In this document: positions 1 through 64,000 of the stretch, piece after piece
Layout of the letters: the number at the start of each line of letters is the position of its first letter
How positions within the stretch are numbered: position 1 is the stretch's first letter
Source: Thermus amyloliquefaciens
GTDB lineage: Bacteria; Deinococcota; Deinococci; Deinococcales; Thermaceae
Assembly (NCBI RefSeq): GCF_000744885.1
Contig: NZ_JQMV01000003.1
Location: 1,426,001-1,490,000 of the forward strand
Length of the DNA stretch: 64,000 bases
Direction of reading: 5' to 3'
Translations under genes and position numbers: made by a program
Notes under the pieces: model-generated
The model's input: only the letters and a program-made list of their open reading frames with translations
What the model was told of the DNA's origin: nothing
The model's database searches: none

Positions 1-21
1 GAGCTGGAGGTGGTGCCGTGA
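1..21 (+). CDS. 3' end of an upstream gene (partial)
   Basis: Reading in frame from base 1 gives ELEVVP and then TGA at 19-21. This stop overlaps the GTG start at 18 as GTGA, a typical translationally coupled junction, so the next gene is probably an internal member of an operon. Only six codons are visible, so no function can be given. Confidence 0.4.
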   Translation, partial: ELEVVP

Positions 22-953
22 AGGTCTTCGTCACCCGCACCCTGCCGGGCAAAGCCTTGGAAAGGCTCAAGGAGCGGGGCCTCGAGGTGGAGGTCCACGA
101 GGGGCTCTTCCTCCCCCGGGAGGAGCTTTTGCGCAAGGTGGAGGGGGCCATAGGCCTCATCCCCACGGTGGAGGACCGCATTGACGCCGAGGTGATGGAC
201 CGGGCCTCCGGCCTCCGGGTCATCGCCTGCTACAGCGTGGGGGTGGACCACGTGGACCTCGAGGCGGCCAAAGCCCGGGGCATCCGCGTGACCCACACCC
301 CCGGGGTCCTCACCGAGGCCACCGCCGACCTCACCCTGGCCCTCCTCCTGGCGGTGGCCCGGCGGGTGGTGGAGGGGGTGGACCACGCCCGGGAAGGGCG
401 CTGGCAGGCCTGGCACCCGGAGCTCCTCCTGGGCCTGGACCTCGAGGGGCTCACCCTGGGCCTCGTGGGCATGGGCCGGATCGGGCAGGCGGTGGCCAAA
501 AGGGCCGAGGCCTTCGGGATGCGGGTGGTCTACCACAGCCGCACCCCCAAGCCCCTCCCCTACCCCCACCTCTCCCTGGAAGAGCTTTTAGGCACCGCGG
601 ACATCGTCAGCCTCCACGCCCCCCTGACCCCGGAAACGCACCGCCTCATGAACCGGGAAAGGCTTTTCGCCATGAAGCCGGGAAGCATCCTGATCAACAC
701 CGCCCGGGGCGGCCTGGTGGACACCGAGGCCCTGGTGGAGGCCCTCAGGGGACACCTTTTCGGGGCGGGCTTGGACGTCACCGACCCCGAACCCCTACCC
801 CCGGGGCATCCCCTCTACGCCCTCCCCAACGCCGTCATCACCCCCCACATGGGCTCGGCGGGAAGAAGGACCCGGGAACGCATGGCGGAGATGGCGGTGG
901 AAAACCTGCTGGCCGTCCTGGAGGGGCGCGAGCCCCCAAACCCGGTAGTATAG
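18..953 (+). CDS. D-isomer-specific 2-hydroxyacid dehydrogenase (glyoxylate/hydroxypyruvate reductase type)
   Basis: A 311-residue cytosolic NAD(P)H-dependent reductase of the D-2-hydroxyacid dehydrogenase family. The N-terminal half is a catalytic domain. The Rossmann fold follows with the nucleotide motif GMGRIGQAVAKR near residues 150-161. The conserved DVTDPEPLP and ITPHMGS segments, including the catalytic His, lie near the C-terminus. Length and motifs fit GyaR/GhrB-like glyoxylate reductases, but substrate cannot be fixed from sequence; phosphoglycerate dehydrogenases of this fold usually carry extra C-terminal domains that are absent here. The start is GTG at 18 with GGAGGTG eight bases upstream. 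Confidence 0.9.
   Translation: MKVFVTRTLPGKALERLKERGLEVEVHEGLFLPREELLRKVEGAIGLIPTVEDRIDAEVMDRASGLRVIACYSVGVDHVDLEAAKARGIRVTHTPGVLTEATADLTLALLLAVARRVVEGVDHAREGRWQAWHPELLLGLDLEGLTLGLVGMGRIGQAVAKRAEAFGMRVVYHSRTPKPLPYPHLSLEELLGTADIVSLHAPLTPETHRLMNRERLFAMKPGSILINTARGGLVDTEALVEALRGHLFGAGLDVTDPEPLPPGHPLYALPNAVITPHMGSAGRRTRERMAEMAVENLLAVLEGREPPNPVV
946..951 (+). promoter_or_regulatory. -10 box of a leaderless transcript (TauE gene)
   Basis: TAGTAT ends seven bases before the ATG at 959 and overlaps the stop codon of the preceding gene. No Shine-Dalgarno is present, so transcription probably starts at or next to the ATG. Confidence 0.45.
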
Positions 954-958
954 CCCCC

Positions 959-1705
959 ATGAGCTTTCTCATCGGCTTCCTCGGCGGGGCCTTTGGCGGG
1001 CTGGTGGGGCTTGGGGGAGGCACGGTGATGATCCCCCTCATGGTGGGGGTTCTCAGGCTCTCCCAGCACAAGGCCCACGGCACCAGCCTGGTGGCGGTCT
1101 TCTTCACCGGGCTTACGGGGGCGGTGACCTACGGGCTCCAGGGTTCCTTGAACCTCAAGGCGGCCTTGCTGCTGGCGGCCACCGCCATCTTCACCGCCCG
1201 CCTGGGGGCCCGCTACGCCCACGGCCTGGCGGAAAAGGACCTCAAGCGGGCCTTCGGGTGGTTTTTGCTGTTCGTTTCCCTCTTGCTCCTCTTGAAACCC
1301 CACCTGGCCCCCATGGGTTGGGTGCAGGGCGAGGTGGGGGAAGACCTCACCCTTCTCTTGGCGGGAGGCCTCACCGGCTTCCTCTCGGGCATGATGGGGG
1401 TGGGGGGAGGGACCATCATGGTCCCCGCCATGGTCCTGATCTTGGGCATGGACCAGCACACCGCCCAGGGCACGAGCCTTCTCGCCATGGTCCCGGCCAG
1501 CCTGGTGGGGGCCTACACCCACCACCGCCTGGGGAACGTGGACGCCCTCCTGGTCCCTGGCCTGGTGCCCGGGGTGCTCCTGGGCACCTTTTTGGGAGGG
1601 GAGGCCGCCCACTTCCTACCCGAGGCCACCCTGCGCCTGGTCTTCGCCGGGGTGCTTCTTTGGACCGCCTGGCGGTACCTCCGTCCCTCCGCCAAAAAAC
1701 GGTGA
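959..1705 (+). CDS. TauE/SafE-family membrane exporter
   Basis: A 248-residue polytopic inner-membrane protein of the sulfite/organosulfonate exporter (TauE/SafE, DUF81) family. The family signature, two homologous halves each starting with a glycine-rich helix, is visible: GGAFGGLVGLGGGTVMIPLM near the N-terminus and SGMMGVGGGTIMVPAMV near residue 145. Each is followed by a QHKAHGTSL / QHTAQGTSL segment. About seven to eight hydrophobic segments can be traced. Family members export sulfite, sulfoacetate or related anions; the actual substrate is unknown. The gene starts five bases after the dehydrogenase stop but seems to have its own leaderless promoter. Confidence 0.85.
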   Translation: MSFLIGFLGGAFGGLVGLGGGTVMIPLMVGVLRLSQHKAHGTSLVAVFFTGLTGAVTYGLQGSLNLKAALLLAATAIFTARLGARYAHGLAEKDLKRAFGWFLLFVSLLLLLKPHLAPMGWVQGEVGEDLTLLLAGGLTGFLSGMMGVGGGTIMVPAMVLILGMDQHTAQGTSLLAMVPASLVGAYTHHRLGNVDALLVPGLVPGVLLGTFLGGEAAHFLPEATLRLVFAGVLLWTAWRYLRPSAKKR

Positions 1706-1737
1706 CCTTCCCTGGCGTACCGTAAAGGTGAAAGGGG

Positions 1738-1884
1738 GTGACGCTGGCAGGACTGGGCCAACGTGGTCCTGGGCGTCTGGCTCATCCTCTCCCCCTGGAT
1801 GCCATGTGGAACGCCCTCATCGCGGGCGTCCTGGTGGGGGTTTTGGCCCTGAGCGTCACCCGGGAAAAACCCCGAGCTAGGGAT
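1738..1884 (+). pseudogene. Remnant of an SPW-repeat membrane protein gene
   Basis: Two pieces of one SPW-repeat unit are readable in different frames. Bases 1742-1797 encode RWQDWANVVLGVWLILSPWM, the hallmark first helix with the SPW motif. Bases 1804-1860 encode WNALIAGVLVGVLALSV, the usual second helix. The linker expected between them is missing, and the frame also breaks just after the GTG at 1738. I infer a small two-helix membrane protein gene inactivated by at least two small deletions. What the intact family does is not known. Confidence 0.6.
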
Positions 1885-1896
1885 CTCCGCCATCCC

Positions 1897-1920
1897 CCGC
1901 CTAGGCCTTGGCCTAGGCGG
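1897..1920 (+). terminator. Palindromic hairpin upstream of the pyr promoter
   Basis: A perfect inverted repeat of 11 bp (CCGCCTAGGCC paired with GGCCTAGGCGG) around TT. There is no T tract, so it is not a classical intrinsic terminator. It could still end upstream transcription or insulate the pyr promoter. Confidence 0.4.
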
Positions 1921-1929
1921 ATGGGCCCC

Positions 1930-1958
1930 TTGCGCCTTCCCGGAAGAGGCGGTAAGGT
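1930..1958 (+). promoter_or_regulatory. pyr operon promoter
   Basis: TTGCGC (1930-1935) and TAAGGT (1953-1958) are separated by 17 bases, which predicts a start near 1965. That is about 115 bases before the pyrR start, the distance reported for the pyr transcript of Thermus strain ZO5. Confidence 0.65.
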
Positions 1959-1974
1959 GAGGTCGGCCTTTAAA

Positions 1975-1992
1975 CCGGTCCCGCGAGGCCGG
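1975..1992 (+). promoter_or_regulatory. PyrR-binding hairpin in the pyr leader RNA
   Basis: The loop sequence GGTCCCGCGAGGCC (1977-1990) matches the PyrR anti-antiterminator consensus ARUCCNGNGAGGYU at nearly every position. It is closed by a CCGG/CCGG stem. It begins about ten bases after the predicted transcription start. In other bacteria PyrR with UMP or UTP binds this element; here binding would mask the nearby leader-peptide start at 2005. Confidence 0.75.
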
Positions 1993-2004
1993 AAAGGGGG
2001 AGCC

Positions 2005-3524
<1,520 letters not shown>

Positions 3525-3528
<4 letters not shown>

Positions 3529-4808
3529 CCATCCTGATCCGCAACGTGACGCTGGTGGACGCTCTTGGGGAGCGGGGTCCCGCCGATGTCCTCCTGGGGG
3601 AGGGGCGCATCCTCTCCCTGGAGGGTGGGGACGCCGAGAGGGTCATTGAGGGGAAGGGGCGCCTCCTGGCCCCAGGCTTTTTGGACCTCCACGCCCACCT
3701 GCGGGAACCCGGGCAGGAGGTAAAGGAAAACCTCGCCACAGGCCTCCTGGCGGCGGTGCGGGGCGGGTACACGGACCTGGTGTCCATGCCCAACACCACC
3801 CCCCCCGTGGACACCCCGGAGGCGGTCAGGGCCCTAAGGAAGAAGGCCCAGGCCCTGGGCCTGGCCCGGCTCCACCCCGCCGCCGCCCTGACCCAGGGGC
3901 AGGAGGGAAGGCTCCTCACCGAGGCGGGCCTTCTCCGGGAGGCGGGGGCCGCCCTCCTCACCGACGACGGGCGCACCAACGAGGACGCCGGGGTGCTGGC
4001 GGCGGGGCTCCTGGGGGCGGCGGCTTTTGGCCTGCCGGTGGCGGTGCACGCGGAAGACGCCTCCTTGCGCCGGGGCGGGGTGATGAACGATGGCCCCTTG
4101 GCCGACCTTCTCGGCCTTCCCGGAAACCCCCCCGAGGCGGAGGCGGCCCGCATCGCCCGGGACCTGGAGGTCCTGCGCTACGCCCTGCGCCGGGGGCAAA
4201 AAAAGCCCCGGCTCCACATCCAGCACCTTTCCACCAAGCGGGGCCTGGAGCTCCTAAGGGAGGCCAAGGGGGCCGGGCTTCCCGTGACCGCCGAGGCCAC
4301 CCCCCACCACCTCACCCTCACCGAGGAGGCCCTGAAGGGCTTTGACCCCATCTTCAAGGTGGCCCCACCCCTCCGCACCAGAGAGGACGTGGAGGCCCTG
4401 CTGGAGGGCCTCCTGGAGGGCACCCTGGACGCCATCGCCACCGATCACGCCCCCCACACCCAGGCGGAGAAGGAGATGGACCTCTTAAGGGCCCCCTTTG
4501 GCATCCCGAGCCTCGAGGTGGCCTTCCCCCTCCTCTACACCGAGCTTCACCGGAAGCGGGGCTTCCCCCTAAAGCGCCTGGTGGAGCTCTTCACCGATGG
4601 GCCCCGCAGGGTCCTGGGCCTAAGGCCCATCCACCTGGAGGAAGGGGCCGAGGCCAGCCTGGTCCTCCTGGACCCCAAGGAGCGGCCCGTGGACCCCAAG
4701 GCCTTCGCCTCCAAGGCCCGGTTCTCCCCATGGGCGGGCTGGGTCTTGGCGGGGTGGCCGGTTCTCACCCTGGTGGAAGGGCGGGTGGTGTACCAGGCGT
4801 TAGAATAA
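3525..4808 (+). CDS. pyrC: Dihydroorotase (type I)
   Basis: A 427-residue zinc amidohydrolase that cyclises carbamoyl aspartate to dihydroorotate. Visible are the metal motif [20 protein letters not shown] near residues 56-75, further metal-ligand histidine segments ([15 protein letters not shown]), and the ATDHAPHT segment with the catalytic Asp near residue 305. Start ATG 3525 overlaps the pyrB stop (ATGA). In Thermus ZO5 dihydroorotase stabilises aspartate carbamoyltransferase in a complex, and the tight coupling here fits that. The end of the gene contains the promoter of the next one. Confidence 0.95.
4801..4806 (+). promoter_or_regulatory. -10 box of a leaderless transcript (Uma2 gene)
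   Basis: TAGAAT ends six bases before the GTG at 4813 and overlaps the pyrC stop region. No ribosome-binding site is present. Confidence 0.55.
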
Positions 4809-4812
4809 GAGC

Positions 4813-5292
4813 GTGCTGAAAAAGCTCCTGGAAGCCGATCAGCTGGGCCTGCGTCTGGAGTGGGTGGGGGGGCTTCCCCTTTGGGAAGCCCAGCCCACCT
4901 ACCGGCACCAGAAGGCCGTGGACCGCATTCGCCAAAGCATCCGCCCCAAAGAGGGTTCCTCATGCCCATGCATCCACGTGGCCGACGTGTACGTTCGCTT
5001 TCCCGACGGCTCCTACAAGCGGCCCGACATCGCCCTCTTTTGCCGAGAACCGGAGGAACTGGACGAGGCCATCACCCTCCTGCCCGAGGCGGTGGTGGAG
5101 GTGGTGAGCCGGGGATACGAGGCCAAGGACCTGGAGATCGCCCCCCGGTTCTACCTGTCCCAGGGGGTCAAGGACGTGGTCATCTTCGACCCCCATACCC
5201 TCTTGGTCCTTCACCTCCGGCAGAAGGGCGCATGGCGCCACGTGTCCCCCGTGGAACTTGAGCTGCTTTGCGGCTGCACCCTCACCGTCTAG
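4813..5292 (+). CDS. Uma2-family (DUF820) PD-(D/E)XK nuclease-like protein
   Basis: A 159-residue protein of the Uma2/DUF820 family, which has a restriction-endonuclease-like fold. The family core is visible: YVRFPDGSYKRPDIALF with the acidic PDI, then EAVVEVVSRGYEAKDLEIAPRFYLSQGVKDVVIFDP containing the E and D/E-x-K-like positions. Such genes are abundant in cyanobacteria and Thermus; their target and role are unknown. It starts at GTG four bases after pyrC but has its own leaderless -10. The 3' end overlaps the 3' end of pyrD on the other strand by 11 bases. Confidence 0.75.
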   Translation: MLKKLLEADQLGLRLEWVGGLPLWEAQPTYRHQKAVDRIRQSIRPKEGSSCPCIHVADVYVRFPDGSYKRPDIALFCREPEELDEAITLLPEAVVEVVSRGYEAKDLEIAPRFYLSQGVKDVVIFDPHTLLVLHLRQKGAWRHVSPVELELLCGCTLTV

Positions 5293-6334
5293 GGGGCGCC
5301 ATTTCTCCCAGGCTCCTTATCCCTTCCGCTTCCATAAGCCTCAGAAGGCCCTTCAGCACCCGCCGGGGGAAAAGGGGACCCCCATAGACGAAGCCGGTGT
5401 AGACCTGCACCAGCCGGGCCCCTAGCCTAAGCCGCTCCCAAACATCCTCCGGGCCCTCCACCCCGCCCACGCTCACCAGGGTAAGGCCCGGCACCGCGGC
5501 GAGGTGGCGTAAAACCTCCAGGGCCCTCCCCTTCAAGGGCCTACCCGAAAGCCCCCCGGCCTCCCCCGCCAGGGGGCTTTTGAGCCCTTCCCGGCCCAGG
5601 GTGGTGTTCACCGCCACCAGGCCCTCGAGGCCATGCTTCTGGACCAGGGCCACCACCTGGTCCAAGGCCGCAAGGGTGAGGTCTGGGGCCACCTTGAGGA
5701 GGAGGGGTTTCCGGGTGGCGGGCCGCAGACGGGCAAGGAGTTCGTCCAGGAAGGGGCCTTCCTGCAGGGTGCGTAGCCCCGGGGTGTTGGGGGAGCTCAC
5801 GTTGAGGACGAAATAGTCCCCGTAAGACTCCAGGGCCTGGAGGGCCCTTAGGTAGTCCTCCGCCGCCCGTTCCAAGGGGGTATCCCGGTTTTTTCCCAGG
5901 TTCACCCCCACGGGGAAAAAAAGCCCCCTTTCCCGAAACCTCTTCAACCTCCTTGCCGCCTCCTCCGCCCCCTGGTTGTTGAAGCCCATCCGGTTAATGA
6001 GGGCATGGTCCTCCACAAGCCGGAAAAGGCGGGGCCTGGGGTTCCCTTCCTGGGGCCTAGGGGTAAGGGTCCCCACCTCGGCGAAGCCAAAGCCCAAGGC
6101 CCACCAGGCCGCAAGGGCCCTTGCGTCCTTGTCCATCCCCGCCGCCAGGCCCAAGGGGTTGGGAAAGCGGAGGCCAAGGGCCTCCACCTCAAGCCTTGGA
6201 TCCTCCACCCTGAGGAGCCTGGCGGGCACCTCCAGCAGGGGTCCCCTTTCCGACCACAGGGCCAGGGCCTTCAAGGCGAGCTCGTGGGCGGTTTCCGGGT
6301 CCAAGGCGAAGAGCAGGCGGTGCATCCCCCTCAT
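5282..6334 (-). CDS. pyrD: Dihydroorotate dehydrogenase (quinone), class 2
   Basis: A 350-residue FMN enzyme that oxidises dihydroorotate to orotate and passes electrons to quinone at the inner membrane. The class 2 features are an N-terminal helical extension (MHRLLFALDPETAHELALKA) before the barrel, and a Ser base within NVSSPNTPGL near residue 190. NRMGFNNQG, KVAPDLT and VNTTLGREGL also match. Starts at 6334 (MRGMHR) and 6325 (MHR) are both possible; GGAGG lies ten bases before the first. It supplies the step after pyrC although it is separate and on the opposite strand. Confidence 0.95.
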   Translation of the reverse strand: MRGMHRLLFALDPETAHELALKALALWSERGPLLEVPARLLRVEDPRLEVEALGLRFPNPLGLAAGMDKDARALAAWWALGFGFAEVGTLTPRPQEGNPRPRLFRLVEDHALINRMGFNNQGAEEAARRLKRFRERGLFFPVGVNLGKNRDTPLERAAEDYLRALQALESYGDYFVLNVSSPNTPGLRTLQEGPFLDELLARLRPATRKPLLLKVAPDLTLAALDQVVALVQKHGLEGLVAVNTTLGREGLKSPLAGEAGGLSGRPLKGRALEVLRHLAAVPGLTLVSVGGVEGPEDVWERLRLGARLVQVYTGFVYGGPLFPRRVLKGLLRLMEAEGIRSLGEMAPPRR

Positions 6335-6351
6335 CCTAAGGGCTCCTCCGG

Positions 6352-6357
6352 TAAAAT
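6352..6357 (+). promoter_or_regulatory. -10 box of a leaderless transcript (lipoprotein gene)
   Basis: TAAAAT ends six bases before the ATG at 6364. It lies in the 29-bp gap to the divergent pyrD start. Confidence 0.6.
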
Positions 6358-6363
6358 GCGCCC

Positions 6364-6882
6364 ATGAAGCGCTTGCTAGCCTCCCTTGGTCTATCCTTTC
6401 TCCTTGCGGCCTGCTCGGTGAGCGTGACCGTGCCCCTTCCGGAACAAAGGGTGACCCTGGCCGCGGTGGGGGATACCTTGGGGCGAGTGGTCTACCCCGC
6501 AAAGCCCATGGAGTTCCCCGGCGTCCCTGTGAAGGGCGTGGAGGTTTCCGGGGTCCTCGAGGCCAACCAGCCCCTAACCCTCACCCTGAACCTCTACGCC
6601 CGTCTGACAAATCCCGCCAGCGACCCAAACTGCATCGCCCTTTCGGACTTCACCACCGTCTACGCCTACGCCTGCCCCGTGGGCCCTGACGACGAAAAGG
6701 TGGGAAGCGCCTCCTTCACCCTTAGCCAAAGCAGCCCCCTCGCCCTAAACGGCCAGAACCTCACCCAAGGGGTGCAAGCGGGCAAACTCTGGCTGGGCGT
6801 GGAGGTAAACCAAGGCCTGCCCGCCGGGCCCGTGGACTTCACCTTCAAGAACCTGAAGGCCACCGTGACCGTGGGCCTCTAA
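6364..6882 (+). CDS. Hypothetical lipoprotein
   Basis: A 172-residue exported protein of unknown function. A short signal peptide, MKRLLASLGLSFLLAAC, ends in a lipobox (LAAC), so Cys17 is probably lipidated. The rest is beta-rich, with alternating hydrophobic stretches such as PLTLTLNLYARLTNP and a second pair of cysteines (NCIAL, AYACPV) that could form a disulfide. No known domain is recognised. It is transcribed divergently from pyrD. Confidence 0.8.
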   Translation: MKRLLASLGLSFLLAACSVSVTVPLPEQRVTLAAVGDTLGRVVYPAKPMEFPGVPVKGVEVSGVLEANQPLTLTLNLYARLTNPASDPNCIALSDFTTVYAYACPVGPDDEKVGSASFTLSQSSPLALNGQNLTQGVQAGKLWLGVEVNQGLPAGPVDFTFKNLKATVTVGL

Positions 6883-6944
6883 CCGCCCTCCTTTGTGCCC
6901 CCGGGTGCCTTCGGCCCTGGGGGAGGCGTTATCATGGAGGGTAG

Positions 6945-9332
6945 ATGAAGGACGTCTTGCGCCTGGAACTTCCCGTGCTTCCCCTCAGGAACACCGTGAT
7001 CCTCCCCCACACCACCACCGGGGTGGACGTGGGCCGGCCCAAGAGCAAACGGGCGGTGGAGGAGGCCTTGAACGCCGACCGCTACCTCTTCCTGGTAACC
7101 CAGAAGGACCCCGAGGTGGACGACCCCACCCCGGAGGACCTCTACCCCGTGGGCACCCTGGCGGTGGTCAAGCAGGCCATGCGCCTACCCGACGGAACCC
7201 TCCAGGTGATGGTGGAGGCCAGGAACCGGGCCCGCTTGGTGGCCTACGTGGCCGCCCCCTACCTGAGGGGCGTGGGGGAGGTGCTTCCCGAGCCCCCCCT
7301 TCAGGACCCCCACCTGGCCCGGGTTTTGGTGAACGAGGTGCAGGAGGCCTTTGAACGCTACCTGCAAAACCACAAGACCCTCCGCCTGGACCGCTACCAG
7401 CAGGAAGCGGTCAAGAGCACCTTGGACCCCGCCATCCTGGCGGACCTGGTAACCCATCACGCCACCTGGAGCCTGGAGGAAAAGCAGCAAATCCTGGAAA
7501 CCCCGGAGGTGGAGGAAAGGCTTAAGAAGGTGCTGGCCCTGCTCCTAAGGGACCTTGAGCGCTTTGAACTGGACAAGAAGATCGCCGCCCGGGTCAAGGA
7601 GCAGATGGACCAAAACCAACGGGAATACTACCTCCGGGAGCAGATGAAGGCCATCCAGAAGGAGCTTGGTGGCGGGGAGGACTTCCTAAGCGAAATCGAG
7701 GAGCTCCGGGAGCGCATAGAAAAGAAGGGCATGCCCGAGGGGGTGAAGGAAAAGGCCCTAAAGGAGCTGAAGCGCCTGGAGCGCATGCAGCCCGGCTCCC
7801 CCGAGGCCACGGTGAGCCGCACCTACCTGGACTGGCTTCTGGAGGTTCCCTGGACCGAAGCCGACCCCGAGGTCCTGGACATCGCCGTCACCAAGCGGGT
7901 CCTGGACGAGGACCACTATGGCCTTAAGGACGTGAAGGAGCGCATCCTGGAGTACCTGGCGGTGCGCCAGCTCACCCAGGGCAAGGAGGTCCGGGGCCAC
8001 GCCCCCATCCTCTGCTTCGTGGGCCCCCCAGGGGTGGGCAAGACCTCCTTGGGCAAGAGCATCGCCCGCAGCATGAACCGCAAGTTCCACCGCATCTCCT
8101 TGGGCGGGGTGCGGGACGAGGCGGAGATCAGGGGCCACCGGCGCACCTACATCGGGGCGCTGCCGGGGAAGATCATCCAGGGGATGAAGCAGGTGGGGGT
8201 GGTGAACCCCGTCTTCCTGCTGGACGAGATCGATAAGCTCTCCTCCGACTGGCGGGGGGATCCGGCCTCGGCCCTTCTGGAGGTCCTGGACCCCGAGCAG
8301 AACCACACCTTTACCGACCACTACCTGGACGTGCCCTACGATCTTTCCCGGGTCTTTTTCATCACCACCGCCAACACCCTAAGCACCATCCCCAGGCCTC
8401 TCCTGGACCGGATGGAGGTCATTGAGATCCCCGGCTACACCCTGCCGGAGAAGCGCTCTATAGCCCGCCACTTCCGCTGGCCCTTCCAGGTGAAGGAGGC
8501 GGGCCTCGAGGGCCGGCTGGAGATCACCGACCGGGCCATAGAGCGCATCATCCAGGAGTACACCCGGGAGGCGGGGGTGAGGAACCTGGACCGGGAGCTC
8601 TCCAAGGTGGCCCGCAAGGCGGCCAAGGACTACTTGGAAAGCCCCTGGGAGGGGGTGCGGGTGGTGGATGCCCAGGACCTCGAGGCCTACCTGGGCGTGC
8701 CCAAGTACCGCCCCGACCGGGCGGAGAAGGCCCCCCAGCTGGGCGCGGCCCAGGGGCTGGCCTGGACGCCCTACGGGGGGGCTTTGCTGACCATAGAGGC
8801 GGTGGCGGTGCCGGGCACGGGCAAGGTGAACCTCACGGGGAACCTGGGGGAGGTGATGAAGGAGTCGGCCCACGCCGCCCTCACCTACCTGCGGGCCCAC
8901 CGGGAGGAGTGGGGCCTGCCCGAGGGCTTCCACAAGGACTTTGACCTGCACATCCACGTGCCGGAAGGGGCCACCCCCAAGGACGGCCCCTCCGCCGGCA
9001 TCACCATGGCCACCGCCCTGGCCAGCGCCCTCACGGGCCGCCCGGTGCGCATGGACATCGCCATGACCGGGGAGATCACCCTTAGGGGCAAGGTCCTGGC
9101 CATCGGCGGGGTCAAGGAGAAGCTCCTCGCCGCCCACCAGGCGGGCATCTTCCGGGTGATCCTGCCCAAGGAGAACGAGCCGGAGCTCAAGGAGGTGCCG
9201 GAGGAGATCCTCAAGGACCTGGAGATCACCTTCGTGGAGGAGGTGGGGGAGGTGTTGCGCCTTCTCCTCCTGCCTCCCGCCCCGCCCCCGGTGCCCCCCG
9301 CCGACCGGCCCCAGCCGAGCGCCGGCGCCTAA
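6945..9332 (+). CDS. lon: ATP-dependent Lon protease
   Basis: A 795-residue LonA-type AAA+ serine protease for degrading misfolded and regulatory proteins in the cytosol. It has an N-terminal substrate domain beginning LPVLPLRNTVILPHTT. A coiled-coil region covers roughly residues 190-285. Walker A GPPGVGKTS lies near 360 and Walker B VFLLDEIDK near 423. The C-terminal Ser-Lys protease domain has PKDGPSAG (Ser near 684) and LRGKVLAIGGVKEK (Lys near 722). ATG 6945 has GGAGG upstream, and a TATCAT -10-like box lies at 6930-6935. Its stop overlaps the stop of the convergent regulator. Confidence 0.97.
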   Translation: MKDVLRLELPVLPLRNTVILPHTTTGVDVGRPKSKRAVEEALNADRYLFLVTQKDPEVDDPTPEDLYPVGTLAVVKQAMRLPDGTLQVMVEARNRARLVAYVAAPYLRGVGEVLPEPPLQDPHLARVLVNEVQEAFERYLQNHKTLRLDRYQQEAVKSTLDPAILADLVTHHATWSLEEKQQILETPEVEERLKKVLALLLRDLERFELDKKIAARVKEQMDQNQREYYLREQMKAIQKELGGGEDFLSEIEELRERIEKKGMPEGVKEKALKELKRLERMQPGSPEATVSRTYLDWLLEVPWTEADPEVLDIAVTKRVLDEDHYGLKDVKERILEYLAVRQLTQGKEVRGHAPILCFVGPPGVGKTSLGKSIARSMNRKFHRISLGGVRDEAEIRGHRRTYIGALPGKIIQGMKQVGVVNPVFLLDEIDKLSSDWRGDPASALLEVLDPEQNHTFTDHYLDVPYDLSRVFFITTANTLSTIPRPLLDRMEVIEIPGYTLPEKRSIARHFRWPFQVKEAGLEGRLEITDRAIERIIQEYTREAGVRNLDRELSKVARKAAKDYLESPWEGVRVVDAQDLEAYLGVPKYRPDRAEKAPQLGAAQGLAWTPYGGALLTIEAVAVPGTGKVNLTGNLGEVMKESAHAALTYLRAHREEWGLPEGFHKDFDLHIHVPEGATPKDGPSAGITMATALASALTGRPVRMDIAMTGEITLRGKVLAIGGVKEKLLAAHQAGIFRVILPKENEPELKEVPEEILKDLEITFVEEVGEVLRLLLLPPAPPPVPPADRPQPSAGA

Positions 9333-11014
9333 ACCTCCACCGCCTGGCCCAAAGGGGCCAGGACCCGCAGCGCCCCCGGAACCGGCCGGTGGGCTTGGAG
9401 GTACAGCTCCGCCAAGCCCCGGGTTCCCAGGCCCAGGCGGTAAACCCCGGGGGGCAGGAGGAAGAGATGGTCCAAAGGCGCTTGGGGAAGCACGGCTCCC
9501 CAGAACAACCCCGCCCTAGCCTCCGTGGGCAGGAAAAACACGCCCCGCCCCTCCCCCAGAAGGCGCAGGGGAAAGGCTTGGGCATCCACCCCAAGCCCCA
9601 GGGGAAGCTCCTGGTAAACCTGCCCAGAAAGGCGCACCACCGCGGGTTCTTGCAAAACCAACGGGACCTCCACGGGCTCGCCATCCAAGGAAACCAGGGT
9701 AAGGGGCTCAGGAACCTCCAAGGGCAAGGAAGGCCCCAGGCCTAAAAGAAGGGTTTGCGGGGGAAAGTCCGACCAGGGAAAGCCCGGGTCTGCGACTACC
9801 TTCCGCCACTCCTTCAAGGCCTTGGCCAGGGCCTGGATCTCCACGGGTTCCCCCGCCCGGCTGCGGTGGTAGGCCTCCGCCACCGGGTCCTTGAGGCCTC
9901 GGAACACCTCCGCCATGCGCTGGTGGCAACGGAGGCATTCCCCCAGGGAACGCTGGGCCGCCAGGTAGGGGCGAAACTGAGGTTCTCTAAAGCGGTACCG
10001 CCCCTCCGCGAAGACCAACCAACCCCGGTTTTCCAGCTCGTCCAGGTGCTGCGCCAGGCCAAGCCCCTCCGCCAGGGCATAGGGGAAGGCCCCAGGGTGT
10101 AGGGAAAGGATCTCCAAGGCCCTTCGCCCCTCCAAGGAAAGGTGGCGGGCCTCGAGGGCCACCATGGCCCGCACCCTTTGGGGCAGGGCCGAGGGATCCC
10201 TCATGGCCAAAAGTTCCTGCAACACTTCCGGGCGGCCTCCGCTGGCCAGGTAGTAACGGGCCGCCTCCATAAAAGGCAGGTTGCGGAGAAAGAGGCGGCG
10301 AGCCTCGGAAAACTCCAGGCGAGGAACCCTTAAGACCCGGGTGATCTCCGCGGGGAAGCGGGCCCGCAAGGCCAGGAGAAAGGCCGGATCCTCCCCAAAA
10401 AGGCTCCTGGCCACCACCAAAACCTGCCCACGAGAGGGCTTAAGGCGAAGGGCTTCCTCCTGGGGGGGCAAAGGGTCCGCAAGGTAAAAGACCCCCGCCC
10501 CCTGGCCCAGCCCCTCGTGGAAGGGCAGGCCCAGGGTTTCTGCCAGCTTCCGGGCTAAGGCCCTTCGCCCCGACCCAGGGGGACCGATGAGCACCACCAA
10601 GGCCGGAGGCCGCACCCCTTGGAGCCGCTCGGGAAGGGAAAGGGGGTCCTCTGGAACCCCAAGGCGGGCCCTTTGCAGGTGCAGCCAGTCGTCAAAGGAG
10701 GGGGAGAGGTCCTCGAGGCCCTCCAACACCTCCTCACCCCCTGGAGTGCGATCCAGCTCCACCCCCGGGGGAAGTTCCAGGACCCTTCCCTGAAAGGTCC
10801 CCTGCCCGAAAACCCTGCGGAGGTGGGTAAGCTCCACCCTCAGGTTCTGTAGGGCCGCCCCGTGGCCCCATAGGAGGTCTGCCAGCTTCTCCCGGCGGGT
10901 GGGCCCCTCGAGGGCCAGGTAGTAGAGGATGGCCAGGGCCTTCCGCCGCAGGGGAAGCGGACCCAAGGGTCCTTCCGCCCTGGCGGGACCGTAGAGGGGT
11001 AACCGGACCTTCAT
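9329..11014 (-). CDS. SARP-like transcriptional regulator with degenerate ATPase domain
   Basis: A 561-residue protein. Residues 1-75 look like the OmpR-type winged helix of SARP/AfsR regulators (LPLRRKALAILYYLALEGPTR, then LRVELTHLRRVFG). A P-loop NTPase of STAND/AfsR character begins near residue 138 with IGPPGSGRR, where the Walker A Lys and Ser/Thr are replaced by Arg-Arg. The C-terminal ~130 residues are beta-rich and unassigned. It is divergent from the six-gene exported-protein cluster and separated from it by 169 bp holding 11-bp-phased repeats, so it is the obvious candidate regulator of that cluster and of itself. Family assignment is by pattern only. Confidence 0.65.
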   Translation of the reverse strand: MKVRLPLYGPARAEGPLGPLPLRRKALAILYYLALEGPTRREKLADLLWGHGAALQNLRVELTHLRRVFGQGTFQGRVLELPPGVELDRTPGGEEVLEGLEDLSPSFDDWLHLQRARLGVPEDPLSLPERLQGVRPPALVVLIGPPGSGRRALARKLAETLGLPFHEGLGQGAGVFYLADPLPPQEEALRLKPSRGQVLVVARSLFGEDPAFLLALRARFPAEITRVLRVPRLEFSEARRLFLRNLPFMEAARYYLASGGRPEVLQELLAMRDPSALPQRVRAMVALEARHLSLEGRRALEILSLHPGAFPYALAEGLGLAQHLDELENRGWLVFAEGRYRFREPQFRPYLAAQRSLGECLRCHQRMAEVFRGLKDPVAEAYHRSRAGEPVEIQALAKALKEWRKVVADPGFPWSDFPPQTLLLGLGPSLPLEVPEPLTLVSLDGEPVEVPLVLQEPAVVRLSGQVYQELPLGLGVDAQAFPLRLLGEGRGVFFLPTEARAGLFWGAVLPQAPLDHLFLLPPGVYRLGLGTRGLAELYLQAHRPVPGALRVLAPLGQAVEV

Positions 11015-11027
11015 GGCTTCCTCTTCC

Positions 11028-11144
11028 CGTTAACCCTAACGTTAAGAAACCGTTAAGAACCCTCTCACCCCTGGCCTTAAGTTTAACGCCCCCAGATCAA
11101 CCCGGCGTCAAAAAAGCACATCCCCCCTTAACGCCCCCTTAACG
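11028..11144. promoter_or_regulatory. Phased CGTTAA / TTAACG repeats between divergent promoters
   Basis: CGTTAA occurs at 11028, 11040 and 11051, and its reverse complement TTAACG at 11083, 11128 and 11139. Spacing is 12, 11, 45 and 11 bases, i.e. roughly whole helical turns, and the two sets point toward each other. SARP and other OmpR-type regulators bind direct repeats spaced about 11 bp, so this is probably the operator of the adjacent regulator. Confidence 0.65.
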
Positions 11145-11183
11145 CTCCCCTGCCTAGCCTCCTAGGCGAAAGGAGGTGGGACG

Positions 11184-11984
11184 GTGAGGCTTGGGTCATG
11201 GGTGTGGCTCCTGCTCCCCTTCATCCTAGGGGCAGCCGGCCCCCAAGCCTCCTTGCGGCTGGAAGTTCGGATTCCGGAACGCGCGGCCCTGGTGTTGGAA
11301 CCCCCAGCGGTAGGTGGGCAAGCGGCAGGCCCCTTGTGGGCCAGCAGGGGGGGCGGAGGGAAACCCAGCCAACCCCCCTACTGCCCTCGGGACCCCAGCG
11401 ACCCCACCCTTTGCCTGCGGGATCCCGTGGTGGTCTTTGACCTCCGGTGCGCCACCTTGGGTCCTGTGCCCCCCCATTGCGTGGGGCTTTATGGGGGGGA
11501 TGGCCGCTTCCTGGACGAGGAGGGACGCCCCTACCCTCCCCTTCTCCTGGACGGGGAGGGCCGGGTGATCCCTGGGTCCAAGCGCTTCCCCCAGTACTTC
11601 ACCCACCCCTCCATGCGGCTCCACGTCTTCACCCAAAGGCGGCACTGGGCCCTTTCCGTGGCCTTTGAGACCGAGCCCATTAGCCCGGAGGGTGCGGTGC
11701 TGGACGCCAGCCACTTCGCCATGCACTCCGTCCTCACGGGGCGGGGCGGCGCTCCGCCCACCCCCCAGTGGAAGTGCCTGGCCTACCACCCGGACTGGGA
11801 CCGCCCCCCCTCCCACATCTGCCCGGCGCCTTCCGGCCCGGAGGGCGGGGTGCTCCTGGAGGAGGTCACCGACCATCCCGGGGGCTGGCAGTCGGTCACC
11901 CTGGGGATCAAGCTGCGGCTGGACGGTTCCGAGGCACCAGGGGAGTACGAGGGTTGGCTGGTCTACACCCTCACGCTCCTTTAG
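11184..11984 (+). CDS. Exported beta-rich subunit 1 of the usher-like locus
   Basis: A 266-residue protein with a signal peptide (MRLGSWVWLLLPFILGAAG). The mature part begins with a predicted strand, ASLRLEVRIPERAALVLEPP. A proline- and glycine-rich region with several cysteines (YCPRD, LCLRD, RCATL, HCVGL) follows. The C-terminus, GEYEGWLVYTLTLL, resembles the ends of three other proteins in the cluster. GTG 11184 has an AAAGGAGGTGG ribosome site. No known family is recognised. By position and the shared terminal strand it is probably a secreted structural or tip subunit; this is inference. Confidence 0.7.
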   Translation: MRLGSWVWLLLPFILGAAGPQASLRLEVRIPERAALVLEPPAVGGQAAGPLWASRGGGGKPSQPPYCPRDPSDPTLCLRDPVVVFDLRCATLGPVPPHCVGLYGGDGRFLDEEGRPYPPLLLDGEGRVIPGSKRFPQYFTHPSMRLHVFTQRRHWALSVAFETEPISPEGAVLDASHFAMHSVLTGRGGAPPTPQWKCLAYHPDWDRPPSHICPAPSGPEGGVLLEEVTDHPGGWQSVTLGIKLRLDGSEAPGEYEGWLVYTLTLL

Positions 11985-12039
11985 GAGGATTTTCGGCATG
12001 AGGCTTCTCGGTTTCTCAGCGAAAGTAAAGGAGGAGACC

Positions 12040-12777
12040 ATGAGGAAGTGGCTGATTCTGGCTCTGGCCCTGGCCCTGGCGGTGGGCTACGCCCAGGTGA
12101 ACTTCCCCTCGGAAGGCGACCTGGATGGGGAGCTTGAGGAGCTCTGGGACGACAACCACGACCAGGCGGCGGTGAAGGAAAAGGTGAAGGTGATCATCCC
12201 GCCCCGCTACGCCCTCCACCTCACCGAGGACGAGTGGAACCTGAACCTGAATGAACCCCCTGAGGCACCCGAGTCCTACACCTTTAACCCCTATGACCCC
12301 AAGCCTCCCGCGGAAGGGTGCTACCTGGTGCCCAAGACGGTGAAAAGCCCTGAGGATCTCATCAACTACGCCCTGGGTGGCGGCATCTTCCGTCCCATCG
12401 GGGCCTACCCGGCGGCCAAGGACTACGACAACGATGGCAAGCTCTCCGATGAGGAAAAGGGCACCCTCATCTGCGTGAACCACAAGATCCTGCAGAAGTT
12501 CTCCAACGACCCGGACGGCTGGCAGCTGAGCGTTTCCGTGACGGGCACGCCCGCAAGCGGCTTCGGCTGGTTTGGCCTGGCGGACCTGATCAACTACATG
12601 CCCATGGGTGGGTTCTACACCAACTCCCTGCCCTATGGCCCGGTGGCGGTGGCCCAGGGCAGCGGCCCCACGGGCGGCTGGCTGGACGACCTGATCGTGG
12701 AGGCTTTCTGGTTTGACGGCTCCGAGTTGGACGGCACCTACACCATTGACGTCACCTTCACCCTGGCGGGTCTCTAA
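12040..12777 (+). CDS. Exported subunit 2 with EF-hand-like loop (paralogue of the next gene)
   Basis: A 245-residue exported protein with a signal peptide cleaved near AYAQ (residue 19). It shares with its neighbour the block LHLTEDEWNLNLN, EGCYLVPK (Cys94), an EF-hand/dockerin-like loop DYDNDGKLSDEE (128-139), GTLIC (Cys145), GWLDDLIVEAFWFDGSE and the terminal strand YTIDVTFTLAGL. ATG 12040 follows AAAGGAGGAG. I infer a calcium-binding, possibly polymerising surface subunit. No domain family is recognised. Confidence 0.72.
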   Translation: MRKWLILALALALAVGYAQVNFPSEGDLDGELEELWDDNHDQAAVKEKVKVIIPPRYALHLTEDEWNLNLNEPPEAPESYTFNPYDPKPPAEGCYLVPKTVKSPEDLINYALGGGIFRPIGAYPAAKDYDNDGKLSDEEKGTLICVNHKILQKFSNDPDGWQLSVSVTGTPASGFGWFGLADLINYMPMGGFYTNSLPYGPVAVAQGSGPTGGWLDDLIVEAFWFDGSELDGTYTIDVTFTLAGL

Positions 12778-12789
12778 AGGAGGTGGGCC

Positions 12790-13470
12790 ATGCGGAAGCT
12801 TTTCCTTCTGGCGGTTAGCGCACTCCTGGCCCTGGCCTTGGCCAATGGCGGCGGCGAGGAGTGGAACGTGGGCGACCAGCAGGCCACCGTCACCGAGCGC
12901 ATCAACCTCACCATCCCCCAGCGGGTGGCCCTGCACCTCACGGAGGACGAGTGGATCGTGGACCTGAATAACCCCGTGCCTGGGCAGAACGGCGAAGGGT
13001 GCTACCTGGTGCCCAAGGGGTACGAGGGGACCCTCGAGGACGCCATAGAAGACGCCTTGGCGGGCGCATTTACCCCCATCGACACCTACCCCGCCATCAA
13101 GGACCTGAACGGTAACGGCAAGATCGACGAGGGCGAGAAGGGCACCGTGATCTGCCTCAACCAGAAGGTCCTGCAGAAGTTCTGCAACAACGGGGACGGC
13201 TGCGAACTGGACCTCAAGGTGACCCGGACCGTGGGAGGCCCCTACTACGGCCAGGGGGGCGTTGTGGACGTGGCAGAAGACCTCAACCACGAGAAGTTCG
13301 TCCAGTTTAACGGCGTGGACGACGGCACCCCCTTGGAACTCCTTAAGGTCTTGGGCGAACGCCTCCCCGGCTGGCTGGACGACCTCATCATCGAGGCCTT
13401 CTGGTTTGACGGCTCCGAGGTGGCAGGCACCTACGAGTTCAACTTCCTCTTCCAGCTGGCTGCCCTCTAA
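12790..13470 (+). CDS. Exported subunit 3 with EF-hand-like loop (tandem paralogue)
   Basis: A 226-residue exported paralogue of the preceding protein, 12 bp downstream with its own AAAGGAGGTGG site. Shared blocks are LHLTEDEWIVDLN, EGCYLVPK (Cys71), DLNGNGKIDEGE (105-116), GTVIC (Cys122), GWLDDLIIEAFWFDGSE and the terminal YEFNFLFQLAAL. It has two further cysteines (132, 138), suggesting an extra disulfide. A strong terminator follows directly. The tandem duplication with retained core suggests major and minor subunits of one structure. Confidence 0.72.
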   Translation: MRKLFLLAVSALLALALANGGGEEWNVGDQQATVTERINLTIPQRVALHLTEDEWIVDLNNPVPGQNGEGCYLVPKGYEGTLEDAIEDALAGAFTPIDTYPAIKDLNGNGKIDEGEKGTVICLNQKVLQKFCNNGDGCELDLKVTRTVGGPYYGQGGVVDVAEDLNHEKFVQFNGVDDGTPLELLKVLGERLPGWLDDLIIEAFWFDGSEVAGTYEFNFLFQLAAL

Positions 13471-13479
13471 AGCCTAAAG

Positions 13480-13510
13480 GCCGCCCCCGGGCTTCCGGGG
13501 GCGGCTTTTT
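13480..13510 (+). terminator. Intrinsic terminator inside the exported-protein cluster
   Basis: An 11-bp perfect stem (GCCGCCCCCGG / CCGGGGGCGGC, loop GCTT) followed by TTTTT. It separates the three subunit genes from the chaperone-usher part, which would let subunits be made in excess. Confidence 0.9.
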
Positions 13511-13516
13511 CCCCAC

Positions 13517-13522
13517 TAGAAT
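13517..13522 (+). promoter_or_regulatory. -10 box of a leaderless transcript (chaperone-like gene)
   Basis: TAGAAT ends six bases before ATG 13529 and lies seven bases after the terminator's T tract. It marks an independent start for the second half of the cluster. Confidence 0.6.
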
Positions 13523-13528
13523 CTAGCC

Positions 13529-14314
13529 ATGAGAAAAACCCTTCCCCTGCTAGCCCTACTCCTCACCGCGGCCCAGGCCCAGACCGGGGTGGGGGTGAGC
13601 CCCCCCAGGGCCCTCTACCCCGCCACCCCTGGGGCCAGCCTCACGGGGAGCATCCTGGTGGACCACCCGGGCCGCAGCGGCACCCTGCAGGTGGAAACCC
13701 TCCTGCAGGACGTGCTCCTCCAGGCGGACGGCAGGCCCCTCTACCTGGACCCGGGCAGCCACCCCCGCTCCCTCACCCGCTGGCTCTCCGTGACCCCCCT
13801 GGCCTTTCTCCTGCAGCCCCAGGGCACCCAGGAGGTGCGCTACACGGTGCAGGTACCCGCCAACGCCCAGCCTGGCACGTACTGGGGCGTCATCTTTTTT
13901 GAATCGGCGCCGGCGGGAAGCCGCCAGGGCGCGGAAGGCCTGGGCATCCGGGTGAAGACCCGGGTGGGGCACGTGGTCTACGTGGAGGTGGGGCAGGTGA
14001 GCCGCTCGGGAAGGATCCAGGGCTTCCGCTACCTGCCGCCAAGCCGGGAAGGGCCGGCCCAGGTGCGCCTGGTCTTCCAGAACACGGGCACGGGCCTCCT
14101 GCGCCTGAAGGGACGGGTGGAGGTGCGCGACCTCCAAGGGGGGGTCTTGGCCCGGGGGGAGGTGCCGGAGACCGCCAGCCTCCCCGGGGCCACCCACGAG
14201 CTGCCGGCCCCGCTGGAAAAACCCCTGCCCGCGGGGCGCTACCTGGTCCTGGCGGTGCTGGACTACGGGAGCCCGAGCCTCATCGCCGGGGAAGGACGGA
14301 TTGAGGTGAAGTGA
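13529..14314 (+). CDS. Periplasmic PapD/DUF916-like chaperone
   Basis: A 261-residue protein with a signal peptide (MRKTLPLLALLLTAAQAQ). Two beta-sandwich-like halves are apparent. The first starts GVGVSPPRALYPATPG and carries LSVTPLAFLLQPQGTQEVRYTV and PANAQPGTYWGVIFFE, the pattern of PapD-type and DUF916 (WxL-interacting) domains. The second begins near residue 165 (QGFRYLPPS) and contains RLVFQNTGTGLLRLKG. By analogy it would hold exported subunits in the periplasm before assembly. A donor-strand mechanism cannot be shown from sequence. Its stop overlaps the next start. Confidence 0.65.
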   Translation: MRKTLPLLALLLTAAQAQTGVGVSPPRALYPATPGASLTGSILVDHPGRSGTLQVETLLQDVLLQADGRPLYLDPGSHPRSLTRWLSVTPLAFLLQPQGTQEVRYTVQVPANAQPGTYWGVIFFESAPAGSRQGAEGLGIRVKTRVGHVVYVEVGQVSRSGRIQGFRYLPPSREGPAQVRLVFQNTGTGLLRLKGRVEVRDLQGGVLARGEVPETASLPGATHELPAPLEKPLPAGRYLVLAVLDYGSPSLIAGEGRIEVK

Positions 14315-14784
14315 TGCGATCCTTGGCGCTGCCGCTACTTTTGGCCTGGGCCCTGGCCCAGGTGCCCATTGGGGTGAACCTGCCGGAAGGCACCAGCCTT
14401 TCCCTGAGCGCGGAGGAGGTGGTCTTTGACCTCACCCAAAGCCCCTACCCCCCGCCCAGCTTCCCTTACGCCTACGCCCCCACCCTTCCCCAAGGCCCCC
14501 TGACCCTGCGGCTTTTCACCAACCTCGAGGGGGGCTTCGCCGTGGAGGTGGAGGCTACCCCCCTCCTGGCGGAGAGCGGGGGGGAGATCCCCGCCAGCCA
14601 GGTGGAGTACCGCCTGAACGGCGGACCCTGGATCCCCCTGGGGCCCAAGGTGGTGCTCCTCACGGGAAGCGGGCCTACGGCGGGATACCAAAGCTACGTG
14701 CTGGAGTTCCGCCTGGTCCTCACGGGGCAGGAGGTGCCCGGGGTCTACCGGGGTAGCCTCCTCTTCACCCTAAGCCGGCTTTAG
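14314..14784 (+). CDS. Exported subunit 4 of the usher-like locus
   Basis: A 156-residue exported protein with signal peptide MRSLALPLLLAWALAQ. The mature chain is beta-rich, with VPIGVNLPEGTSLSLSAEEVVFDL at its N-terminus and the shared terminal strand YRGSLLFTLSRL. There are no cysteines. ATG 14314 overlaps the chaperone stop (TGATG) with GAGGTG upstream; a GTG at 14311 would add one residue. The pattern near the end (VPGVYRGSLLFTL) also resembles the distal motif of WxL-domain proteins in Gram-positives. Role inferred as a minor subunit or adaptor. Confidence 0.65.
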   Translation: MRSLALPLLLAWALAQVPIGVNLPEGTSLSLSAEEVVFDLTQSPYPPPSFPYAYAPTLPQGPLTLRLFTNLEGGFAVEVEATPLLAESGGEIPASQVEYRLNGGPWIPLGPKVVLLTGSGPTAGYQSYVLEFRLVLTGQEVPGVYRGSLLFTLSRL

Positions 14785-14787
14785 GCC

Positions 14788-17646
14788 ATGCGCACCCTGG
14801 CCCTCCTCCTCCTTCTGGGCTTGGGGCTGGCCCTCGAGGCCCCCGAGGCCGTGGAGGCCCAGCCAGGGGGCTTCCTCAGCGTGCCCGTGCGGGGGGAAGG
14901 GCGCATCCAGGCAGCGGAGGTCCCCAGGGGCCTCATTCCCCTCACCGAGGGGGTGGAAGGGGAGGGGGTGCTGAACTTCCTGGTGGGCCTCGAGGCCCTG
15001 GCCGGGGAGCATACCCTGGTCCTTAAGGACGCGCGGGAAACCCGCATCGTGCGGGTGCGCATCCCCGTGCGGGCCGGCGTGGAGCTCCGGGTTCCCCCCG
15101 GGGCCGAGGGGGTGGAGGGGGAAAGCCTCAGCTACACCCTGAGCGTCCGCAACTCCGGCAACGCCCAGGACCGGGTGCGCCTCGAGGTGCGAAGCCTCCT
15201 TCCCTACCGGCTCTCCCAGGAGGTGCTGGAGCTGGCCCCAGGGGAGGCCAAGGAGGTCACCCTGGAGGTGCGCCTGGTGGGGCGCAACCGGGACACGGCC
15301 ACGGTCTTCGCCTACTCGGGCCTGGACCCCAAGGTGCGGGCCTATGGGGTGCTGGAAACCGTGATCCAGCCCTTCGCCGGGGCGGAGAAGCTCTCCCGCC
15401 AGGCCCTCTACTACCGCTTCGGCCTCACGGGCCGGTACGGGCAGGGCGCCTTGGCCTACAACGTGGCGCTCAGCCTCTCCGGCGCCCTTTCCGATTACGT
15501 GCGCCTCGCCTCTAGCCTGGCCCTGAAGCCCGAGGGGCCTGTAGGGGAACTGGCCTTTTTCGGTGAGGGCTTCGCCCTGGACTTCCGGGGGTACCCGGGG
15601 GTCTACCGGCTGGACGGGGAGTTTGGGCCCTTCCAAGGCTACGCCGCCTGGGCGGGGGGCGGCCTGAGCGTGGGCGGCACCTACCAAGAAGGCCCGTGGC
15701 GGGTCTCAGGGCACGCGGGTGGGCTGGGCCAGCGCTTCAGCCTGGGCTATGCCTGGAAGGAGGGGGGGCTCACCCTGGTCCCCTACGGGGTGGCGAGCCG
15801 CCAGGCGGACCCCGAGGCGGTGCGGGCAGGGGTGGGCCTGGAGGGCGGGTGGGAACACCGCGACTTCAGCCTCTCGGGCAGGGCAGAATACCTGGACGGC
15901 TTCCGCCTCCGCTTGACGGGCGCCACCCGGTCCCAGGAGCCCTGGGGGCTGAAGGGCGAGGTGGCCTACGAGAGGGGAAAGCTCCAAGGCTCCGCCACCC
16001 TGAGCGCGCGCCTGGACGAGGCCACCACCCAGAACCTCTCCCTACGCTTGGCCGATAACCTCGGCCTTTTGTACACGCTGGCCTACCGCCCTCCCGGGCA
16101 GCCCTTCTCCCTCAGCGGCACCCTGGGTGCCCAAGGGGGCCTGGTGGTGGGCCTTTCCGGGCGCTACCGGGAAGGCGGGGTGGAGGTTGGGGGGACCCTG
16201 GGGCGCAACCCGCAGGGGCCCCATTTCTCCCTGTACGCCACCTACCGGGAGCGGGACTATGCCCTACAGGGGGGCTACACCGCCCTCCCCAGCGGCCGGC
16301 AGATCCAGCTCGCCGCACAGGGCGCCCTCCCCCCCTGGGAAGGCACCCTCAGCCTGGGCTACAACCTGGACCAAAAGCGCCCAGAGGCGCGCTTTGGCCT
16401 GGCCTACCGGGAAGGCGGCCTGGTCCTGGGGCTGGAGGGGGCCTATGCGGAGGGTGTCCTGAGGCTTTCGGCCCTGGGGGGCCTGGAGACCAAGGGGGGG
16501 TTTGACACCCCCGAGGCCCTGGTCCAGGCCTTTGGGGGCCGGGCCACGGGGTACGTGGAAGGGGTCGTCTTCCACGACCGGAACCGCGACGGGGTGAAGG
16601 GGATAGAAGAACCCCCCCTGCCCGGGGCCAAGGTGCAGGTGGGTAGTTTGGAAGCGGTCGCGGACGGGGAAGGACGGTACCGCCTGGAGCTCTACCCCGG
16701 GACCTACCGCCTGGAGGTGGGGGGCCTCGAGGCCAGCCTGGCCCTGCGCCGCCGGGCCGAGGTGCGGGTGGAGCGGGGAAGGACCCTCTCCCTGGACCTC
16801 CCCGTGGAGACGGTGGTGGGCTTTATGGGACAGGTCTACCTGGACGAAAACCGCAACGGCCAAAAGGACGAGGGGGAAGTTCCCCTCCCCTACGTGCGGG
16901 TGAGGCTCCAAGGAGCCGAAACCCGCACCGCCTTGGCCGACGGCAGGGGGGTGTTCGTCATGGGTGGCCTGCTCCCGGGGAGCTACACCCTGAGCCTGGA
17001 CCCAGCCAGCCTGGACAAGCTGCAAGAGCCCGGCGAACCCGTGGCCTTGGACCTAAAGCCCGGCCCCTTGCCCCAGGTCCTCCTGGCCGCCAGGCCGGTG
17101 GTGCGGGAGATCGTGCGCACCCTCACCGAGGAGAGCCTGGCCGTGGTCCTGGGGCCCCTGCCCGCGGTACTGCCGCCAGGGGCGGAGCTTCCCCTAAGGG
17201 TCCAGGTGCAAGGAGGGCCCAGCCGGGTCTGGGCCGAGCTTGGGGGGCGCACCTACCCCCTGAGCCCCCTGGAGAAAGGGCTTTACGGGGCTTACCTCCC
17301 GGTGGAGGACCCGGGGAGCCTGGAGCTGAAGGTGGTGGCCGAACGGGGAGCCGAGCGGGCCGAGGCCGGGGCCTACCTCACCGTGCGCCCTGGCCCCTTG
17401 GCCACCCTTCTGGTGACCCCGGCCCTTTTGGACCCGGGAGAGGAGGTGCGCCTCGAGGCCCGGCTCCTGCGGCGGGCAAACCGGGTGGAGGTGCGCCTAG
17501 GACCCCTCATCGTCCCCCTAGACCGGGTGGACGACCTCACCTTCCGCGGCACCCTCCTGGCCCCCAAGACCCCTGGAAGCTACGAGCTGGAGCTTTACCT
17601 GGACGGCACCCGGGCCACCACCGCCCGCATCCGGGTGCGGGACTGA
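14788..17646 (+). CDS. Usher-like outer-membrane protein with SdrD-B-like domains
   Basis: A 952-residue exported protein. After the signal peptide (MRTLALLLLLGLGLALE) comes an Ig-like NEW3-type domain near residues 95-185 (LSYTLSVRNSGNAQDRVRLEVRSLLP). About 380 residues of short amphipathic strands with alternating aromatics follow (roughly 195-580), reading like an outer-membrane barrel. Two SdrD-B-like domains with calcium-type loops (DRNRDGVKGIEE near 594 and DENRNGQKDEGE near 685) and two further beta domains close the chain. Architecture and position after a chaperone and subunit gene suggest an usher-like export or anchoring platform, but it is not a canonical FimD/PapC usher. Confidence 0.6.
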   Translation: MRTLALLLLLGLGLALEAPEAVEAQPGGFLSVPVRGEGRIQAAEVPRGLIPLTEGVEGEGVLNFLVGLEALAGEHTLVLKDARETRIVRVRIPVRAGVELRVPPGAEGVEGESLSYTLSVRNSGNAQDRVRLEVRSLLPYRLSQEVLELAPGEAKEVTLEVRLVGRNRDTATVFAYSGLDPKVRAYGVLETVIQPFAGAEKLSRQALYYRFGLTGRYGQGALAYNVALSLSGALSDYVRLASSLALKPEGPVGELAFFGEGFALDFRGYPGVYRLDGEFGPFQGYAAWAGGGLSVGGTYQEGPWRVSGHAGGLGQRFSLGYAWKEGGLTLVPYGVASRQADPEAVRAGVGLEGGWEHRDFSLSGRAEYLDGFRLRLTGATRSQEPWGLKGEVAYERGKLQGSATLSARLDEATTQNLSLRLADNLGLLYTLAYRPPGQPFSLSGTLGAQGGLVVGLSGRYREGGVEVGGTLGRNPQGPHFSLYATYRERDYALQGGYTALPSGRQIQLAAQGALPPWEGTLSLGYNLDQKRPEARFGLAYREGGLVLGLEGAYAEGVLRLSALGGLETKGGFDTPEALVQAFGGRATGYVEGVVFHDRNRDGVKGIEEPPLPGAKVQVGSLEAVADGEGRYRLELYPGTYRLEVGGLEASLALRRRAEVRVERGRTLSLDLPVETVVGFMGQVYLDENRNGQKDEGEVPLPYVRVRLQGAETRTALADGRGVFVMGGLLPGSYTLSLDPASLDKLQEPGEPVALDLKPGPLPQVLLAARPVVREIVRTLTEESLAVVLGPLPAVLPPGAELPLRVQVQGGPSRVWAELGGRTYPLSPLEKGLYGAYLPVEDPGSLELKVVAERGAERAEAGAYLTVRPGPLATLLVTPALLDPGEEVRLEARLLRRANRVEVRLGPLIVPLDRVDDLTFRGTLLAPKTPGSYELELYLDGTRATTARIRVRD

Positions 17647-17675
17647 GTACCCCGTCGTGGGGCCCCCAAGGGGCC
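17647..17675. repeat. Degenerate copy of the CCCCGTCGTGG palindromic repeat
   Basis: GTACCCCGTCGTGG, identical to the left arm of the full copies at 49015 and 60866, is followed directly by GGCCCCCAAGGGGCC instead of the loop and right arm. It lies between convergent genes. Confidence 0.5.
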
Positions 17676-17706
17676 AAGCCCGCTCCTTCCCCCCGGGGCA
17701 GGGGGC

Positions 17707-18273
17707 TCAGGGGAGCTCCTCCTTGCGGTTGGCGTTGAGGTAGACCTGGGCCCCAAACCGCTCCACCACCTCCTCTGCGGGCACGTAGGTGGCCCCCAAG
17801 GCCTCCATCACCCGCCGGAGGAGAAAGTCCCCCTCCCGAAGCTGCCTTTCCACCTGGGGCAGGCAGTCCTTGTGGTAAAAGGCCATGAGGGGCTCCAGAT
17901 GGCCTTCGGGGTTGTAGGCCACCACCACCGGGTAGGGGGAGGTGCGGGCGCGCTCCCAGAGGAAGCCCCAGTAGGCTGGCGTTAGGAAGGGGAGGTCCGT
18001 GGCCGCCACCGCCACCCAGGGGAACCGGGCGTGGACGAGGGCGGAGTGCAGGCCGGAAAGGCTATCCGCCCCTGGCCAAAGGTCGGGGTACACGGGCACC
18101 CCGAAGCCGGGGTACGGCCGGTTGGCCACGATGAAGCGCTCCCCCGCCTCCTCTAGGCTATCCAAGACCCATTGCAGAAGGGGCTTACCCCGGTAGGGGT
18201 AAAGGGCCTTATCCTCCCCGAACCTGCGGGAAAGCCCCCCGGCGATCACCGCCCCCGAGTACACGCTTACCAT
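17707..18273 (-). CDS. mobA: Molybdenum cofactor guanylyltransferase
   Basis: A 188-residue nucleotidyltransferase that attaches GMP to molybdopterin-bound molybdenum. The family motif AGGLSRRFGEDKAL lies at residues 11-24, with VAVAATDLPFLTP near 91-103 for the metal-binding Asp. It is the last gene of a four-gene minus-strand run (miaB, membrane protein, FAD oxidoreductase, mobA); its ATG overlaps the stop of the oxidoreductase. The product could serve molybdoenzymes of the cell; the tungsten/molybdenum oxidoreductase of this window is 31 kb away. Confidence 0.88.
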   Translation of the reverse strand: MVSVYSGAVIAGGLSRRFGEDKALYPYRGKPLLQWVLDSLEEAGERFIVANRPYPGFGVPVYPDLWPGADSLSGLHSALVHARFPWVAVAATDLPFLTPAYWGFLWERARTSPYPVVVAYNPEGHLEPLMAFYHKDCLPQVERQLREGDFLLRRVMEALGATYVPAEEVVERFGAQVYLNANRKEELP

Positions 18274-19223
18274 CCTAGGCCCTCAAGAAGCCTTTTCGCC
18301 AACCAGGGAGCGTAAAGAAACCCCGTGGAGCCCAAACCCGTCAGGGCAAAACCGCCCTCCACGGGGAAAAGGTAGGGAAGGTCCGCCCCTTGAAGGGCAC
18401 GGGGCCCATCCCCCGGGGCCTCCCCCTTGCCGGAGGGCTCAGGGGGATGGGCCAACCGGAAACGCATCCCCCGCCAGGCCGAGGCCACCTGGGGCCGGTA
18501 ACCCAAAAGGGCCTCCGCACCCTTCAGGAGCCACTCCGCCTCCCCTTCCGTGGGGGGCGGAGCCTCTGGGGCAGTCTGGTGGGGGAGGTAGCTTCCCCCA
18601 AGGACGTTCCCTGCCAGGTAGACCCGGTAGCTGATGGCCCGGGGGAAGTAGTCCAAAAGGGTGAGCACCAGCCCCGGAATGTACCGGCCCGAAAGGCCTA
18701 AAAGATGAGCCCCCTGGCCTCCACCCGCATAGACCAGCACCTCCCCAAAGACCTTTGCCCCACCCTCCAAGACCAAATAGGGGGGCTCCCAGGCCAAAAC
18801 CCGGGCCTTAAGGAGGGGAAGCCCCTGGGCAAGCCTCTCCAACAAGGGCCTGGGCTCTAGCCAGAAGGCCTCCTCCAGCCAAACGCCCCCCTTCTCCCAG
18901 GTGTGCTTAAGCCCCCCAAGCCGGGAGGCCACCTTCCCCCTCTCCCCTTCCGGCACCGGGCGGTACACGCCCAGGTGTAGGGGCACGAAGCGGCCATAGA
19001 AGCTCAGGGCCGCCTCGAGGGCCTCCTCCCCCCTCCTCGCCAGGGTAAAGCGCGTGCCCCGCAAGGGGTTGACCAAGGCCACGGGCACCCGGCTGGCCTC
19101 CCCCAGGCCCTGGGCCACCACCAAGACCCGGTGGCCCTTCTCCCTAAGGAGCCGGGCGGCGGTAAGCCCCACCACCCCGGCCCCCAGGACCACCACCTCG
19201 GCTTCCCCCCTTAACCCCGCCAT
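18267..19223 (-). CDS. FAD-dependent oxidoreductase, DAO family
   Basis: A 318-residue flavoprotein. The dinucleotide motif VVVLGAGVVGLTAARLLREKG lies at residues 10-30. The segment VNPLRGTRFTLARRGEEAL and the C-terminal FALTGLGSTGFLYAPWLAKRLL fit the DAO/MnmC C-terminal-like oxidoreductases. No MnmC methyltransferase domain is present. The substrate is unknown; glycine, sarcosine or a tRNA-linked amino acid are possible. The start 19223 has GAGGAGG upstream. It overlaps mobA by seven bases. Confidence 0.8.
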   Translation of the reverse strand: MAGLRGEAEVVVLGAGVVGLTAARLLREKGHRVLVVAQGLGEASRVPVALVNPLRGTRFTLARRGEEALEAALSFYGRFVPLHLGVYRPVPEGERGKVASRLGGLKHTWEKGGVWLEEAFWLEPRPLLERLAQGLPLLKARVLAWEPPYLVLEGGAKVFGEVLVYAGGGQGAHLLGLSGRYIPGLVLTLLDYFPRAISYRVYLAGNVLGGSYLPHQTAPEAPPPTEGEAEWLLKGAEALLGYRPQVASAWRGMRFRLAHPPEPSGKGEAPGDGPRALQGADLPYLFPVEGGFALTGLGSTGFLYAPWLAKRLLEGLGW

Positions 19224-19316
19224 CCCCTCCTCCCCTAACCGGCCCAGGATGAGGTCTTGGAAAAGGCCTTGCCGGGGCCCACTTCCCCCCGGGTTGAAGC
19301 GGCCCCCTCTCGGCGC

Positions 19317-19676
19317 CTAACCAGACCGGGGCGGGGTAGGGTAAAACCGGTACCCCTCCCCCTCCTCCTGGCAAAGCCCCCTCTCCCTAAGGCCTTGGAG
19401 AAGCTCCTGGGCCTCCCCTTGGGACAGGAAGGGCCTCAGGTCCTCTGGGCGCAAGAAACCGCCCCTCCGCCAGGCTTCCCTCATGGCGAGCCGCTCCAGG
19501 GCTACCCGGGAAGGCCCCCTGGACAGGATCCTCCCCTGCCAGTGGAGTAGGCCCAGGTACACGGGCAGGGAAAGCCAAAGGGCCAGGAGAAAACCCCCAG
19601 GGCTGAAGCGAAAACTGGCAAAAAGGAGCAGGAAAAGGGCCAAAGCCCCGCTCAACGGCAAAAGGTGCCGGCCCAC
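19317..19676 (-). CDS. Small membrane protein with C-terminal helical domain
   Basis: A 119-residue protein of unknown function. Two hydrophobic helices (LLPLSGALALFLLLFASF and FLLALWLSLPVYLGLLHW) precede a soluble tail of about 65 residues (residues 53-119), whose pattern (RLAMREAWRRGGFLRPEDL, then EAQELLQGLRERGLCQEE) resembles a small winged-helix-like module. The GTG start at 19676 lies nine bases after the miaB stop, and the AGGAGG overlaps that stop, so it is co-translated with miaB. Confidence 0.65.
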   Translation of the reverse strand: MGRHLLPLSGALALFLLLFASFRFSPGGFLLALWLSLPVYLGLLHWQGRILSRGPSRVALERLAMREAWRRGGFLRPEDLRPFLSQGEAQELLQGLRERGLCQEEGEGYRFYPTPPRSG

Positions 19677-19684
19677 GCTCCCTC

Positions 19685-21007
19685 CTAGGCCACGGGCAGG
19701 GGGATGGGGGCAGGCTCCCGGGCCCCCACCACCTCCCCAAAGAGCAGGTGCGGGGTGGCCTGCTTGATCTCCACCTGGTAGAGCCCAGGGGTGGGAGCCT
19801 GGTGGGCGGGGACCAGGACCGGGTGGTTCCCCCGGTCATGCCCCTGCGCGTACCCCTCCTCCTTGGCCACGCCCCGCACCAGGACCTCCACGGTCTTCCC
19901 CACCCACCCCAGGTTGCGGCGGTAGCTCCACTCCTTCTGCTTCTCAATGAGGCGCTGGAGCCTTTCCACCTTCACCTCCCGGGGCAGGTCCTGGAAGTGC
20001 TTGTAGGCAGGGGTTCCAGGCCGCGGGGAGTAGATGAACATGTACGCCTGGTCGTAGCCCACCTCGTCGTAAAGGGAAAGGGTTTCCTGGAAGTCCTCCT
20101 CCGTCTCCCCAGGAAAGCCCACGATGATATCCGTGGAAAGCACCGCATCCGGCAAAACCTCCCGGATCCTCCGGATGCGCTCCAGATACTGCGCCCGCCG
20201 GTACTCCCGGGCCATGCGGCGGAGCACCCGGTCCGAGCCCGACTGCACCGGCAGGTGGATGTAGCGGGTGATGGCGGGGGTTTCGGCGATGGCCTCGAGG
20301 ATGTCGTCGGTGAAGTTCACGGGGTGGCTGGTGAGGAAGCGCACCCGGGGGATGCCCATCCGCCCCACCATCCTCAAGAGTTCGGCAAAGGAGGGGAAGC
20401 CCGGCTGGTCCTTGCCGTAGGAGTTCACGTTCTGCCCAAGGAGGGTGACCTCCACCACCCCCGCCGCCTTCAGCTGCTCGATCTCCTTCAGGATCAGGTC
20501 CGGGTGGCGGGAAACCTCGGGCCCCCGGGTGGTGGGCACGATGCAGTAGGTGCAGTGGTGGTTGCACCCCCGGATGATGGTCACGTGGGCGGACAGGGCC
20601 CCCTTGGGAGGAGGGGGGATGTAGTCCAAAAGGTCCTCCTTAAAGGTGAGGTCCCAGAAGCGCCCGTTCCCCTTCAAGGCCTCCGCCAAGGAGGTGAGGG
20701 CCCCGGGGCCCAAGAGCACGTCCACCCCGAACTTCCGGGCCATCTGCTGGCCCTCGTCCAGCTGGGCCAGGCAACCCATGAGGCCCACAAGGAGGCCCCG
20801 GCGCTCCTTCTCCTTCCGGAGCTGACCCAAAAGGGAGCGCACCTTCTCCACGGGCTTGCCGCGGACGGCGCAGGTGTTCACCAGGACGAAGTCCGCCTCC
20901 TCCACCGAGTCCACCAACTCCCACCCCAGGCTCACCAGCTCGCTTTGCACCAGGTGGGAATCGTACTCGTTCATCTGGCATCCGAAGGTAATGATGTGGG
21001 CGCGCAT
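19685..21007 (-). CDS. miaB: tRNA-2-methylthio-N6-dimethylallyladenosine synthase
   Basis: A radical-SAM methylthiotransferase of 440 residues that modifies A37 of tRNAs reading UNN codons. The N-terminal UPF0004 domain has cysteines in [18 protein letters not shown] and GLMGCLAQ for one 4Fe-4S cluster. The radical-SAM motif [10 protein letters not shown] lies near residue 145. A C-terminal TRAM domain starts near 370 ([14 protein letters not shown]). The start is ATG 21007 with AGGAGG four bases upstream; upstream in-frame codons lack a ribosome site. First gene of the miaB-mobA run, next to a tRNA gene. Confidence 0.95.
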
Positions 21008-21050
21008 ATGCCTCCTAGGGCGACCGGGGGGATCCCGGGCCCGTCCTTTC

Positions 21051-21056
21051 AGTGTA
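21051..21056 (-). promoter_or_regulatory. Extended -10 promoter of miaB
   Basis: Read on the minus strand: TTGCTACACT, an extended -10 (TGC before TACACT) about 43 bases before the miaB ATG. No clear -35 is seen. Confidence 0.45.
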
Positions 21057-21114
21057 GCAAGCCCCAAGCCCGCGAAGCCACCCGGTCCCCACGCCCCCTT
21101 CCCAATAACCGCAA

Positions 21115-21142
21115 CACCCCCCGGCCACGCTACCGGGGGGTG
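21115..21142 (-). terminator. Hairpin downstream of tRNA-Met
   Basis: A 10-bp perfect stem (CACCCCCCGG / CCGGGGGGTG) with an 8-base loop, about 20 bases past the tRNA 3' end. It is followed on the minus strand by TTGCGGTTATT, a weak T-rich tail. Probable tRNA terminator. Confidence 0.6.
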
Positions 21143-21161
21143 AAGCTTTGCGTCCTGATGC

Positions 21162-21238
21162 TGGTGGCGGCGGTGGGACTCGAACCCACGACACCACGAT
21201 TATGAGTCGTGTGCTCTGACCACCTGAGCTACGCCGCC
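21162..21238 (-). tRNA. tRNA-Met (anticodon CAT), elongator type
   Basis: A 77-base gene with encoded CCA. The acceptor stem GGCGGCG pairs with CGCCGCC, the T arm contains GGTTCGAGTCC, and the anticodon loop reads CTCATAA. The first base pair is a normal G-C, unlike bacterial initiator tRNA, so it is an elongator Met tRNA or an Ile tRNA modified at C34; sequence alone does not separate these fully. Confidence 0.93.
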
Positions 21239-21260
21239 CTAGGCGCACCAGGCACTCCCC

Positions 21261-21289
21261 ATCTTAGGGGAGGGCCCCCAAGCGGTCAA
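21261..21289 (-). promoter_or_regulatory. Promoter of the tRNA-Met gene
   Basis: On the minus strand TTGACC (21289-21284) and TAAGAT (21266-21261) are 17 bases apart, placing the start about 15 bases before the tRNA. The -35 box overlaps the stop of the YbjN-like gene. Confidence 0.7.
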
Positions 21290-21735
21290 GGCTCAAAGCC
21301 GATGTGGTCCATGAACGCAGGAAGGGTCTCCGCAGCGAAAAGCTCCAAGAAGGCTTCCACCGCCCCCAGGCTCACCCCACCCGTGAGGTCCAGGTCGGAC
21401 TCCACCCACACCGTCCCCTCCTCGTCCAAAAAGGCCCGGCTGAAGCGGCGTTCGCGGTTCCAAGCGTTCACCGCCTCGAGGCCCAAGGGCTTTGCCAAGG
21501 TGAAGCCGGCGCTTAGGGTGAGAACCCCGCAGCGCTCCTCCTGGCAATAGTCCAAGGAGAGCCAAACCTTCTCCAGGCCGGCCATCTCCAGACGGAACTC
21601 CCGGAGGTCCGTCTTTTCGTAGGCCCAGCCCGCCCCCTTCAACACCTCTTCCGTCTCGGCGGGTGTCAAGCCCTTGACCAGGGCCTGCCCCCAGGCCAAT
21701 CCCAAAAACAGCAATCCCGCCAGCCACACCCTCAT
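21286..21735 (-). CDS. Exported YbjN-domain protein
   Basis: A 149-residue protein with a signal peptide (MRVWLAGLLFLGLAWGQ) and a single YbjN-like domain, a fold related to type III secretion chaperones. The typical core is VNAWNRERRFSRAFLDEEGTVWVESDLDLTGGVS. Two cysteines (DYCQEERCGVL) may form a disulfide. YbjN proteins of enterobacteria are linked to stress and motility regulation, but those are cytosolic; the role of the exported form is unknown. Confidence 0.72.
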   Translation of the reverse strand: MRVWLAGLLFLGLAWGQALVKGLTPAETEEVLKGAGWAYEKTDLREFRLEMAGLEKVWLSLDYCQEERCGVLTLSAGFTLAKPLGLEAVNAWNRERRFSRAFLDEEGTVWVESDLDLTGGVSLGAVEAFLELFAAETLPAFMDHIGFEP

Positions 21736-21791
21736 AAAACCCCTTTTCCGTCCCGACCAGGCCAGAGGCTACCTTGCAGGACCCCTTTAGC

Positions 21792-22904
21792 CTACACGAT
21801 CCCCTGCTCCTTCAGAAAACGCCCCTCGCGGAAGCGGTCCAGGCGAAAGGGGCGGATGTCCAGACTCTGGGCCTGCCCGTGGACCACCTCCTCGGCCATG
21901 AGCCTCCCCACCATGGCCGCCTGCTGCACCCCGTGGCCGGAAAAGCCCGCCGCCACCAAAAGCCCCTCCTCCACGAAGCCCAGGATGGGGTTCTGGTCCG
22001 GGGTCACCTCGTAGTAACCCCACCAGCTGGCCCTCCGGTCCAGGGCGAGCCCCTCCAGGAAGGGGAAGCGGGAAAGGCCCGCCTCGAGGGTGGGCCCTAG
22101 CCATTCCCAGTCCATCCCCTCCCGGAAGCCCGGGGGCTCCGCGGGGTTGGAGCGGCCCAGGAGGAGCCGGGGCCCCTCCGAGCGCAGGTAGAAGCCGGTG
22201 GCCAGGTCGATGGTGAGGGGGAAGGCGTGGGGGAAAGGGGCAGGCGCCGTGGCGAAGACCATGCGGCGCACCGGGTAGACGGGAAGGTGCATCCCCAGCC
22301 TCCGCCCCACCTCCCCCGTCCAGGCCCCGGTGCAAAGGAGGAGAAAGGGGGCCTCCCACTCCCCCTTGGGCGTTCTCACCCGCCACACGCCCTTGCCCCT
22401 GCGGGCCGAGAGCAAGGGCTCAGAAAAGCGCACCTCGGCCCCCAGCCGCCTGGCCTCCCGCAGGTAGTAGGCGGTCACCCCATGGGGGTCGATGACCCCG
22501 TCCATGGGGCCAAAGGTGGCGTAGGCCAAGCCCTCCTCCCGGAAGGGCACATGGGCCTGGGCCTCCGCCAGGGAAAGTTTGGCCACCGGGACCCCCAAGG
22601 CCCGCTGGGTGGCCAAGGCTTCCTCCTGGACCCCCGCCAACCCCTGGGGCACCAGGAAGAGGTAGCCGATGGCCCGGTAACCGGCCTCGGGGATTTTCTG
22701 GTACTCCAGGATGGAATGGTAGGAAAGAAGGATGTTCAGGGGCTCGGAAAACTGCACCCGCACCCCGGCGGCGCTCTTCCCCGTGGAGCCCTGGGCAAAG
22801 GTGGCCTCCTTTTCCAAAACCAAGACCCTTAGCCCCGCCTCGGCCAAGCGGTAGGCACAGGCCGACCCCACGATCCCCGCCCCCACCACCAGGGCCTCCG
22901 GCAT
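21792..22904 (-). CDS. FAD-dependent oxidoreductase (sarcosine oxidase / glycine oxidase-like)
   Basis: A 370-residue DAO-family flavoprotein. The N-terminal dinucleotide motif ALVVGAGIVGSACAYRLAEAG is followed by QGSTGKSAAGVRVQFS. The C-terminal motif TPDQNPILGFVEEGLLVAAGFSGHGVQQAAMVGRL is typical of sarcosine oxidase beta-like and related amine oxidases. It would oxidise an N-methyl or secondary amino acid; the substrate is not determined. It stands alone, divergent from icd. Confidence 0.82.
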   Translation of the reverse strand: MPEALVVGAGIVGSACAYRLAEAGLRVLVLEKEATFAQGSTGKSAAGVRVQFSEPLNILLSYHSILEYQKIPEAGYRAIGYLFLVPQGLAGVQEEALATQRALGVPVAKLSLAEAQAHVPFREEGLAYATFGPMDGVIDPHGVTAYYLREARRLGAEVRFSEPLLSARRGKGVWRVRTPKGEWEAPFLLLCTGAWTGEVGRRLGMHLPVYPVRRMVFATAPAPFPHAFPLTIDLATGFYLRSEGPRLLLGRSNPAEPPGFREGMDWEWLGPTLEAGLSRFPFLEGLALDRRASWWGYYEVTPDQNPILGFVEEGLLVAAGFSGHGVQQAAMVGRLMAEEVVHGQAQSLDIRPFRLDRFREGRFLKEQGIV

Positions 22905-22954
22905 GCCCCTAGTCTAAGCGGGGGTTGCCCCAAGGGGAGGGAGGCTCTTCTTGG

Positions 22955-22996
22955 AGTCCGGCCGTGGCGCACGCCACGCGGGGGCCCCCAGGACAC
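22955..22996. repeat. Possible degenerate copy of the palindromic repeat upstream of icd
   Basis: CCGTGGCG and its near-inverted arm CGCCACGCGG (22962-22981) are followed by GGGCCCCCAGGA, similar in layout to the GTCGTGGC...GCCACGAC repeats elsewhere but with changed arms. Membership in the family is uncertain. Confidence 0.3.
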
Positions 22997-23015
22997 CTTT
23001 CCCCCCCAAAGAGGG

Positions 23016-23021
23016 TATGCT
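23016..23021 (+). promoter_or_regulatory. -10 box of icd
   Basis: TATGCT lies 18 bases before the ATG at 23040; CGGAGG follows as ribosome site. The transcript would have a short leader. No clear -35. Confidence 0.4.
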
Positions 23022-23039
23022 ATGCCCCGGAGGTAAGCC

Positions 23040-24317
<1,278 letters not shown>

Positions 24318-24339
24318 GGCCACCCCCAGGCATCGGCCC

Positions 24340-26127
24340 CTAGCCAAGGGCGAAGCGGGCCTCGAGGCGGGTCAGGTCCGCCTCCAGGAAGCGGAGGGTG
24401 ACCTCCGCGTCCAGGGGTAAGGGCCTGGGCAAGGCCACCTGGGCGCTTAGACCCAGCTCCGGCAAGAGGAAAACCCCCTGCCCTCCCCTCTTCTCCACCA
24501 AGACCCCCCTTCCCTCGTACCCCTTCTCCATCAGCCAGACCAGGGTCCAGTGGAGCTTGCTCTTCCTTTCCCCCTCCCGCACCATATCGGCCATGGCCTC
24601 CGCCGCCCCCACCCGCTCCAGGAGCTCCTCCTGGGAAAGGGGTTTTCCCCCCTTGAGCCAGGCCCTCAGCTGCTGGTGGGCCACCAGGTCCAGGTAGCGC
24701 CTCAGGGGGCTCGTCACCTGGGCGTAAAGGGGAAGGCCTAGGCCCTTGTGGGGGGCGGGCACCGCCTTGAGCTGGGCCCTCTTCAGGGCCTTCCGCTGCT
24801 CCCACATGGCGGCGAGGCCCTCCCCTTCCACCCTCCGGGAAGGGGCCTCCTGGGTGGCGAAGGGAAAGGGCAGGCCCTCCCTGAGGGCCAGGTGGGCGGC
24901 GGCGTAGCCCGCCAGGAGCATGGCCTCCCGCACCCAGAGGCGGCTCTCGTAGGGGAGCAAGGGGGTGAGGCGCACCTCCCCCTCCTCCAGGCGCACCTTC
25001 ACCTCTGGAAGGCTGAGGTCCAAGGCCCCCTGGGCCAGGCGCCTGCGGTGAAAGGCCTGGGCCAGTTCCGCCAAGGGCCCAAGGGCAGGCTCCCCCAGGG
25101 CCTCCCGGTAGGTGAGCCGCCGCACCCGGACCCAGGAGGGGTAAAGGCGCTCCTCCAGAAGCTCCCCCTCCTCGGAAACCCAAAGCTCAAAGGTGAGGGC
25201 GGGGGACACCGGCTGAAGGCCCAGGCCCAGGCGCTCGGTGGCCGCCTGGGGCAGCATGGGCACCGTGCCCTCGGGGAGGTAAAGGTTGGCCCCGCGGCGG
25301 AGGGCCTCCAGGTCCAGGGGGCTTCCCGGAGCTACCAGGGCGGCCACGTCCGCCACGTGGACCAGAAGGCGGAAGCCCTCCGGCACCCGCTCGGCATAGA
25401 CGGCGTCGTCCGGGTCCTGGCTTCCCTCGTCGTCTATGGCGAAGGCAGGAAGGTGGGTGAGGTCCTCCCGGGCCTCCTCCGGCAGGGGGGGTAGGGACAG
25501 GTCCGGAGGGGTCAGGGGCAGACCCAGCCGCCTGGGGTGAGGGTTTTCCCACCGCCAAACCCCCAGGCGGAGGAGGAGGGCGTGGGCCGCCTCCGGGGTC
25601 TCGGGAAGGGCCAAGGCCTTGAGCACCCGGCTTTCCCTTCGCTCCCCCAGGGCCATGGCCTCCACCTCCTGGACCAAGGGGCGGTCCTCCGGGGCCAAAA
25701 GGCCTTGGCGCAGGCGGGCCACCCCTTCGGCAAACCGCCGCTCCCTTTCCTCCCGCTCCCTTTTGGCCTCGAGGAGGGCCTCCACCTCCTCCCGTGTCCG
25801 GGCCCGCACCCTTCCCCCCTCCAGGAGGAAGCGCTCCCCCCTCTGGGCCAGGAGGTAGGCCCCGTAGGCCGCTTCCGGCGTGAAGGCCCCATAGACCAGC
25901 TCGGCCAGCTCCCTGAGGCTCACCGCCTGGCCCTGCAGGAGCTCCCAGGCGGCCTCCTCCTCCCCTTGAGGCACCTTGAGGTCCAAGGAGGCCGGCCCCG
26001 GATGGAGCCAGAGGACATCCTTGGGGCGCACCCTGGCCCGTTCCCCCCCGGGAAGGGTGAGTTCCAGCCTGTCCCCTTTTTCCTCCGCCAAGGCGGGCTT
26101 GCCCTTGTAGATGACGAGCGCGGCCAC
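24340..26127 (-). CDS. RNase II/R-family 3'-5' exoribonuclease
   Basis: A 595-residue RNB-domain nuclease for RNA decay. The catalytic Asp cluster is AIDDEGSQDPDDAV (230-243). RRLAQGALDLSLPE and TSPLRRYLDLVAHQQL are further RNB motifs, and a short S1-like barrel ends the chain. The N-terminus lacks the usual tandem cold-shock domains and instead has a basic, winged-helix-like segment near 70-120 (SLRELAELVYGAFTP), as in the Deinococcus RNase II-type enzyme. Whether it acts as RNase R or RNase II is not decided by sequence. TATCCT (26135-26140, minus strand) ends seven bases before the GTG start, so it is probably leaderless. Confidence 0.88.
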   Translation of the reverse strand: MAALVIYKGKPALAEEKGDRLELTLPGGERARVRPKDVLWLHPGPASLDLKVPQGEEEAAWELLQGQAVSLRELAELVYGAFTPEAAYGAYLLAQRGERFLLEGGRVRARTREEVEALLEAKREREERERRFAEGVARLRQGLLAPEDRPLVQEVEAMALGERRESRVLKALALPETPEAAHALLLRLGVWRWENPHPRRLGLPLTPPDLSLPPLPEEAREDLTHLPAFAIDDEGSQDPDDAVYAERVPEGFRLLVHVADVAALVAPGSPLDLEALRRGANLYLPEGTVPMLPQAATERLGLGLQPVSPALTFELWVSEEGELLEERLYPSWVRVRRLTYREALGEPALGPLAELAQAFHRRRLAQGALDLSLPEVKVRLEEGEVRLTPLLPYESRLWVREAMLLAGYAAAHLALREGLPFPFATQEAPSRRVEGEGLAAMWEQRKALKRAQLKAVPAPHKGLGLPLYAQVTSPLRRYLDLVAHQQLRAWLKGGKPLSQEELLERVGAAEAMADMVREGERKSKLHWTLVWLMEKGYEGRGVLVEKRGGQGVFLLPELGLSAQVALPRPLPLDAEVTLRFLEADLTRLEARFALG

Positions 26128-26365
26128 GCCCCCAAGGATACCCTACGGCCCGCCCTTATCCCCCACCCCGAGGGAGACCCCCTGTTGCTCCCAGGAAGCC
26201 CCTCGTCCGCGAAAGGATCCCTCGGAAGCCCTCTGGTAGCACCCCGCCAAATCCCCCTCGGGAAACCCAGGCCCACCTCCCATGCCCCGATGGCCCACCC
26301 CCGGGCAGGAACTGAAGGCAAGCCCTCCCCGGATGGCTCATGGGTTCTAAGTGCTGGCGCATAGA
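26128..26365. other. Intergenic region, nothing recognised
   Basis: Apart from the -10 box of the RNase gene at 26135-26140, this GC-rich stretch shows no supported gene, hairpin or repeat. The palindromic repeat begins at 26366. Confidence 0.5.
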
Positions 26366-26447
26366 GGTTGCCGCAATGGGCAGGGAATAAGGGCGATGCC
26401 CAAAGTCCTTCTGGGGTCCCCGTCTTGACTTGGGCCAAGACGGGGTA
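26366..26447 (-). repeat. Palindromic intergenic repeat, copy B
   Basis: It begins GGTTGCCGCAA, continues through GGAATAAGGGC and TTCTGGGG, and ends with the palindrome CCCCGTCTTG...CAAGACGGGG followed by TA. Order of blocks is the same as at 42365, but one base differs in each arm (compensatory, so the hairpin is kept). Confidence 0.7.
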
Positions 26448-26537
26448 CTGAGCCAGCGCCCCCGCCCAAGCGCGCAAGGGTTGGAAGACCCCTTTCAAGC
26501 CAGAAGTCCAGCCCCTAGTCGCCACTTAGGAAAAAGG

Positions 26538-26543
26538 TATATT
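26538..26543 (+). promoter_or_regulatory. -10 box of a leaderless transcript (pepF)
   Basis: TATATT ends six bases before the GTG at 26550. No ribosome site lies before that codon. Confidence 0.6.
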
Positions 26544-26549
26544 GGCGAC

Positions 26550-28265
26550 GTGGAATGGGACCTTTCGGACCTCTACGCGGGGCCTGAGGACCCCCGGATC
26601 GCCGAGGACCTCGAGGCCGCCCTCACCTTGGCCCAAGGTCTAAACCCCGAAGACCTTCACGACCCCAGCCGGGCCGCGGTGCTCCTGGGGCGCTACGAGG
26701 AGGCCCTGGAGAAGGCCTACAAACCCCTGAACTACGCTTCCCTCTACTTCGCCACCCGCACCCAGGACCCCACCGCCAAGGCCCTCCTGGACCGGGTCAG
26801 GAACCGCTACACCGAGGTGCGAAACCGCCTCCTGCCCCTCGAGGTGGCCCTGCGCAAGCTCCCCGAGGAGGTCTTTCAGGCCCTTTTGCGCCACCCGGGC
26901 CTTGCCGACCTCCGCCACTTCCTGCAAAGGCAACGGGCCTACGCCCCCCACACCCTCTCCGAGCGGGAGGAGGAGCTTTTAAACCTCAAGGGCCTGGTGG
27001 GAAGGAGCGCCTGGAGCCAGTTCTACACGGAGTACACCGGCCGCTTCCGCTTCCGGGTGGGGGAAAGGGAGCTCACCGAGATGGAGGTGCGCGCCCTCCG
27101 CCGGGACCCTGACCCCGAGGTGCGGCGGGAGGCCCACCGGGCGCTTTACGGGAAGCTTATCGCGGAGGCTCCCACCCTCAGCGCGGTCTTCAACGCGGTT
27201 TACCTGGACTATCTCCAGGACCTTCGCCTCAGGGGCTACCGCCACCCCCTGGAGCCCGTGGCCCTCAGGGACGAGGTGGAGGTGGGGGACATCGAGGCCC
27301 TCCTCGAGGCCACCCGGGCCCACTACCCCTTGGTGGAGGCCTACTACCGCTGGAAGGCCAAACGCCTGGGAGAAGAGCGGGTGGCGAGCCCCGACCTCCT
27401 CGCCCCCTTGGGCCGGGAAAAGCCCAAGGTGCCCTTTGAGGAGGCCAAGGCGTTGGTCCTGGAGGCCTTCCACCGCTTCTCCCCCAGGGTGGCGGCCATC
27501 GCCCGGGAGTTCTTTGAAAGGCGCTGGATGGACGTCTACCCCCGGCCCGGCAAGCGGGGCGGGGCCTTCTGCTCTGGGGGGCTTCCCTCCACCCACCCCT
27601 ACGTCCTCCTCAACCACACCGACGACCTGGACGCGGCCCACACCCTGGCCCACGAACTCGGGCACGGGGTGCACTTCTACCTGGCCAGGAGGCAGCGCCT
27701 CCTCAACTTCGGGGCCTCCACCCCCCTGGCGGAGACCGCCAGCGTCTTTGCGGAGATCCTCCTGGACGACCTCCTCCTGGAGAGGCTTTCCCCGGAGGAA
27801 AAAACCCTCCTCTTGGCGGAAAGGGTGGAGGACGCCGTCAACACCCTCTTCCGCCAGGTGATGTACACCTTCTTTGAACGGCGGAGCCTCGAGGCCCGCC
27901 GGGAAGCGGCCCTCTCCCCCGAGGCCTTCCACGGGATCTGGCAGGAGGAACAGGAAAGGCTTTACGGGGACGCGGTGGCGTGGACCGAGCTGGACCAAGC
28001 GGCCTGGGCAGGCATCCCCCACTTCGTCCACTACCGCTTCTACACCTACAGCTACGCCCTGGGCTACCTGGTGGTCCTGGCCCTTTACGGCAAGTACCGG
28101 GAGGAGGGGGAGGCCTTCGTGCCCAAGTACCTGGAGGTCCTCGAGGCGGGGGAAAGCGCCAGTCCCAAGGAGATCCTGGCCAAGGCCGGGGTGGACCTGG
28201 CCTCCGAGGCCTTCTTCGGCTACGGCTTCGGGGTGCTGGAGTCTTGGCTTAAGGCCCTTCCTTAA
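26550..28265 (+). CDS. pepF: Oligoendopeptidase F (M3 metallopeptidase)
   Basis: A 571-residue zinc peptidase that cleaves medium-sized peptides in the cytosol. The zinc motif HELGHGVHFY lies near residue 370, followed by the third-ligand segment ASTPLAETASVFAE. The C-terminal HFVHYRFYTYSYALGYLVVLAL is typical of the family. The frame is open further upstream to 26430, but the GTG at 26550 gives the family start (EWDLSDLYAGPEDPR) and sits exactly six bases after the -10, so the upstream 40 codons are rejected. Confidence 0.92.
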   Translation: MEWDLSDLYAGPEDPRIAEDLEAALTLAQGLNPEDLHDPSRAAVLLGRYEEALEKAYKPLNYASLYFATRTQDPTAKALLDRVRNRYTEVRNRLLPLEVALRKLPEEVFQALLRHPGLADLRHFLQRQRAYAPHTLSEREEELLNLKGLVGRSAWSQFYTEYTGRFRFRVGERELTEMEVRALRRDPDPEVRREAHRALYGKLIAEAPTLSAVFNAVYLDYLQDLRLRGYRHPLEPVALRDEVEVGDIEALLEATRAHYPLVEAYYRWKAKRLGEERVASPDLLAPLGREKPKVPFEEAKALVLEAFHRFSPRVAAIAREFFERRWMDVYPRPGKRGGAFCSGGLPSTHPYVLLNHTDDLDAAHTLAHELGHGVHFYLARRQRLLNFGASTPLAETASVFAEILLDDLLLERLSPEEKTLLLAERVEDAVNTLFRQVMYTFFERRSLEARREAALSPEAFHGIWQEEQERLYGDAVAWTELDQAAWAGIPHFVHYRFYTYSYALGYLVVLALYGKYREEGEAFVPKYLEVLEAGESASPKEILAKAGVDLASEAFFGYGFGVLESWLKALP

Positions 28266-28279
28266 GGCAAAATAGGGGG

Positions 28280-29329
28280 ATGGACCTCGTCTATCGCCCC
28301 GGGCGTTACCCCTACCTCACCCAAGACCTCCCCGGCGTGGGGGGAGCCATCCGCCTCCTCCCCGAGGACTTCCAGGTGGAGGAGGTGCCCGCCTACCTGC
28401 CCAGCGGGGAAGGGGAGCACCTTTACCTATTCCTGGAGAAGGAAGGGCTCACCACCCGGCAAGTCTTTGAGTTCCTAAGGGACGAGGTGGGGGTGCCGGA
28501 AAAGGAGATCGGGGTGGCGGGGCTCAAGGACAAGCACGCCCGTACCCGGCAGTGGTTTTCCATCCCCCGCACCCACGAGGACGCCCTCTGCCTTTTGGAA
28601 AACCTCCGCGGGGTGAGGCTTCTGGACGCCGGCCTCCACACCAACAAGCTCCGCACCGGCCACCTCAAGGGAAACCGCTTCCGCATCCTGATCCGGGGCG
28701 CACAGGGCAAAGAGAAGGCGGAAGCCATCCTAAGGGTACTGGCGGAAAAGGGCCTTCCCAACTACTACGGCCCCCAGCGCTTTGGCCTTGGGGGAAAGAA
28801 CCCGGTGCGGGGCTACGAGCTGGTGAAGCGGGGCAAGGGGCGGGGAAGCCCTTGGCTGAAGCGCTTCCTGGTGGGAAGCCTGCAGAGCCTCCTCTTCAAC
28901 GACTGGGTGGCCTTGCGCATGGAACGGGGGCTATACGACCGGGTCATCCCCGGGGACTGGGCCAAGAAGCACGCCACGGGCGGAGAGTTCCTGGTGGAGC
29001 GCCCCGAGGAGGCGGAAAGGGCCCTGCGCCTGGAGATCAGCGCCACGGGACCCCTCTTCGGCAAGAAATACCCCGAGGCCCAAGGGGCGGCCCGGGCCCT
29101 GGAGGACGAGGTCCTGGCCCGCTACGACCTCAGGCGCGAGGACTTCGCCCTCAGGCGGGGGGCAAGGCGCCCCATCCGGGTTCCCCTCCAGGAGTGGCGG
29201 GTGGAGGAGGTTCCCGAGGGGCTATGGCTCTCCTTCTTCCTCCCCAAAGGCTCCTACGCCACCAGCCTCCTACGGGAGGTGATGAAGGTGGAGGTGGACG
29301 CCCCTGAGGAAGCCCTAGAAGAAGAATAG
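28280..29329 (+). CDS. truD: tRNA pseudouridine synthase D
   Basis: A 349-residue enzyme that makes pseudouridine-13 in tRNA-Glu. The catalytic motif GVAGLKDKHARTRQWFS (Asp in KDKHA, near residue 80) and NYYGPQRFG are diagnostic. The inserted TRUD domain covers roughly residues 160-290. A CAAAAT box six bases before ATG 28280 suggests its own leaderless start 14 bp after pepF. The C-terminus is acidic. A hairpin follows the stop. Confidence 0.94.
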   Translation: MDLVYRPGRYPYLTQDLPGVGGAIRLLPEDFQVEEVPAYLPSGEGEHLYLFLEKEGLTTRQVFEFLRDEVGVPEKEIGVAGLKDKHARTRQWFSIPRTHEDALCLLENLRGVRLLDAGLHTNKLRTGHLKGNRFRILIRGAQGKEKAEAILRVLAEKGLPNYYGPQRFGLGGKNPVRGYELVKRGKGRGSPWLKRFLVGSLQSLLFNDWVALRMERGLYDRVIPGDWAKKHATGGEFLVERPEEAERALRLEISATGPLFGKKYPEAQGAARALEDEVLARYDLRREDFALRRGARRPIRVPLQEWRVEEVPEGLWLSFFLPKGSYATSLLREVMKVEVDAPEEALEEE

Positions 29330-29348
29330 GGAGGGCTCGCGCCCTCCC
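29329..29348. terminator. Hairpin between convergent genes
   Basis: GGGAGGGC / GCCCTCCC with a TCGC loop, starting in the truD stop codon. There is no T tract, but it lies exactly between two convergent genes and could act on both. Confidence 0.5.
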
Positions 29349-29364
29349 CATGGAGCCCGATCCC

Positions 29365-29799
29365 CTAGAAGCGGTAGCCCAGTTTCATCTGGGCAGCGAG
29401 GGCGCCCCCCGCCAAGCCCACGTCCCCGCCCAGGAACACGGGCAGGCCCAAAGCCGCCTTCAGGTCGTACTCCGCATCGGCGCGGAAGTAGAAGTTGGCG
29501 CTCTGGAAGCCGGGGAAGGCCACCCCCAGGCCCACCCCCGCCTTCAGCCCCTCGGCCAGGGGGTAGAGGTAGCGGAAGAGAAAAGCCCCGTTCACGGCCC
29601 CGTTCACCACATAGGCCACGTCCAAAGCCGGCCGCACCTCCCCCACGGGTGGCTGGAACAGGAGGCAGTGCCAGGAAAGCTCAGCGCCAAAGCCCTGGGT
29701 ACCCCCCACCACCGCCAGGGAGGGCTTTAAGTTCTCCACGGAAAACTGCGCCAAACCTAGGCCCAACACCACCGTCAAAACCCCTAGAATCCTCCGCAT
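29365..29799 (-). CDS. Small exported beta-barrel-like protein
   Basis: A 144-residue protein with a signal peptide (MRRILGVLTVVLGLGLAQ). Short amphipathic strands (FYFRADAEYDLKAALG, ALAAQMKLGYRF) follow, and it ends in Phe, the usual C-terminal signature of outer-membrane barrels. Length would allow about eight strands. The second ATG (29799) is chosen because GGGAGG precedes it by seven bases; the ATG five codons earlier has none. No family is recognised. Confidence 0.65.
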   Translation of the reverse strand: MRRILGVLTVVLGLGLAQFSVENLKPSLAVVGGTQGFGAELSWHCLLFQPPVGEVRPALDVAYVVNGAVNGAFLFRYLYPLAEGLKAGVGLGVAFPGFQSANFYFRADAEYDLKAALGLPVFLGGDVGLAGGALAAQMKLGYRF

Positions 29800-29821
29800 G
29801 GCCAAACCTCCCATGTGGATT

Positions 29822-30187
29822 TTACTCCATATTCAAGGCTTTTTGCAAGCCGTGCCCTAAGGAATCTCCAGGAAAAACCCGATACCCCCGCCCCCTAAGC
29901 ACCTCCCCCACCGCCTCCCCTACCCCCCGGACCAGGATGGGAGGGGAGCCCAGGTTGAGCATCACCAGAAAGCCCACCACGTACTCGGCCAGCTCCTCCG
30001 GGGCCATCCTGGGCCCCCCGGTACGACCGTGGCCGGGGAGGTCCAGAAGGTAAAAGGTAAACCCCTCGGGAAGGGGCTCGGGCCAAGCGGCCGCCTCCTC
30101 CGCCAGAAGGACCACCGCTGGCCCCCTTCCCCTCCGGTCAAAGACCAGGTTCAGGCCGTAGAGGTGGAGGTACCCCCTCCGCCTCAT
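29822..30187 (-). CDS. Small alpha/beta-hydrolase-like protein without nucleophile
   Basis: A 121-residue protein with the N-terminal part of an alpha/beta-hydrolase fold: LNLVFDRRGRGPAVVLL, then FYLLDLPGHGRTGGP (the usual oxyanion/loop region) and a helix MAPEELAEYVVGFLVML. Where GxSxG is expected the sequence reads VRGVGEAVG, so there is no catalytic serine, and the lid and C-terminal half are absent. A small hydrolase-fold protein of this type is known from T. thermophilus. Its start overlaps the stop of the next hydrolase-like gene by four bases, so they are co-transcribed. Confidence 0.65.
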   Translation of the reverse strand: MRRRGYLHLYGLNLVFDRRGRGPAVVLLAEEAAAWPEPLPEGFTFYLLDLPGHGRTGGPRMAPEELAEYVVGFLVMLNLGSPPILVRGVGEAVGEVLRGRGYRVFPGDSLGHGLQKALNME

Positions 30188-30816
30188 AGGGCAAGACCCC
30201 CAGGCAAGGGACGGAAGGCCTCCCCCAGGAGGAAGTCCCCAACCAGGTCCAAGACCTCCTCCTTGGCCTCCCAAGGAACCAGGTGCCCGGCCTCCTCCAG
30301 GGTAAAGCGCACCGCTTCCCCCTTGGCGAAATCCGCCACCTCCTTCCCGTAAAAAGGAGGGGTGAAGGCGTCCCAGGCCCCCTGGACCACCAGGACCCGG
30401 GCCTCCGTACCCCTAAGCCAGCGGCGCTCGTCGGAAATCCCCTCCACCGCGTCCAGCCAGACCCTGACCCCCTCCTCCGATAACCCCTCCTTCCACACGG
30501 CGAAGATCTCCTCGCTTGCCGCTGCCCGGGGGCCGAAGAAAAGGGCCCGCCCCACCCGGGCGAATCCCTCCAGCCCCAAGGCCTCTAGGCCCAACCTCAA
30601 TGCGGCCAACTTGGCGGAGAGAAGGGCATCCCGCCTCAGGATGGGGGAAAGGAGCACCAGGCTCCGCACCTCCTCCTGGAAGGCGGTCCTTAAGGCCGGC
30701 AAGGCCCCTTCCGCGAAGGCGATGAGGTGAAGACCCTCCTCCGAGGGAAGGTCCCGGAAGAAATCCAGGCCGGCAGGGGGTCCCAGAAGGCCGGGGAAAA
30801 GGCGGATCTCACCCAC
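30184..30816 (-). CDS. Alpha/beta-hydrolase-fold protein, probable pseudoenzyme
   Basis: A 210-residue protein of the alpha/beta-hydrolase fold. The acid (VVQGAWDAFTPP) and histidine (LEEAGHLVPWE) segments are in place. The nucleophile elbow reads AFAEGA, with Ala (GCG) where GxSxG has Ser. The GTG start at 30816 is chosen because the minus-strand TATAAA (30828-30823) ends six bases upstream; the longer open frame upstream runs through the divergent thioesterase. Function unknown; a non-catalytic or altered-mechanism role is possible. Confidence 0.65.
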   Translation of the reverse strand: MGEIRLFPGLLGPPAGLDFFRDLPSEEGLHLIAFAEGALPALRTAFQEEVRSLVLLSPILRRDALLSAKLAALRLGLEALGLEGFARVGRALFFGPRAAASEEIFAVWKEGLSEEGVRVWLDAVEGISDERRWLRGTEARVLVVQGAWDAFTPPFYGKEVADFAKGEAVRFTLEEAGHLVPWEAKEEVLDLVGDFLLGEAFRPLPGGLAL

Positions 30817-30822
30817 GCCCCC

Positions 30823-30830
30823 TTTATACT
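30823..30830. promoter_or_regulatory. Overlapping divergent -10 boxes of two leaderless genes
   Basis: Plus strand TATACT (30825-30830) is seven bases from ATG 30838. Minus strand TATAAA (30828-30823) is six bases from GTG 30816. The two boxes share four bases. Confidence 0.65.
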
Positions 30831-30837
30831 CCAGGGC

Positions 30838-31242
30838 ATGGAAGGGAAAGCTATCCCAGAGCGGGAAACCCTGGACCGCACCTTGGGCGTGCGCTACCTG
30901 AAGCTGGAAAAGGAGGAGGTGGTGGCCGAGCTGGAGGTAACCCCCCGGGTGCACCAGCCCTTCGGCTTCCTCCACGGGGGGGCCACGGTGGCCCTGGCGG
31001 AGAGCGTGGCCAGCGTGGGAGGCTTCCTCAACTGCCCGCCAGGGCACGCCGCCTTCGGCCTGGAGATCAACTGCAACCACCTCCGCAAGAAACAAACGGG
31101 GGTCATCCGGGCGGTGGGAAGGCCCTTGCACGTGGGCCGCACCACCCAGGTGTGGGAGGTGAAAGTCTACGACGAGGAGGCAAGGTTGGTGGCGGCCAGC
31201 CGGTGCACCCTGGCGGTGGTGCCCCTAGAACCAGCCCCTTAG
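30838..31242 (+). CDS. Hotdog-fold thioesterase, PaaI/YdiI type
   Basis: A 134-residue acyl-CoA thioesterase. The motif HQPFGFLHGGATVALAES (residues 39-56, with HGG and the catalytic acid) and the closing RLVAASRCTLAVV are typical of PaaI-like thioesterases, which act on hydroxyphenylacetyl-CoA or DHNA-CoA. No phenylacetate or menaquinone genes are near, so the substrate is open. The 3' end overlaps the dipeptidase on the other strand by 18 bases. Confidence 0.85.
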   Translation: MEGKAIPERETLDRTLGVRYLKLEKEEVVAELEVTPRVHQPFGFLHGGATVALAESVASVGGFLNCPPGHAAFGLEINCNHLRKKQTGVIRAVGRPLHVGRTTQVWEVKVYDEEARLVAASRCTLAVVPLEPAP

Positions 31243-32184
31243 CCAGCGGAGCCAGTTCCTCCCCAGAAACCCCTCATCCCCCAGGGCCCGGAGGTCCCGG
31301 TGGCGGTCCAGGCCCTGGGGAACCGCCTCCAGGCCAAAACCCCCATCCCAATCCGAACCCAGGCCCACCCTCCCGGGGCCCAGGAGGGCTTCGGCATGGG
31401 CCTTGTGGCGGAAGAAGGCCTCGAGGGGAAGCCTGGGATCCCCCCGCTTCCAGTTGGGGTCCAAAAAGGCGTTGAAGGGCACCAGGCCCAAGACCCCATC
31501 CCGCTCCCTCAGGGCCTCCATGAGCCGATCCGAAAGGTGCCTTGGGGAAGGCACCAGGGCCCGGGCGTTGGCGTGGGTGGCGCACACCGGCCCCGAGAAG
31601 ACCTCGAGGGCCTGCCATGCCGCTTCCTCTGCCAGGTGGGAAAGGTCCAGGGCCATCCCCAGGGCCTCCATCGCCTCCAAGAGGGACCTCCCCCGCTCGG
31701 TCAGGGGGCCCTCCTCCGCGTTGCCCCCGGCGTAAGCGTTCCCCGTGGCCCAGGTGAGGGAAAGGAGCCTTAGGCCCCGCTCCCTTAGGGGCAGGAGGTC
31801 CTCCGGGGCGGCCAGGGCGTGGGCCCCTTCCAGCAGGAGCACCAGCCCCAACACCCGGTCTTGGGGGAAGCGGCTTAGGTGGGCCTCCAGCTCCCGTCCG
31901 TCCCGCAGAAGGCGCACCAACCCCTCCGCCTCCCAGGCCTCGTAGAGGTGGAGCTGGGCCCAGACCTCCTCTTCCCAGTCCTCCCGCCCCCCCTCCCGGG
32001 GGTCCACGAAGAGGGTGGCGAAGGCCACGGCCACCCCGGCCTCCTGCAGGCTCCTTAGGGTCACCAAGGGGGTTTCGGGGTGGGGGTCCACCTCCCGGAG
32101 GCGGTCCAGGGGGAGGGTGAGGTCCCGCCCTAGGGCCCGGGCGTTATAGGCCAGGTCCAGGTGAGCGTCTATCAGGGGCTCCAA
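31225..32184 (-). CDS. Membrane dipeptidase-like hydrolase (M19 family)
   Basis: A roughly 319-residue zinc peptidase of the renal-dipeptidase family. The metal motif IDAHLDLAYN is at the N-terminus. VLLLEGAHAL, LSLTWATGNAYAGG, LDLSHLAEEA, ATHANARAL and VGLGSDWDGGF follow in family order. The start is uncertain: TTG 32184 gives EPLIDAHLD and no ribosome site is seen, while a GTG lies five codons upstream. The sequence just upstream changes abruptly to AT-rich DNA, so the original promoter may have been replaced by the islet. Confidence 0.85.
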   Translation of the reverse strand: MEPLIDAHLDLAYNARALGRDLTLPLDRLREVDPHPETPLVTLRSLQEAGVAVAFATLFVDPREGGREDWEEEVWAQLHLYEAWEAEGLVRLLRDGRELEAHLSRFPQDRVLGLVLLLEGAHALAAPEDLLPLRERGLRLLSLTWATGNAYAGGNAEEGPLTERGRSLLEAMEALGMALDLSHLAEEAAWQALEVFSGPVCATHANARALVPSPRHLSDRLMEALRERDGVLGLVPFNAFLDPNWKRGDPRLPLEAFFRHKAHAEALLGPGRVGLGSDWDGGFGLEAVPQGLDRHRDLRALGDEGFLGRNWLRWLRGWF

Positions 32185-32576
32185 CGAACTCAAGGTGTAC
32201 ACAAAACTAAAGTGCCAAAATCCTGGTCTAGAAGAACAGTCCATACCCCATATACATCCGGCTTCCTAGGGCCCCGGAGGACAAAGAACCCAACTAAACT
32301 CGTGGGGTTTTGTTGTCGCATCAAAAGCTGATATTTAAACCCTTTTCGTTTGGCATCCATTTGAAAGGCCTGAAACGAGGGTGTGGCTCTTGGTAAAGTG
32401 TAACCCTCAAACTTTTTGCATTTTTGTCCTTGGTTTTTAACTAACAAGTCTAACGCTTCGGCTATGGCATGGATATTTTTGCTGTTAGTTTGTATGGCTT
32501 CTTGTACAACGAGTCCGTGGAAGTTGCTTTTAAGGTTTCGCACCTGAGCGGTGGCAGAAGAAAATAAAAACACCCA

Positions 32577-32584
32577 AAGAGCAA
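32577..32584. repeat. Left target-site duplication of the IS
   Basis: AAGAGCAA directly before the left inverted repeat; identical to 33843-33850. Confidence 0.85.
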
Positions 32585-33842
32585 GGTCGTGTAAGGAATT
32601 ATGTGTAGGGGTTTGTGTATAAAAGGGGGGTACCAGGATTAGGAAGGAGGTACCCCGTGGACCAGGATACCTTGCAGGTGATGCTAAGGGAAGCGGTGAG
32701 GCAGACGGTGACCGAGGTCTTGCAGATTCTCCTGGACGCCGACCGGGAAGCCTTCTTGCGCCAGCACGGGGGACGCAAGAACGGCTACTACCCCCGCAAG
32801 CTGGAGACCGCCTTTGGCCAGGTGAAGCTGGCCATCCCCCGGGATCGGGAAGGGAAATACTATCCCAGCCTCCTTCAACCCTATGCCCGCCGTCAGGTGG
32901 ACGTGGGGGAGGTGGCCATTGCCCTTTACGCCGCTGGGGTGAGTCAACGCAAAGCGGCGGAGGTGATGAGCCTCTTGCTGGGCCACCGGTACACCCACGA
33001 AACCATCAGCGCCATCACCGACCAGGTGCTGGAAGCGGCCGAGGCTTTCCAGAAGCGGCCTTTGCCGGAGGAGATGGCCTTTGTTTACCTGGATGGCTTT
33101 TTCTTGAAGGTGCTCAGGGAGGGACTTGGGGTGGAGAGGGCGGCCGTATACGTGGCCCTGGGGGTGACCCCCAAAGGGGAGAGGCAGGTTCTGGGCTTCT
33201 GGCTCCTTCCCACGGAGAACGCCCATGCCTGGGGGGAGGTGCTGAAGGAGCTTTGGGAAAGGGGGCTAAGGCGGGTGTTGCTGTTGGTCACCGATGGTCT
33301 ACCTGGGATAGAGGAGGCCATCAGGAGGGTTTATCCCATGGCGGGGTGGCAGCGGTGCGTGGTGCACATGGTGCGCTCTAGCCTGGGGCAGGTGCGTTCC
33401 CGGGACAGGGCTCTTTTGGCCCAAGACCTGAAGGGGGTGTACATGGCGGGGAGCCGACAGGAAGCCCTGGGTGCTTTGGAGAGGCTGAGGGAGGCCTGGG
33501 GTGCCAGGTACCCTTCCCTGGTGGCCTCCTGGTGGGAGAACTCGGGGGCTCTGCTCCGTTTCCACGATTACCCCCAGGTGCTCTGGCCCTATCTGCGGAG
33601 CACCAACCTGATGGAGAGGTTCATCCGGGAGGTGAGGCGTGGGACGAAGGTGCGGGATCATAAGTTCCCCCGACCCGAGTCTGTGTTTAAGCTCCTTTAC
33701 TTGGAGGCGGAGCGTCAGGAGGGGAGGTGGTCTGAGCGGCGATTGAAGGGCTTTGCTGAGGTGCGGGAAGTGCTGGAGAAGATGCTTCTGGAGAGGTATG
33801 CCCCCCGTACACAGACGCTTACACATAAATCTTGACACGACC
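32585..33842 (+). mobile_element. IS256-family insertion sequence, complete
   Basis: A 1258-bp element. The ends are imperfect inverted repeats of about 40 bp: the left end runs GGTCGTGTAAGGA, then TTATGTGTAG; the reverse complement of the right end runs GGTCGTGTCAAGA, then TTATGTGTAA; both reach a GGGGGG block. It is flanked by an 8-bp direct repeat, AAGAGCAA. The transposase frame is open throughout. Intact ends, duplication and gene indicate recent insertion. Confidence 0.93.
32657..33835 (+). CDS. IS256-family transposase
   Basis: A 392-residue DDE transposase. Catalytic residues are visible: Asp in AFVYLDGFFLKV (near 150), Asp in LLVTDGLPGIEEA (near 217) and Glu in STNLMERFIREVRRGTK (near 325), with the family motif QRCVVHMVRSSL between the second Asp and the Glu. 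The N-terminal part contains the conserved NGYYPRKLETAFGQVKLAIPRDREG. The GTG start at 32657 has AAGGAGG eight bases upstream; the upstream GTG at 32615 lies in the terminal repeat and lacks one. Length is normal for the family. Confidence 0.95.
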   Translation: MDQDTLQVMLREAVRQTVTEVLQILLDADREAFLRQHGGRKNGYYPRKLETAFGQVKLAIPRDREGKYYPSLLQPYARRQVDVGEVAIALYAAGVSQRKAAEVMSLLLGHRYTHETISAITDQVLEAAEAFQKRPLPEEMAFVYLDGFFLKVLREGLGVERAAVYVALGVTPKGERQVLGFWLLPTENAHAWGEVLKELWERGLRRVLLLVTDGLPGIEEAIRRVYPMAGWQRCVVHMVRSSLGQVRSRDRALLAQDLKGVYMAGSRQEALGALERLREAWGARYPSLVASWWENSGALLRFHDYPQVLWPYLRSTNLMERFIREVRRGTKVRDHKFPRPESVFKLLYLEAERQEGRWSERRLKGFAEVREVLEKMLLERYAPRTQTLTHKS

Positions 33843-33850
33843 AAGAGCAA
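33843..33850. repeat. Right target-site duplication of the IS
   Basis: AAGAGCAA directly after the right inverted repeat; identical to 32577-32584. Confidence 0.85.
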
Positions 33851-33893
33851 GCAATAAGCCGATACACCCAGCTACTGTCTTCATTGCAAACAA

Positions 33894-33924
33894 AGTATAG
33901 CAAATCCTTTGTGAAGTGTGTCAA
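33894..33924 (-). promoter_or_regulatory. Promoter of the interrupted exported-protein gene
   Basis: On the minus strand TTGACA (33924-33919) and TATACT (33899-33894) are 19 bases apart, and TATACT is preceded by TGC, an extended -10. The start codon ATG 33884 is nine bases downstream. After the insertion this promoter would drive only a truncated signal peptide and antisense RNA into the IS. Confidence 0.6.
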
Positions 33925-33926
33925 GT

Positions 33927-33932
33927 TAAAAT
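33927..33932 (+). promoter_or_regulatory. -10 box of a leaderless transcript (uvrC)
   Basis: TAAAAT ends eight bases before the GTG at 33941. No ribosome site. It overlaps the divergent promoter region of the interrupted gene. Confidence 0.5.
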
Positions 33933-33940
33933 GAAAAGAC

Positions 33941-35731
33941 GTGATACCTACTGACCTTCCCCCCCTCCCGGAAACCCCCGGGGTCTACCTCTGGAAACGG
34001 GGGGAGGAGGTCCTCTACGTGGGCAAGGCCAAGAACCTCCGCGCCCGGGTGCGGAGCTACTTCCACGCCGAGGGCAAGGCGGCCCGCATCGCCGAGGAGG
34101 CCACCGCCTTGGAGTTCATCGCCACCCGGGACGAGGTGGAGGCCCTCCTGCTGGAGGCCAACCTCATCAAGGTCCACCGCCCCCCCTACAACGTCCTGCT
34201 GAAGGACGACAAGCACTACCCCTTCCTGAAACTCACCCGGGAGGCCTTCCCCACCCTCCTGGTGGTGCGGAGGGTGGAGGAGGACGGGGCCAAGTACTAT
34301 GGGCCCTTCCCCGAGGCGGGCGCCCTCAGGCGCATCAAGACCCTGATCGACCGCCTCTTCCCCTTGCGCAAGAACTCGGGCTACCCCATGAAAAGGCGGC
34401 GCTACCCCTGCCTGAACCACAGCATGGGCCGCTGCCTGGCCCCTTGCGTGGGCCTGGCGGACCCTAAGGCCTATGGGGAGGTGGTGCGCCAGGTGGAGGC
34501 GGTGCTGGAGGGGAAGGTGGACGGGCTCCTAAAGGAGCTGGAAGCCAAGATGCGCGAGGCGGCCAAGAGGCTGGAGTTTGAGCGGGCGGCGGAGATCCGC
34601 GACCAGATGGAAGCCCTAAAGGCCTTCTTCGCCACCGCCCAGCAGGCCTTTGACCCGGAGCTGGGGGACCTGGACTTCCTGAGCCTGGCCCAGGCGGGCC
34701 CCCTGGCCGTGGTCCAGCTCTACCAGGTGCGCTCCGGGCGTATCCTGGGGCGCATCAGCCGGGTGGTGGAAAAGGAGGAGGCGAGCCCTGAGGAAATCCT
34801 CTGGGCCTTCCTGCGGGACCACTACCTGGAGGCCTCCCCCCTACCCCCCCTGGTCCTGCTTCCCTTCCCCCTGGAGGACCTGGAAAGCCTAGCCGCCCTC
34901 CTCCGCCGCCGCGCCGGGCGGAGGGTGGAGCTAAGGGTACCCCAAAAGGGGGAGAAGGTAAGGCTTTTGGAACTGGCGGAAAGGAACGCCCGCCTGGCCC
35001 TGGAAACCGAGCTCAAGCAAAGGGAAAGGCGGGGGGACCACCCCGCCCTCAAGGCCCTCCAGGAGATCCTGGGGCTATCCCAGAGGCCCTACCGCCTCGA
35101 GGGCTACGACATAAGCCACCTCCAGGGCCAGGCCCGGGTCTTTTCCCTGGCGGTCTTTGAGGGGGGAAGGCCCAAGCGGGCCGAGTACCGCAGGATGCGC
35201 CTAAAGGCGGGGAACGACGACTACGCCGCCATGGAGGAGGGGGTCTTTCGCCGCTTTACGGGAAGCCTCAAGGACCTGCCCCTCCCCGACCTCCTCCTCA
35301 TCGACGGGGGGCTGGGCCAGGTGCGGGCGGCCGCCCGGGCCCTGGAAAGGGCGGGCCTGCGCATCCCCCTGGTGGGCCTGGCGAAGAAGGAGGAGGTCCT
35401 CATCACCCCGGAGGGGCGGGAGATCCGCCTCGCCCTCACCCACCCCGCCCTAAGGCTCCTCATCCACCTGCGGGACGAGGCCCACCAAAACGGCCTCCGC
35501 TACCACCAAAAGCAGCGGAGCCAGGAGCTTTTCCGGGTGCTTGCGGGCATCCCCGGCATTGGGGAAGCCCGCAAGCGCCTCCTCCTGGAGCGCTACGGGG
35601 GGCTTAGGGCCCTAAAGGAAGCCTCCCTGGAGGAGCTGGCCCGCCTGCCCGGGATGAACCGCAAGGCGGCGGAGGCCTTAAAGGCCGCCCTGGAAAACCC
35701 CCCTACGGAAACCTCACCGCCATCGGCCTGA
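33941..35731 (+). CDS. uvrC: Excinuclease ABC subunit C
   Basis: The dual-incision nuclease of nucleotide excision repair, 596 residues. The GIY-YIG domain starts at TPGVYLWKRGEEVLYVGKAK near residue 12. A cysteine cluster in YPCLNHSMGRCLAPCVG follows. A UVR (UvrB-binding) motif, FERAAEIRDQMEAL, lies near 210, an RNase H-like domain with LLIDGGLGQV near 450, and two helix-hairpin-helix motifs at the end (LAGIPGIGEARKRLLLERYGGL, LARLPGMNRKAAEAL). The first codons (VIPTDL) may be altered, because the AT-rich islet reaches to about base 33950. The 3' end overlaps the RCC1 gene by 29 bases. Confidence 0.96.
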   Translation: MIPTDLPPLPETPGVYLWKRGEEVLYVGKAKNLRARVRSYFHAEGKAARIAEEATALEFIATRDEVEALLLEANLIKVHRPPYNVLLKDDKHYPFLKLTREAFPTLLVVRRVEEDGAKYYGPFPEAGALRRIKTLIDRLFPLRKNSGYPMKRRRYPCLNHSMGRCLAPCVGLADPKAYGEVVRQVEAVLEGKVDGLLKELEAKMREAAKRLEFERAAEIRDQMEALKAFFATAQQAFDPELGDLDFLSLAQAGPLAVVQLYQVRSGRILGRISRVVEKEEASPEEILWAFLRDHYLEASPLPPLVLLPFPLEDLESLAALLRRRAGRRVELRVPQKGEKVRLLELAERNARLALETELKQRERRGDHPALKALQEILGLSQRPYRLEGYDISHLQGQARVFSLAVFEGGRPKRAEYRRMRLKAGNDDYAAMEEGVFRRFTGSLKDLPLPDLLLIDGGLGQVRAAARALERAGLRIPLVGLAKKEEVLITPEGREIRLALTHPALRLLIHLRDEAHQNGLRYHQKQRSQELFRVLAGIPGIGEARKRLLLERYGGLRALKEASLEELARLPGMNRKAAEALKAALENPPTETSPPSA

Positions 35732-36776
35732 GGCGGTTTTCCCGGGTCCCGTCCCCCAGTTGCCCGTACTCGTTCCTTCCCCAGGCATAAAGGAGGCCCT
35801 CCGCGGTCAGGGCCAGGCTGTGGGCGTCCCCGGCAGCGATGGCCACGACCCCTTTTAGGCCCTCCACCCGGCGGGCCTCCATGCGCCCTTCCTGGGTGCC
35901 GTCCCCCAGCTGGCCGGCCTCGTTGGCCCCCAAGGCCCAAACCTCCCCTTCCTTGGTCAGGCAAAGCAGGTGCTCCCGGCCCGCCGCCAAGGCCACCACG
36001 GGGGGCAAGCCCGCAAGCCGCCTTGGGGTAGCGGAATCCAGGCCGAAGACATACACCGAGCCGTCCTCCAAGAGGGCGGCGCTGAAGCTACCCCCGCCCA
36101 CGGCCTGGACCACCCGGGATAACCCCTCCACCGGCAAGGGCCGGGAACGGGACTCCACGGTGCCGTCCCCCAGCTGCCCCGAAAGGTTGGCCCCCCAGGC
36201 GTAAAGCCGTCCCTCGCGGGTCAGGGCCAAGGAGTGGAAATACCCCGCCGCCACCGCCATCACGGGGGGAAGCCCCTGGACCCGCACAGGGGCGCTCCGC
36301 CCCTCGAGGGTCCCATCCCCCAGCTGGCCCTCGCCATTGGCCCCCGAGGCGTACACCGCCCCGCCCTCCGCCAGGAAAAGGCTATGCCCATACCCTCCCG
36401 CCACGCCCACGATCCTGGGCAACCCCTCCACCCGCACCGGCCGGCCCTGGCTGGCCCGGGAACCCAGGCCCAGCTGGCCCTCCTCGTTGCGGCCAAAGGC
36501 CAGCACCCTCCCCTCGGGGTCCAGGGCCAGGGTGTGGGCCTCGCCCGCCGCCACGGCCACCACACCCTGGAGCAAAAGCACCGGACGGTTGCGGTTCAGG
36601 AAGCTCCCGTCGCCCAGTTGGCCATGGTAGTTCCAACCCCAGCCCCAAAGGGCCCCCAGTTTGACCACCCCTTGCCTAAGGAAAAGGCTGTGCCCAGAAC
36701 CCGCCGCCAGCATCCCTTGGGCAAGGGCCATGCCCAAAAGCCCTAAGGCCAACCCGCCCCACCTTGGCCATCCCAT
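35703..36776 (-). CDS. Exported RCC1-repeat beta-propeller protein
   Basis: A 357-residue protein with a signal peptide (MGWPRWGGLALGLLGMALAQ) and about seven RCC1-type repeats. The repeat pattern is G-G/A-x-x-H-S-L-x-L, then G-x-x-(Y/W)-A-W/S-G-x-N-x-x-G-Q-L-G-D-G-T (for example LYAWGRNEYGQLGDGT and VYASGANGEGQLGDGT). This predicts a seven-bladed propeller in the cell envelope. The ligand is unknown. TAACCT on the minus strand ends six bases before ATG 36776, so a leaderless start is likely. Confidence 0.85.
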   Translation of the reverse strand: MGWPRWGGLALGLLGMALAQGMLAAGSGHSLFLRQGVVKLGALWGWGWNYHGQLGDGSFLNRNRPVLLLQGVVAVAAGEAHTLALDPEGRVLAFGRNEEGQLGLGSRASQGRPVRVEGLPRIVGVAGGYGHSLFLAEGGAVYASGANGEGQLGDGTLEGRSAPVRVQGLPPVMAVAAGYFHSLALTREGRLYAWGANLSGQLGDGTVESRSRPLPVEGLSRVVQAVGGGSFSAALLEDGSVYVFGLDSATPRRLAGLPPVVALAAGREHLLCLTKEGEVWALGANEAGQLGDGTQEGRMEARRVEGLKGVVAIAAGDAHSLALTAEGLLYAWGRNEYGQLGDGTRENRLRPMAVRFP

Positions 36777-36838
36777 GGCCCCAGGTTAACCCCACGGGTT
36801 TAAACCCCGCCTAAAGCCTGGGGTAAGATAACCCCCTG

Positions 36839-38617
36839 ATGGTGCGCCGCGCCCTGGAAGAGGCCATTCACCACGCCCTAAAGGAGCTGGGCCTGGACCT
36901 TCGCCTGAAGGTGGCCCGGGCCCCCAAGGACAAGCCTGGGGACTACGGGGTACCCCTCTTCGCCCTGGCGAAGGAGCTCAAAAAGCCACCCCAGGCCATC
37001 GCCCTCGAGCTTAAGGACCGCCTGGACCTGCCCCCTTTCGTGGAGGAGGCCATCCCCGTGGGGGGGTATTTGAACTTCCGCATCCGCTCGGAGGACCTCC
37101 TAAAGGAGGCCCTGAGGCCCAAGAAGCCCTTCCCCAAGCGGGAAGGCCTGGTCCTCGTGGAGCACACCTCGGTGAACCCCAACAAGGAGCTCCACGTGGG
37201 CCATCTGCGGAACCTGGCCTTGGGGGACAGCCTGGCCCGCATCCTGGACTACGCCGGGCGGGAGGTCCTGGTGCTGAACTACATCGACGACACGGGCCGC
37301 CAGGCGGCGGAAACCCTCTTTGCCCTCAGGCACTACGGCCTCACCTGGGACGGAAAGGAAAAGTACGACCACTTCGCCGGGAGGGCCTACGTGCGCCTGC
37401 ACCAGGACCCGGACTACGAGAACCTCCAGGGGGAGATTGAGGAGGTGCTCCACGCCCTGGAGCGGGGGGAGCTGAGGGAGGAGGTAAACCGCATCCTCCT
37501 GGCCCAGATGGATACCATGAAGGCCCTGGGGGCCCACTACGACCTTTTGGTCTGGGAGACGGACATCGTGCGGGCTGGGCTTCTGGGCAAGGCCCTGGAG
37601 ATCCTAAAGCGAAGCCCCCACGTCTTCCGCCCCACGGAGGGCAAGTACGCCGGGGCCTTGGTCATGAACGCAAGCCCCTTCATCCCGGGCCTCGAGGATC
37701 CCTACTTCGTCCTGGTGCGCTCCGGCGGGGCCGCCACCTACTACGCCAAGGACATCGCCTTCCAGTTCTGGAAGATGGGCCTCCTGGAGGGCCTGTACTT
37801 CCGGCCCTACGAGAACCCCTACTACCCCGCCCTCAAGACCAGCGCCCCCACAGGGGAGTCCTATACCCCGAAGGCCCGGGAAACCATCAACGTCATCGAC
37901 GTCCGCCAAAGCCATCCCCAGGCCCTGGTGCGGGCGGCCCTGGCCCTAAGCGGAAGGCCGGACCTGGCCGAGGGCGCCTTCCACCTGGCCTACGAAACCG
38001 TGCTCCTGGAGGGCAAGCAAATGTCGGGAAGGAAGGGCCTGGCGGTGAGCGTGGACGAGGTCTTGGAGGAGGCCGAGCGCCGGGCTCTCGCCGTCATCGA
38101 GGAGAAGAACCCCGAGCACCCCGCCAAGGAGGAGGCGGCCAGGATGGTGGCCCTGGGGGCCATCCGCTTCGCCATGGTGAAGACCGAGCCCCGGAAGCAG
38201 ATCGATTTCCGCTACGCCGAGGCCCTCTCCTTTGAAGGGGACACGGGGCCTTATGTGCAGTACGCCCACGCCCGGGCCCACAGCATCCTGCGCAAGGCGG
38301 GGGAGTGGGGCGAGCCCGACCTCTCCCAGGCCACCCCCTACGAGCGGGAGCTGGCCCTGGCCCTTTTGGACTTTGAGGAGGCGGTCTTGGAAGCGGCGGA
38401 GGAGAGGACGCCCCACGTGCTGGCCCAGTACCTCCTGGACCTGGCCGGCAGCTGGAACGCCTACTACAACGCCAAGGAGGATGGGCGGCCCGCCACCCCA
38501 GTCCTCACGGCACCCCCGGGCCTAAAGGAGCTCCGCCTCGGCCTGGTGCAAAGCCTGCAACAAACCCTGAAGACGGGGCTTTCCCTCCTGGGCATCCCCG
38601 CCCCTGAGGTAATGTAA
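36839..38617 (+). CDS. argS: Arginyl-tRNA synthetase
   Basis: A class I synthetase of 592 residues. An N-terminal Add-1 domain binds the tRNA D-loop. The HIGH-type motif is VNPNKELHVGHLRN (near 115-128). YIDDTGRQAAETLFALRHYGL and FDV-like GKQMSGRKGLAV (KMSK equivalent) follow. The C-terminal DALR anticodon domain begins near 470. TAAGAT at 36824-36829 lies nine bases before ATG 36839 and serves as the -10 of an almost leaderless mRNA. Confidence 0.96.
   Translation: MVRRALEEAIHHALKELGLDLRLKVARAPKDKPGDYGVPLFALAKELKKPPQAIALELKDRLDLPPFVEEAIPVGGYLNFRIRSEDLLKEALRPKKPFPKREGLVLVEHTSVNPNKELHVGHLRNLALGDSLARILDYAGREVLVLNYIDDTGRQAAETLFALRHYGLTWDGKEKYDHFAGRAYVRLHQDPDYENLQGEIEEVLHALERGELREEVNRILLAQMDTMKALGAHYDLLVWETDIVRAGLLGKALEILKRSPHVFRPTEGKYAGALVMNASPFIPGLEDPYFVLVRSGGAATYYAKDIAFQFWKMGLLEGLYFRPYENPYYPALKTSAPTGESYTPKARETINVIDVRQSHPQALVRAALALSGRPDLAEGAFHLAYETVLLEGKQMSGRKGLAVSVDEVLEEAERRALAVIEEKNPEHPAKEEAARMVALGAIRFAMVKTEPRKQIDFRYAEALSFEGDTGPYVQYAHARAHSILRKAGEWGEPDLSQATPYERELALALLDFEEAVLEAAEERTPHVLAQYLLDLAGSWNAYYNAKEDGRPATPVLTAPPGLKELRLGLVQSLQQTLKTGLSLLGIPAPEVM
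38610..38615 (+). promoter_or_regulatory. -10 box of a leaderless transcript (HtrA gene)
   Basis: TAATGT ends six bases before ATG 38622 and overlaps the argS stop codon. Confidence 0.45.
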
Positions 38618-38621
38618 GGGC

Positions 38622-39671
38622 ATGCGCCTTGCCCTCGCCGCCCTCCTCCTTTTCCTTTTGGCCCTGGGCCAGCGCCTGGTCTCCCCCGAGGAGGTGGCCC
38701 GAAGCCAGGTGATCCAGAAGGCCCTGCCGGCGGTGGTCCGGGTCCAGGGCTCCCCCAGCGTCCCCGGGGAGAACCAGGTGGTGGGCACGGGGTTTTTCGT
38801 GAGCCCCTTCCGGGTGGTCACCAACTACCACGTGGTCCAGGGCCTTACCGACCTTACCGTGCGCCTCACGGACGGGCGCGCCTTCCCCGCGGAGCGCTTC
38901 GCCGTGGACCCAGGGATTGACATCGCCCTCCTTACGGTGCGCGGCCTCCAGGCCCCCCGGGTGCTGGCCTTCAGCAAAACCCCCAGCGCCAGCCTTCCCC
39001 TGGGCATGGGGGTGGTGCTGGTGGGGTTTCCCTTCGGACAAGGACCCCTGGCCTCCTACGGGATCCTCTCCGGCATAGGCCCCCTCGAGGTCCCCTCCCC
39101 CGACCCCAGCGTGGGGGCCGAGGTGGGGGAGTACCTCTTCACCGATGCCCCCCTCACCGTGGGCAACTCGGGAAGCCCCCTCTTGAGCCTGCAAGGGGAG
39201 GTGATCGGGGTGGTGGCGGACGTGGTGGGCGGCCCCTCGGGGGTAGGAGGGATCGGGGTGGCCATCCCGGCGGAGCTGGTGGCCCAAAGCGTCCAGGACC
39301 TGGAGCGCTTTGGCATCCCCCAACGGGGCTGGCTGGGGGCCAGCCTGGTCAGCCTGGACGAGCTCCCGCCGGTCCTCCTCCGGGCGGTGGGCCTCACCAC
39401 CACCCAGGGGGCCATGGTGGACCGGGTGGAGCCGGGAAGCCCCGCGGCCCGGGCCGGCCTGCGGAGCGCCCAGCGGGACGCCCAAGGGAGGCTTTTGGCC
39501 CTCGGGGACGTAATCCTGGCGGTAAACGGCAAGGGGGTCAAGGACAAGGCGGAGGTGGTGCGCCTCATCGCCCGCTACCGCCCCGGGGACCGGGTGCGGC
39601 TCACGCTTTGGCGGGACGGGCGGCGGCTGGAGGTCACCCTCACCATGGTGGCCAGGCCCGCCAGCCGTTAG
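38622..39671 (+). CDS. HtrA/DegP-family serine protease
   Basis: A 349-residue periplasmic S1C protease with one PDZ domain. A signal peptide (MRLALAALLLFLLALGQ) precedes the protease domain. The triad is His in VVTNYHVVQG (near 70), Asp in DPGIDIALLTV (near 101) and Ser in TVGNSGSPLLS (near 183). The usual GNSGGP is GNSGSP here. The PDZ domain follows at about 240-345 (RGWLGASLVSL, VEPGSPAARAGLRSA). It degrades or refolds damaged envelope proteins. Confidence 0.92.
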   Translation: MRLALAALLLFLLALGQRLVSPEEVARSQVIQKALPAVVRVQGSPSVPGENQVVGTGFFVSPFRVVTNYHVVQGLTDLTVRLTDGRAFPAERFAVDPGIDIALLTVRGLQAPRVLAFSKTPSASLPLGMGVVLVGFPFGQGPLASYGILSGIGPLEVPSPDPSVGAEVGEYLFTDAPLTVGNSGSPLLSLQGEVIGVVADVVGGPSGVGGIGVAIPAELVAQSVQDLERFGIPQRGWLGASLVSLDELPPVLLRAVGLTTTQGAMVDRVEPGSPAARAGLRSAQRDAQGRLLALGDVILAVNGKGVKDKAEVVRLIARYRPGDRVRLTLWRDGRRLEVTLTMVARPASR

Positions 39672-39691
39672 GTTGGCTTGCGGAGGTAAGG

Positions 39692-40300
39692 GTGTACATC
39701 GCCATAGAAGGCCCCATCGGCGCAGGCAAGACCACCCTGGCCCGGCTTCTGGCCCATAGGCTTGGGGCCGAGCCCCTTTTGGAGGTGGTGGAGGAAAACC
39801 CATTCCTGCCCCTTTTCTACCAGGACCGGCAGCGCTACGCCTTCAAAACCCAGGTCTTCTTCCTCCTATCCCGTTACCGGCAGCTTTCCCGCCTTCGGGA
39901 AAGGCCCCTCTTCGGCGGGGTGGTGGCGGACTACCTTTTTGACCAGGACGCCATCTTCGCCAGCCTGAATCTGGAAGGCCCGGAATGGGACCTGTATCTG
40001 GACCTCTACCGGGAGCTTTCCCTAAAGCTCCCCCCGCCCGACCTCACCGTCTACCTGCGGGCCCCGGTGCCCGTGCTGTTGGAACGGATAAGGAAACGGG
40101 GCAGGCCCTTTGAGGAGGGGATGGACCCTGGCTATTTGGAAGCCCTGTCCGAGGCCTACGAGCGCCACTTCGCCCGCTACCCCCATCCCCTTTTGGTCCT
40201 GGAGGCGGACCAGCTGGACTATAGCCGGCCCGGCCCCGACCAGGAGCGGGTGGTGGCCCTGGTGAAAACCCGCCTCCTCCAAGGGGAAACCCAGCCTTAA
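39692..40300 (+). CDS. Deoxynucleoside kinase (first of a tandem pair)
   Basis: A 202-residue kinase of the deoxyadenosine/deoxyguanosine/deoxycytidine kinase family, which phosphorylates salvaged deoxynucleosides. The P-loop EGPIGAGKTTLARLL is at residues 6-20, the ERS-like segment is replaced by VADYLFDQD (near 88), and the LID arginines lie in ERIRKRGRPFEEGM. GTG 39692 is preceded by CGGAGGTAAG and gives the family N-terminus; the open frame starts further up inside the protease gene. It is 3 bp from a paralogue of identical length. Confidence 0.88.
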   Translation: MYIAIEGPIGAGKTTLARLLAHRLGAEPLLEVVEENPFLPLFYQDRQRYAFKTQVFFLLSRYRQLSRLRERPLFGGVVADYLFDQDAIFASLNLEGPEWDLYLDLYRELSLKLPPPDLTVYLRAPVPVLLERIRKRGRPFEEGMDPGYLEALSEAYERHFARYPHPLLVLEADQLDYSRPGPDQERVVALVKTRLLQGETQP

Positions 40301-40303
40301 GCC

Positions 40304-40912
40304 ATGTACCTGGCCATCGCCGGCAACATCGGTAGCGGCAAAAGTTCCCTCACCGCCTTGCTCTCAGAGGCCTTCGGGCTGAAGCCGGTGTACGAGGCGG
40401 TGAGCGAGAACCCCTACCTGGAGGACTTCTATCGGGATATGGGGGCCTACGCCTTCCACTCCCAGGTCTTCTTCCTGGCGCGTAGGGTGCGCCAGCACCT
40501 GTTGGAGGTGAACGGGAGCCAGGCCGTGGTCCAGGACCGCACCGTCTACGAGGACGCCCTGGTCTTCGCCCAGAACCTCTACCGGCAGGGGCATCTTAAG
40601 GAACGGGACTGGCGGACCTACCTGGAGCTATTCCATAGCGTATCCCCAGCCCTCCGCAAGCCCGACCTTTTCATCTACCTCCGGGCGAGCCTTCCCACCC
40701 TCAGGGAGCGGATCCGGAAGCGGGGAAGGCCCTTTGAGCAAAACCTCCCCGACCGCTACCTGCTCGGCCTCAACGCCCTCTACGAGGAGCTCATCGCCTC
40801 CTGGAACCTCTCCCCCGTCCTCGTGGTGGAGGCGGACCGGATAGACTTCGTGGAGAGGGAGGAGGACCGCCAAGCCCTTCTTGCGGCCCTGCGTCCCTGG
40901 ATCGGGCCATGA
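40304..40912 (+). CDS. Deoxynucleoside kinase (second of a tandem pair)
   Basis: A 202-residue paralogue of the preceding kinase. The P-loop is AGNIGSGKSSLTALL at 6-20, VVQDRTVYEDALVFAQ carries the substrate-binding Asp-Arg (near 73), and the LID is RERIRKRGRPFEQN. Sequence differences at the DR(S/T) motif between the two suggest different base preference or an obligate heterodimer, as known for the Lactobacillus dAK/dGK pair. Its stop overlaps the murE start (ATGA). Confidence 0.9.
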   Translation: MYLAIAGNIGSGKSSLTALLSEAFGLKPVYEAVSENPYLEDFYRDMGAYAFHSQVFFLARRVRQHLLEVNGSQAVVQDRTVYEDALVFAQNLYRQGHLKERDWRTYLELFHSVSPALRKPDLFIYLRASLPTLRERIRKRGRPFEQNLPDRYLLGLNALYEELIASWNLSPVLVVEADRIDFVEREEDRQALLAALRPWIGP

Positions 40913-42363
40913 CCCTGGAGGAGCTTTTCGCCCCCTATGGCCTAAAGGCCCCGCCCCGTAGGGTCCTGGGCCTCACCCTGGACTCGAGGCGGGTGGAGCC
41001 GGGCTTTGTCTTCGTGGCCGTGCCGGGGGTGCCCCTACCCCACCGCAAACCCTTGGACGGGCACGCCTTTATCCCGGAGGCCCTGGGGCGGGGGGCCATC
41101 GCCGTGGTGGGGGAGAGGGCCTTGAGCCTTCCCGTTCCCTACCTGCAGGTGGCGGACGCCCGCCAGGCCCTGGCGGAACTCTCCCGGCGGTTTCACGGGG
41201 AGCCCGACCGGAGGCTACAGCTTTTCGGGGTCACCGGATCCAAGGGCAAGAGCACCACGGCAAGCCTCCTCCACCACCTCCTGCAAGCCGGGGGCAAGCA
41301 GGCGGCCCTCCTCTCCACCGTGGCCCTGAGGCTGGGGGAGGAGGCCCACCCCCCCTTTGGCCACTTCACCACCCCCGAGGCCCCCGAGGTGTACGGGTTT
41401 TTACGGGAGGCCGCGGAGAGGGGGCTTGTGGCTGCGGTCTTGGAGGTCTCCAGCCACGCCCTGGCCCTGAAGCGGGTGGAGGGGCTTTCCTACCGCATCG
41501 GGGTCTTCGTGAGCTTCTACCCCGACGACCACCTGGACCTCCACGGCACCCCGGAGGCCTACTTCGGGGCCAAGGCCCTATTGGTGGAGCGCTCGGAGCT
41601 TGCGGTCTTGAGCACCGCCCTTCCCCACCTGGAGCGCCTCAAGGCGCGGCCCCACCTCCTCTTCGGGCCCGGGGGGGAGGTCGTTGGGGAGGGCTTACGG
41701 GAGGAGGCGGAAGGCCTCCGCTTCACCCTCCGCACCCCCTGGGGCTCGGGGGAGGCCTATCTGCCCATGCTGGGGGGGTACAACCTGGATAACGCCCTGG
41801 CCGCAAGCGCCGCCGCCTTGGCCCATGGGCTTCCCCTGGAAAGGGTGCTGGAGGGCCTCGCCACCTTCCCCGGGGTCCCGGGGCGGATGGAGGCGGTGCA
41901 GAAGGAGCCCTTCCGGGTGGTCATTGACTTCGCCCACACGGGAAAAAGCCTGGAGGAGGCCCTAAGGACCCTACGGGCCACCACCCGGGGAAGGCTTCTT
42001 CTGGTGGTGGGGGCCGCGGGGGAACGGGACCCCAGGAGGCGGGAGGACATCGGGCGGGTGGCGGCGAGGCTTGCCGACAAGGCCTTTTTCACGGAGGAGG
42101 ACCACCGCACGGAGGACCTCAGGGCCATCCTCCACGCCATGGCCGAGGCGGCCGCACGGGAGGGGGGCACCTACGAGCTGGTGCCCGACCGCAAGGAGGC
42201 CATCCTCCGCGCCCTCTCCGAGGCCCGGGAGGGGGACACGGTGCTCCTTGCCGGCAAGGGGCACGAGCGCACCCTGGAACGGGGCACCCTGGCCCTGCCC
42301 TGGGACGAAAGGGCGGTGGCCCTGGAAGGGCTTAAGGCCCTGGGCCTTGGTACCGAGGCGTAG
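40909..42363 (+). CDS. murE: UDP-MurNAc-tripeptide synthetase
   Basis: A 484-residue Mur ligase that adds the third residue of the peptidoglycan stem peptide. The ATP site is GVTGSKGKSTTASLLHHLL (near 108-126); EVSSHALALKRVEG, YPDDHLDLHG and GGYNLDNALAA follow. Where meso-diaminopimelate-adding enzymes have DNPR, this protein has EEDHRTED, consistent with the L-ornithine wall of Thermus and a different amino acid. Start ATG 40909 overlaps the kinase stop. Convergent with trmFO across a palindromic repeat. Confidence 0.93.
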   Translation: MTLEELFAPYGLKAPPRRVLGLTLDSRRVEPGFVFVAVPGVPLPHRKPLDGHAFIPEALGRGAIAVVGERALSLPVPYLQVADARQALAELSRRFHGEPDRRLQLFGVTGSKGKSTTASLLHHLLQAGGKQAALLSTVALRLGEEAHPPFGHFTTPEAPEVYGFLREAAERGLVAAVLEVSSHALALKRVEGLSYRIGVFVSFYPDDHLDLHGTPEAYFGAKALLVERSELAVLSTALPHLERLKARPHLLFGPGGEVVGEGLREEAEGLRFTLRTPWGSGEAYLPMLGGYNLDNALAASAAALAHGLPLERVLEGLATFPGVPGRMEAVQKEPFRVVIDFAHTGKSLEEALRTLRATTRGRLLLVVGAAGERDPRRREDIGRVAARLADKAFFTEEDHRTEDLRAILHAMAEAAAREGGTYELVPDRKEAILRALSEAREGDTVLLAGKGHERTLERGTLALPWDERAVALEGLKALGLGTEA

Positions 42364-42364
42364 G

Positions 42365-42468
42365 GGTTGCCGCAAGATACGGGCCTAGCCCGGGAGCCAT
42401 AGCCGGGAAATAAAGGGCATGCGCAGGGCTTTTCTGGGGCCCCCGTCGTGGCGCAAGCCACGACGGGG
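42365..42468 (-). repeat. Palindromic intergenic repeat, copy C
   Basis: The longest copy. GGTTGCCGCAA at 42365, AAATAAAGGGC, TTTCTGGGG, then the perfect palindrome CCCCGTCGTGGC-GCAA-GCCACGACGGGG (42441-42468). It fills the gap between the convergent murE and trmFO genes and could act as a terminator for both. Confidence 0.8.
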
Positions 42469-42471
42469 CTC

Positions 42472-43784
42472 TTAGATGGCGGCCAGCAGCCCTAGGGAAG
42501 CCACCCACGCCTCAAAGGCCCTGAGGCCCCTTTGGTACATGGCCTCCCGCTTCTCCTTCTTGGCCATCCTTCCCTCCACGGGAGGCACCAGCCCCCAGTT
42601 GGCGTACATGGGCTGGAAGCCCTGGGGGTTGGCGGTGGCCAGGAAGCGGACCAACCCCCCAAGGAGGCTCTCCTCCGGCGGGGCCACGGGCTCCAGCCCC
42701 CGGTAGCGCCGGGCGGCGTTGAGGCCCGCCAGGAATCCCGTGGCGGCGCTTTCCAAGTAGCCCTCCACCCCCGCCAAGACCCCGGCGGCAAAAAGGCCTT
42801 CCTCCTCCTTGAACTCCAAGGTCTCCCGCAGGAGAAGAGGGGCGTTCAGGTAGGTGTTCCGGTGCATCACCCCGTAGCGAACGATCTCGGCGTTTTCCAA
42901 GCCCGGGATCATCCGGATGAGCCGCTTCTGCTCGGGCCACTTGAGCCCGGTCTGGAAGCCCACCAGGCTCCACATCCGCCCCGCCTTGTCCTCCTGGCGG
43001 AGCTGCACCACGGCGAAGGGTTCCTTCCCGGTCCTCGGGTCCTTGAGGCCCACGGGCTTCATGGGGCCGAAGAGAAGGGTTTGGTAGCCCCTCCTTCCCA
43101 GCTCCTCCACCGGCACGCAGGCCTCAAAGAAGGCCCGTTTCTCCCACTCGTGGGGGGTGTGTTCCTCCGCCTCGAGGAGGGCCTGGTAGAACCGCCGGTA
43201 CTCCTCCTCGGTCAGGGGGCAGTTGAGGTAGTCCGCCTCCTGCCCGTAGCGCCCCGCGCGGAAGCACTTGGTGAGGTCAATGCTCTCGTAGAGGACGATG
43301 GGGCTTGCGGCATCAAAGTAGCTCAGGAAGTGGTCGCCAAACCGGCGGCGTATGGCCTGGGAAAGGGCATCGGAGGTGAGGGGGCCCGTGGCCAGGATGG
43401 CCAGGCCCCTAGGCACCTCCGCCACCTCCTCCCGCACCACCTCCACCAAGGGATGCCGGGAAAGCCTCTCCGTGATGTACTGGCTAAACTCCTCCCGATC
43501 CACCGCCAAGGCCCCCCCGCGGGCACCCGGGCCCGGAAGGCCGCCTCCATGATGAGGCTCCCCGCCCGGCGCATCTCCGCCTGCAAGAGCCCCTTGGCGT
43601 TCGTGGGCCCCTCGCCCCCCAAGGAGTTGGAGCAGACGATCTCCGCCAGCCGCCCCGTGGCGTGGGCCGGGGTCATCTTCTTCGGGCGCATCTCAAAAAG
43701 GCGCACGGGCACCCCAAGCCGCGCCAGGGTCCAGGCGGCCTCGCTCCCCGCGAGGCCCCCGCCCACCACCGTTACCCGTTCCAT
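42472..43784 (-). pseudogene. trmFO: trmFO, folate-dependent tRNA (m5U54) methyltransferase, with one-base frameshift
   Basis: TrmFO makes 5-methyluridine-54 in tRNA with methylene-tetrahydrofolate and FAD. The first part (from ATG 43784) reads [20 protein letters not shown], then [17 protein letters not shown] and [10 protein letters not shown]. The frame then breaks, and from about 43510 the rest continues in another frame ([20 protein letters not shown] to the end). The break is in a run of seven G (43512-43518, minus strand) where eight would restore a 437-residue protein. Everything else looks intact. It is a slippage site, a fresh lesion or a sequence error. Leaderless -10: TAGCAT, seven bases before ATG. 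Confidence 0.85.
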
Positions 43785-43834
43785 CCTTTAGATGCTACCA
43801 TCCAGCTGCCCTTGGGAAAAGGGCCGCCAGTGGG

Positions 43835-43840
43835 TAGAAT
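43835..43840 (+). promoter_or_regulatory. -10 box of a leaderless transcript upstream of hisF
   Basis: TAGAAT ends six bases before the ATG at 43847, in the gap to the divergent trmFO start. Confidence 0.5.
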
Positions 43841-43846
43841 GGCCCT

Positions 43847-44089
43847 ATGGCGGTGCGGCCCCGGTTGGCAAAGACCTTAGCCCTTTCGGCCCTTTTGCCG
43901 GAAGCCCGCCGAGGGTTACCGGAAGGCGAGGACTACCAGATGGCCCCCATCGCCCATGAGCACAAAAGGCTACCGGACGGGCTTCCCCAGGCCTTGGCCA
44001 GCCGCGCCCACCTCCGCCCCCTTTGCCCCTTCGGCGAAGGGATCACCCCCCTTCCTGGGGCGGAACCCCTCTGGACCCCTCCCCTATGA
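43847..44089 (+). CDS. Small protein encoded before hisF (unknown)
   Basis: An 80-codon frame with Thermus-like codon use. ATG 43847 lies six bases after a TAGAAT box and the stop overlaps the hisF ATG (ATGA), both signs of a real, translated frame coupled to hisF. The protein ([20 protein letters not shown] start) has no recognised domain, signal peptide or membrane segment and is proline-rich at its end. It may be a real small protein or only a translated leader that delivers ribosomes to hisF. Confidence 0.5.
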
Positions 44090-44844
44090 GCCTGGCCAAG
44101 CGCATCATCCCCTGCCTGGACGTCCACGCGGGCCGCGTGGTGAAGGGGGTGAACTTCGTAAACCTCAAGGACGCGGGGGACCCAGTGGAGGCGGCAAGGG
44201 CCTACGACGAGGCCGGCGCCGACGAGCTGGTCTTCCTGGACATCTCCGCCACCCACGAGGAGCGGGCCATCCTCCTGGAGGTGGTGGCCCAGGTGGCGGA
44301 AAGGGTCTTCATCCCCCTAACCGTGGGGGGCGGGGTACGCAGCCTGGAGGACGCCCGGCGGCTTCTTCTGGCCGGGGCCGACAAGGTGAGCGTGAACTCG
44401 GCGGCGGTGCGGCGCCCTGAGCTCCTGGCGGAGCTCGCGGACCACTTCGGCGCCCAGGCGGTGGTCTTGGCCATTGACGCCCGCTGGAAGGGGGATTTCC
44501 CCGAGGTCTACATCGCCGGGGGGCGGATCCCCACGGGGTTGCACGCGGTGGAATGGGCGGTGCGGGGGGCGGAGCTGGGCGCTGGGGAGATCCTCCTCAC
44601 CAGCATGGACCGGGACGGCACCAAGGAGGGCTACGACCTCAGGCTCACCCAGCAGGTGGCCGAGGCGGTGAAGGTGCCCGTGATCGCCAGCGGGGGGGCG
44701 GGGCGGAAGGAGCATTTCCTGCAGGCCTTCGCCGCCGGGGCCGAGGCTGCCTTGGCCGCCAGTGTCTTCCACTTCGGGGAGATCCCCATCCCCGAGCTCA
44801 AAGCCTACCTGGCGGAAAAGGGCGTGCACGTGCGCTTAGACTAA
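44086..44844 (+). CDS. hisF: Imidazole glycerol phosphate synthase, cyclase subunit
   Basis: A 252-residue (beta/alpha)8 barrel that closes the imidazole ring in histidine synthesis, partner of His[19 protein letters not shown] (catalytic Asp near residue 11), [29 protein letters not shown] and [15 protein letters not shown] (second catalytic Asp near 130) are diagnostic. ATG 44086 overlaps the stop of the small upstream frame. hisH is not in the window; hisIE follows. Confidence 0.96.
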
Positions 44845-44849
44845 GGCCT

Positions 44850-45491
44850 ATGGACCTGAGCGCGGTGCGCTTTGACGAACGGGGCCTCGTCCCGGTGGTG
44901 GTGCAAGACGCCCGCACCGGGGAGGTCCTGACCTTGGCCTACGCCAACCTCGAGGCCCTGGAGGAAACCCTAAGGACGAGGCAGAGCACCTTCTTTAGCC
45001 GCAGCCGCCAGGCCCTCTGGCGCAAGGGGGAGACCTCGGGGCACACCCAGGAGGTGGTGGAGGTGCTGCTGGACTGCGACGGCGATGCCGTGGTCTACCG
45101 GGTGATCCCCCGGGGCCCCGCCTGCCACACCGGGGAGCGCACCTGCTTCCACCGCCCCCTCCTCCCCGGGACCCCCGGCCTGGGCTTCGTGCTGGGCCAG
45201 GTTTACGCCACCATCCAGGAGCGCCTTAAGACCCTTCCCGAGGGGAGCTACGTGGCCAGGCTCCACCGGGAAGGGCTGGACCGCATCCTGAAGAAGATCG
45301 GGGAGGAGGCGGGGGAACTCATCATCGCCGCCAAGAACCAAAACCCGGAGGAGGTGCGCTGGGAGGCCGCCGATCTCCTTTTCCACCTCCTCCTGGTCCT
45401 GGCGGAAATGGGGCTGGAGCCGGGGGATCTGGCCCAGACCCTCTGGGCGCGCCATAAGCCTTCCGCCTCCGAAGCCCCGCCAAGCGGCTAA
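44850..45491 (+). CDS. hisIE: Bifunctional phosphoribosyl-AMP cyclohydrolase / phosphoribosyl-ATP pyrophosphatase
   Basis: A 213-residue fusion catalysing steps 2 and 3 of histidine synthesis. The HisI half (1-~110) has [12 protein letters not shown] and [12 protein letters not shown], the zinc and magnesium ligands. The HisE half (~125-213) has [15 protein letters not shown] and [14 protein letters not shown], an MazG-like helical pyrophosphatase. It starts five bases after hisF. A 109-bp gap to glpX holds the glpX promoter. Confidence 0.95.
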
Positions 45492-45588
45492 GGGCCCCAT
45501 CCTGGCTTACGCCGCCACGGGGGCCGCCGCCCTTTCGGGAAGGGCCTTGCCCGTGGGCCACCCGGCCTATTCCGCCGAGGGCACCCCT

Positions 45589-45594
45589 TATGAT
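45589..45594 (+). promoter_or_regulatory. -10 box of a leaderless transcript (glpX)
   Basis: TATGAT ends six bases before ATG 45601. Confidence 0.55.
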
Positions 45595-45600
45595 GGAAGC

Positions 45601-46569
45601 ATGGAAATCGAGCGCCGGTTGGTCCTCGAGGTGGTGCGGGTCACGGAGCAGGCGGCCTTGGCCGCCAGCCGCTATGCGGGCAAGGGGGACAAGGAGGCCG
45701 TGGACGAGGCGGGCACCGAGGCCATGCGCCGGGTGCTGAACGAGCTTCCCATACGGGGCACGGTGGTGATCGGCGAAGGGGAGATGGACGAGGCCCCCAT
45801 GCTCTACATCGGGGAGGTCCTGGGCCAAGGGGGTGCGGAGGTGGACATCGCCGTGGACCCGGTGGAGGGCACCACCACCGCCGCCAAGGGCCTCCCCAAC
45901 GCGGTCACCGTGATCGCCTTGAGCGAGAGGGGGGGCCTTTTCCACGCCCCCGACATGTACATGGAAAAGCTCATCGTCCCCCCGCCCGCCGCCGGGCTCG
46001 TGGACCTCACCTGGCCCGTTTCTGCCAACCTGAAGGCCCTGGCCCTGGCCCTGCAACGCGCCGTGGAGGACCTGGTGATCGTGGTTCTGGACCGCCCCCG
46101 CCACGAGCGGCTCATCCGGGAGATCCGGGAGGCGGGGGCCCGGGTGAAGCTCATCTCCGACGGGGACGTGATCGCCGCCCTGGCCGCCGCCATAAGGGGC
46201 ACGGGGGTGCATGCGGTGATGGGCATCGGCGGGGCCCCGGAAGGCGTCCTGGCCGCCGCCGCCCTGAAGTGCCTGGGCGGGGAGATCCAGGCCCGCTTCA
46301 CCCCGCAAAACGAGGAGGAGCGGGCCCGGCTTAGGGCCATGGGCGGGGACGAGAACCGCATCTACCGCACCGAGGACCTGGCCCCGGGCAAGGAGATCGT
46401 CTTCGCCGCCACCGGCATCACCGACGGGGACATCCTCCAGGGGGTGCGCTTCTTTGGGGGTGGGGCCCGGACCCATTCCATCGTCCTCGGCCACGCCACC
46501 CGCACCGTGCGGTTTATTGACTCCATCCACCTCTTTGAAACCGGAGCCCGGGTCACCATCCGCGTGTAG
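45601..46569 (+). CDS. glpX: Fructose-1,6-bisphosphatase, class II
   Basis: A 322-residue gluconeogenic phosphatase of the lithium-sensitive GlpX family. Metal motifs are [16 protein letters not shown] (near 60-75) and [16 protein letters not shown] (near 83-98). [10 protein letters not shown] and [15 protein letters not shown] follow. The start ATG 45601 matches the family N-terminus and the -10 spacing; the frame is open 18 codons further upstream without support. The TAG stop forms part of the -10 box of nrdJ. Confidence 0.94.
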
Positions 46570-46572
46570 ACT
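46567..46572 (+). promoter_or_regulatory. -10 box of a leaderless transcript (nrdJ)
   Basis: TAGACT begins with the glpX stop codon and ends six bases before the GTG at 46579. Confidence 0.5.
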
Positions 46573-46578
46573 GAGGGC

Positions 46579-48342
46579 GTGCCCCGGCACGCCTACGCCG
46601 AGGAAGAAGCCCTGAGGGCCGCCCTGGATTTCTTCGGGGGGGATGAGCTCAGGGCCTCGGTCTTTCTGAACCGCTACGCCCTCCGCGACCCCGAGGGGAG
46701 GATCCTCGAGGCCACCCCGGAGGAGATGTGGCAGCGACTGGCCCAAGGGGCCGCCCGGGTGGAAAGGGGAGCCAAGCGGGAGTTTTTGTGGCTCTTCTCC
46801 GGCTTCCGCTTCGTCCCCGGGGGGAGGATCCTCTTTGGCCTAGGAAACTGGCGCCGGTCCACCCTCTTCAACTGCTACTACATCCCCATCCGGGAGGACT
46901 CCGTGAGGGGCATCACCCGCTTCCTGGACGAGGCCGCCCGCACCTTCGCCTACGGGGGTGGGGTGGGCACCAACGCCGACGTCCTAAGGCCCAAGGGGGC
47001 CAAGGTGGGGAACGCCGGGGTGGAAAGCTCGGGGGCGGTGAGCTTCATGGAGCTCTTCTCCACCCTGGCCGGGGTCATGGGGGCAAGCGGGGGCCGGCGG
47101 GGCGCCCTCATGCTCACCTTCTCCGACCGCCACCCCGACCTCCTGGCCTTTCTCCAGGCCAAAACCGACCCCGAGCGGAGCCGGGTGCGCCACGCCAACC
47201 TCTCCCTCAGGGCCACGGACGCCTTTTTGGAGGCCGCCCTGGCCGACGAGCCCTGGACGCTTTCCTTTACCACGCCCCGGGAGCGTATAACCCGCACCCT
47301 CCGGGCCAAGGAAGCCTGGGACCTGCTGGTGGAAGCCGCCTGGGCCAGCGCCGAACCCGGCCTCCTCTTCTGGGACCGGGTGAGAAGCTGGGCCACGGCC
47401 CAGTACGGGGGGATGGAGGTGGAGGGGGTCAACGTGTGCGGGGAAGTCCCCATGGAACCCTACGGGGCCTGCAACCTGGGAAGCCTCAACCTGGCGGCCT
47501 TCGTGCGGGAGCCCTTCACGGAAAAGGCGTGGCTGGACTGGAGAGGGTTGGAGGAGGCCACCCGTCTGGCGGTGCGCTTCTTGGACGCGGTGGTGGACCT
47601 GGGCAAAAACCGCCACCCCCTCCGCCCGCAAAAGGAGGCCTCCCTGAAAAGCCGCCGCATCGGCCTCGGGGTCATGGGCCTGGCGGACGCCTTCGCCATG
47701 CTCGGGCTTCCCTACGGCTCCGAGGAAAGCCTAAGGTTTGCCGAGGCGGTGATGCGCCGCATCAAGGAAACCGCCTACTGGGAAAGCGCCCACCTGGCGA
47801 GGCAAAGGGGTTCCTTCCCGGCCTTTGATCCCAGGAAGCACCTGGAAAGCCCCTTCATCCAAGCCCTTCCTGAGGCCCTCATCCGGGCCATAGAAAAGGG
47901 CCTGAGGAACGCCGCCCTCCTCTCCATCGCCCCCACGGGCTCCATCTCCATCCTGGCGGGGGTCACGAGCGGCATAGAGCCCATCTTCGCCCTCACCTAC
48001 CTGCGCCACGCCGGGGGGCAGGTGTTCCTGGCGGAGCACCCCCTCCTCCAGCGTTACCGCAAGGAGCGGGGCGGGGAGATACCCGATTGGCCCACCGCCC
48101 ACGCCGTGGACCCCTTCCAGCGGGTGCGGCTCCAAGCCGCCCTCCAGCGCCACGTGGACCAAAGCATCTCCTCCACGGTGAACCTGCCCCGGGAAACCCC
48201 CAAGGAGGTGGTGGAAAGGCTCTTCCTCACCGCCTGGAAGGAGGGGTGCAAGGGGATCACCGTCTTCCGGGAGGGAAGCCGGGAGGAGGTCATCGAACCC
48301 CTGCCCCCGGTGGGGGTTTGCACCTTCTGCCAGACGGCATGA
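46579..48342 (+). CDS. nrdJ: Adenosylcobalamin-dependent ribonucleotide reductase
   Basis: A class II ribonucleotide reductase of 587 residues that makes deoxynucleotides with a B12-derived radical. STLFNCYYIP holds the first redox Cys. NVCGEVPMEPYGACNLGSLNL carries the Cys-Glu-Cys active-site set (near 290-300). APTGSISILAGVTSGIEPIF is the family loop. The C-terminal CTFC pair would shuttle electrons. It is short compared with many NrdJ proteins, as no ATP-cone is present. The GTG start follows a leaderless -10, and the stop overlaps the DUF58 start (ATGA). Confidence 0.92.
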   Translation: MPRHAYAEEEALRAALDFFGGDELRASVFLNRYALRDPEGRILEATPEEMWQRLAQGAARVERGAKREFLWLFSGFRFVPGGRILFGLGNWRRSTLFNCYYIPIREDSVRGITRFLDEAARTFAYGGGVGTNADVLRPKGAKVGNAGVESSGAVSFMELFSTLAGVMGASGGRRGALMLTFSDRHPDLLAFLQAKTDPERSRVRHANLSLRATDAFLEAALADEPWTLSFTTPRERITRTLRAKEAWDLLVEAAWASAEPGLLFWDRVRSWATAQYGGMEVEGVNVCGEVPMEPYGACNLGSLNLAAFVREPFTEKAWLDWRGLEEATRLAVRFLDAVVDLGKNRHPLRPQKEASLKSRRIGLGVMGLADAFAMLGLPYGSEESLRFAEAVMRRIKETAYWESAHLARQRGSFPAFDPRKHLESPFIQALPEALIRAIEKGLRNAALLSIAPTGSISILAGVTSGIEPIFALTYLRHAGGQVFLAEHPLLQRYRKERGGEIPDWPTAHAVDPFQRVRLQAALQRHVDQSISSTVNLPRETPKEVVERLFLTAWKEGCKGITVFREGSREEVIEPLPPVGVCTFCQTA

Positions 48343-49013
48343 CCCGCTACCGCATCGCCACCCAACCCTACCTCCCCTACCCCGGGGAACGCCTGGCCCG
48401 CAGGAAGGGCCTGGGGGGTGAGTTTTACGAGCTCCGCCCCTACGCCCCGGGGGACGAGGTCAGGCGGGTGCACTGGCGGGCCTACGCCAAGACGGGAAGG
48501 CTCTACACCCGGGTGGAGACCGCCCCCAGGAGGAGCCGGTTCCGCATCCACCTGGACGAAAGCCCCAGCATGCGCCTCCACGGGAAGCTGGCCTACGGGG
48601 AGGAGGTGGCCAGGCTTCTTTTGAAACTCGCCCGCCAGGAGGACGCCTCCGCCCGGATGGACCGGGGCCGGCCCGAGGCCTTCCGCCGCGGCCCGGGGGT
48701 TCTCCTCCTCATCACCGATGGCCTAGATCCCCTTCCCTGGCCGAAAATCCTCCCCCGCCGGGCGATCCTGATCCAGATCCTGGCGCCCGTGGAGATATCC
48801 CCACCCCTCCAGGAGGTCCTCCTAAGGGACGTGGAAACCGGGGAAACCCTCCCCGCGGGGCCCGAGGAGGCGAGGGCCTACCGGGAAGCCCTGGAGGCCC
48901 ACCTAAAAGCCCTCCGCCTCCTGGCCCTCCTCCGGGGCCGCTACGCCCTTTTGAAGGTGGGCGAACCCCCCTTGCCCGCCCTTCTGCGGCAGGGTGTGGT
49001 GGAGCCCGTCTAA
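48339..49013 (+). CDS. DUF58-domain protein
   Basis: A 224-residue protein with the DUF58 core RRKGLGGEFYELRPYAPGDEVRRVHWRAYAKTGRLYTR, often found in proteins near MoxR ATPases and von Willebrand-type domains. The following HLDESPSM resembles a MIDAS-like DxSxS site with changes. No transmembrane helix is seen at the N-terminus and no MoxR gene is adjacent. It is translationally coupled to nrdJ, an unusual pairing. Function unknown. Confidence 0.72.
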   Translation: MTRYRIATQPYLPYPGERLARRKGLGGEFYELRPYAPGDEVRRVHWRAYAKTGRLYTRVETAPRRSRFRIHLDESPSMRLHGKLAYGEEVARLLLKLARQEDASARMDRGRPEAFRRGPGVLLLITDGLDPLPWPKILPRRAILIQILAPVEISPPLQEVLLRDVETGETLPAGPEEARAYREALEAHLKALRLLALLRGRYALLKVGEPPLPALLRQGVVEPV

Positions 49014-49014
49014 G

Positions 49015-49056
49015 TACCCCGTCGTGGCTTGCGCCACGACGGGGGCCCCAGAAAGG
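49015..49056 (+). repeat. Palindromic intergenic repeat, copy D
   Basis: TA, then the perfect palindrome CCCCGTCGTGGC-TTGC-GCCACGACGGGG (49017-49044), then GCCCCAGAAAGGC. It lies between convergent genes. The distal GCGGCAACC block of copy E is not present. Confidence 0.8.
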
Positions 49057-49092
49057 CCTTCCCGCCCCTCGGCCACCCCCGCGCGTGGGCCC

Positions 49093-50955
49093 TCAGGGCG
49101 CCGGGGCGAAGGCCTCGAGGCCCAAGCCCCTCAGCCTCTCCGGATCCACGCCCCCTTCCCCCCACCCCGCAAGCCGCCAGTAGGTGCGCACCGCCTCCCG
49201 GAAGGCCACGGGGTCCAAGGAGGTCTCCGGGTTCCCCCTGCGGAAGGGCTGGAAGAAGCGCTCGGGGAGGCGGTCTTCTTCTGGGCCAATCCCCTCCCGC
49301 AGGTTGAAAAGCCGGGTGAGCTGCAGGGTCCTCTCCCCCACCAAGAGCATCTCCTCAGGGGAAAGCCGCCACCCCGTGGCGGCGTAGACCGCTTCCCGCC
49401 ACTCCTCCGGGCTCCAGGGCACAAAGTCGCACATGACCAGGCTATTCACGAAGCCCCTTTCCCGGGTCTTGGTCCAGAGCATGCGGATCTTGGCCTCGGA
49501 GAGGTCCTCTATGGGAAGGGGCTGGAAGTCCTCCCCATAGAAGCGAAGCTCCCTCAACGCCTTCCCCTCCTTGGCGAAGGCGGTGTCGTGGAGGTTGTGG
49601 TTGTGGTCCGCCCCCGTGGGGCTCACCGCATACCCCACCCCCAGGGCCCGCTTGAAGCGGGGGTCATGCATGGGCACCTCCTGGCCCTTCACCTCCATGG
49701 CCAGCTCCGGGTGGCCGATGGCCTCCGCCAGGCGCCTGGCCCCCTGGGCCAAAAGCTCCCCCAGCCGCCCCTCCCTCCGGGCCAGCCGCTCGATGGCGGC
49801 GATGAGGGCGTCCCCATTGCCGAAGCGTAGGCCCAGGCCCTCGTCGTCCAAGTAGCCCCGCTCCACCGCCTCCATGGCGCAGGCCACGGTCACCCCCACC
49901 CCGATCACGTCCAGGCCGTACTGGTTGCAGAGGGTGTTGGCCTTGGTCACGGCGTAAGGGTCGGTGACCCCGCAGGTGGAACCCAACGCCCCAAGCCCCT
50001 CGTACTCCGGCCCCCCGTACTCCGGGCGCACGTCGTACTTGCCCGTGCCCTCGATCTTCACCACCTGCTTGCAACGGATGGCGCAGGCGTAGCAGGTGTC
50101 CCGGCCGATGCGGATGCCCAGGGCGTCCAGGCTGGTGCCGTCCAGGGCCTCGGCCCCCTCCAGGTAGCCGTCCAGGAAGTTGTGGCTGGGGAGCACCCCC
50201 CGCAGGTTGAAGGGCTTCACCGTGCCCACGGTGCCCATGGTGACCAGGCCCGCCGCCCGGTCCATGCGCTCCGCCGCCATACGCCGGGCAAGGGCCTTAA
50301 GAAGGGCAGGGTCGTGGTAGGCGGGCAAGGTTTCCTTCCGGGCCCGGGCGGAGACCGCCTTGAGCCCCTTGGCCCCCATCACCGCCCCCAAGCCCCCCCG
50401 CCCGGCGAAGTGGGCCAGGTCGTGGATGACGTTGGCGGTGAGGACCTGGTTCTCCCCGGCAAGCCCGATCTGGGCCACGCGGGTCTGGCCCCCATGGGCC
50501 TCCTTGAGGAGGGCCTCCACCTCGAGGGGGTCCTTGCCCCAGAGGTGGGAGGCCGGGTGGAGGGAGACCTCCCCCCCTTCCACGTGCAGGTAGACGGGCT
50601 CCGCCGCCCGGCCCAGGACCACCAGGGCATCCAGGCCGGCGTTTTTCATCTCGGCCCCGAAAAACCCCCCAGCCTCCGCGTCCCCGTAACCCCCGGTAAG
50701 GGGGCTTTTGGCGGCCACGGTGTTGCGGCCTGAGCCCGAGATGGGGGTGCCGGTGAGGACGCCAGGGGCAAAGATGAGGGCGTTTTCCGGGCCTAGGGGA
50801 TCTGCCCCCTTGGGTACATGCTTCAAAAGCAGGTGGGCGGAAAGGGCCCTGCCCCCAAGAAACCGGCGCCAGAAGGCCTCGCCGTAGCTCTCATACCAGA
50901 TCCGCCCTGTGGAAAGGTCCACGAAGGCCACGCGGTCGTGATAGCCCTTGGGCAT
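49093..50955 (-). CDS. Aldehyde:ferredoxin oxidoreductase-family tungsten/molybdenum enzyme
   Basis: A 620-residue AOR-family oxidoreductase with a bis-pterin metal site and one 4Fe-4S cluster. The cluster cysteines are in DTCYACAIRCKQVV (near 290-300) and LVMCDF (near 500). The family N-terminus VAFVDLSTGRIWYE, RYLGG-type WRRFLGGRALSAHLL, SGRNTVAAKSPLTGGYGDA and HDPRFKRALGVGYAVSPTGADHNH fit. It would oxidise aldehydes or reduce acids with ferredoxin; the substrate is unknown. TAAACT (50967-50962, minus) ends six bases before ATG 50955, so it is leaderless. Confidence 0.92.
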   Translation of the reverse strand: MPKGYHDRVAFVDLSTGRIWYESYGEAFWRRFLGGRALSAHLLLKHVPKGADPLGPENALIFAPGVLTGTPISGSGRNTVAAKSPLTGGYGDAEAGGFFGAEMKNAGLDALVVLGRAAEPVYLHVEGGEVSLHPASHLWGKDPLEVEALLKEAHGGQTRVAQIGLAGENQVLTANVIHDLAHFAGRGGLGAVMGAKGLKAVSARARKETLPAYHDPALLKALARRMAAERMDRAAGLVTMGTVGTVKPFNLRGVLPSHNFLDGYLEGAEALDGTSLDALGIRIGRDTCYACAIRCKQVVKIEGTGKYDVRPEYGGPEYEGLGALGSTCGVTDPYAVTKANTLCNQYGLDVIGVGVTVACAMEAVERGYLDDEGLGLRFGNGDALIAAIERLARREGRLGELLAQGARRLAEAIGHPELAMEVKGQEVPMHDPRFKRALGVGYAVSPTGADHNHNLHDTAFAKEGKALRELRFYGEDFQPLPIEDLSEAKIRMLWTKTRERGFVNSLVMCDFVPWSPEEWREAVYAATGWRLSPEEMLLVGERTLQLTRLFNLREGIGPEEDRLPERFFQPFRRGNPETSLDPVAFREAVRTYWRLAGWGEGGVDPERLRGLGLEAFAPAP

Positions 50956-51004
50956 AGCTAAAGTTTAACCCCTGGAGCCTTGGCCCCAGGGGCCTATCCG
51001 GGGT

Positions 51005-51030
51005 CCCACCCTGGCCGGGGCCAGGGTGGG
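51005..51030 (-). terminator. Hairpin after the ABC transporter operon
   Basis: CCACCCTGGCC / GGCCAGGGTGG with a GG loop (extended by CC/GG), just past the stop of the binding-protein gene. No T tract. Different arms from the palindromic repeat family. Confidence 0.5.
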
Positions 51031-51035
51031 GCGGA

Positions 51036-52289
51036 TCAGCGGGTCCTCCCCGCCAAAAGATCCTCGGCCAGCCTCTGGGCCTTGTCCAGGGCCGCCTTGG
51101 GATCGGCCTTGTTCAGGATGGCCTCCTTCACCGCCTGGCCCAGGATGTCAAAGCGGATCTGCTCCCACTCCGCCAAAGCCGGCTCAAACTTGGCGTAGCG
51201 GCTTTGGCGCACGATGGTGGCGAAGTCGGGGTTCTCGGCGGCGTAAGCCTGGTAAACGGGATCCTTCAGGGCGGCCTCGGTTACGGGCACGTACCCGGTG
51301 GCGGTGGTGAAGACCGCCTGGGCCCTGGGGGAGAGGACGAACTGGAGGAAGTCCTTGGCCACCGCCTGCTCCTCCTTGGAGGCCTGGCGGAAGACCACCA
51401 GGTTGGTGCCCTGGACCAGGCCGAAGCCCGGCTGCCCCTTGGCGCGGCCCGGAAGGGTGGCTACCCCCAGGTCAAACTTGGCCCCCTGGCGGTAATAGGT
51501 GTAGCCCGCGGAGGTGTCCACGCTGAAGGCGTAGGGGCCGGAGCCCAGGTTCTGGTTGATGTAGCCGGAGGTGATGGCCTTGGCCCAGCCCTCCTTCACC
51601 CCGTTTTGCAGGAGGGTAAGGGCCTCCACCGCCTCCTTGGAGTTCAGGACCAGTTTGCCGTTTTGCAGGTAGCTTCCCCCCAGGTTGAAGAAGAAGTAGG
51701 CGAAGGTGGAGGCGTCGGGCTGGAACCAGTAGACGGGGCCGCCCTCCGCCTGGGAAAGCCTCTTGCTGGTGGCCACGAACTCCTCCAAGGTGGTGGGCAC
51801 CTTGGCCCCGTGCTTCTTCAGGAGGTCCTTGTTGTAGTAAAGGACCTGGATGCTCTTGTTGAAGGGCACCCCGTAGACCACGCCCCCGAAGCGCACCGCG
51901 TTCAGGAAGCTCAGGTTCACCCCCTGGAGCTTGAGCCCCAGGGACTCCACGGGCAAAAGGGCCTTGGCCTCCAGGTACAAGGCGATGTTGTTCTCGTAGG
52001 CCTGGGCCATGGCCGGCACCTTCCCCGCGGCGAAGGCGGCCTTGATCTTGGTGGAGAGGTCCCGGTAGCTCCCCTGGGGCACCGGACGCACGCACCGCCC
52101 CTGCTGGAGCTTGTTGAACTCCACCACCAGGTTTTCCAAGGCGGCCTTAGGCGCCCCGCCGGTGAAGCCGTGCCAGAGCTCAGCCACCACCTTGGCCTTG
52201 GCGCACTGCTCCTTGATGACGTCCTCCGGTTTGGCCTGTTGGGCCAGGGCCAGGCCCAAGGCCGCGGTCAGCAACAGGACTCTTTTCAT
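51036..52289 (-). CDS. ABC transporter solute-binding protein, UgpB type
   Basis: A 417-residue periplasmic binding protein (cluster B, family 1). The signal peptide is MKRVLLLTAALGLALAQ. The UgpB-like motif AELWHGFTGGAPKAALENLVVEFNK follows, and VYGVPFNKSIQVLYYNKDLLKKHG is the hinge region. Relatives bind glycerol-3-phosphate, glycerophosphodiesters or sugars. It has its own ribosome site (GGAGGTG) and a TATACT box at 52310-52315 (minus), although it is the last gene of the operon; a separate promoter would keep binding protein in excess. Confidence 0.9.
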   Translation of the reverse strand: MKRVLLLTAALGLALAQQAKPEDVIKEQCAKAKVVAELWHGFTGGAPKAALENLVVEFNKLQQGRCVRPVPQGSYRDLSTKIKAAFAAGKVPAMAQAYENNIALYLEAKALLPVESLGLKLQGVNLSFLNAVRFGGVVYGVPFNKSIQVLYYNKDLLKKHGAKVPTTLEEFVATSKRLSQAEGGPVYWFQPDASTFAYFFFNLGGSYLQNGKLVLNSKEAVEALTLLQNGVKEGWAKAITSGYINQNLGSGPYAFSVDTSAGYTYYRQGAKFDLGVATLPGRAKGQPGFGLVQGTNLVVFRQASKEEQAVAKDFLQFVLSPRAQAVFTTATGYVPVTEAALKDPVYQAYAAENPDFATIVRQSRYAKFEPALAEWEQIRFDILGQAVKEAILNKADPKAALDKAQRLAEDLLAGRTR

Positions 52290-52344
52290 ACCCTCACACC
52301 TCCAAGGGGAGTATACCGCGTCTATTGTCAGAAGATCTTCAGGC

Positions 52345-53538
52345 TCACTTGAGCCCTGACCGGGCGATGCCCTGGATGAACTGGCGCTGGGCGAAGAAGT
52401 ACCCCAGGATCACCGGCAGGATCACGAAGGTGCTGGCGGCCATGAGGGCCCCGTAATCCGAGCCCGCCTCGGAAACGAAGGCCTGCAGGCCCAGTTGCAC
52501 CGTGCGCATCTCCGGGCTTTGGGTGACGATGAGGGGCCAAAGGAGGGCGTTGTAGGCCCCGAGGAAGGTGAAGATGCCGTAGGAAACCAGCCCGGGTAGG
52601 CTCAGGGGCAAGGCGATGCGGAAAAGCTGGGTCAGGTATCCCGCCCCGTCAATCCGGGCGGCATCAAAAAGGTCCTGGGGCAAGGAAAGGTAAAACTGCC
52701 GGAGGAGGAAGATGCCAAACACCGAGGCCAGCCAGGGGACGACGAGGGCATAGTACGTGTCCAGCCAGCCCAGTCGGGCCAGGAGGACGTAGTTGGGGAT
52801 GAGGAGCACCTCCCCCGGCACCATCATGGTGGCTAGGATCAGGACGAACACCGCCTCCTTGCCGGGAAAGGGAATGCGGGCCAGGGCAAAGGCGGCCAAG
52901 GCCGCCAGGAAGAGCCCCACCGCCACCTGGGTCAGGGCGGTGAAGAAGCTATTGAAGAAGTAGCGCCCCCAAGGGGCAGCGTGCCAGGCCTCGAGGTAGT
53001 TGTGGAACACGTACCCCAAAACCCCAGGGACCGCGTTCACCCACTCCAGCCGCCAGTACTCCCCTTGGGAGCGGAGGGCGTCGGGGGGCAAGGGCGCTTC
53101 CAGAGGAACCTCCTTGGGCCAAAGCACCACCAGGGGGAGGACGCGAAAGGGGGCCTCCGTGGCGTTGGTAAGCCGCACCCGCCAAGCCCCTTCCCGGTAG
53201 GCCACCTCCACCCGGGTGCCGTCCGCCCGGGGGTCAAAGAAAGCCCCAGGGGTGCGGGGCACAAAGGCCCGGGGAGGGCGCGCGGCATCCCCAGGGAAGA
53301 CCAGCTCCACGCTCCTTCCTGATCCCAGCCCACCCCAAAGGGGGCTATCCCCCAGCCGGGCCGCCTGGAACCAGTTCGCCGGCTTCATGCGCTCGGGAAT
53401 CCAGATGGGCTTCGCCTGCAGGGCCTCCTGGGGGCTTTTCAGGCTGGTGGCCAGCATCCAGTAAAAGGGGAAGGCCATGACCAGCCCACCCGTCAGAAGA
53501 AGCAGGTGCACGAGCAGGGCACCGGGTCTAAATCTCAT
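52345..53538 (-). CDS. ABC transporter permease, UgpE/MalG type, with periplasmic insert
   Basis: A 397-residue inner-membrane permease. The first membrane segment is HLLLLTGGLVMAFPFYWML. Instead of the usual short loop, about 130 residues rich in beta-strand pattern (roughly 55-185, with VEVAYREGAWRVRLTNATEAPF) are inserted before NYLEAWHAAPWGRYFFNSFF. The EAA loop is DAARIDGAGYLTQLFRIALPLSLP. Typical UgpE is about 280 residues. The insert could contact the binding protein. It overlaps the upstream permease gene by 11 bases. Confidence 0.9.
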   Translation of the reverse strand: MRFRPGALLVHLLLLTGGLVMAFPFYWMLATSLKSPQEALQAKPIWIPERMKPANWFQAARLGDSPLWGGLGSGRSVELVFPGDAARPPRAFVPRTPGAFFDPRADGTRVEVAYREGAWRVRLTNATEAPFRVLPLVVLWPKEVPLEAPLPPDALRSQGEYWRLEWVNAVPGVLGYVFHNYLEAWHAAPWGRYFFNSFFTALTQVAVGLFLAALAAFALARIPFPGKEAVFVLILATMMVPGEVLLIPNYVLLARLGWLDTYYALVVPWLASVFGIFLLRQFYLSLPQDLFDAARIDGAGYLTQLFRIALPLSLPGLVSYGIFTFLGAYNALLWPLIVTQSPEMRTVQLGLQAFVSEAGSDYGALMAASTFVILPVILGYFFAQRQFIQGIARSGLK

Positions 53539-54721
53539 AGTTCACCCGCCTCTCCAAAACCCGCCTTTGGACCAAGGTAAGGATCAGGATGAGGAGAAAG
53601 GTCACCATGGCGATGGCGCTGGCGTAGGAGAAATCCGAGTCGCGGAAGCCCTTGTTGTAAAGGTAAAAGGCCAGGGTCAGGGTGTCCTGCAACACCCCGG
53701 CGGTGGGGGTGAGGACGTAGACCTGGGTAAACACCTGGAAGGCGCCGATGAGCCCGAGGGTGAAGAGGAAAAAGGTGGTGGGGGAAAGGAGGGGCCAGGT
53801 GATAAGCCGGTGCTTTTGCCAAAAACTCGCCCCATCCAGCTCCGCCGCCTCGTAGTACTCCTTGGGGATGGCCTGGAGCCCCGCCAGGAGGATCACCACC
53901 TGGTAGCCCAGAAAGTGCCACACGCTCATGACCATGATGGCCACGAAGGCCAGGCTGGGGCCGGCCCAAAACCCCTGGAGGGGGATCCCCAGGGGCTCGA
54001 GGAGAAGGGCAAACACCCCCTTGGGGGTGTTCAGCCAGTCTAGGCCTGGGGTGCCGAGCACCCAGTTGAGAAAGCCAAACTCCGGGTGGTAGATCCAGCG
54101 CCACACCGCCGCCGCCGCCGTGAGGGCGGTGATGTAGGGGAGGAAGTAGAGGGTGCGGTAGAACCCCAGGAAGGCCACCTGGGTGTTGAGGAGGATGGCC
54201 ACCCCCGTGGCCAGGAGAAGACCCACCGGCACGGTGAAGACCACGTACCAGAAGGTGTTGCCCAAAGCCTTCCAGAAAAGGGGGTCTTGGAGGAGGATGC
54301 GGTAGTTCTCCAGCCCCGCAAAGGCCGCGGGACGCAGGAAGTTCACCTTCTCAAAAAGGCTCAGGTAGAAGGCGTAAAAGGTGGGGAAGACGTGCCACAC
54401 CAAAAGCAGGGCCAAGGCAGGCCAGACCAGGGCCCAGCCGTAGAAGGCTCCCTGTTGCTTCTCGCTCAGGGTACGCCCGAAGAAGACAGCGAAGAGCAGG
54501 GGGGCCAGGAAGGGAGCGGGAGGAACCCAGGGGGCCAAAAGACCCAGGAGGAGCAGGGCGTAAGGCAGGCCATGGCGGAGGCCCCAAAGGGCCAGGAGGG
54601 CGTACGCCCCTAGGCCCACCTCCAGCGCCCAAGGCGGCAGGAAGCGGAGGCGCTCCGCGTATGCCGCCAGGGTGAGCAACGCCCCCAGGCTCAGAAGCAG
54701 GTGGAGCGGAAACCCGCGCAT
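53528..54721 (-). CDS. ABC transporter permease, UgpA/MalF type
   Basis: A 397-residue inner-membrane permease. About three extra hydrophobic helices (FPLHLLLSLGALLTLAAY, VGLGAYALLALWGL, YALLLLGLLAPWVPPAPFLAPLLF) precede the standard six (first: WPALALLLVWHVFPTFYAFYLSLFE). The EAA loop is EAAELDGASFWQKHRLITWPLLSP. ATG 54721 is chosen: TATACT (54737-54732, minus) lies ten bases upstream. No ATPase gene is in the operon, so a shared MsmK/UgpC-like ATPase elsewhere is probably used. Confidence 0.88.
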   Translation of the reverse strand: MRGFPLHLLLSLGALLTLAAYAERLRFLPPWALEVGLGAYALLALWGLRHGLPYALLLLGLLAPWVPPAPFLAPLLFAVFFGRTLSEKQQGAFYGWALVWPALALLLVWHVFPTFYAFYLSLFEKVNFLRPAAFAGLENYRILLQDPLFWKALGNTFWYVVFTVPVGLLLATGVAILLNTQVAFLGFYRTLYFLPYITALTAAAAVWRWIYHPEFGFLNWVLGTPGLDWLNTPKGVFALLLEPLGIPLQGFWAGPSLAFVAIMVMSVWHFLGYQVVILLAGLQAIPKEYYEAAELDGASFWQKHRLITWPLLSPTTFFLFTLGLIGAFQVFTQVYVLTPTAGVLQDTLTLAFYLYNKGFRDSDFSYASAIAMVTFLLILILTLVQRRVLERRVNYEI

Positions 54722-54748
54722 TCCGAGCCGGAGTATATCAAGGGCCTT

Positions 54749-54754
54749 TAGGAT
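54749..54754 (+). promoter_or_regulatory. -10 box of a leaderless transcript (tsaB)
   Basis: TAGGAT ends seven bases before ATG 54762. The divergent permease promoter (TATACT) lies 12 bases away. Confidence 0.5.
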
Positions 54755-54761
54755 AAAGGCC

Positions 54762-55301
54762 ATGTGGACCCTGACCCTGGACACCGCCACCCCCTACCTC
54801 TCCCTGGGGCTCTTCCAAGGGGAGGAGGGTTTGGGAAGGGTGGTGCGGGTGGAAAGGCGGCACGAGGAGGCCCTATTCCCCCTCTTGGACGCGGTTCTGG
54901 CCGAGGTGGGCGCCCGCAAGGAGGAGATCGGGGCCCTGGTCCTGGGGGAAGGCCCAGGGTCCTACACCGGCCTCCGCATCGCCCTGGCCGCGGGGCTGGG
55001 CATCGCCCTGGCCCAAGGGGCTAGGGTCTACGGCGTGGGCTCCCTCCTGGCCGCCTGCTGGCCCTTTTTAGAGGAGGGCGGCCCTCCCCTAACCCCCCTC
55101 TTCACCGCCAGGAACCGCCTTTACTACGGGGCCACCTACGCCAGGCGGGAGGGAAGGCCCAAAGAGCTTCTCCCTCCCCGCAAGCTCCAAGCGGAGGAGC
55201 TCCCCCAAGCGGGCCTCCTCCTGGACCCACCCCCGGACCCCCGGGCCCTCTACGAGCTCCTGCCCTTCGCCCGCGAGGGGGTGGAGCCCCTCTACCTCTG
55301 A
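54762..55301 (+). CDS. tsaB: tRNA threonylcarbamoyladenosine synthesis protein TsaB
   Basis: A 179-residue ASKHA-fold partner of TsaD, needed for t6A37 in tRNAs reading ANN codons. The N-terminus LTLDTATPYLSLGLF and the motif LGEGPGSYTGLRIALAAGLGIAL (near 64-86) are diagnostic. It is shorter than E. coli TsaB (about 230 residues), lacking part of the second lobe, as is common in this phylum. The start is fixed by the -10 spacing and homology; an in-frame ATG 30 codons upstream falls in the divergent gene. Confidence 0.9.
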   Translation: MWTLTLDTATPYLSLGLFQGEEGLGRVVRVERRHEEALFPLLDAVLAEVGARKEEIGALVLGEGPGSYTGLRIALAAGLGIALAQGARVYGVGSLLAACWPFLEEGGPPLTPLFTARNRLYYGATYARREGRPKELLPPRKLQAEELPQAGLLLDPPPDPRALYELLPFAREGVEPLYL

Positions 55302-55305
55302 GGCC

Positions 55306-55959
55306 TCAGTCGGCGGCCACCTGGGGTGGCCGGGGCAGGCGGTACTGGTAGCTGGGAAGGGGTTCTTGGAAAGGGGTGCCCCTAAGTCTCTCCGCCATGA
55401 GCACCAGGTTCTCCCCGGCGATGCGGGCATCCTCCAGGAGCTCCGGGTTTTCCTTAAGGGTCACCGCCCCCCGGCGGTGGGCGTAGACCAGGCCCAGGGG
55501 GGCCAGAACGAAACCCATGTAGCTGAGGGGCAGGAGCATCTGGGAAAGGGCCTGGCTGGCCCCTTCCTCTTCCGCCACCGCCAGAAGGGCCATGGGCTTG
55601 CCCAGGTTCAAGAGGCCCTGGTTCTCCATGGAGGTCATGCGCTCCAGGAGGGCCTTCATCCGGGCAGAAACGCTGAACCAGTAAACCGGGGTGGCGAAGA
55701 CCACGGCGTCGGCGTTCAGGAGCTTCTCCGCCACCTTGCCAAACCCGTCCCAGGGCCCCTGCACGCAGGTCTCGGGGCCGCAGGCGGTGGGGTCCAGGGA
55801 ATAGTTCCCCACGCAGAAGGGAAAGGGGTGCTTCACCAGGTCCAGGCGCTCCGTGGTGGCCCCCTTGCGTCTGGCCGCCTCCAGCACCTCGTCCAGCAAC
55901 TCCGCCGTAAACCCGTCCGTCCGTGCCGATGCGTTAACGCCGAGCACGCGTAAGCCCAT
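55306..55959 (-). CDS. Flavodoxin-like NAD(P)H-dependent FMN reductase
   Basis: A 217-residue flavoprotein. LRVLGVNASARTDGFTAELLDEVLEAA is the FMN phosphate-binding start, and DAVVFATPVYWFSVSARMKALLERM is the family FMN-binding motif. Cysteines in FCVGNY, ACGPETC may bind a metal or form a disulfide, as in iron-sulfur flavoproteins, but the compact ISF cysteine spacing is not present. Physiological partner unknown. ATG 55959 is preferred; GTG 55968 is three codons upstream. Confidence 0.8.
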   Translation of the reverse strand: MGLRVLGVNASARTDGFTAELLDEVLEAARRKGATTERLDLVKHPFPFCVGNYSLDPTACGPETCVQGPWDGFGKVAEKLLNADAVVFATPVYWFSVSARMKALLERMTSMENQGLLNLGKPMALLAVAEEEGASQALSQMLLPLSYMGFVLAPLGLVYAHRRGAVTLKENPELLEDARIAGENLVLMAERLRGTPFQEPLPSYQYRLPRPPQVAAD

Positions 55960-56005
55960 ACCTATCACCCAAACACTAAACCCCTTTTAGCATAGCATGC
56001 GCACC

Positions 56006-56992
56006 CTAAGGCCGCCAAGGCCCCGCCACAAACTCCCCCATCCCCCGGGCCCGCACCGGATACCCCCTGAAGGCCCCCTCCCCCACCACCGGGCCCTCCC
56101 AGTACGCCACCCGGGTGGTGCGGGAAAGGATCTCGCCCTCCCGGAAGAGGGGGCGGAGCACCAGGTCCAACCCCGGCCCCAGAAGGCGCCAGGAGAGGGT
56201 GTAGGTGCGCCCCGAGGGGCTGGTCCAGGCCTCGAGGGGCACGAAGGCCAGCTCCAGGGCCTCCGCCCGCCCCAGGGGATCCACCCGGCTCCCCAGAACC
56301 TGGACCACCTCCCCCGACCGGCCCTTCACCTGGTAGGCCATGAGCTCGGAGCCGTCCGAGAGGTGGAGGCCGAACCAGTCCCAGGTGGCGGAAACCCCGG
56401 CGAACTGCTCCCCCCACTGGTGGTCCAGCCAGGCCTCCCCCTGGGCTTCCTCTTCCCGGATGCGGCCCCGGACCTCCGCCCGGGTGTAGGACTGGTAGTA
56501 GAGCCGCCCCGTCTCCTGGGTGCCCGAGTAGCCGGGGGGGTGGACCACGGGAGGCTTCAGGGGAAGGAAGGTGAGGTCCAAAGGACCGGCCACGAGGCGG
56601 AAGGCCTCGCCTTCCCGCCAGAACCGCCAGCCGGAAACCTCCAGGAAGGGGCCCGGCGCCGCCTGGCCCCGGGGAGCCCAGAGGTCCTGGTCGGAAACCT
56701 CCAAAAACACCCTCTCCCCCGTGCGCAGGTCGGTGAGGGCCAAATGTATGGCGTGGAAGGCCCCGAAGAGGCTTCCCGGAAGGCCCAGGATGCGGTAGCC
56801 AGGGGGAGGATAAGCCTTGAAGAAGGCGTAGTGGAAGGCGTAAGGCTCCGCCCACCCCGAGGCGTACCACCACTCCACCTGCGCCGGCCTGGGGTCCCAG
56901 TCCCTGGGATCGGGAAGCCTCTTGGGGTCCACCCCCAGGAGGGCGGGGGCGCAGGCCCCAAGGAGCAGGGGGAGGAAGAGGAGGCGCCGCAC
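56006..56992 (-). CDS. AttH/CrtC-like lipocalin lipoprotein
   Basis: A 328-residue exported lipoprotein: MRRLLFLPLLLGAC ends in a lipobox with Cys14. The mature protein has the AttH/CrtC family marks VEWWYASGW near the start and EAWLDHQWGEQF near the middle, in a double lipocalin-like fold. CrtC hydrates carotenoids; AttH is of unknown activity. Thermus makes carotenoids, but no carotenoid genes are nearby, so the activity is open. GTG 56992 lies six bases after TAGAGT (57004-56999, minus), a leaderless start. Confidence 0.82.
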   Translation of the reverse strand: MRRLLFLPLLLGACAPALLGVDPKRLPDPRDWDPRPAQVEWWYASGWAEPYAFHYAFFKAYPPPGYRILGLPGSLFGAFHAIHLALTDLRTGERVFLEVSDQDLWAPRGQAAPGPFLEVSGWRFWREGEAFRLVAGPLDLTFLPLKPPVVHPPGYSGTQETGRLYYQSYTRAEVRGRIREEEAQGEAWLDHQWGEQFAGVSATWDWFGLHLSDGSELMAYQVKGRSGEVVQVLGSRVDPLGRAEALELAFVPLEAWTSPSGRTYTLSWRLLGPGLDLVLRPLFREGEILSRTTRVAYWEGPVVGEGAFRGYPVRARGMGEFVAGPWRP

Positions 56993-57039
56993 AACCCCAC
57001 TCTATCCGGGAAGCGCCCGGGCTTGTGTGGCCTTGGCCG

Positions 57040-57045
57040 TAGACT
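57040..57045 (+). promoter_or_regulatory. -10 box of a leaderless transcript (tatD)
   Basis: TAGACT ends seven bases before ATG 57053. The divergent lipoprotein -10 box lies 35 bases away on the other strand. Confidence 0.5.
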
Positions 57046-57052
57046 GGGGGGC

Positions 57053-57808
57053 ATGACCGACACCCACGCCCACCTGGACTTCCTGGAGGAGGAAGAGCTG
57101 GCCGAGGCCAAGGCCCACCTCCCCGAGCTCAAGGCCGTCCTGACCCTGGGGGTGGACCCGGGCCGCTGGGAGAAGACCCTGGCCCTAGCGGAAGGGAACG
57201 TCTACGCCGCCGTGGGCCTCCACCCCACCTCGGCCCACCTCCTCTCCCCCGAGGTGGAAGAGGCCCTGAGGCATTACGCCCGCCACCCCCGGGTGCGGGC
57301 CATCGGGGAAAGCGGCCTGGACTATTACTGGACCCCCGAGACCAAGCCCGCCCAGCTCAAGGCCCTGGACTTCCAAGCGGCCTTGGCGGAGGCCTTGGGG
57401 CTTCCCCTGGTCCTCCACGTGCGGAGCAAGGACGGGCAGGCGGAGGAGGACCTGGCCGCCTGGCTTATGGCCCACCGCCCCAAGAGGGTGGTTCTCCATG
57501 CCTTCGGGGGACACCCGGCCCTCGAGGCGGCGGGCCTTCGGGTGGAAGCCTACTTCAGCTTCGCGGGACCCCTCACCTACAGGAAAAACCAGGCCCTGCG
57601 GGAAGCCGCCCAAAGGCTCCCCCTGGACAGGCTCCTGGTGGAGACCGACTCCCCCTTCCTGCCCCCAGAGCCCCACCGGGGAAGGCGCAACCTCCCCCAC
57701 CTCGTGCGCCACACCCTGGCCAAGCTGGCGGAGGTGCGGGGGATGGCCTGGGCGGAAATGGAGTCCATCACCGACGAGAACGCGGCCACCTGCTTCCGGT
57801 GGACGTAA
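57053..57808 (+). CDS. tatD: TatD-family metal-dependent deoxyribonuclease
   Basis: A 251-residue TIM-barrel hydrolase. Metal ligands are visible in TDTHAHLDF (N-terminus), GLHPTSAH, GESGLDYYW (Glu), VLHVRSKDG, VLHAFGG and LVETDSPFLPP (Asp near 205). Relatives act as 3'-5' DNases or D-aminoacyl-tRNA hydrolases. The open frame continues far upstream in antisense to the AttH gene, but the family start and -10 spacing set ATG 57053. Confidence 0.92.
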   Translation: MTDTHAHLDFLEEEELAEAKAHLPELKAVLTLGVDPGRWEKTLALAEGNVYAAVGLHPTSAHLLSPEVEEALRHYARHPRVRAIGESGLDYYWTPETKPAQLKALDFQAALAEALGLPLVLHVRSKDGQAEEDLAAWLMAHRPKRVVLHAFGGHPALEAAGLRVEAYFSFAGPLTYRKNQALREAAQRLPLDRLLVETDSPFLPPEPHRGRRNLPHLVRHTLAKLAEVRGMAWAEMESITDENAATCFRWT

Positions 57809-57849
57809 AGCCCCCCGCCAGATCCCCATGGGGCAGAATGGAGAGCGGC

Positions 57850-59148
57850 ATGAGAAGGTTCCTTTTACTCCTCTTCCTCCTCCTACCCGCCCTGGCCGCC
57901 CCCAGGCTGGTGGTGGAACCGGAGGACGGGGTCAAGCCGCTACTGGACCTCATCGCCTCCGCCAAGGAGGAGGTCCTGGTGAAGATGTACCTCTGGACCC
58001 CAAGCCGCCTGGACGTGGTGGAGGCCTTGGGGGAGGCCGTGGCCCGGGGGGTGAAGGTGCGGGTCCTCCTGGAGCGGGAGCCCTCCGGGGGGCGGGTGGA
58101 CCTCTCGGTCTACCAGGCCCTTAAGGACCGGGGGGTGGAGGTCCGGCTCACCACCCCCTTCCGCTTCGTCTTCGTCCACGAGAAGAGCCTGGTGGTGGAC
58201 CGGAAGCTGGCCTGGGTGGGCACCATGAACCTCACGGGCAGCTCCTTTAGCGCCAACCGGGAGTACGCCCTCCTCCTGGACGACCCCAGGCAGGTGGCCG
58301 AGGTGGTCCAGGTCTTTGAAGCGGACTGGGAGGGTAGACGCCTGGACCTCTCCAAGGCGCTTCTCGTATGGGCTCCCAGCCGCACCCTGGGCGGGGTCAA
58401 GGAGGGCAACGCCCGGGAAACCCTCCTCGCCCTCATCCGCGGGGCCAAGAGGGAGGTCTTCCTGGAGCACCAGGCCATGGCCGATCCCGAGGTGGTGGCC
58501 GCGCTCAAGGAGGCCCTGGCCAAGGGGATCCGGGTCCGCCTGGTGGGCAGCCCCCAGGAACCCGGGGACACCTACTTCCTGGCGGGGGCGGAAGAGCTCA
58601 GTCAGGCGGGGGCGGAGCTCCGCTTCCTACCCGACCCCTACGTGCACGCCAAGGCCCTGGTGGTGGACGGGGAGGTGGCCCTTCTGGGGAGTCTGAACCT
58701 GAGCGCCAACTCCCTGAACGCCAACCGGGAGCTCGCCGTGCGCTTCACCCGCCAAGAGGCCCCGGAGGCCTTCGCCAGGCTCCTTTCCGTGATGGAAAGG
58801 GACTTCCAGGCGGGCCTCAGGGAAAACCCCTTCGCCCTGCCGCCCCTGGCCGAAACCATCCCCTGGCAGGAGGCCCCCAAGCATTTCGGGCGCATCGCCA
58901 CCGTGGAGGGGGTGATCCAGCAGGTGGAGGACAGGGGCACCGTGGCCTTCCTCCGGTTTGGTACGGGGGAAAGCGACCTCAGGCTGGTGGTCTTCCCCAA
59001 AAGCTACGCCCTCTTCCGCCAACCCTTCCCCCAAAGCTACCTGGGGAAGAAGGTCAGGGCCAGGGGGCGCATCGTCCTCTACGCCGGGTACTACGAGATC
59101 GTGCTGGAGGATCCCTCGGCCCTCGAGGTGCTGGATGGAAGCCCTTAG
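57850..59148 (+). CDS. Exported phospholipase D-like protein with C-terminal OB-fold domain
   Basis: A 432-residue protein with signal peptide MRRFLLLLFLLLPALAAP. Two HKD motifs, VHEKSLVVDRKLAWVGTMN (near 118) and VHAKALVVDGEVALLGSLN (near 265), each followed by S/N-rich NLTGSSFSANREYA / NLSANSLNANRELA, form one PLD active site. Residues about 345-430 (IATVEGVIQQVEDRGTVAFLRF, KKVRARGRIVLYAGYYEIVLEDP) look like a nucleic-acid-type OB fold. This suggests an exported nuclease or phosphodiesterase rather than a cardiolipin synthase. Its end overlaps the next gene. Confidence 0.85.
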   Translation: MRRFLLLLFLLLPALAAPRLVVEPEDGVKPLLDLIASAKEEVLVKMYLWTPSRLDVVEALGEAVARGVKVRVLLEREPSGGRVDLSVYQALKDRGVEVRLTTPFRFVFVHEKSLVVDRKLAWVGTMNLTGSSFSANREYALLLDDPRQVAEVVQVFEADWEGRRLDLSKALLVWAPSRTLGGVKEGNARETLLALIRGAKREVFLEHQAMADPEVVAALKEALAKGIRVRLVGSPQEPGDTYFLAGAEELSQAGAELRFLPDPYVHAKALVVDGEVALLGSLNLSANSLNANRELAVRFTRQEAPEAFARLLSVMERDFQAGLRENPFALPPLAETIPWQEAPKHFGRIATVEGVIQQVEDRGTVAFLRFGTGESDLRLVVFPKSYALFRQPFPQSYLGKKVRARGRIVLYAGYYEIVLEDPSALEVLDGSP

Positions 59149-59434
59149 GGCCCTGGGTTACGAGGTGAGCCCCATAGAAGGGGGCTTCTACGGGGAAAAG
59201 CGCCGAGGGGGCCTGGTCTACCAGGTTTTCTACGCGGAAGGGGGGGACGTGCGCCTAAGGCGCCTCCGCTTCCTCAAGGAGGAAGCCAGGCCCCTAAGCC
59301 TGGCCGGGGTGGAAGGAGAGTGGGCGGCCCGGTACCAACTGGAGGAGAACTTCTTTGCCGTGGTGCCCTTGGAGGACCTGCCCTCCTTGGTCCTGGCCTT
59401 TGAGCGCCTTGACCTGGGGAAAGAAACCCCCTAA
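59135..59434 (+). CDS. Small hypothetical protein
   Basis: A 99-residue frame starting inside the end of the PLD-like gene (ATG 59135, overlap 14 bases). The protein begins MEALRALGYEVSPIEGGFYG and has an alternating strand-helix pattern (VYQVFYAEGGDVRLRRLRFL, AARYQLEENFFAVVPLEDL). Codon use is typical of the window. No signal peptide, membrane helix or known domain. The overlap suggests coupled translation with the PLD-like gene. The aspS2 promoter lies in its last codons. Confidence 0.6.
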   Translation: MEALRALGYEVSPIEGGFYGEKRRGGLVYQVFYAEGGDVRLRRLRFLKEEARPLSLAGVEGEWAARYQLEENFFAVVPLEDLPSLVLAFERLDLGKETP

Positions 59435-59437
59435 ACT
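59409..59437 (+). promoter_or_regulatory. Promoter of aspS2
   Basis: TTGACC (59409-59414) and TAAACT (59432-59437) are 17 bases apart, giving a start near 59444 and a leader of about 100 bases that contains the hairpin at 59493. Confidence 0.6.
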
Positions 59438-59492
59438 CAGGGGCAATATGCGTCTGCCCCAGGGTAACAACGCCTAGACGGGGGGCAAGGCC

Positions 59493-59530
59493 GTCCAGCC
59501 CCCCGGTCCCCCATGGCCGGGGGGCTGGAC
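59493..59530 (+). promoter_or_regulatory. Leader hairpin directly before the aspS2 ribosome site
   Basis: A 12-bp perfect stem (GTCCAGCCCCCC / GGGGGGCTGGAC) around 14 bases, ending four bases before AGGAGGAGGG. There is no T tract. It may be a terminator-like attenuator or a structure controlling ribosome access. No T-box features are seen. Confidence 0.55.
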
Positions 59531-59546
59531 CTTAGGAGGAGGGAGC

Positions 59547-60814
59547 ATGCGGGTTCTGGTCAAGGACTTGAGGCGGCATCTCGGCGAAGAGGTGGAGCTT
59601 TTGGGCTTTCTCCACTGGCGGCGGGACCTGGGCAGGGTGCAGTTCCTTCTGCTACGGGACCGAAGCGGCATCGTGCAGGTGGTGACCGGGGGACAGAAAC
59701 TCCCCTTGCCCGAAAGCAGCCTGCGGGTAAGGGGGCAGGTGGTGGCCAACCCCAAGGCCCCGGGGGCCTCGAGGTGCAGGCCAAGGAGATGGAGGTCCTC
59801 TCCCCCGCCCTGGAGCCCACCCCGGTGGAGATCCCCAAGGAGGAGTGGCGGGCCAGCCCCGACACCCTTTTGGAATACCGTTACGTCACCCTAAGGGGGG
59901 AAAAGGCCCGCGCCCCTCTTAGGGTGCAGGCGGCCTTGGTGCGGGGCTTTAGGCGCTACTTGGACCGGCAGGACTTCACGGAGATCTTCACCCCCAAGGT
60001 GGTGCGGGCGGGGGCCGAGGGCGGCTCGGGGCTTTTCGGGGTGGACTACTTTGAGCACCGGGCCTACCTGGCCCAGTCCCCCCAGCTCTACAAGCAGATC
60101 ATGGTGGGGGTGTTTGAAAGGGTCTACGAGGTGGCCCCGGTCTGGCGCATGGAGGAGCACAACACCAGCCGCCACCTGAACGAGTACCTCTCCCTGGATG
60201 TGGAGATGGGGTTCATCGGGGAGGAGGAGGACCTCATGCGCCTTGAGGAAAACCTCCTCCAGGAGATGCTGGAGGAGGCCCTAACAAGCGCCGGAAGCGA
60301 GATCCAGCTTCTGGGGGCGGAATGGCCCTCCTTCCCCAAGGACGTGCCCCGCCTGACCCACGCCGAGGCCCGGAGAATCCTCAGGGAGGAGCTGGGTTAC
60401 CCCGTGGGTCAGGACCTCTCCGAGGAGGCGGAGCGCCTTTTGGGCCAGTACGCCAAGGAGCGCTGGGGCTCGGACTGGCTCTTCATCACCCGCTACCCCA
60501 AAGCCCTCCGGCCCTTTTACACCTTTCCCGAGCCCGACGGCACCACCCGGAGCTTTGACCTCCTCTTCCGGGGCCTGGAGATCACCTCCGGGGGCCAGAG
60601 GATCCACCGCTACCCGGACCTGGTGGAAAGCCTAAAGGCCAAGGGCATGGACCTGGAGGGCTTCAAGGGCTACCTGGAGGTCTTCAAGTACGGGATGCCC
60701 CCCCACGGGGGGTTCGCCATCGGGGCGGAAAGGCTCACGCAAAAGCTCCTAGGCTTGCCCAACGTGCGCTACGCCCGGGCCTTCCCCCGGGACCGGCACC
60801 GCCTAACCCCGTAA
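59547..60814 (+). pseudogene. aspS2: aspS2, non-discriminating aspartyl-tRNA synthetase, with one-base frameshift
   Basis: Archaeal-type AspRS, which charges both tRNA-Asp and tRNA-Asn with Asp; the amidotransferase then makes Asn-tRNA. ATG 59547 opens the OB-fold anticodon domain (MRVLVKDLRRHLGEEVELLG, FLHWRRDLG). The frame breaks at NPKAPG, in a run of five G (59762-59766), and continues one base off with GLEVQAKEMEVLSPALE. Class II motifs are present downstream: FTPKVVRAGAEGGSGLF, VAPVWRMEEHNTSRHLNEY and GFAIGAERLTQKLLG. One added G restores 422 residues. Slippage, lesion or sequence error. Confidence 0.85.
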
Positions 60815-60865
60815 ACCCCGCTGGGGCCTCCGCCCCAACGAGGCCCTAAGGAAAAGCCTGCTAAC

Positions 60866-60942
60866 TACCCCGTCGTGGCTTGCGCCACGACGGGGGCCCC
60901 AGAAAGGCTTCGGGCAGCTTCTACCCGTCTATTGCGGCAACC
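60866..60942 (+). repeat. Palindromic intergenic repeat, copy E
   Basis: TA, the perfect palindrome CCCCGTCGTGGC-TTGC-GCCACGACGGGG (60868-60895), GCCCCAGAAAGGC, then ATTGCGGCAACC at the far end. The block order is the reverse complement of copies B and C. It lies between the convergent aspS2 and sdhB genes. Confidence 0.8.
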
Positions 60943-60957
60943 CGCACGCAACGGCCC

Positions 60958-61656
60958 TTAGAAGCGGTCAAAGAGGATGGCCCGCTTGACCTCCTCAATG
61001 AGCTGGGTCACGGGGATCTCCCGGGGGCAGGCCTCGGTGCAGTTGTAGGCGGTGCGGCACCGCCACACCCCGCTCCCGGAGCCCAGGGCCTTGAAGCGCT
61101 CCCTCTTCCCCCGGTCGCGGGAGTCAAAGATGAAGCGGTGGGCCTGGACGATGGCCGCGGGGCCCAGGTACGTCCCGTTGACCCAGAAGACCGGGCAGCT
61201 GGTGGTGCAAGAAGCGCAGAGGATGCACTTGGTGCCGTGGTCAAACCGCTCCCGCTCCTCGGGGCTTTGCAGGCGCTCCCGCGCGGGAGGGGGCTCCTCG
61301 TTGATGAGGTAGGGCTTGACCGCCCGGTAGGCGGCGAAGAAGGGCTCCATGTCCACGATCAGGTCCCTCTCCACCGGCAGGCCCCGGATGGGCTCCACGG
61401 TGATCACGCTTCCCAGGTCCTTCACCAGGGTCTTACAGGCCAGGCGGTTTTTCCCGTTGATGAGCATGGCGTCGGAGCCGCAGATGCCGTGGCCGCAACT
61501 GCGACGGAAGGCCAGGGTGCCGTCCTGGTCCCACTTCACCTTGTGCAGGAGGTCCAGGACCCGGTCGGTGGGCTCGGCCTCCACCTGGTAGGTCTGCCAG
61601 GTGGGCTTTTCGTGCTTGGCGGGGTCAAAGCGGAGGATCTTCAGGGTAACCTGCAT
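60958..61656 (-). CDS. sdhB: Succinate dehydrogenase iron-sulfur subunit
   Basis: A 232-residue electron-transfer subunit of complex II. The 2Fe-2S ligands are in RRSCGHGICGSDAMLINGKNRLAC (near 58-80). The two bacterial-ferredoxin-type sets CILCASCTTSCP (near 148) and CRTAYNCTEACPREIP (near 200) bind the 4Fe-4S and 3Fe-4S clusters. ATG 61656 has AGGAGG five bases upstream. Last gene of sdhC-sdhD-sdhA-sdhB. Confidence 0.97.
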   Translation of the reverse strand: MQVTLKILRFDPAKHEKPTWQTYQVEAEPTDRVLDLLHKVKWDQDGTLAFRRSCGHGICGSDAMLINGKNRLACKTLVKDLGSVITVEPIRGLPVERDLIVDMEPFFAAYRAVKPYLINEEPPPARERLQSPEERERFDHGTKCILCASCTTSCPVFWVNGTYLGPAAIVQAHRFIFDSRDRGKRERFKALGSGSGVWRCRTAYNCTEACPREIPVTQLIEEVKRAILFDRF

Positions 61657-61664
61657 GGCGCCTC

Positions 61665-63398
<1,734 letters not shown>

Positions 63399-63399
63399 A

Positions 63400-63795
63400 C
63401 TAGTTCACCCCAAAATCATGGTTGAAAAGGGAAAGGCTCCCCAGAAGGAAAAGAAAGGCTATCAGGCTGTAGAGCACCGCCTTGGTCCAAAACCGCCTGG
63501 AGGGGTTACGAACCCAGTCGTCCAAGACATAGCGAAGCCCATTGGCTCCGTGCAACAGACCCAGGGCCAGGATCAAGAGGTCGTAGATCTTCCAGGTGGT
63601 CTGGGAAAGCCGCTTGGCCACGTAGTCGTAGTCGATCTTGTTGAGGTCCATAAGGATGGCGTTCATCCACATGTGGCCCAGGAGCAAAAAGACCAGGACC
63701 ACGCCGGAGATGCGCATGAAAACCCACCAGTAGAGCTCGAGGTTGGTGCTGGCCTCGAGCCTCGCCTCCTGATACCGCTTGGACCTAATCGCCAT
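63400..63795 (-). CDS. sdhD: Succinate dehydrogenase membrane anchor subunit D
   Basis: A 131-residue, three-helix membrane anchor that helps bind heme b and quinone: WWVFMRISGVVLVFLLLGHMWMNAIL, WKIYDLLILALGLLHGANGLRYVLDDW and AVLYSLIAFLFLLGSLSLF. Histidines in LGHMW and GLLHGANGL are candidate heme ligands. ATG 63795 overlaps the sdhC end by 11 bases with GGGGGT upstream. Confidence 0.9.
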   Translation of the reverse strand: MAIRSKRYQEARLEASTNLELYWWVFMRISGVVLVFLLLGHMWMNAILMDLNKIDYDYVAKRLSQTTWKIYDLLILALGLLHGANGLRYVLDDWVRNPSRRFWTKAVLYSLIAFLFLLGSLSLFNHDFGVN

Positions 63796-64000
63796 GGCTA
63801 CCCCCAAGAATCCCGCCCCCGATCTTCACCAAGAAGGGCAGGTAGAAGACCACGAAAAGAACCCAGACCCCGTACCAAAGCTGACGTTGGTAGCGCACCC
63901 CCCAGGAGGTGAAGTCCATGAGGATGATCCGGAGGCCATTGAACCCGTGGTAGATCACCCCGGCGATGAGGAGAAGTAGCCCAAGCTGGAAGACCGGTTG
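63785..64000 (-). CDS. sdhC: Succinate dehydrogenase cytochrome b subunit C (5' part outside window)
   Basis: The last 71 residues of SdhC, continuing past the window end. The visible part has a helix with the ligand-type sequence IAGVIYHGFNGLRIILMDF and a final helix YGVWVLFVVFYLPFLVKIGG. The stop TAG lies at 63787-63785, inside the start of sdhD, in a coupled overlap. Confidence 0.85.
   Translation of the reverse strand, partial: QPVFQLGLLLLIAGVIYHGFNGLRIILMDFTSWGVRYQRQLWYGVWVLFVVFYLPFLVKIGGGILGGSHGD

Follow-up and report, generated by a model that had tools for sequence, protein, structure and literature searches.

A probable divergent, dual-purpose operator region of a SARP-like regulator in Thermus amyloliquefaciens

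Between a regulator gene of T. amyloliquefaciens and the divergently transcribed operon next to it, the hexamer TTAACG or its complement CGTTAA is repeated several times, which raises the question of which protein could read these repeats and with what effect on the two promoters. The DNA analyzed, hereafter the window, is a 64-kb stretch (64,000 nucleotides) of contig NZ_JQMV01000003.1. A literature search found no paper on this regulator or element.

Phased hexamers between a regulator gene and a pilus-like operon

The original prediction described six hexamers in two facing sets phased by the helical turn, and all six were confirmed: CGTTAA starts at 11028, 11040 and 11051, and TTAACG at 11083, 11128 and 11139. 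The phasing holds for five of them, which are true repeats at 11 or 12 bp, and fails for the copy at 11083, which lies outside the phased sets, 45 bp from its nearest same-orientation neighbour (the spacings are 12 and 11 bp in the CGTTAA set and 45 and 11 bp in the TTAACG set). Both phased sets read TTAACG along the direction of transcription of their own gene. The window contains nine occurrences of TTAACG/CGTTAA, six of them within 117 bp (11028-11144). Among 20,000 dinucleotide shuffles of 11015-11183, which held 0.15 copies on average, none contained six copies and none contained three pairs at 11 or 12 bp; thus, chance does not explain the six hexamers. Genome-wide scans for the sites were carried out by pattern searches. 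As the prediction had proposed, the same motif was sought elsewhere in the 2.16-Mb host genome, where exact TTAACG-N5/6-TTAACG pairs occur three times, all at this locus, while the reversed-pattern controls found nothing in any of the 27 Thermus genomes.

The features of the locus, numbered within the window, are listed below.

9329-11014, minus strand: regulator gene (561 aa), with a predicted winged helix (residues 1-90), STAND-like NTPase domain, helical region and C-terminal beta domain
11028-11033, minus strand: putative regulator-side operator 3 (TTAACG on this strand), in the regulator 5' leader; pattern match and conservation
11040-11045, minus strand: putative regulator-side operator 2 (TTAACG on this strand); pattern match and conservation
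11051-11056, minus strand: putative regulator-side operator 1 (TTAACG on this strand); pattern match and conservation
11080-11088, minus strand: CGT-TAAACT, including the lone hexamer at 11083; probable regulator -10 TAAACT at 11080-11085, from conservation
11095-11100, minus strand: degenerate repeat TTGATC, 9 bp upstream of the regulator -10; possible activator site (for the regulator itself or another OmpR-type protein)
11106-11111, minus strand: second degenerate repeat TTGACG, 11 bp farther upstream, likewise a possible site
11128-11133, plus strand: putative operon-side operator 1 (TTAACG); pattern match and conservation
11139-11144, plus strand: putative operon-side operator 2 (TTAACG), 11 bp past operator 1 and 10 bp before the -10; pattern match and conservation
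11155-11160, plus strand: operon -10 element TAGCCT; 22 of 23 loci have TANNNT at this offset of 10
11168-11177, plus strand: Shine-Dalgarno sequence GAAAGGAGGT on the op1 side, from the sequence
11184-11984, plus strand: op1, first operon gene, secreted pilin-like protein
12040-12777, plus strand: op2, secreted pilin-like protein, its start picked by the signal peptide
12790-13470, plus strand: op3, secreted pilin-like protein
13529-14314, plus strand: secreted beta-rich protein, a candidate pilus chaperone by its place in the operon
14311-14784, plus strand: op5, secreted pilin-like protein
14788-17646, plus strand: usher-like, predicted outer-membrane barrel protein of 952 aa with SdrD_B/carboxypeptidase-regulatory-like domains

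On the minus strand the 561-aa regulator gene is followed leftward by lon, and a mobA-like gene lies next to the right end of the operon; the order lon-regulator-operon-mobA is common to T. altitudinis, T. caliditerrae, T. arciformis, T. igniterrae and T. tenuipuniceus.

The operon, encoding three secreted pilin-like proteins, a secreted beta-rich protein, a further pilin-like protein and the 952-aa barrel protein, looks chaperone-usher-like, a term we use as a working label. Like archaic and classical chaperone-usher operons, it combines several small secreted subunits with a beta-rich periplasmic-type protein and a large barrel, whose model matches the ushers FimD and PapC best among barrel structures (Foldseek E about 1e-13, TM 0.24; pTM 0.36, i.e., low model confidence). 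Unlike in those operons, sequence searches gave no usher or chaperone family match among the encoded proteins, nor did Pfam give an SCPU match, and the barrel has about 28 predicted strands rather than 24. The beta-rich protein in the chaperone position gave weak beta-sandwich matches only and no chaperone family match. Compared with T. caliditerrae, the barrel protein (14788-17646) is 90% identical and the regulator (9329-11014) 69%, which suggests that the operon may have been exchanged by recombination.

Conservation, paralogous pairs and operon loss

The original prediction had been staked on conservation upstream of orthologous clusters, and the motif is indeed conserved there, as well as at a paralogous pair in the genus and in Truepera. 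When the intergenic region of nine Thermus genomes with an intact operon was aligned, 26 of the 30 columns in the five phased repeats were identical in at least eight of the nine, compared with 13 of the 93 remaining intergenic columns (Fisher p=4e-13). Of the 11 orthologs of the regulator (class A, L001-L011), 8 have TTAACG repeats spaced by 11-12 bp ahead of the start codon; the exceptions keep one perfect TTAACG copy (L003 and L008) or none (L010). The class A regulator and the 952-aa protein co-occur in nine genomes, and regulators of a paralogous class B are paired with a 1040-aa homolog of that protein. GTAACG repeats stand at the matching positions of the 13 class B regulator-operon pairs. 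Both classes are present in ten genomes, and the first base of the putative activating sites is T in all class A and G in all class B loci, even where the two classes co-reside.

The AT-rich TTAA steps recur at intervals of about 11 bp in DNA of 67% GC, and one alternative is that they work by curving the DNA or as an UP-like element, without any specific regulator. We regard this as highly improbable: it is the whole hexamer including its CG that is conserved, not AT-richness, and the first base changes from T to G between paralogs while the phasing is kept. At residue 64, the recognition helix carries His or Tyr in class A, whereas the class B, Truepera and Meiothermus proteins have Arg there. 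The correlation of residue 64 with the first operator base (Arg with G, His/Tyr with T) follows clades, may reflect one or two events, and is suggestive only.

Operon loss gave a mixed picture. In genome G013 the operon is gone, the regulator is intact and both operator arrays are eroded; in G015 the operon is lost and operator erosion is partial; and in G007 a deletion joined the last 222 residues of the barrel gene to intact repeats, with the -10 missing. That G015 and G007, without the operon, retain some or all repeats counts against the operator reading. At L115 (G001) and L116 (G020), the lon-mobA interval keeps only the 3' ends of the regulator and barrel genes, remnants that mark independent decay of the locus.

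Geometry of the two promoters

The operon-side pair (11128, 11139) stops exactly 10 bp short of the -10 hexamer TAGCCT, and the arrangement repeat-N5-repeat-N10-TANNNT was found in 22 of the 23 divergent promoters of this regulator family (nine class A, 13 class B and one Truepera locus), the remaining one having N9. In Truepera the divergent gene again encodes a small secreted pilin-like protein, and, judging from these matches, the same site-to-promoter layout is one that recurs across the phylum Deinococcota. A sigma70 promoter scan of the region returned no sigma70-type -35/-10 match, which fits an activator-dependent promoter. A terminator scan of the region found nothing, and an Rfam search of it gave no match and thus no known RNA element. 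In published SARP sites, direct repeats are spaced by 11 or 22 bp and the 3' one stands 8 bp from the -10; the AfsR box overlaps the -35 (PMC10936776). The repeats here are spaced by 11-12 bp and also keep a fixed short distance to the -10, namely 10 bp after the hexamer in the same 22 of 23 loci, a distance that matches the 8 bp only when an octamer is taken as the operator core. By analogy, this repeat-to--10 layout is a SARP-like activation geometry.

The 11083 copy requires another reading. On the minus strand it reads CGT-TAAACT, and all 11 class A loci (L001-L011) have CG[TC] followed by TAANNT (TAAACT, TAAGCT, TAAAAT, TAATCT or TAAGAT) 63-77 nt upstream of the start codon; in the nine-genome alignment, 7 of the 9 columns of AGTTTAACG (11080-11088) are invariant. 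Read the same way, the operon-side operators continue with other letters after the hexamer, not with TAANNT. Because the rest of a TANNNT hexamer always follows, unlike at those operators, the 11083 copy is probably part of the regulator's -10 box, and we rejected it as an operator. The regulator-side triplet sits between this probable -10 and the ATG, in a leader of about 60 nt. Such a placement of 11056-11028 suggests autorepression and, as judged by position, makes negative feedback on the regulator likely. We rejected a second, activator-driven promoter at the triplet, since no conserved -10 was seen by eye at 9-11 bp. Class B regulators have the same layout, with a -10 and then repeats at the start codon. 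The predicted coupling of autoregulation to cluster control thus draws support from conserved sites upstream of orthologous pairs, minus the 11083 copy.

With the regulator-side sites downstream of the probable start site, and the operon-side sites overlapping the -35 region, which could equally accommodate a repressor, the regulator might bind all sites and repress both promoters. However, 22 of 23 loci, from two or more genera, share the fixed 10-bp distance to the -10, and a sigma70-like -35 is lacking, as expected for an activator and unneeded for a repressor; we consider double repression quite unlikely.

Upstream of the regulator -10, the window contains a degenerate TTGACG-N5-TTGATC-N9, whose layout resembles N9 promoters of genes near two-component systems in the host genome. 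The pattern TTNACR-N5-TTNACR-N9-TANNNT occurs there at G000:C3:327630-327661, 332599-332630, 951204-951235 and 1578743-1578774 (L077-L080). Promoters of this type gave 16 matches over two spacer searches (up to one mismatch) versus 0 for reversed controls, and it is probable that they mark promoters of OmpR-type activators, several beside two-component systems. Host OmpR-type regulators thus seem to use similar repeats, and the degenerate copies share their N9 spacing, so that the phased repeats could belong to another OmpR/PhoB-type response regulator encoded elsewhere. We judge this unlikely, given that exact TTAACG pairs are confined to this locus, that the repeats differ in sequence according to the class of the regulator beside them, also where one genome carries both classes, and that the sites accompany the regulator-operon pair and are eroded after operon loss in G013.

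Resting on the sites, their conservation, geometry, linkage and erosion after operon loss, all of which are observed, we favour with good confidence the reading that the five phased repeats are operators of the divergent wHTH-STAND regulator, which would activate the operon and limit its own production. Regulator protomers would lie side by side on successive helical turns of the TTAACG repeats. Bound at the pair 11128/11139, 10 bp ahead of TAGCCT, the regulator would cover the -35 region, replace the missing -35 box and recruit RNA polymerase to the chaperone-usher-like operon, as AfsR and SARPs do. At the triplet, downstream of the regulator -10 (TAAACT, 11085-11080), binding would block regulator transcription and so provide negative feedback. 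Binding by the regulator and the direction of each effect are what we infer from sequence. The element is probably a divergent, dual-purpose operator region of a SARP-like regulator, and the original reading, in which operators of a SARP/OmpR-type protein act for the regulator as well as for the cluster, has good support once refined as above.

The regulator, its relatives and similar systems

The AlphaFold model of the 561-aa regulator (pLDDT 82.6) comprises an N-terminal winged helix starting at residue 1, with a helix-turn-helix-wing pattern, followed by an NTPase domain, helical domains and a C-terminal beta domain. Its best Foldseek match is the STAND protein 6mfv (E 1.5e-8), then RPP1, with CED-4 and Apaf-1 also among the matches, and in the model the NTPase fold is followed by winged-helix and helical domains as in STAND proteins. 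Trans_reg_C was the only recurring family, in 10 of 18 family members and below the Pfam threshold (best E 0.003; E 0.004 for the wHTH assignment), and the best PDB sequence matches of the winged helix were the DNA-binding domains of SaeR, PmrA and VicR (E 0.07-0.7); the N-terminal domain thus resembles, weakly and below threshold, an OmpR-family winged helix of the kind found in SARPs. No BTAD match was found in the regulator, in which the stretch from the wHTH to the NTPase beta-strand at 138 has only about 45 residues and two helices, and no receiver domain with a phosphoacceptor Asp was found either. In AfsR, polymerase is engaged by the SARP domain, to which BTAD belongs, and the absence of BTAD here counts against the favoured reading. 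The Walker A lysine (GxxxxGK[ST]) is absent in 13 of 13 aligned members, the P-loop reading GPPGSGR/Q in nearly all class A proteins and lacking GK in class B and G015. The divergent gene therefore encodes an OmpR/SARP-type winged-helix protein as predicted, here joined to a STAND-like domain that lacks the P-loop lysine; because BTAD is absent, the protein is SARP-like and not a SARP. In T. igniterrae (L011, G012) an in-frame stop interrupts the regulator gene after about 154 codons, although the operon and operators are intact.

Like the SARP family (AfsR, ActII-ORF4, DnrI and the large SARPs with NOD/TPR), this system has an N-terminal OmpR-type wHTH, a large C-terminal STAND/NOD-like part and, putatively, 11-bp direct repeats over the -35 at a fixed short distance before the -10, with a neighbouring cluster as target. 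It differs in lacking both BTAD between wHTH and NTPase and the P-loop lysine (13 of 13), in its hexamer TTAACG/GTAACG, and in its target, a surface/pilus-like operon in Deinococcota. The winged-helix fold, the phased direct repeats and the similar N9-to--10 repeats in the same genome recall OmpR/PhoB response regulators, unlike which the regulator has neither a receiver domain nor a linked histidine kinase. PimR, a SARP-LAL protein with a wHTH plus NTPase domain, is similar in that its promoter region holds two operators, one of three and one of two direct repeats; its operators serve one promoter, the main one not over the -35, whereas here triplet and pair would serve two divergent promoters (PMC5930380). 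The large Thermus activator DnrS of Thermus thermophilus, described with BTAD (PMC5748679), differs in having GAF plus BTAD, in controlling denitrification and in having no known repeat operator.

Relatives of the regulator are present in 57 of 111 Deinococcota genomes. GTAACG-N5-GTAACG-N10-TANNNT gave 66 matches in 40 of the 111, versus 0 in reversed controls, and regulator relatives occur in 35 of these 40 genomes versus 22 of the other 71 (p 5e-9, uncorrected for relatedness). Meiothermus regulators have no adjacent operon and mostly no exact NTAACG pairs next to them, and GTAACG sites precede other genes in Meiothermus-group genomes, where the regulator, or relatives, may act in trans. A conserved small protein (MTEETLQALIEKHTP...) is encoded about 80 bp behind GTAACG-N5-GTAACG-N10-TANNNT at five Meiothermus-group loci (L161, L162, L164, L166, L168) and is a probable trans target of the regulator family.

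Many Thermus genomes (G001, G003, G004, G007, G010, G011, G014, G017, G019, G021, G024 and others; L031, L034, L039, L042, L059) also carry a conserved TTAACGGGGCCTTAACG-type pair, located between an arginine decarboxylase gene and a GGDEF (diguanylate cyclase) gene. This TTAACG-N5-TTAACG reads the opposite way relative to the GGDEF gene, and we judged it unrelated.

More tentatively, and as a proposal we find somewhat easier to doubt than to accept, there could be a phylum-wide class of BTAD-less wHTH-pseudoSTAND regulators with a rigid NTAACG-N5-NTAACG-N10-TANNNT, in which residue 64 (Arg versus His/Tyr) would set the first operator base and insulate paralogous pairs in one cell. Thermus polymerase is a standard structural model, and the system offers a compact test of how BTAD-less activators contact RNA polymerase, of whether a single residue switches specificity between paralogs, and of what is sensed by a STAND-like domain that lacks the catalytic lysine. 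It would tie a SARP-like activator to a surface-appendage operon and not to antibiotic genes, and its signature would predict target genes from sequence alone throughout Deinococcota, whose transcription factors are, to our knowledge, little studied.
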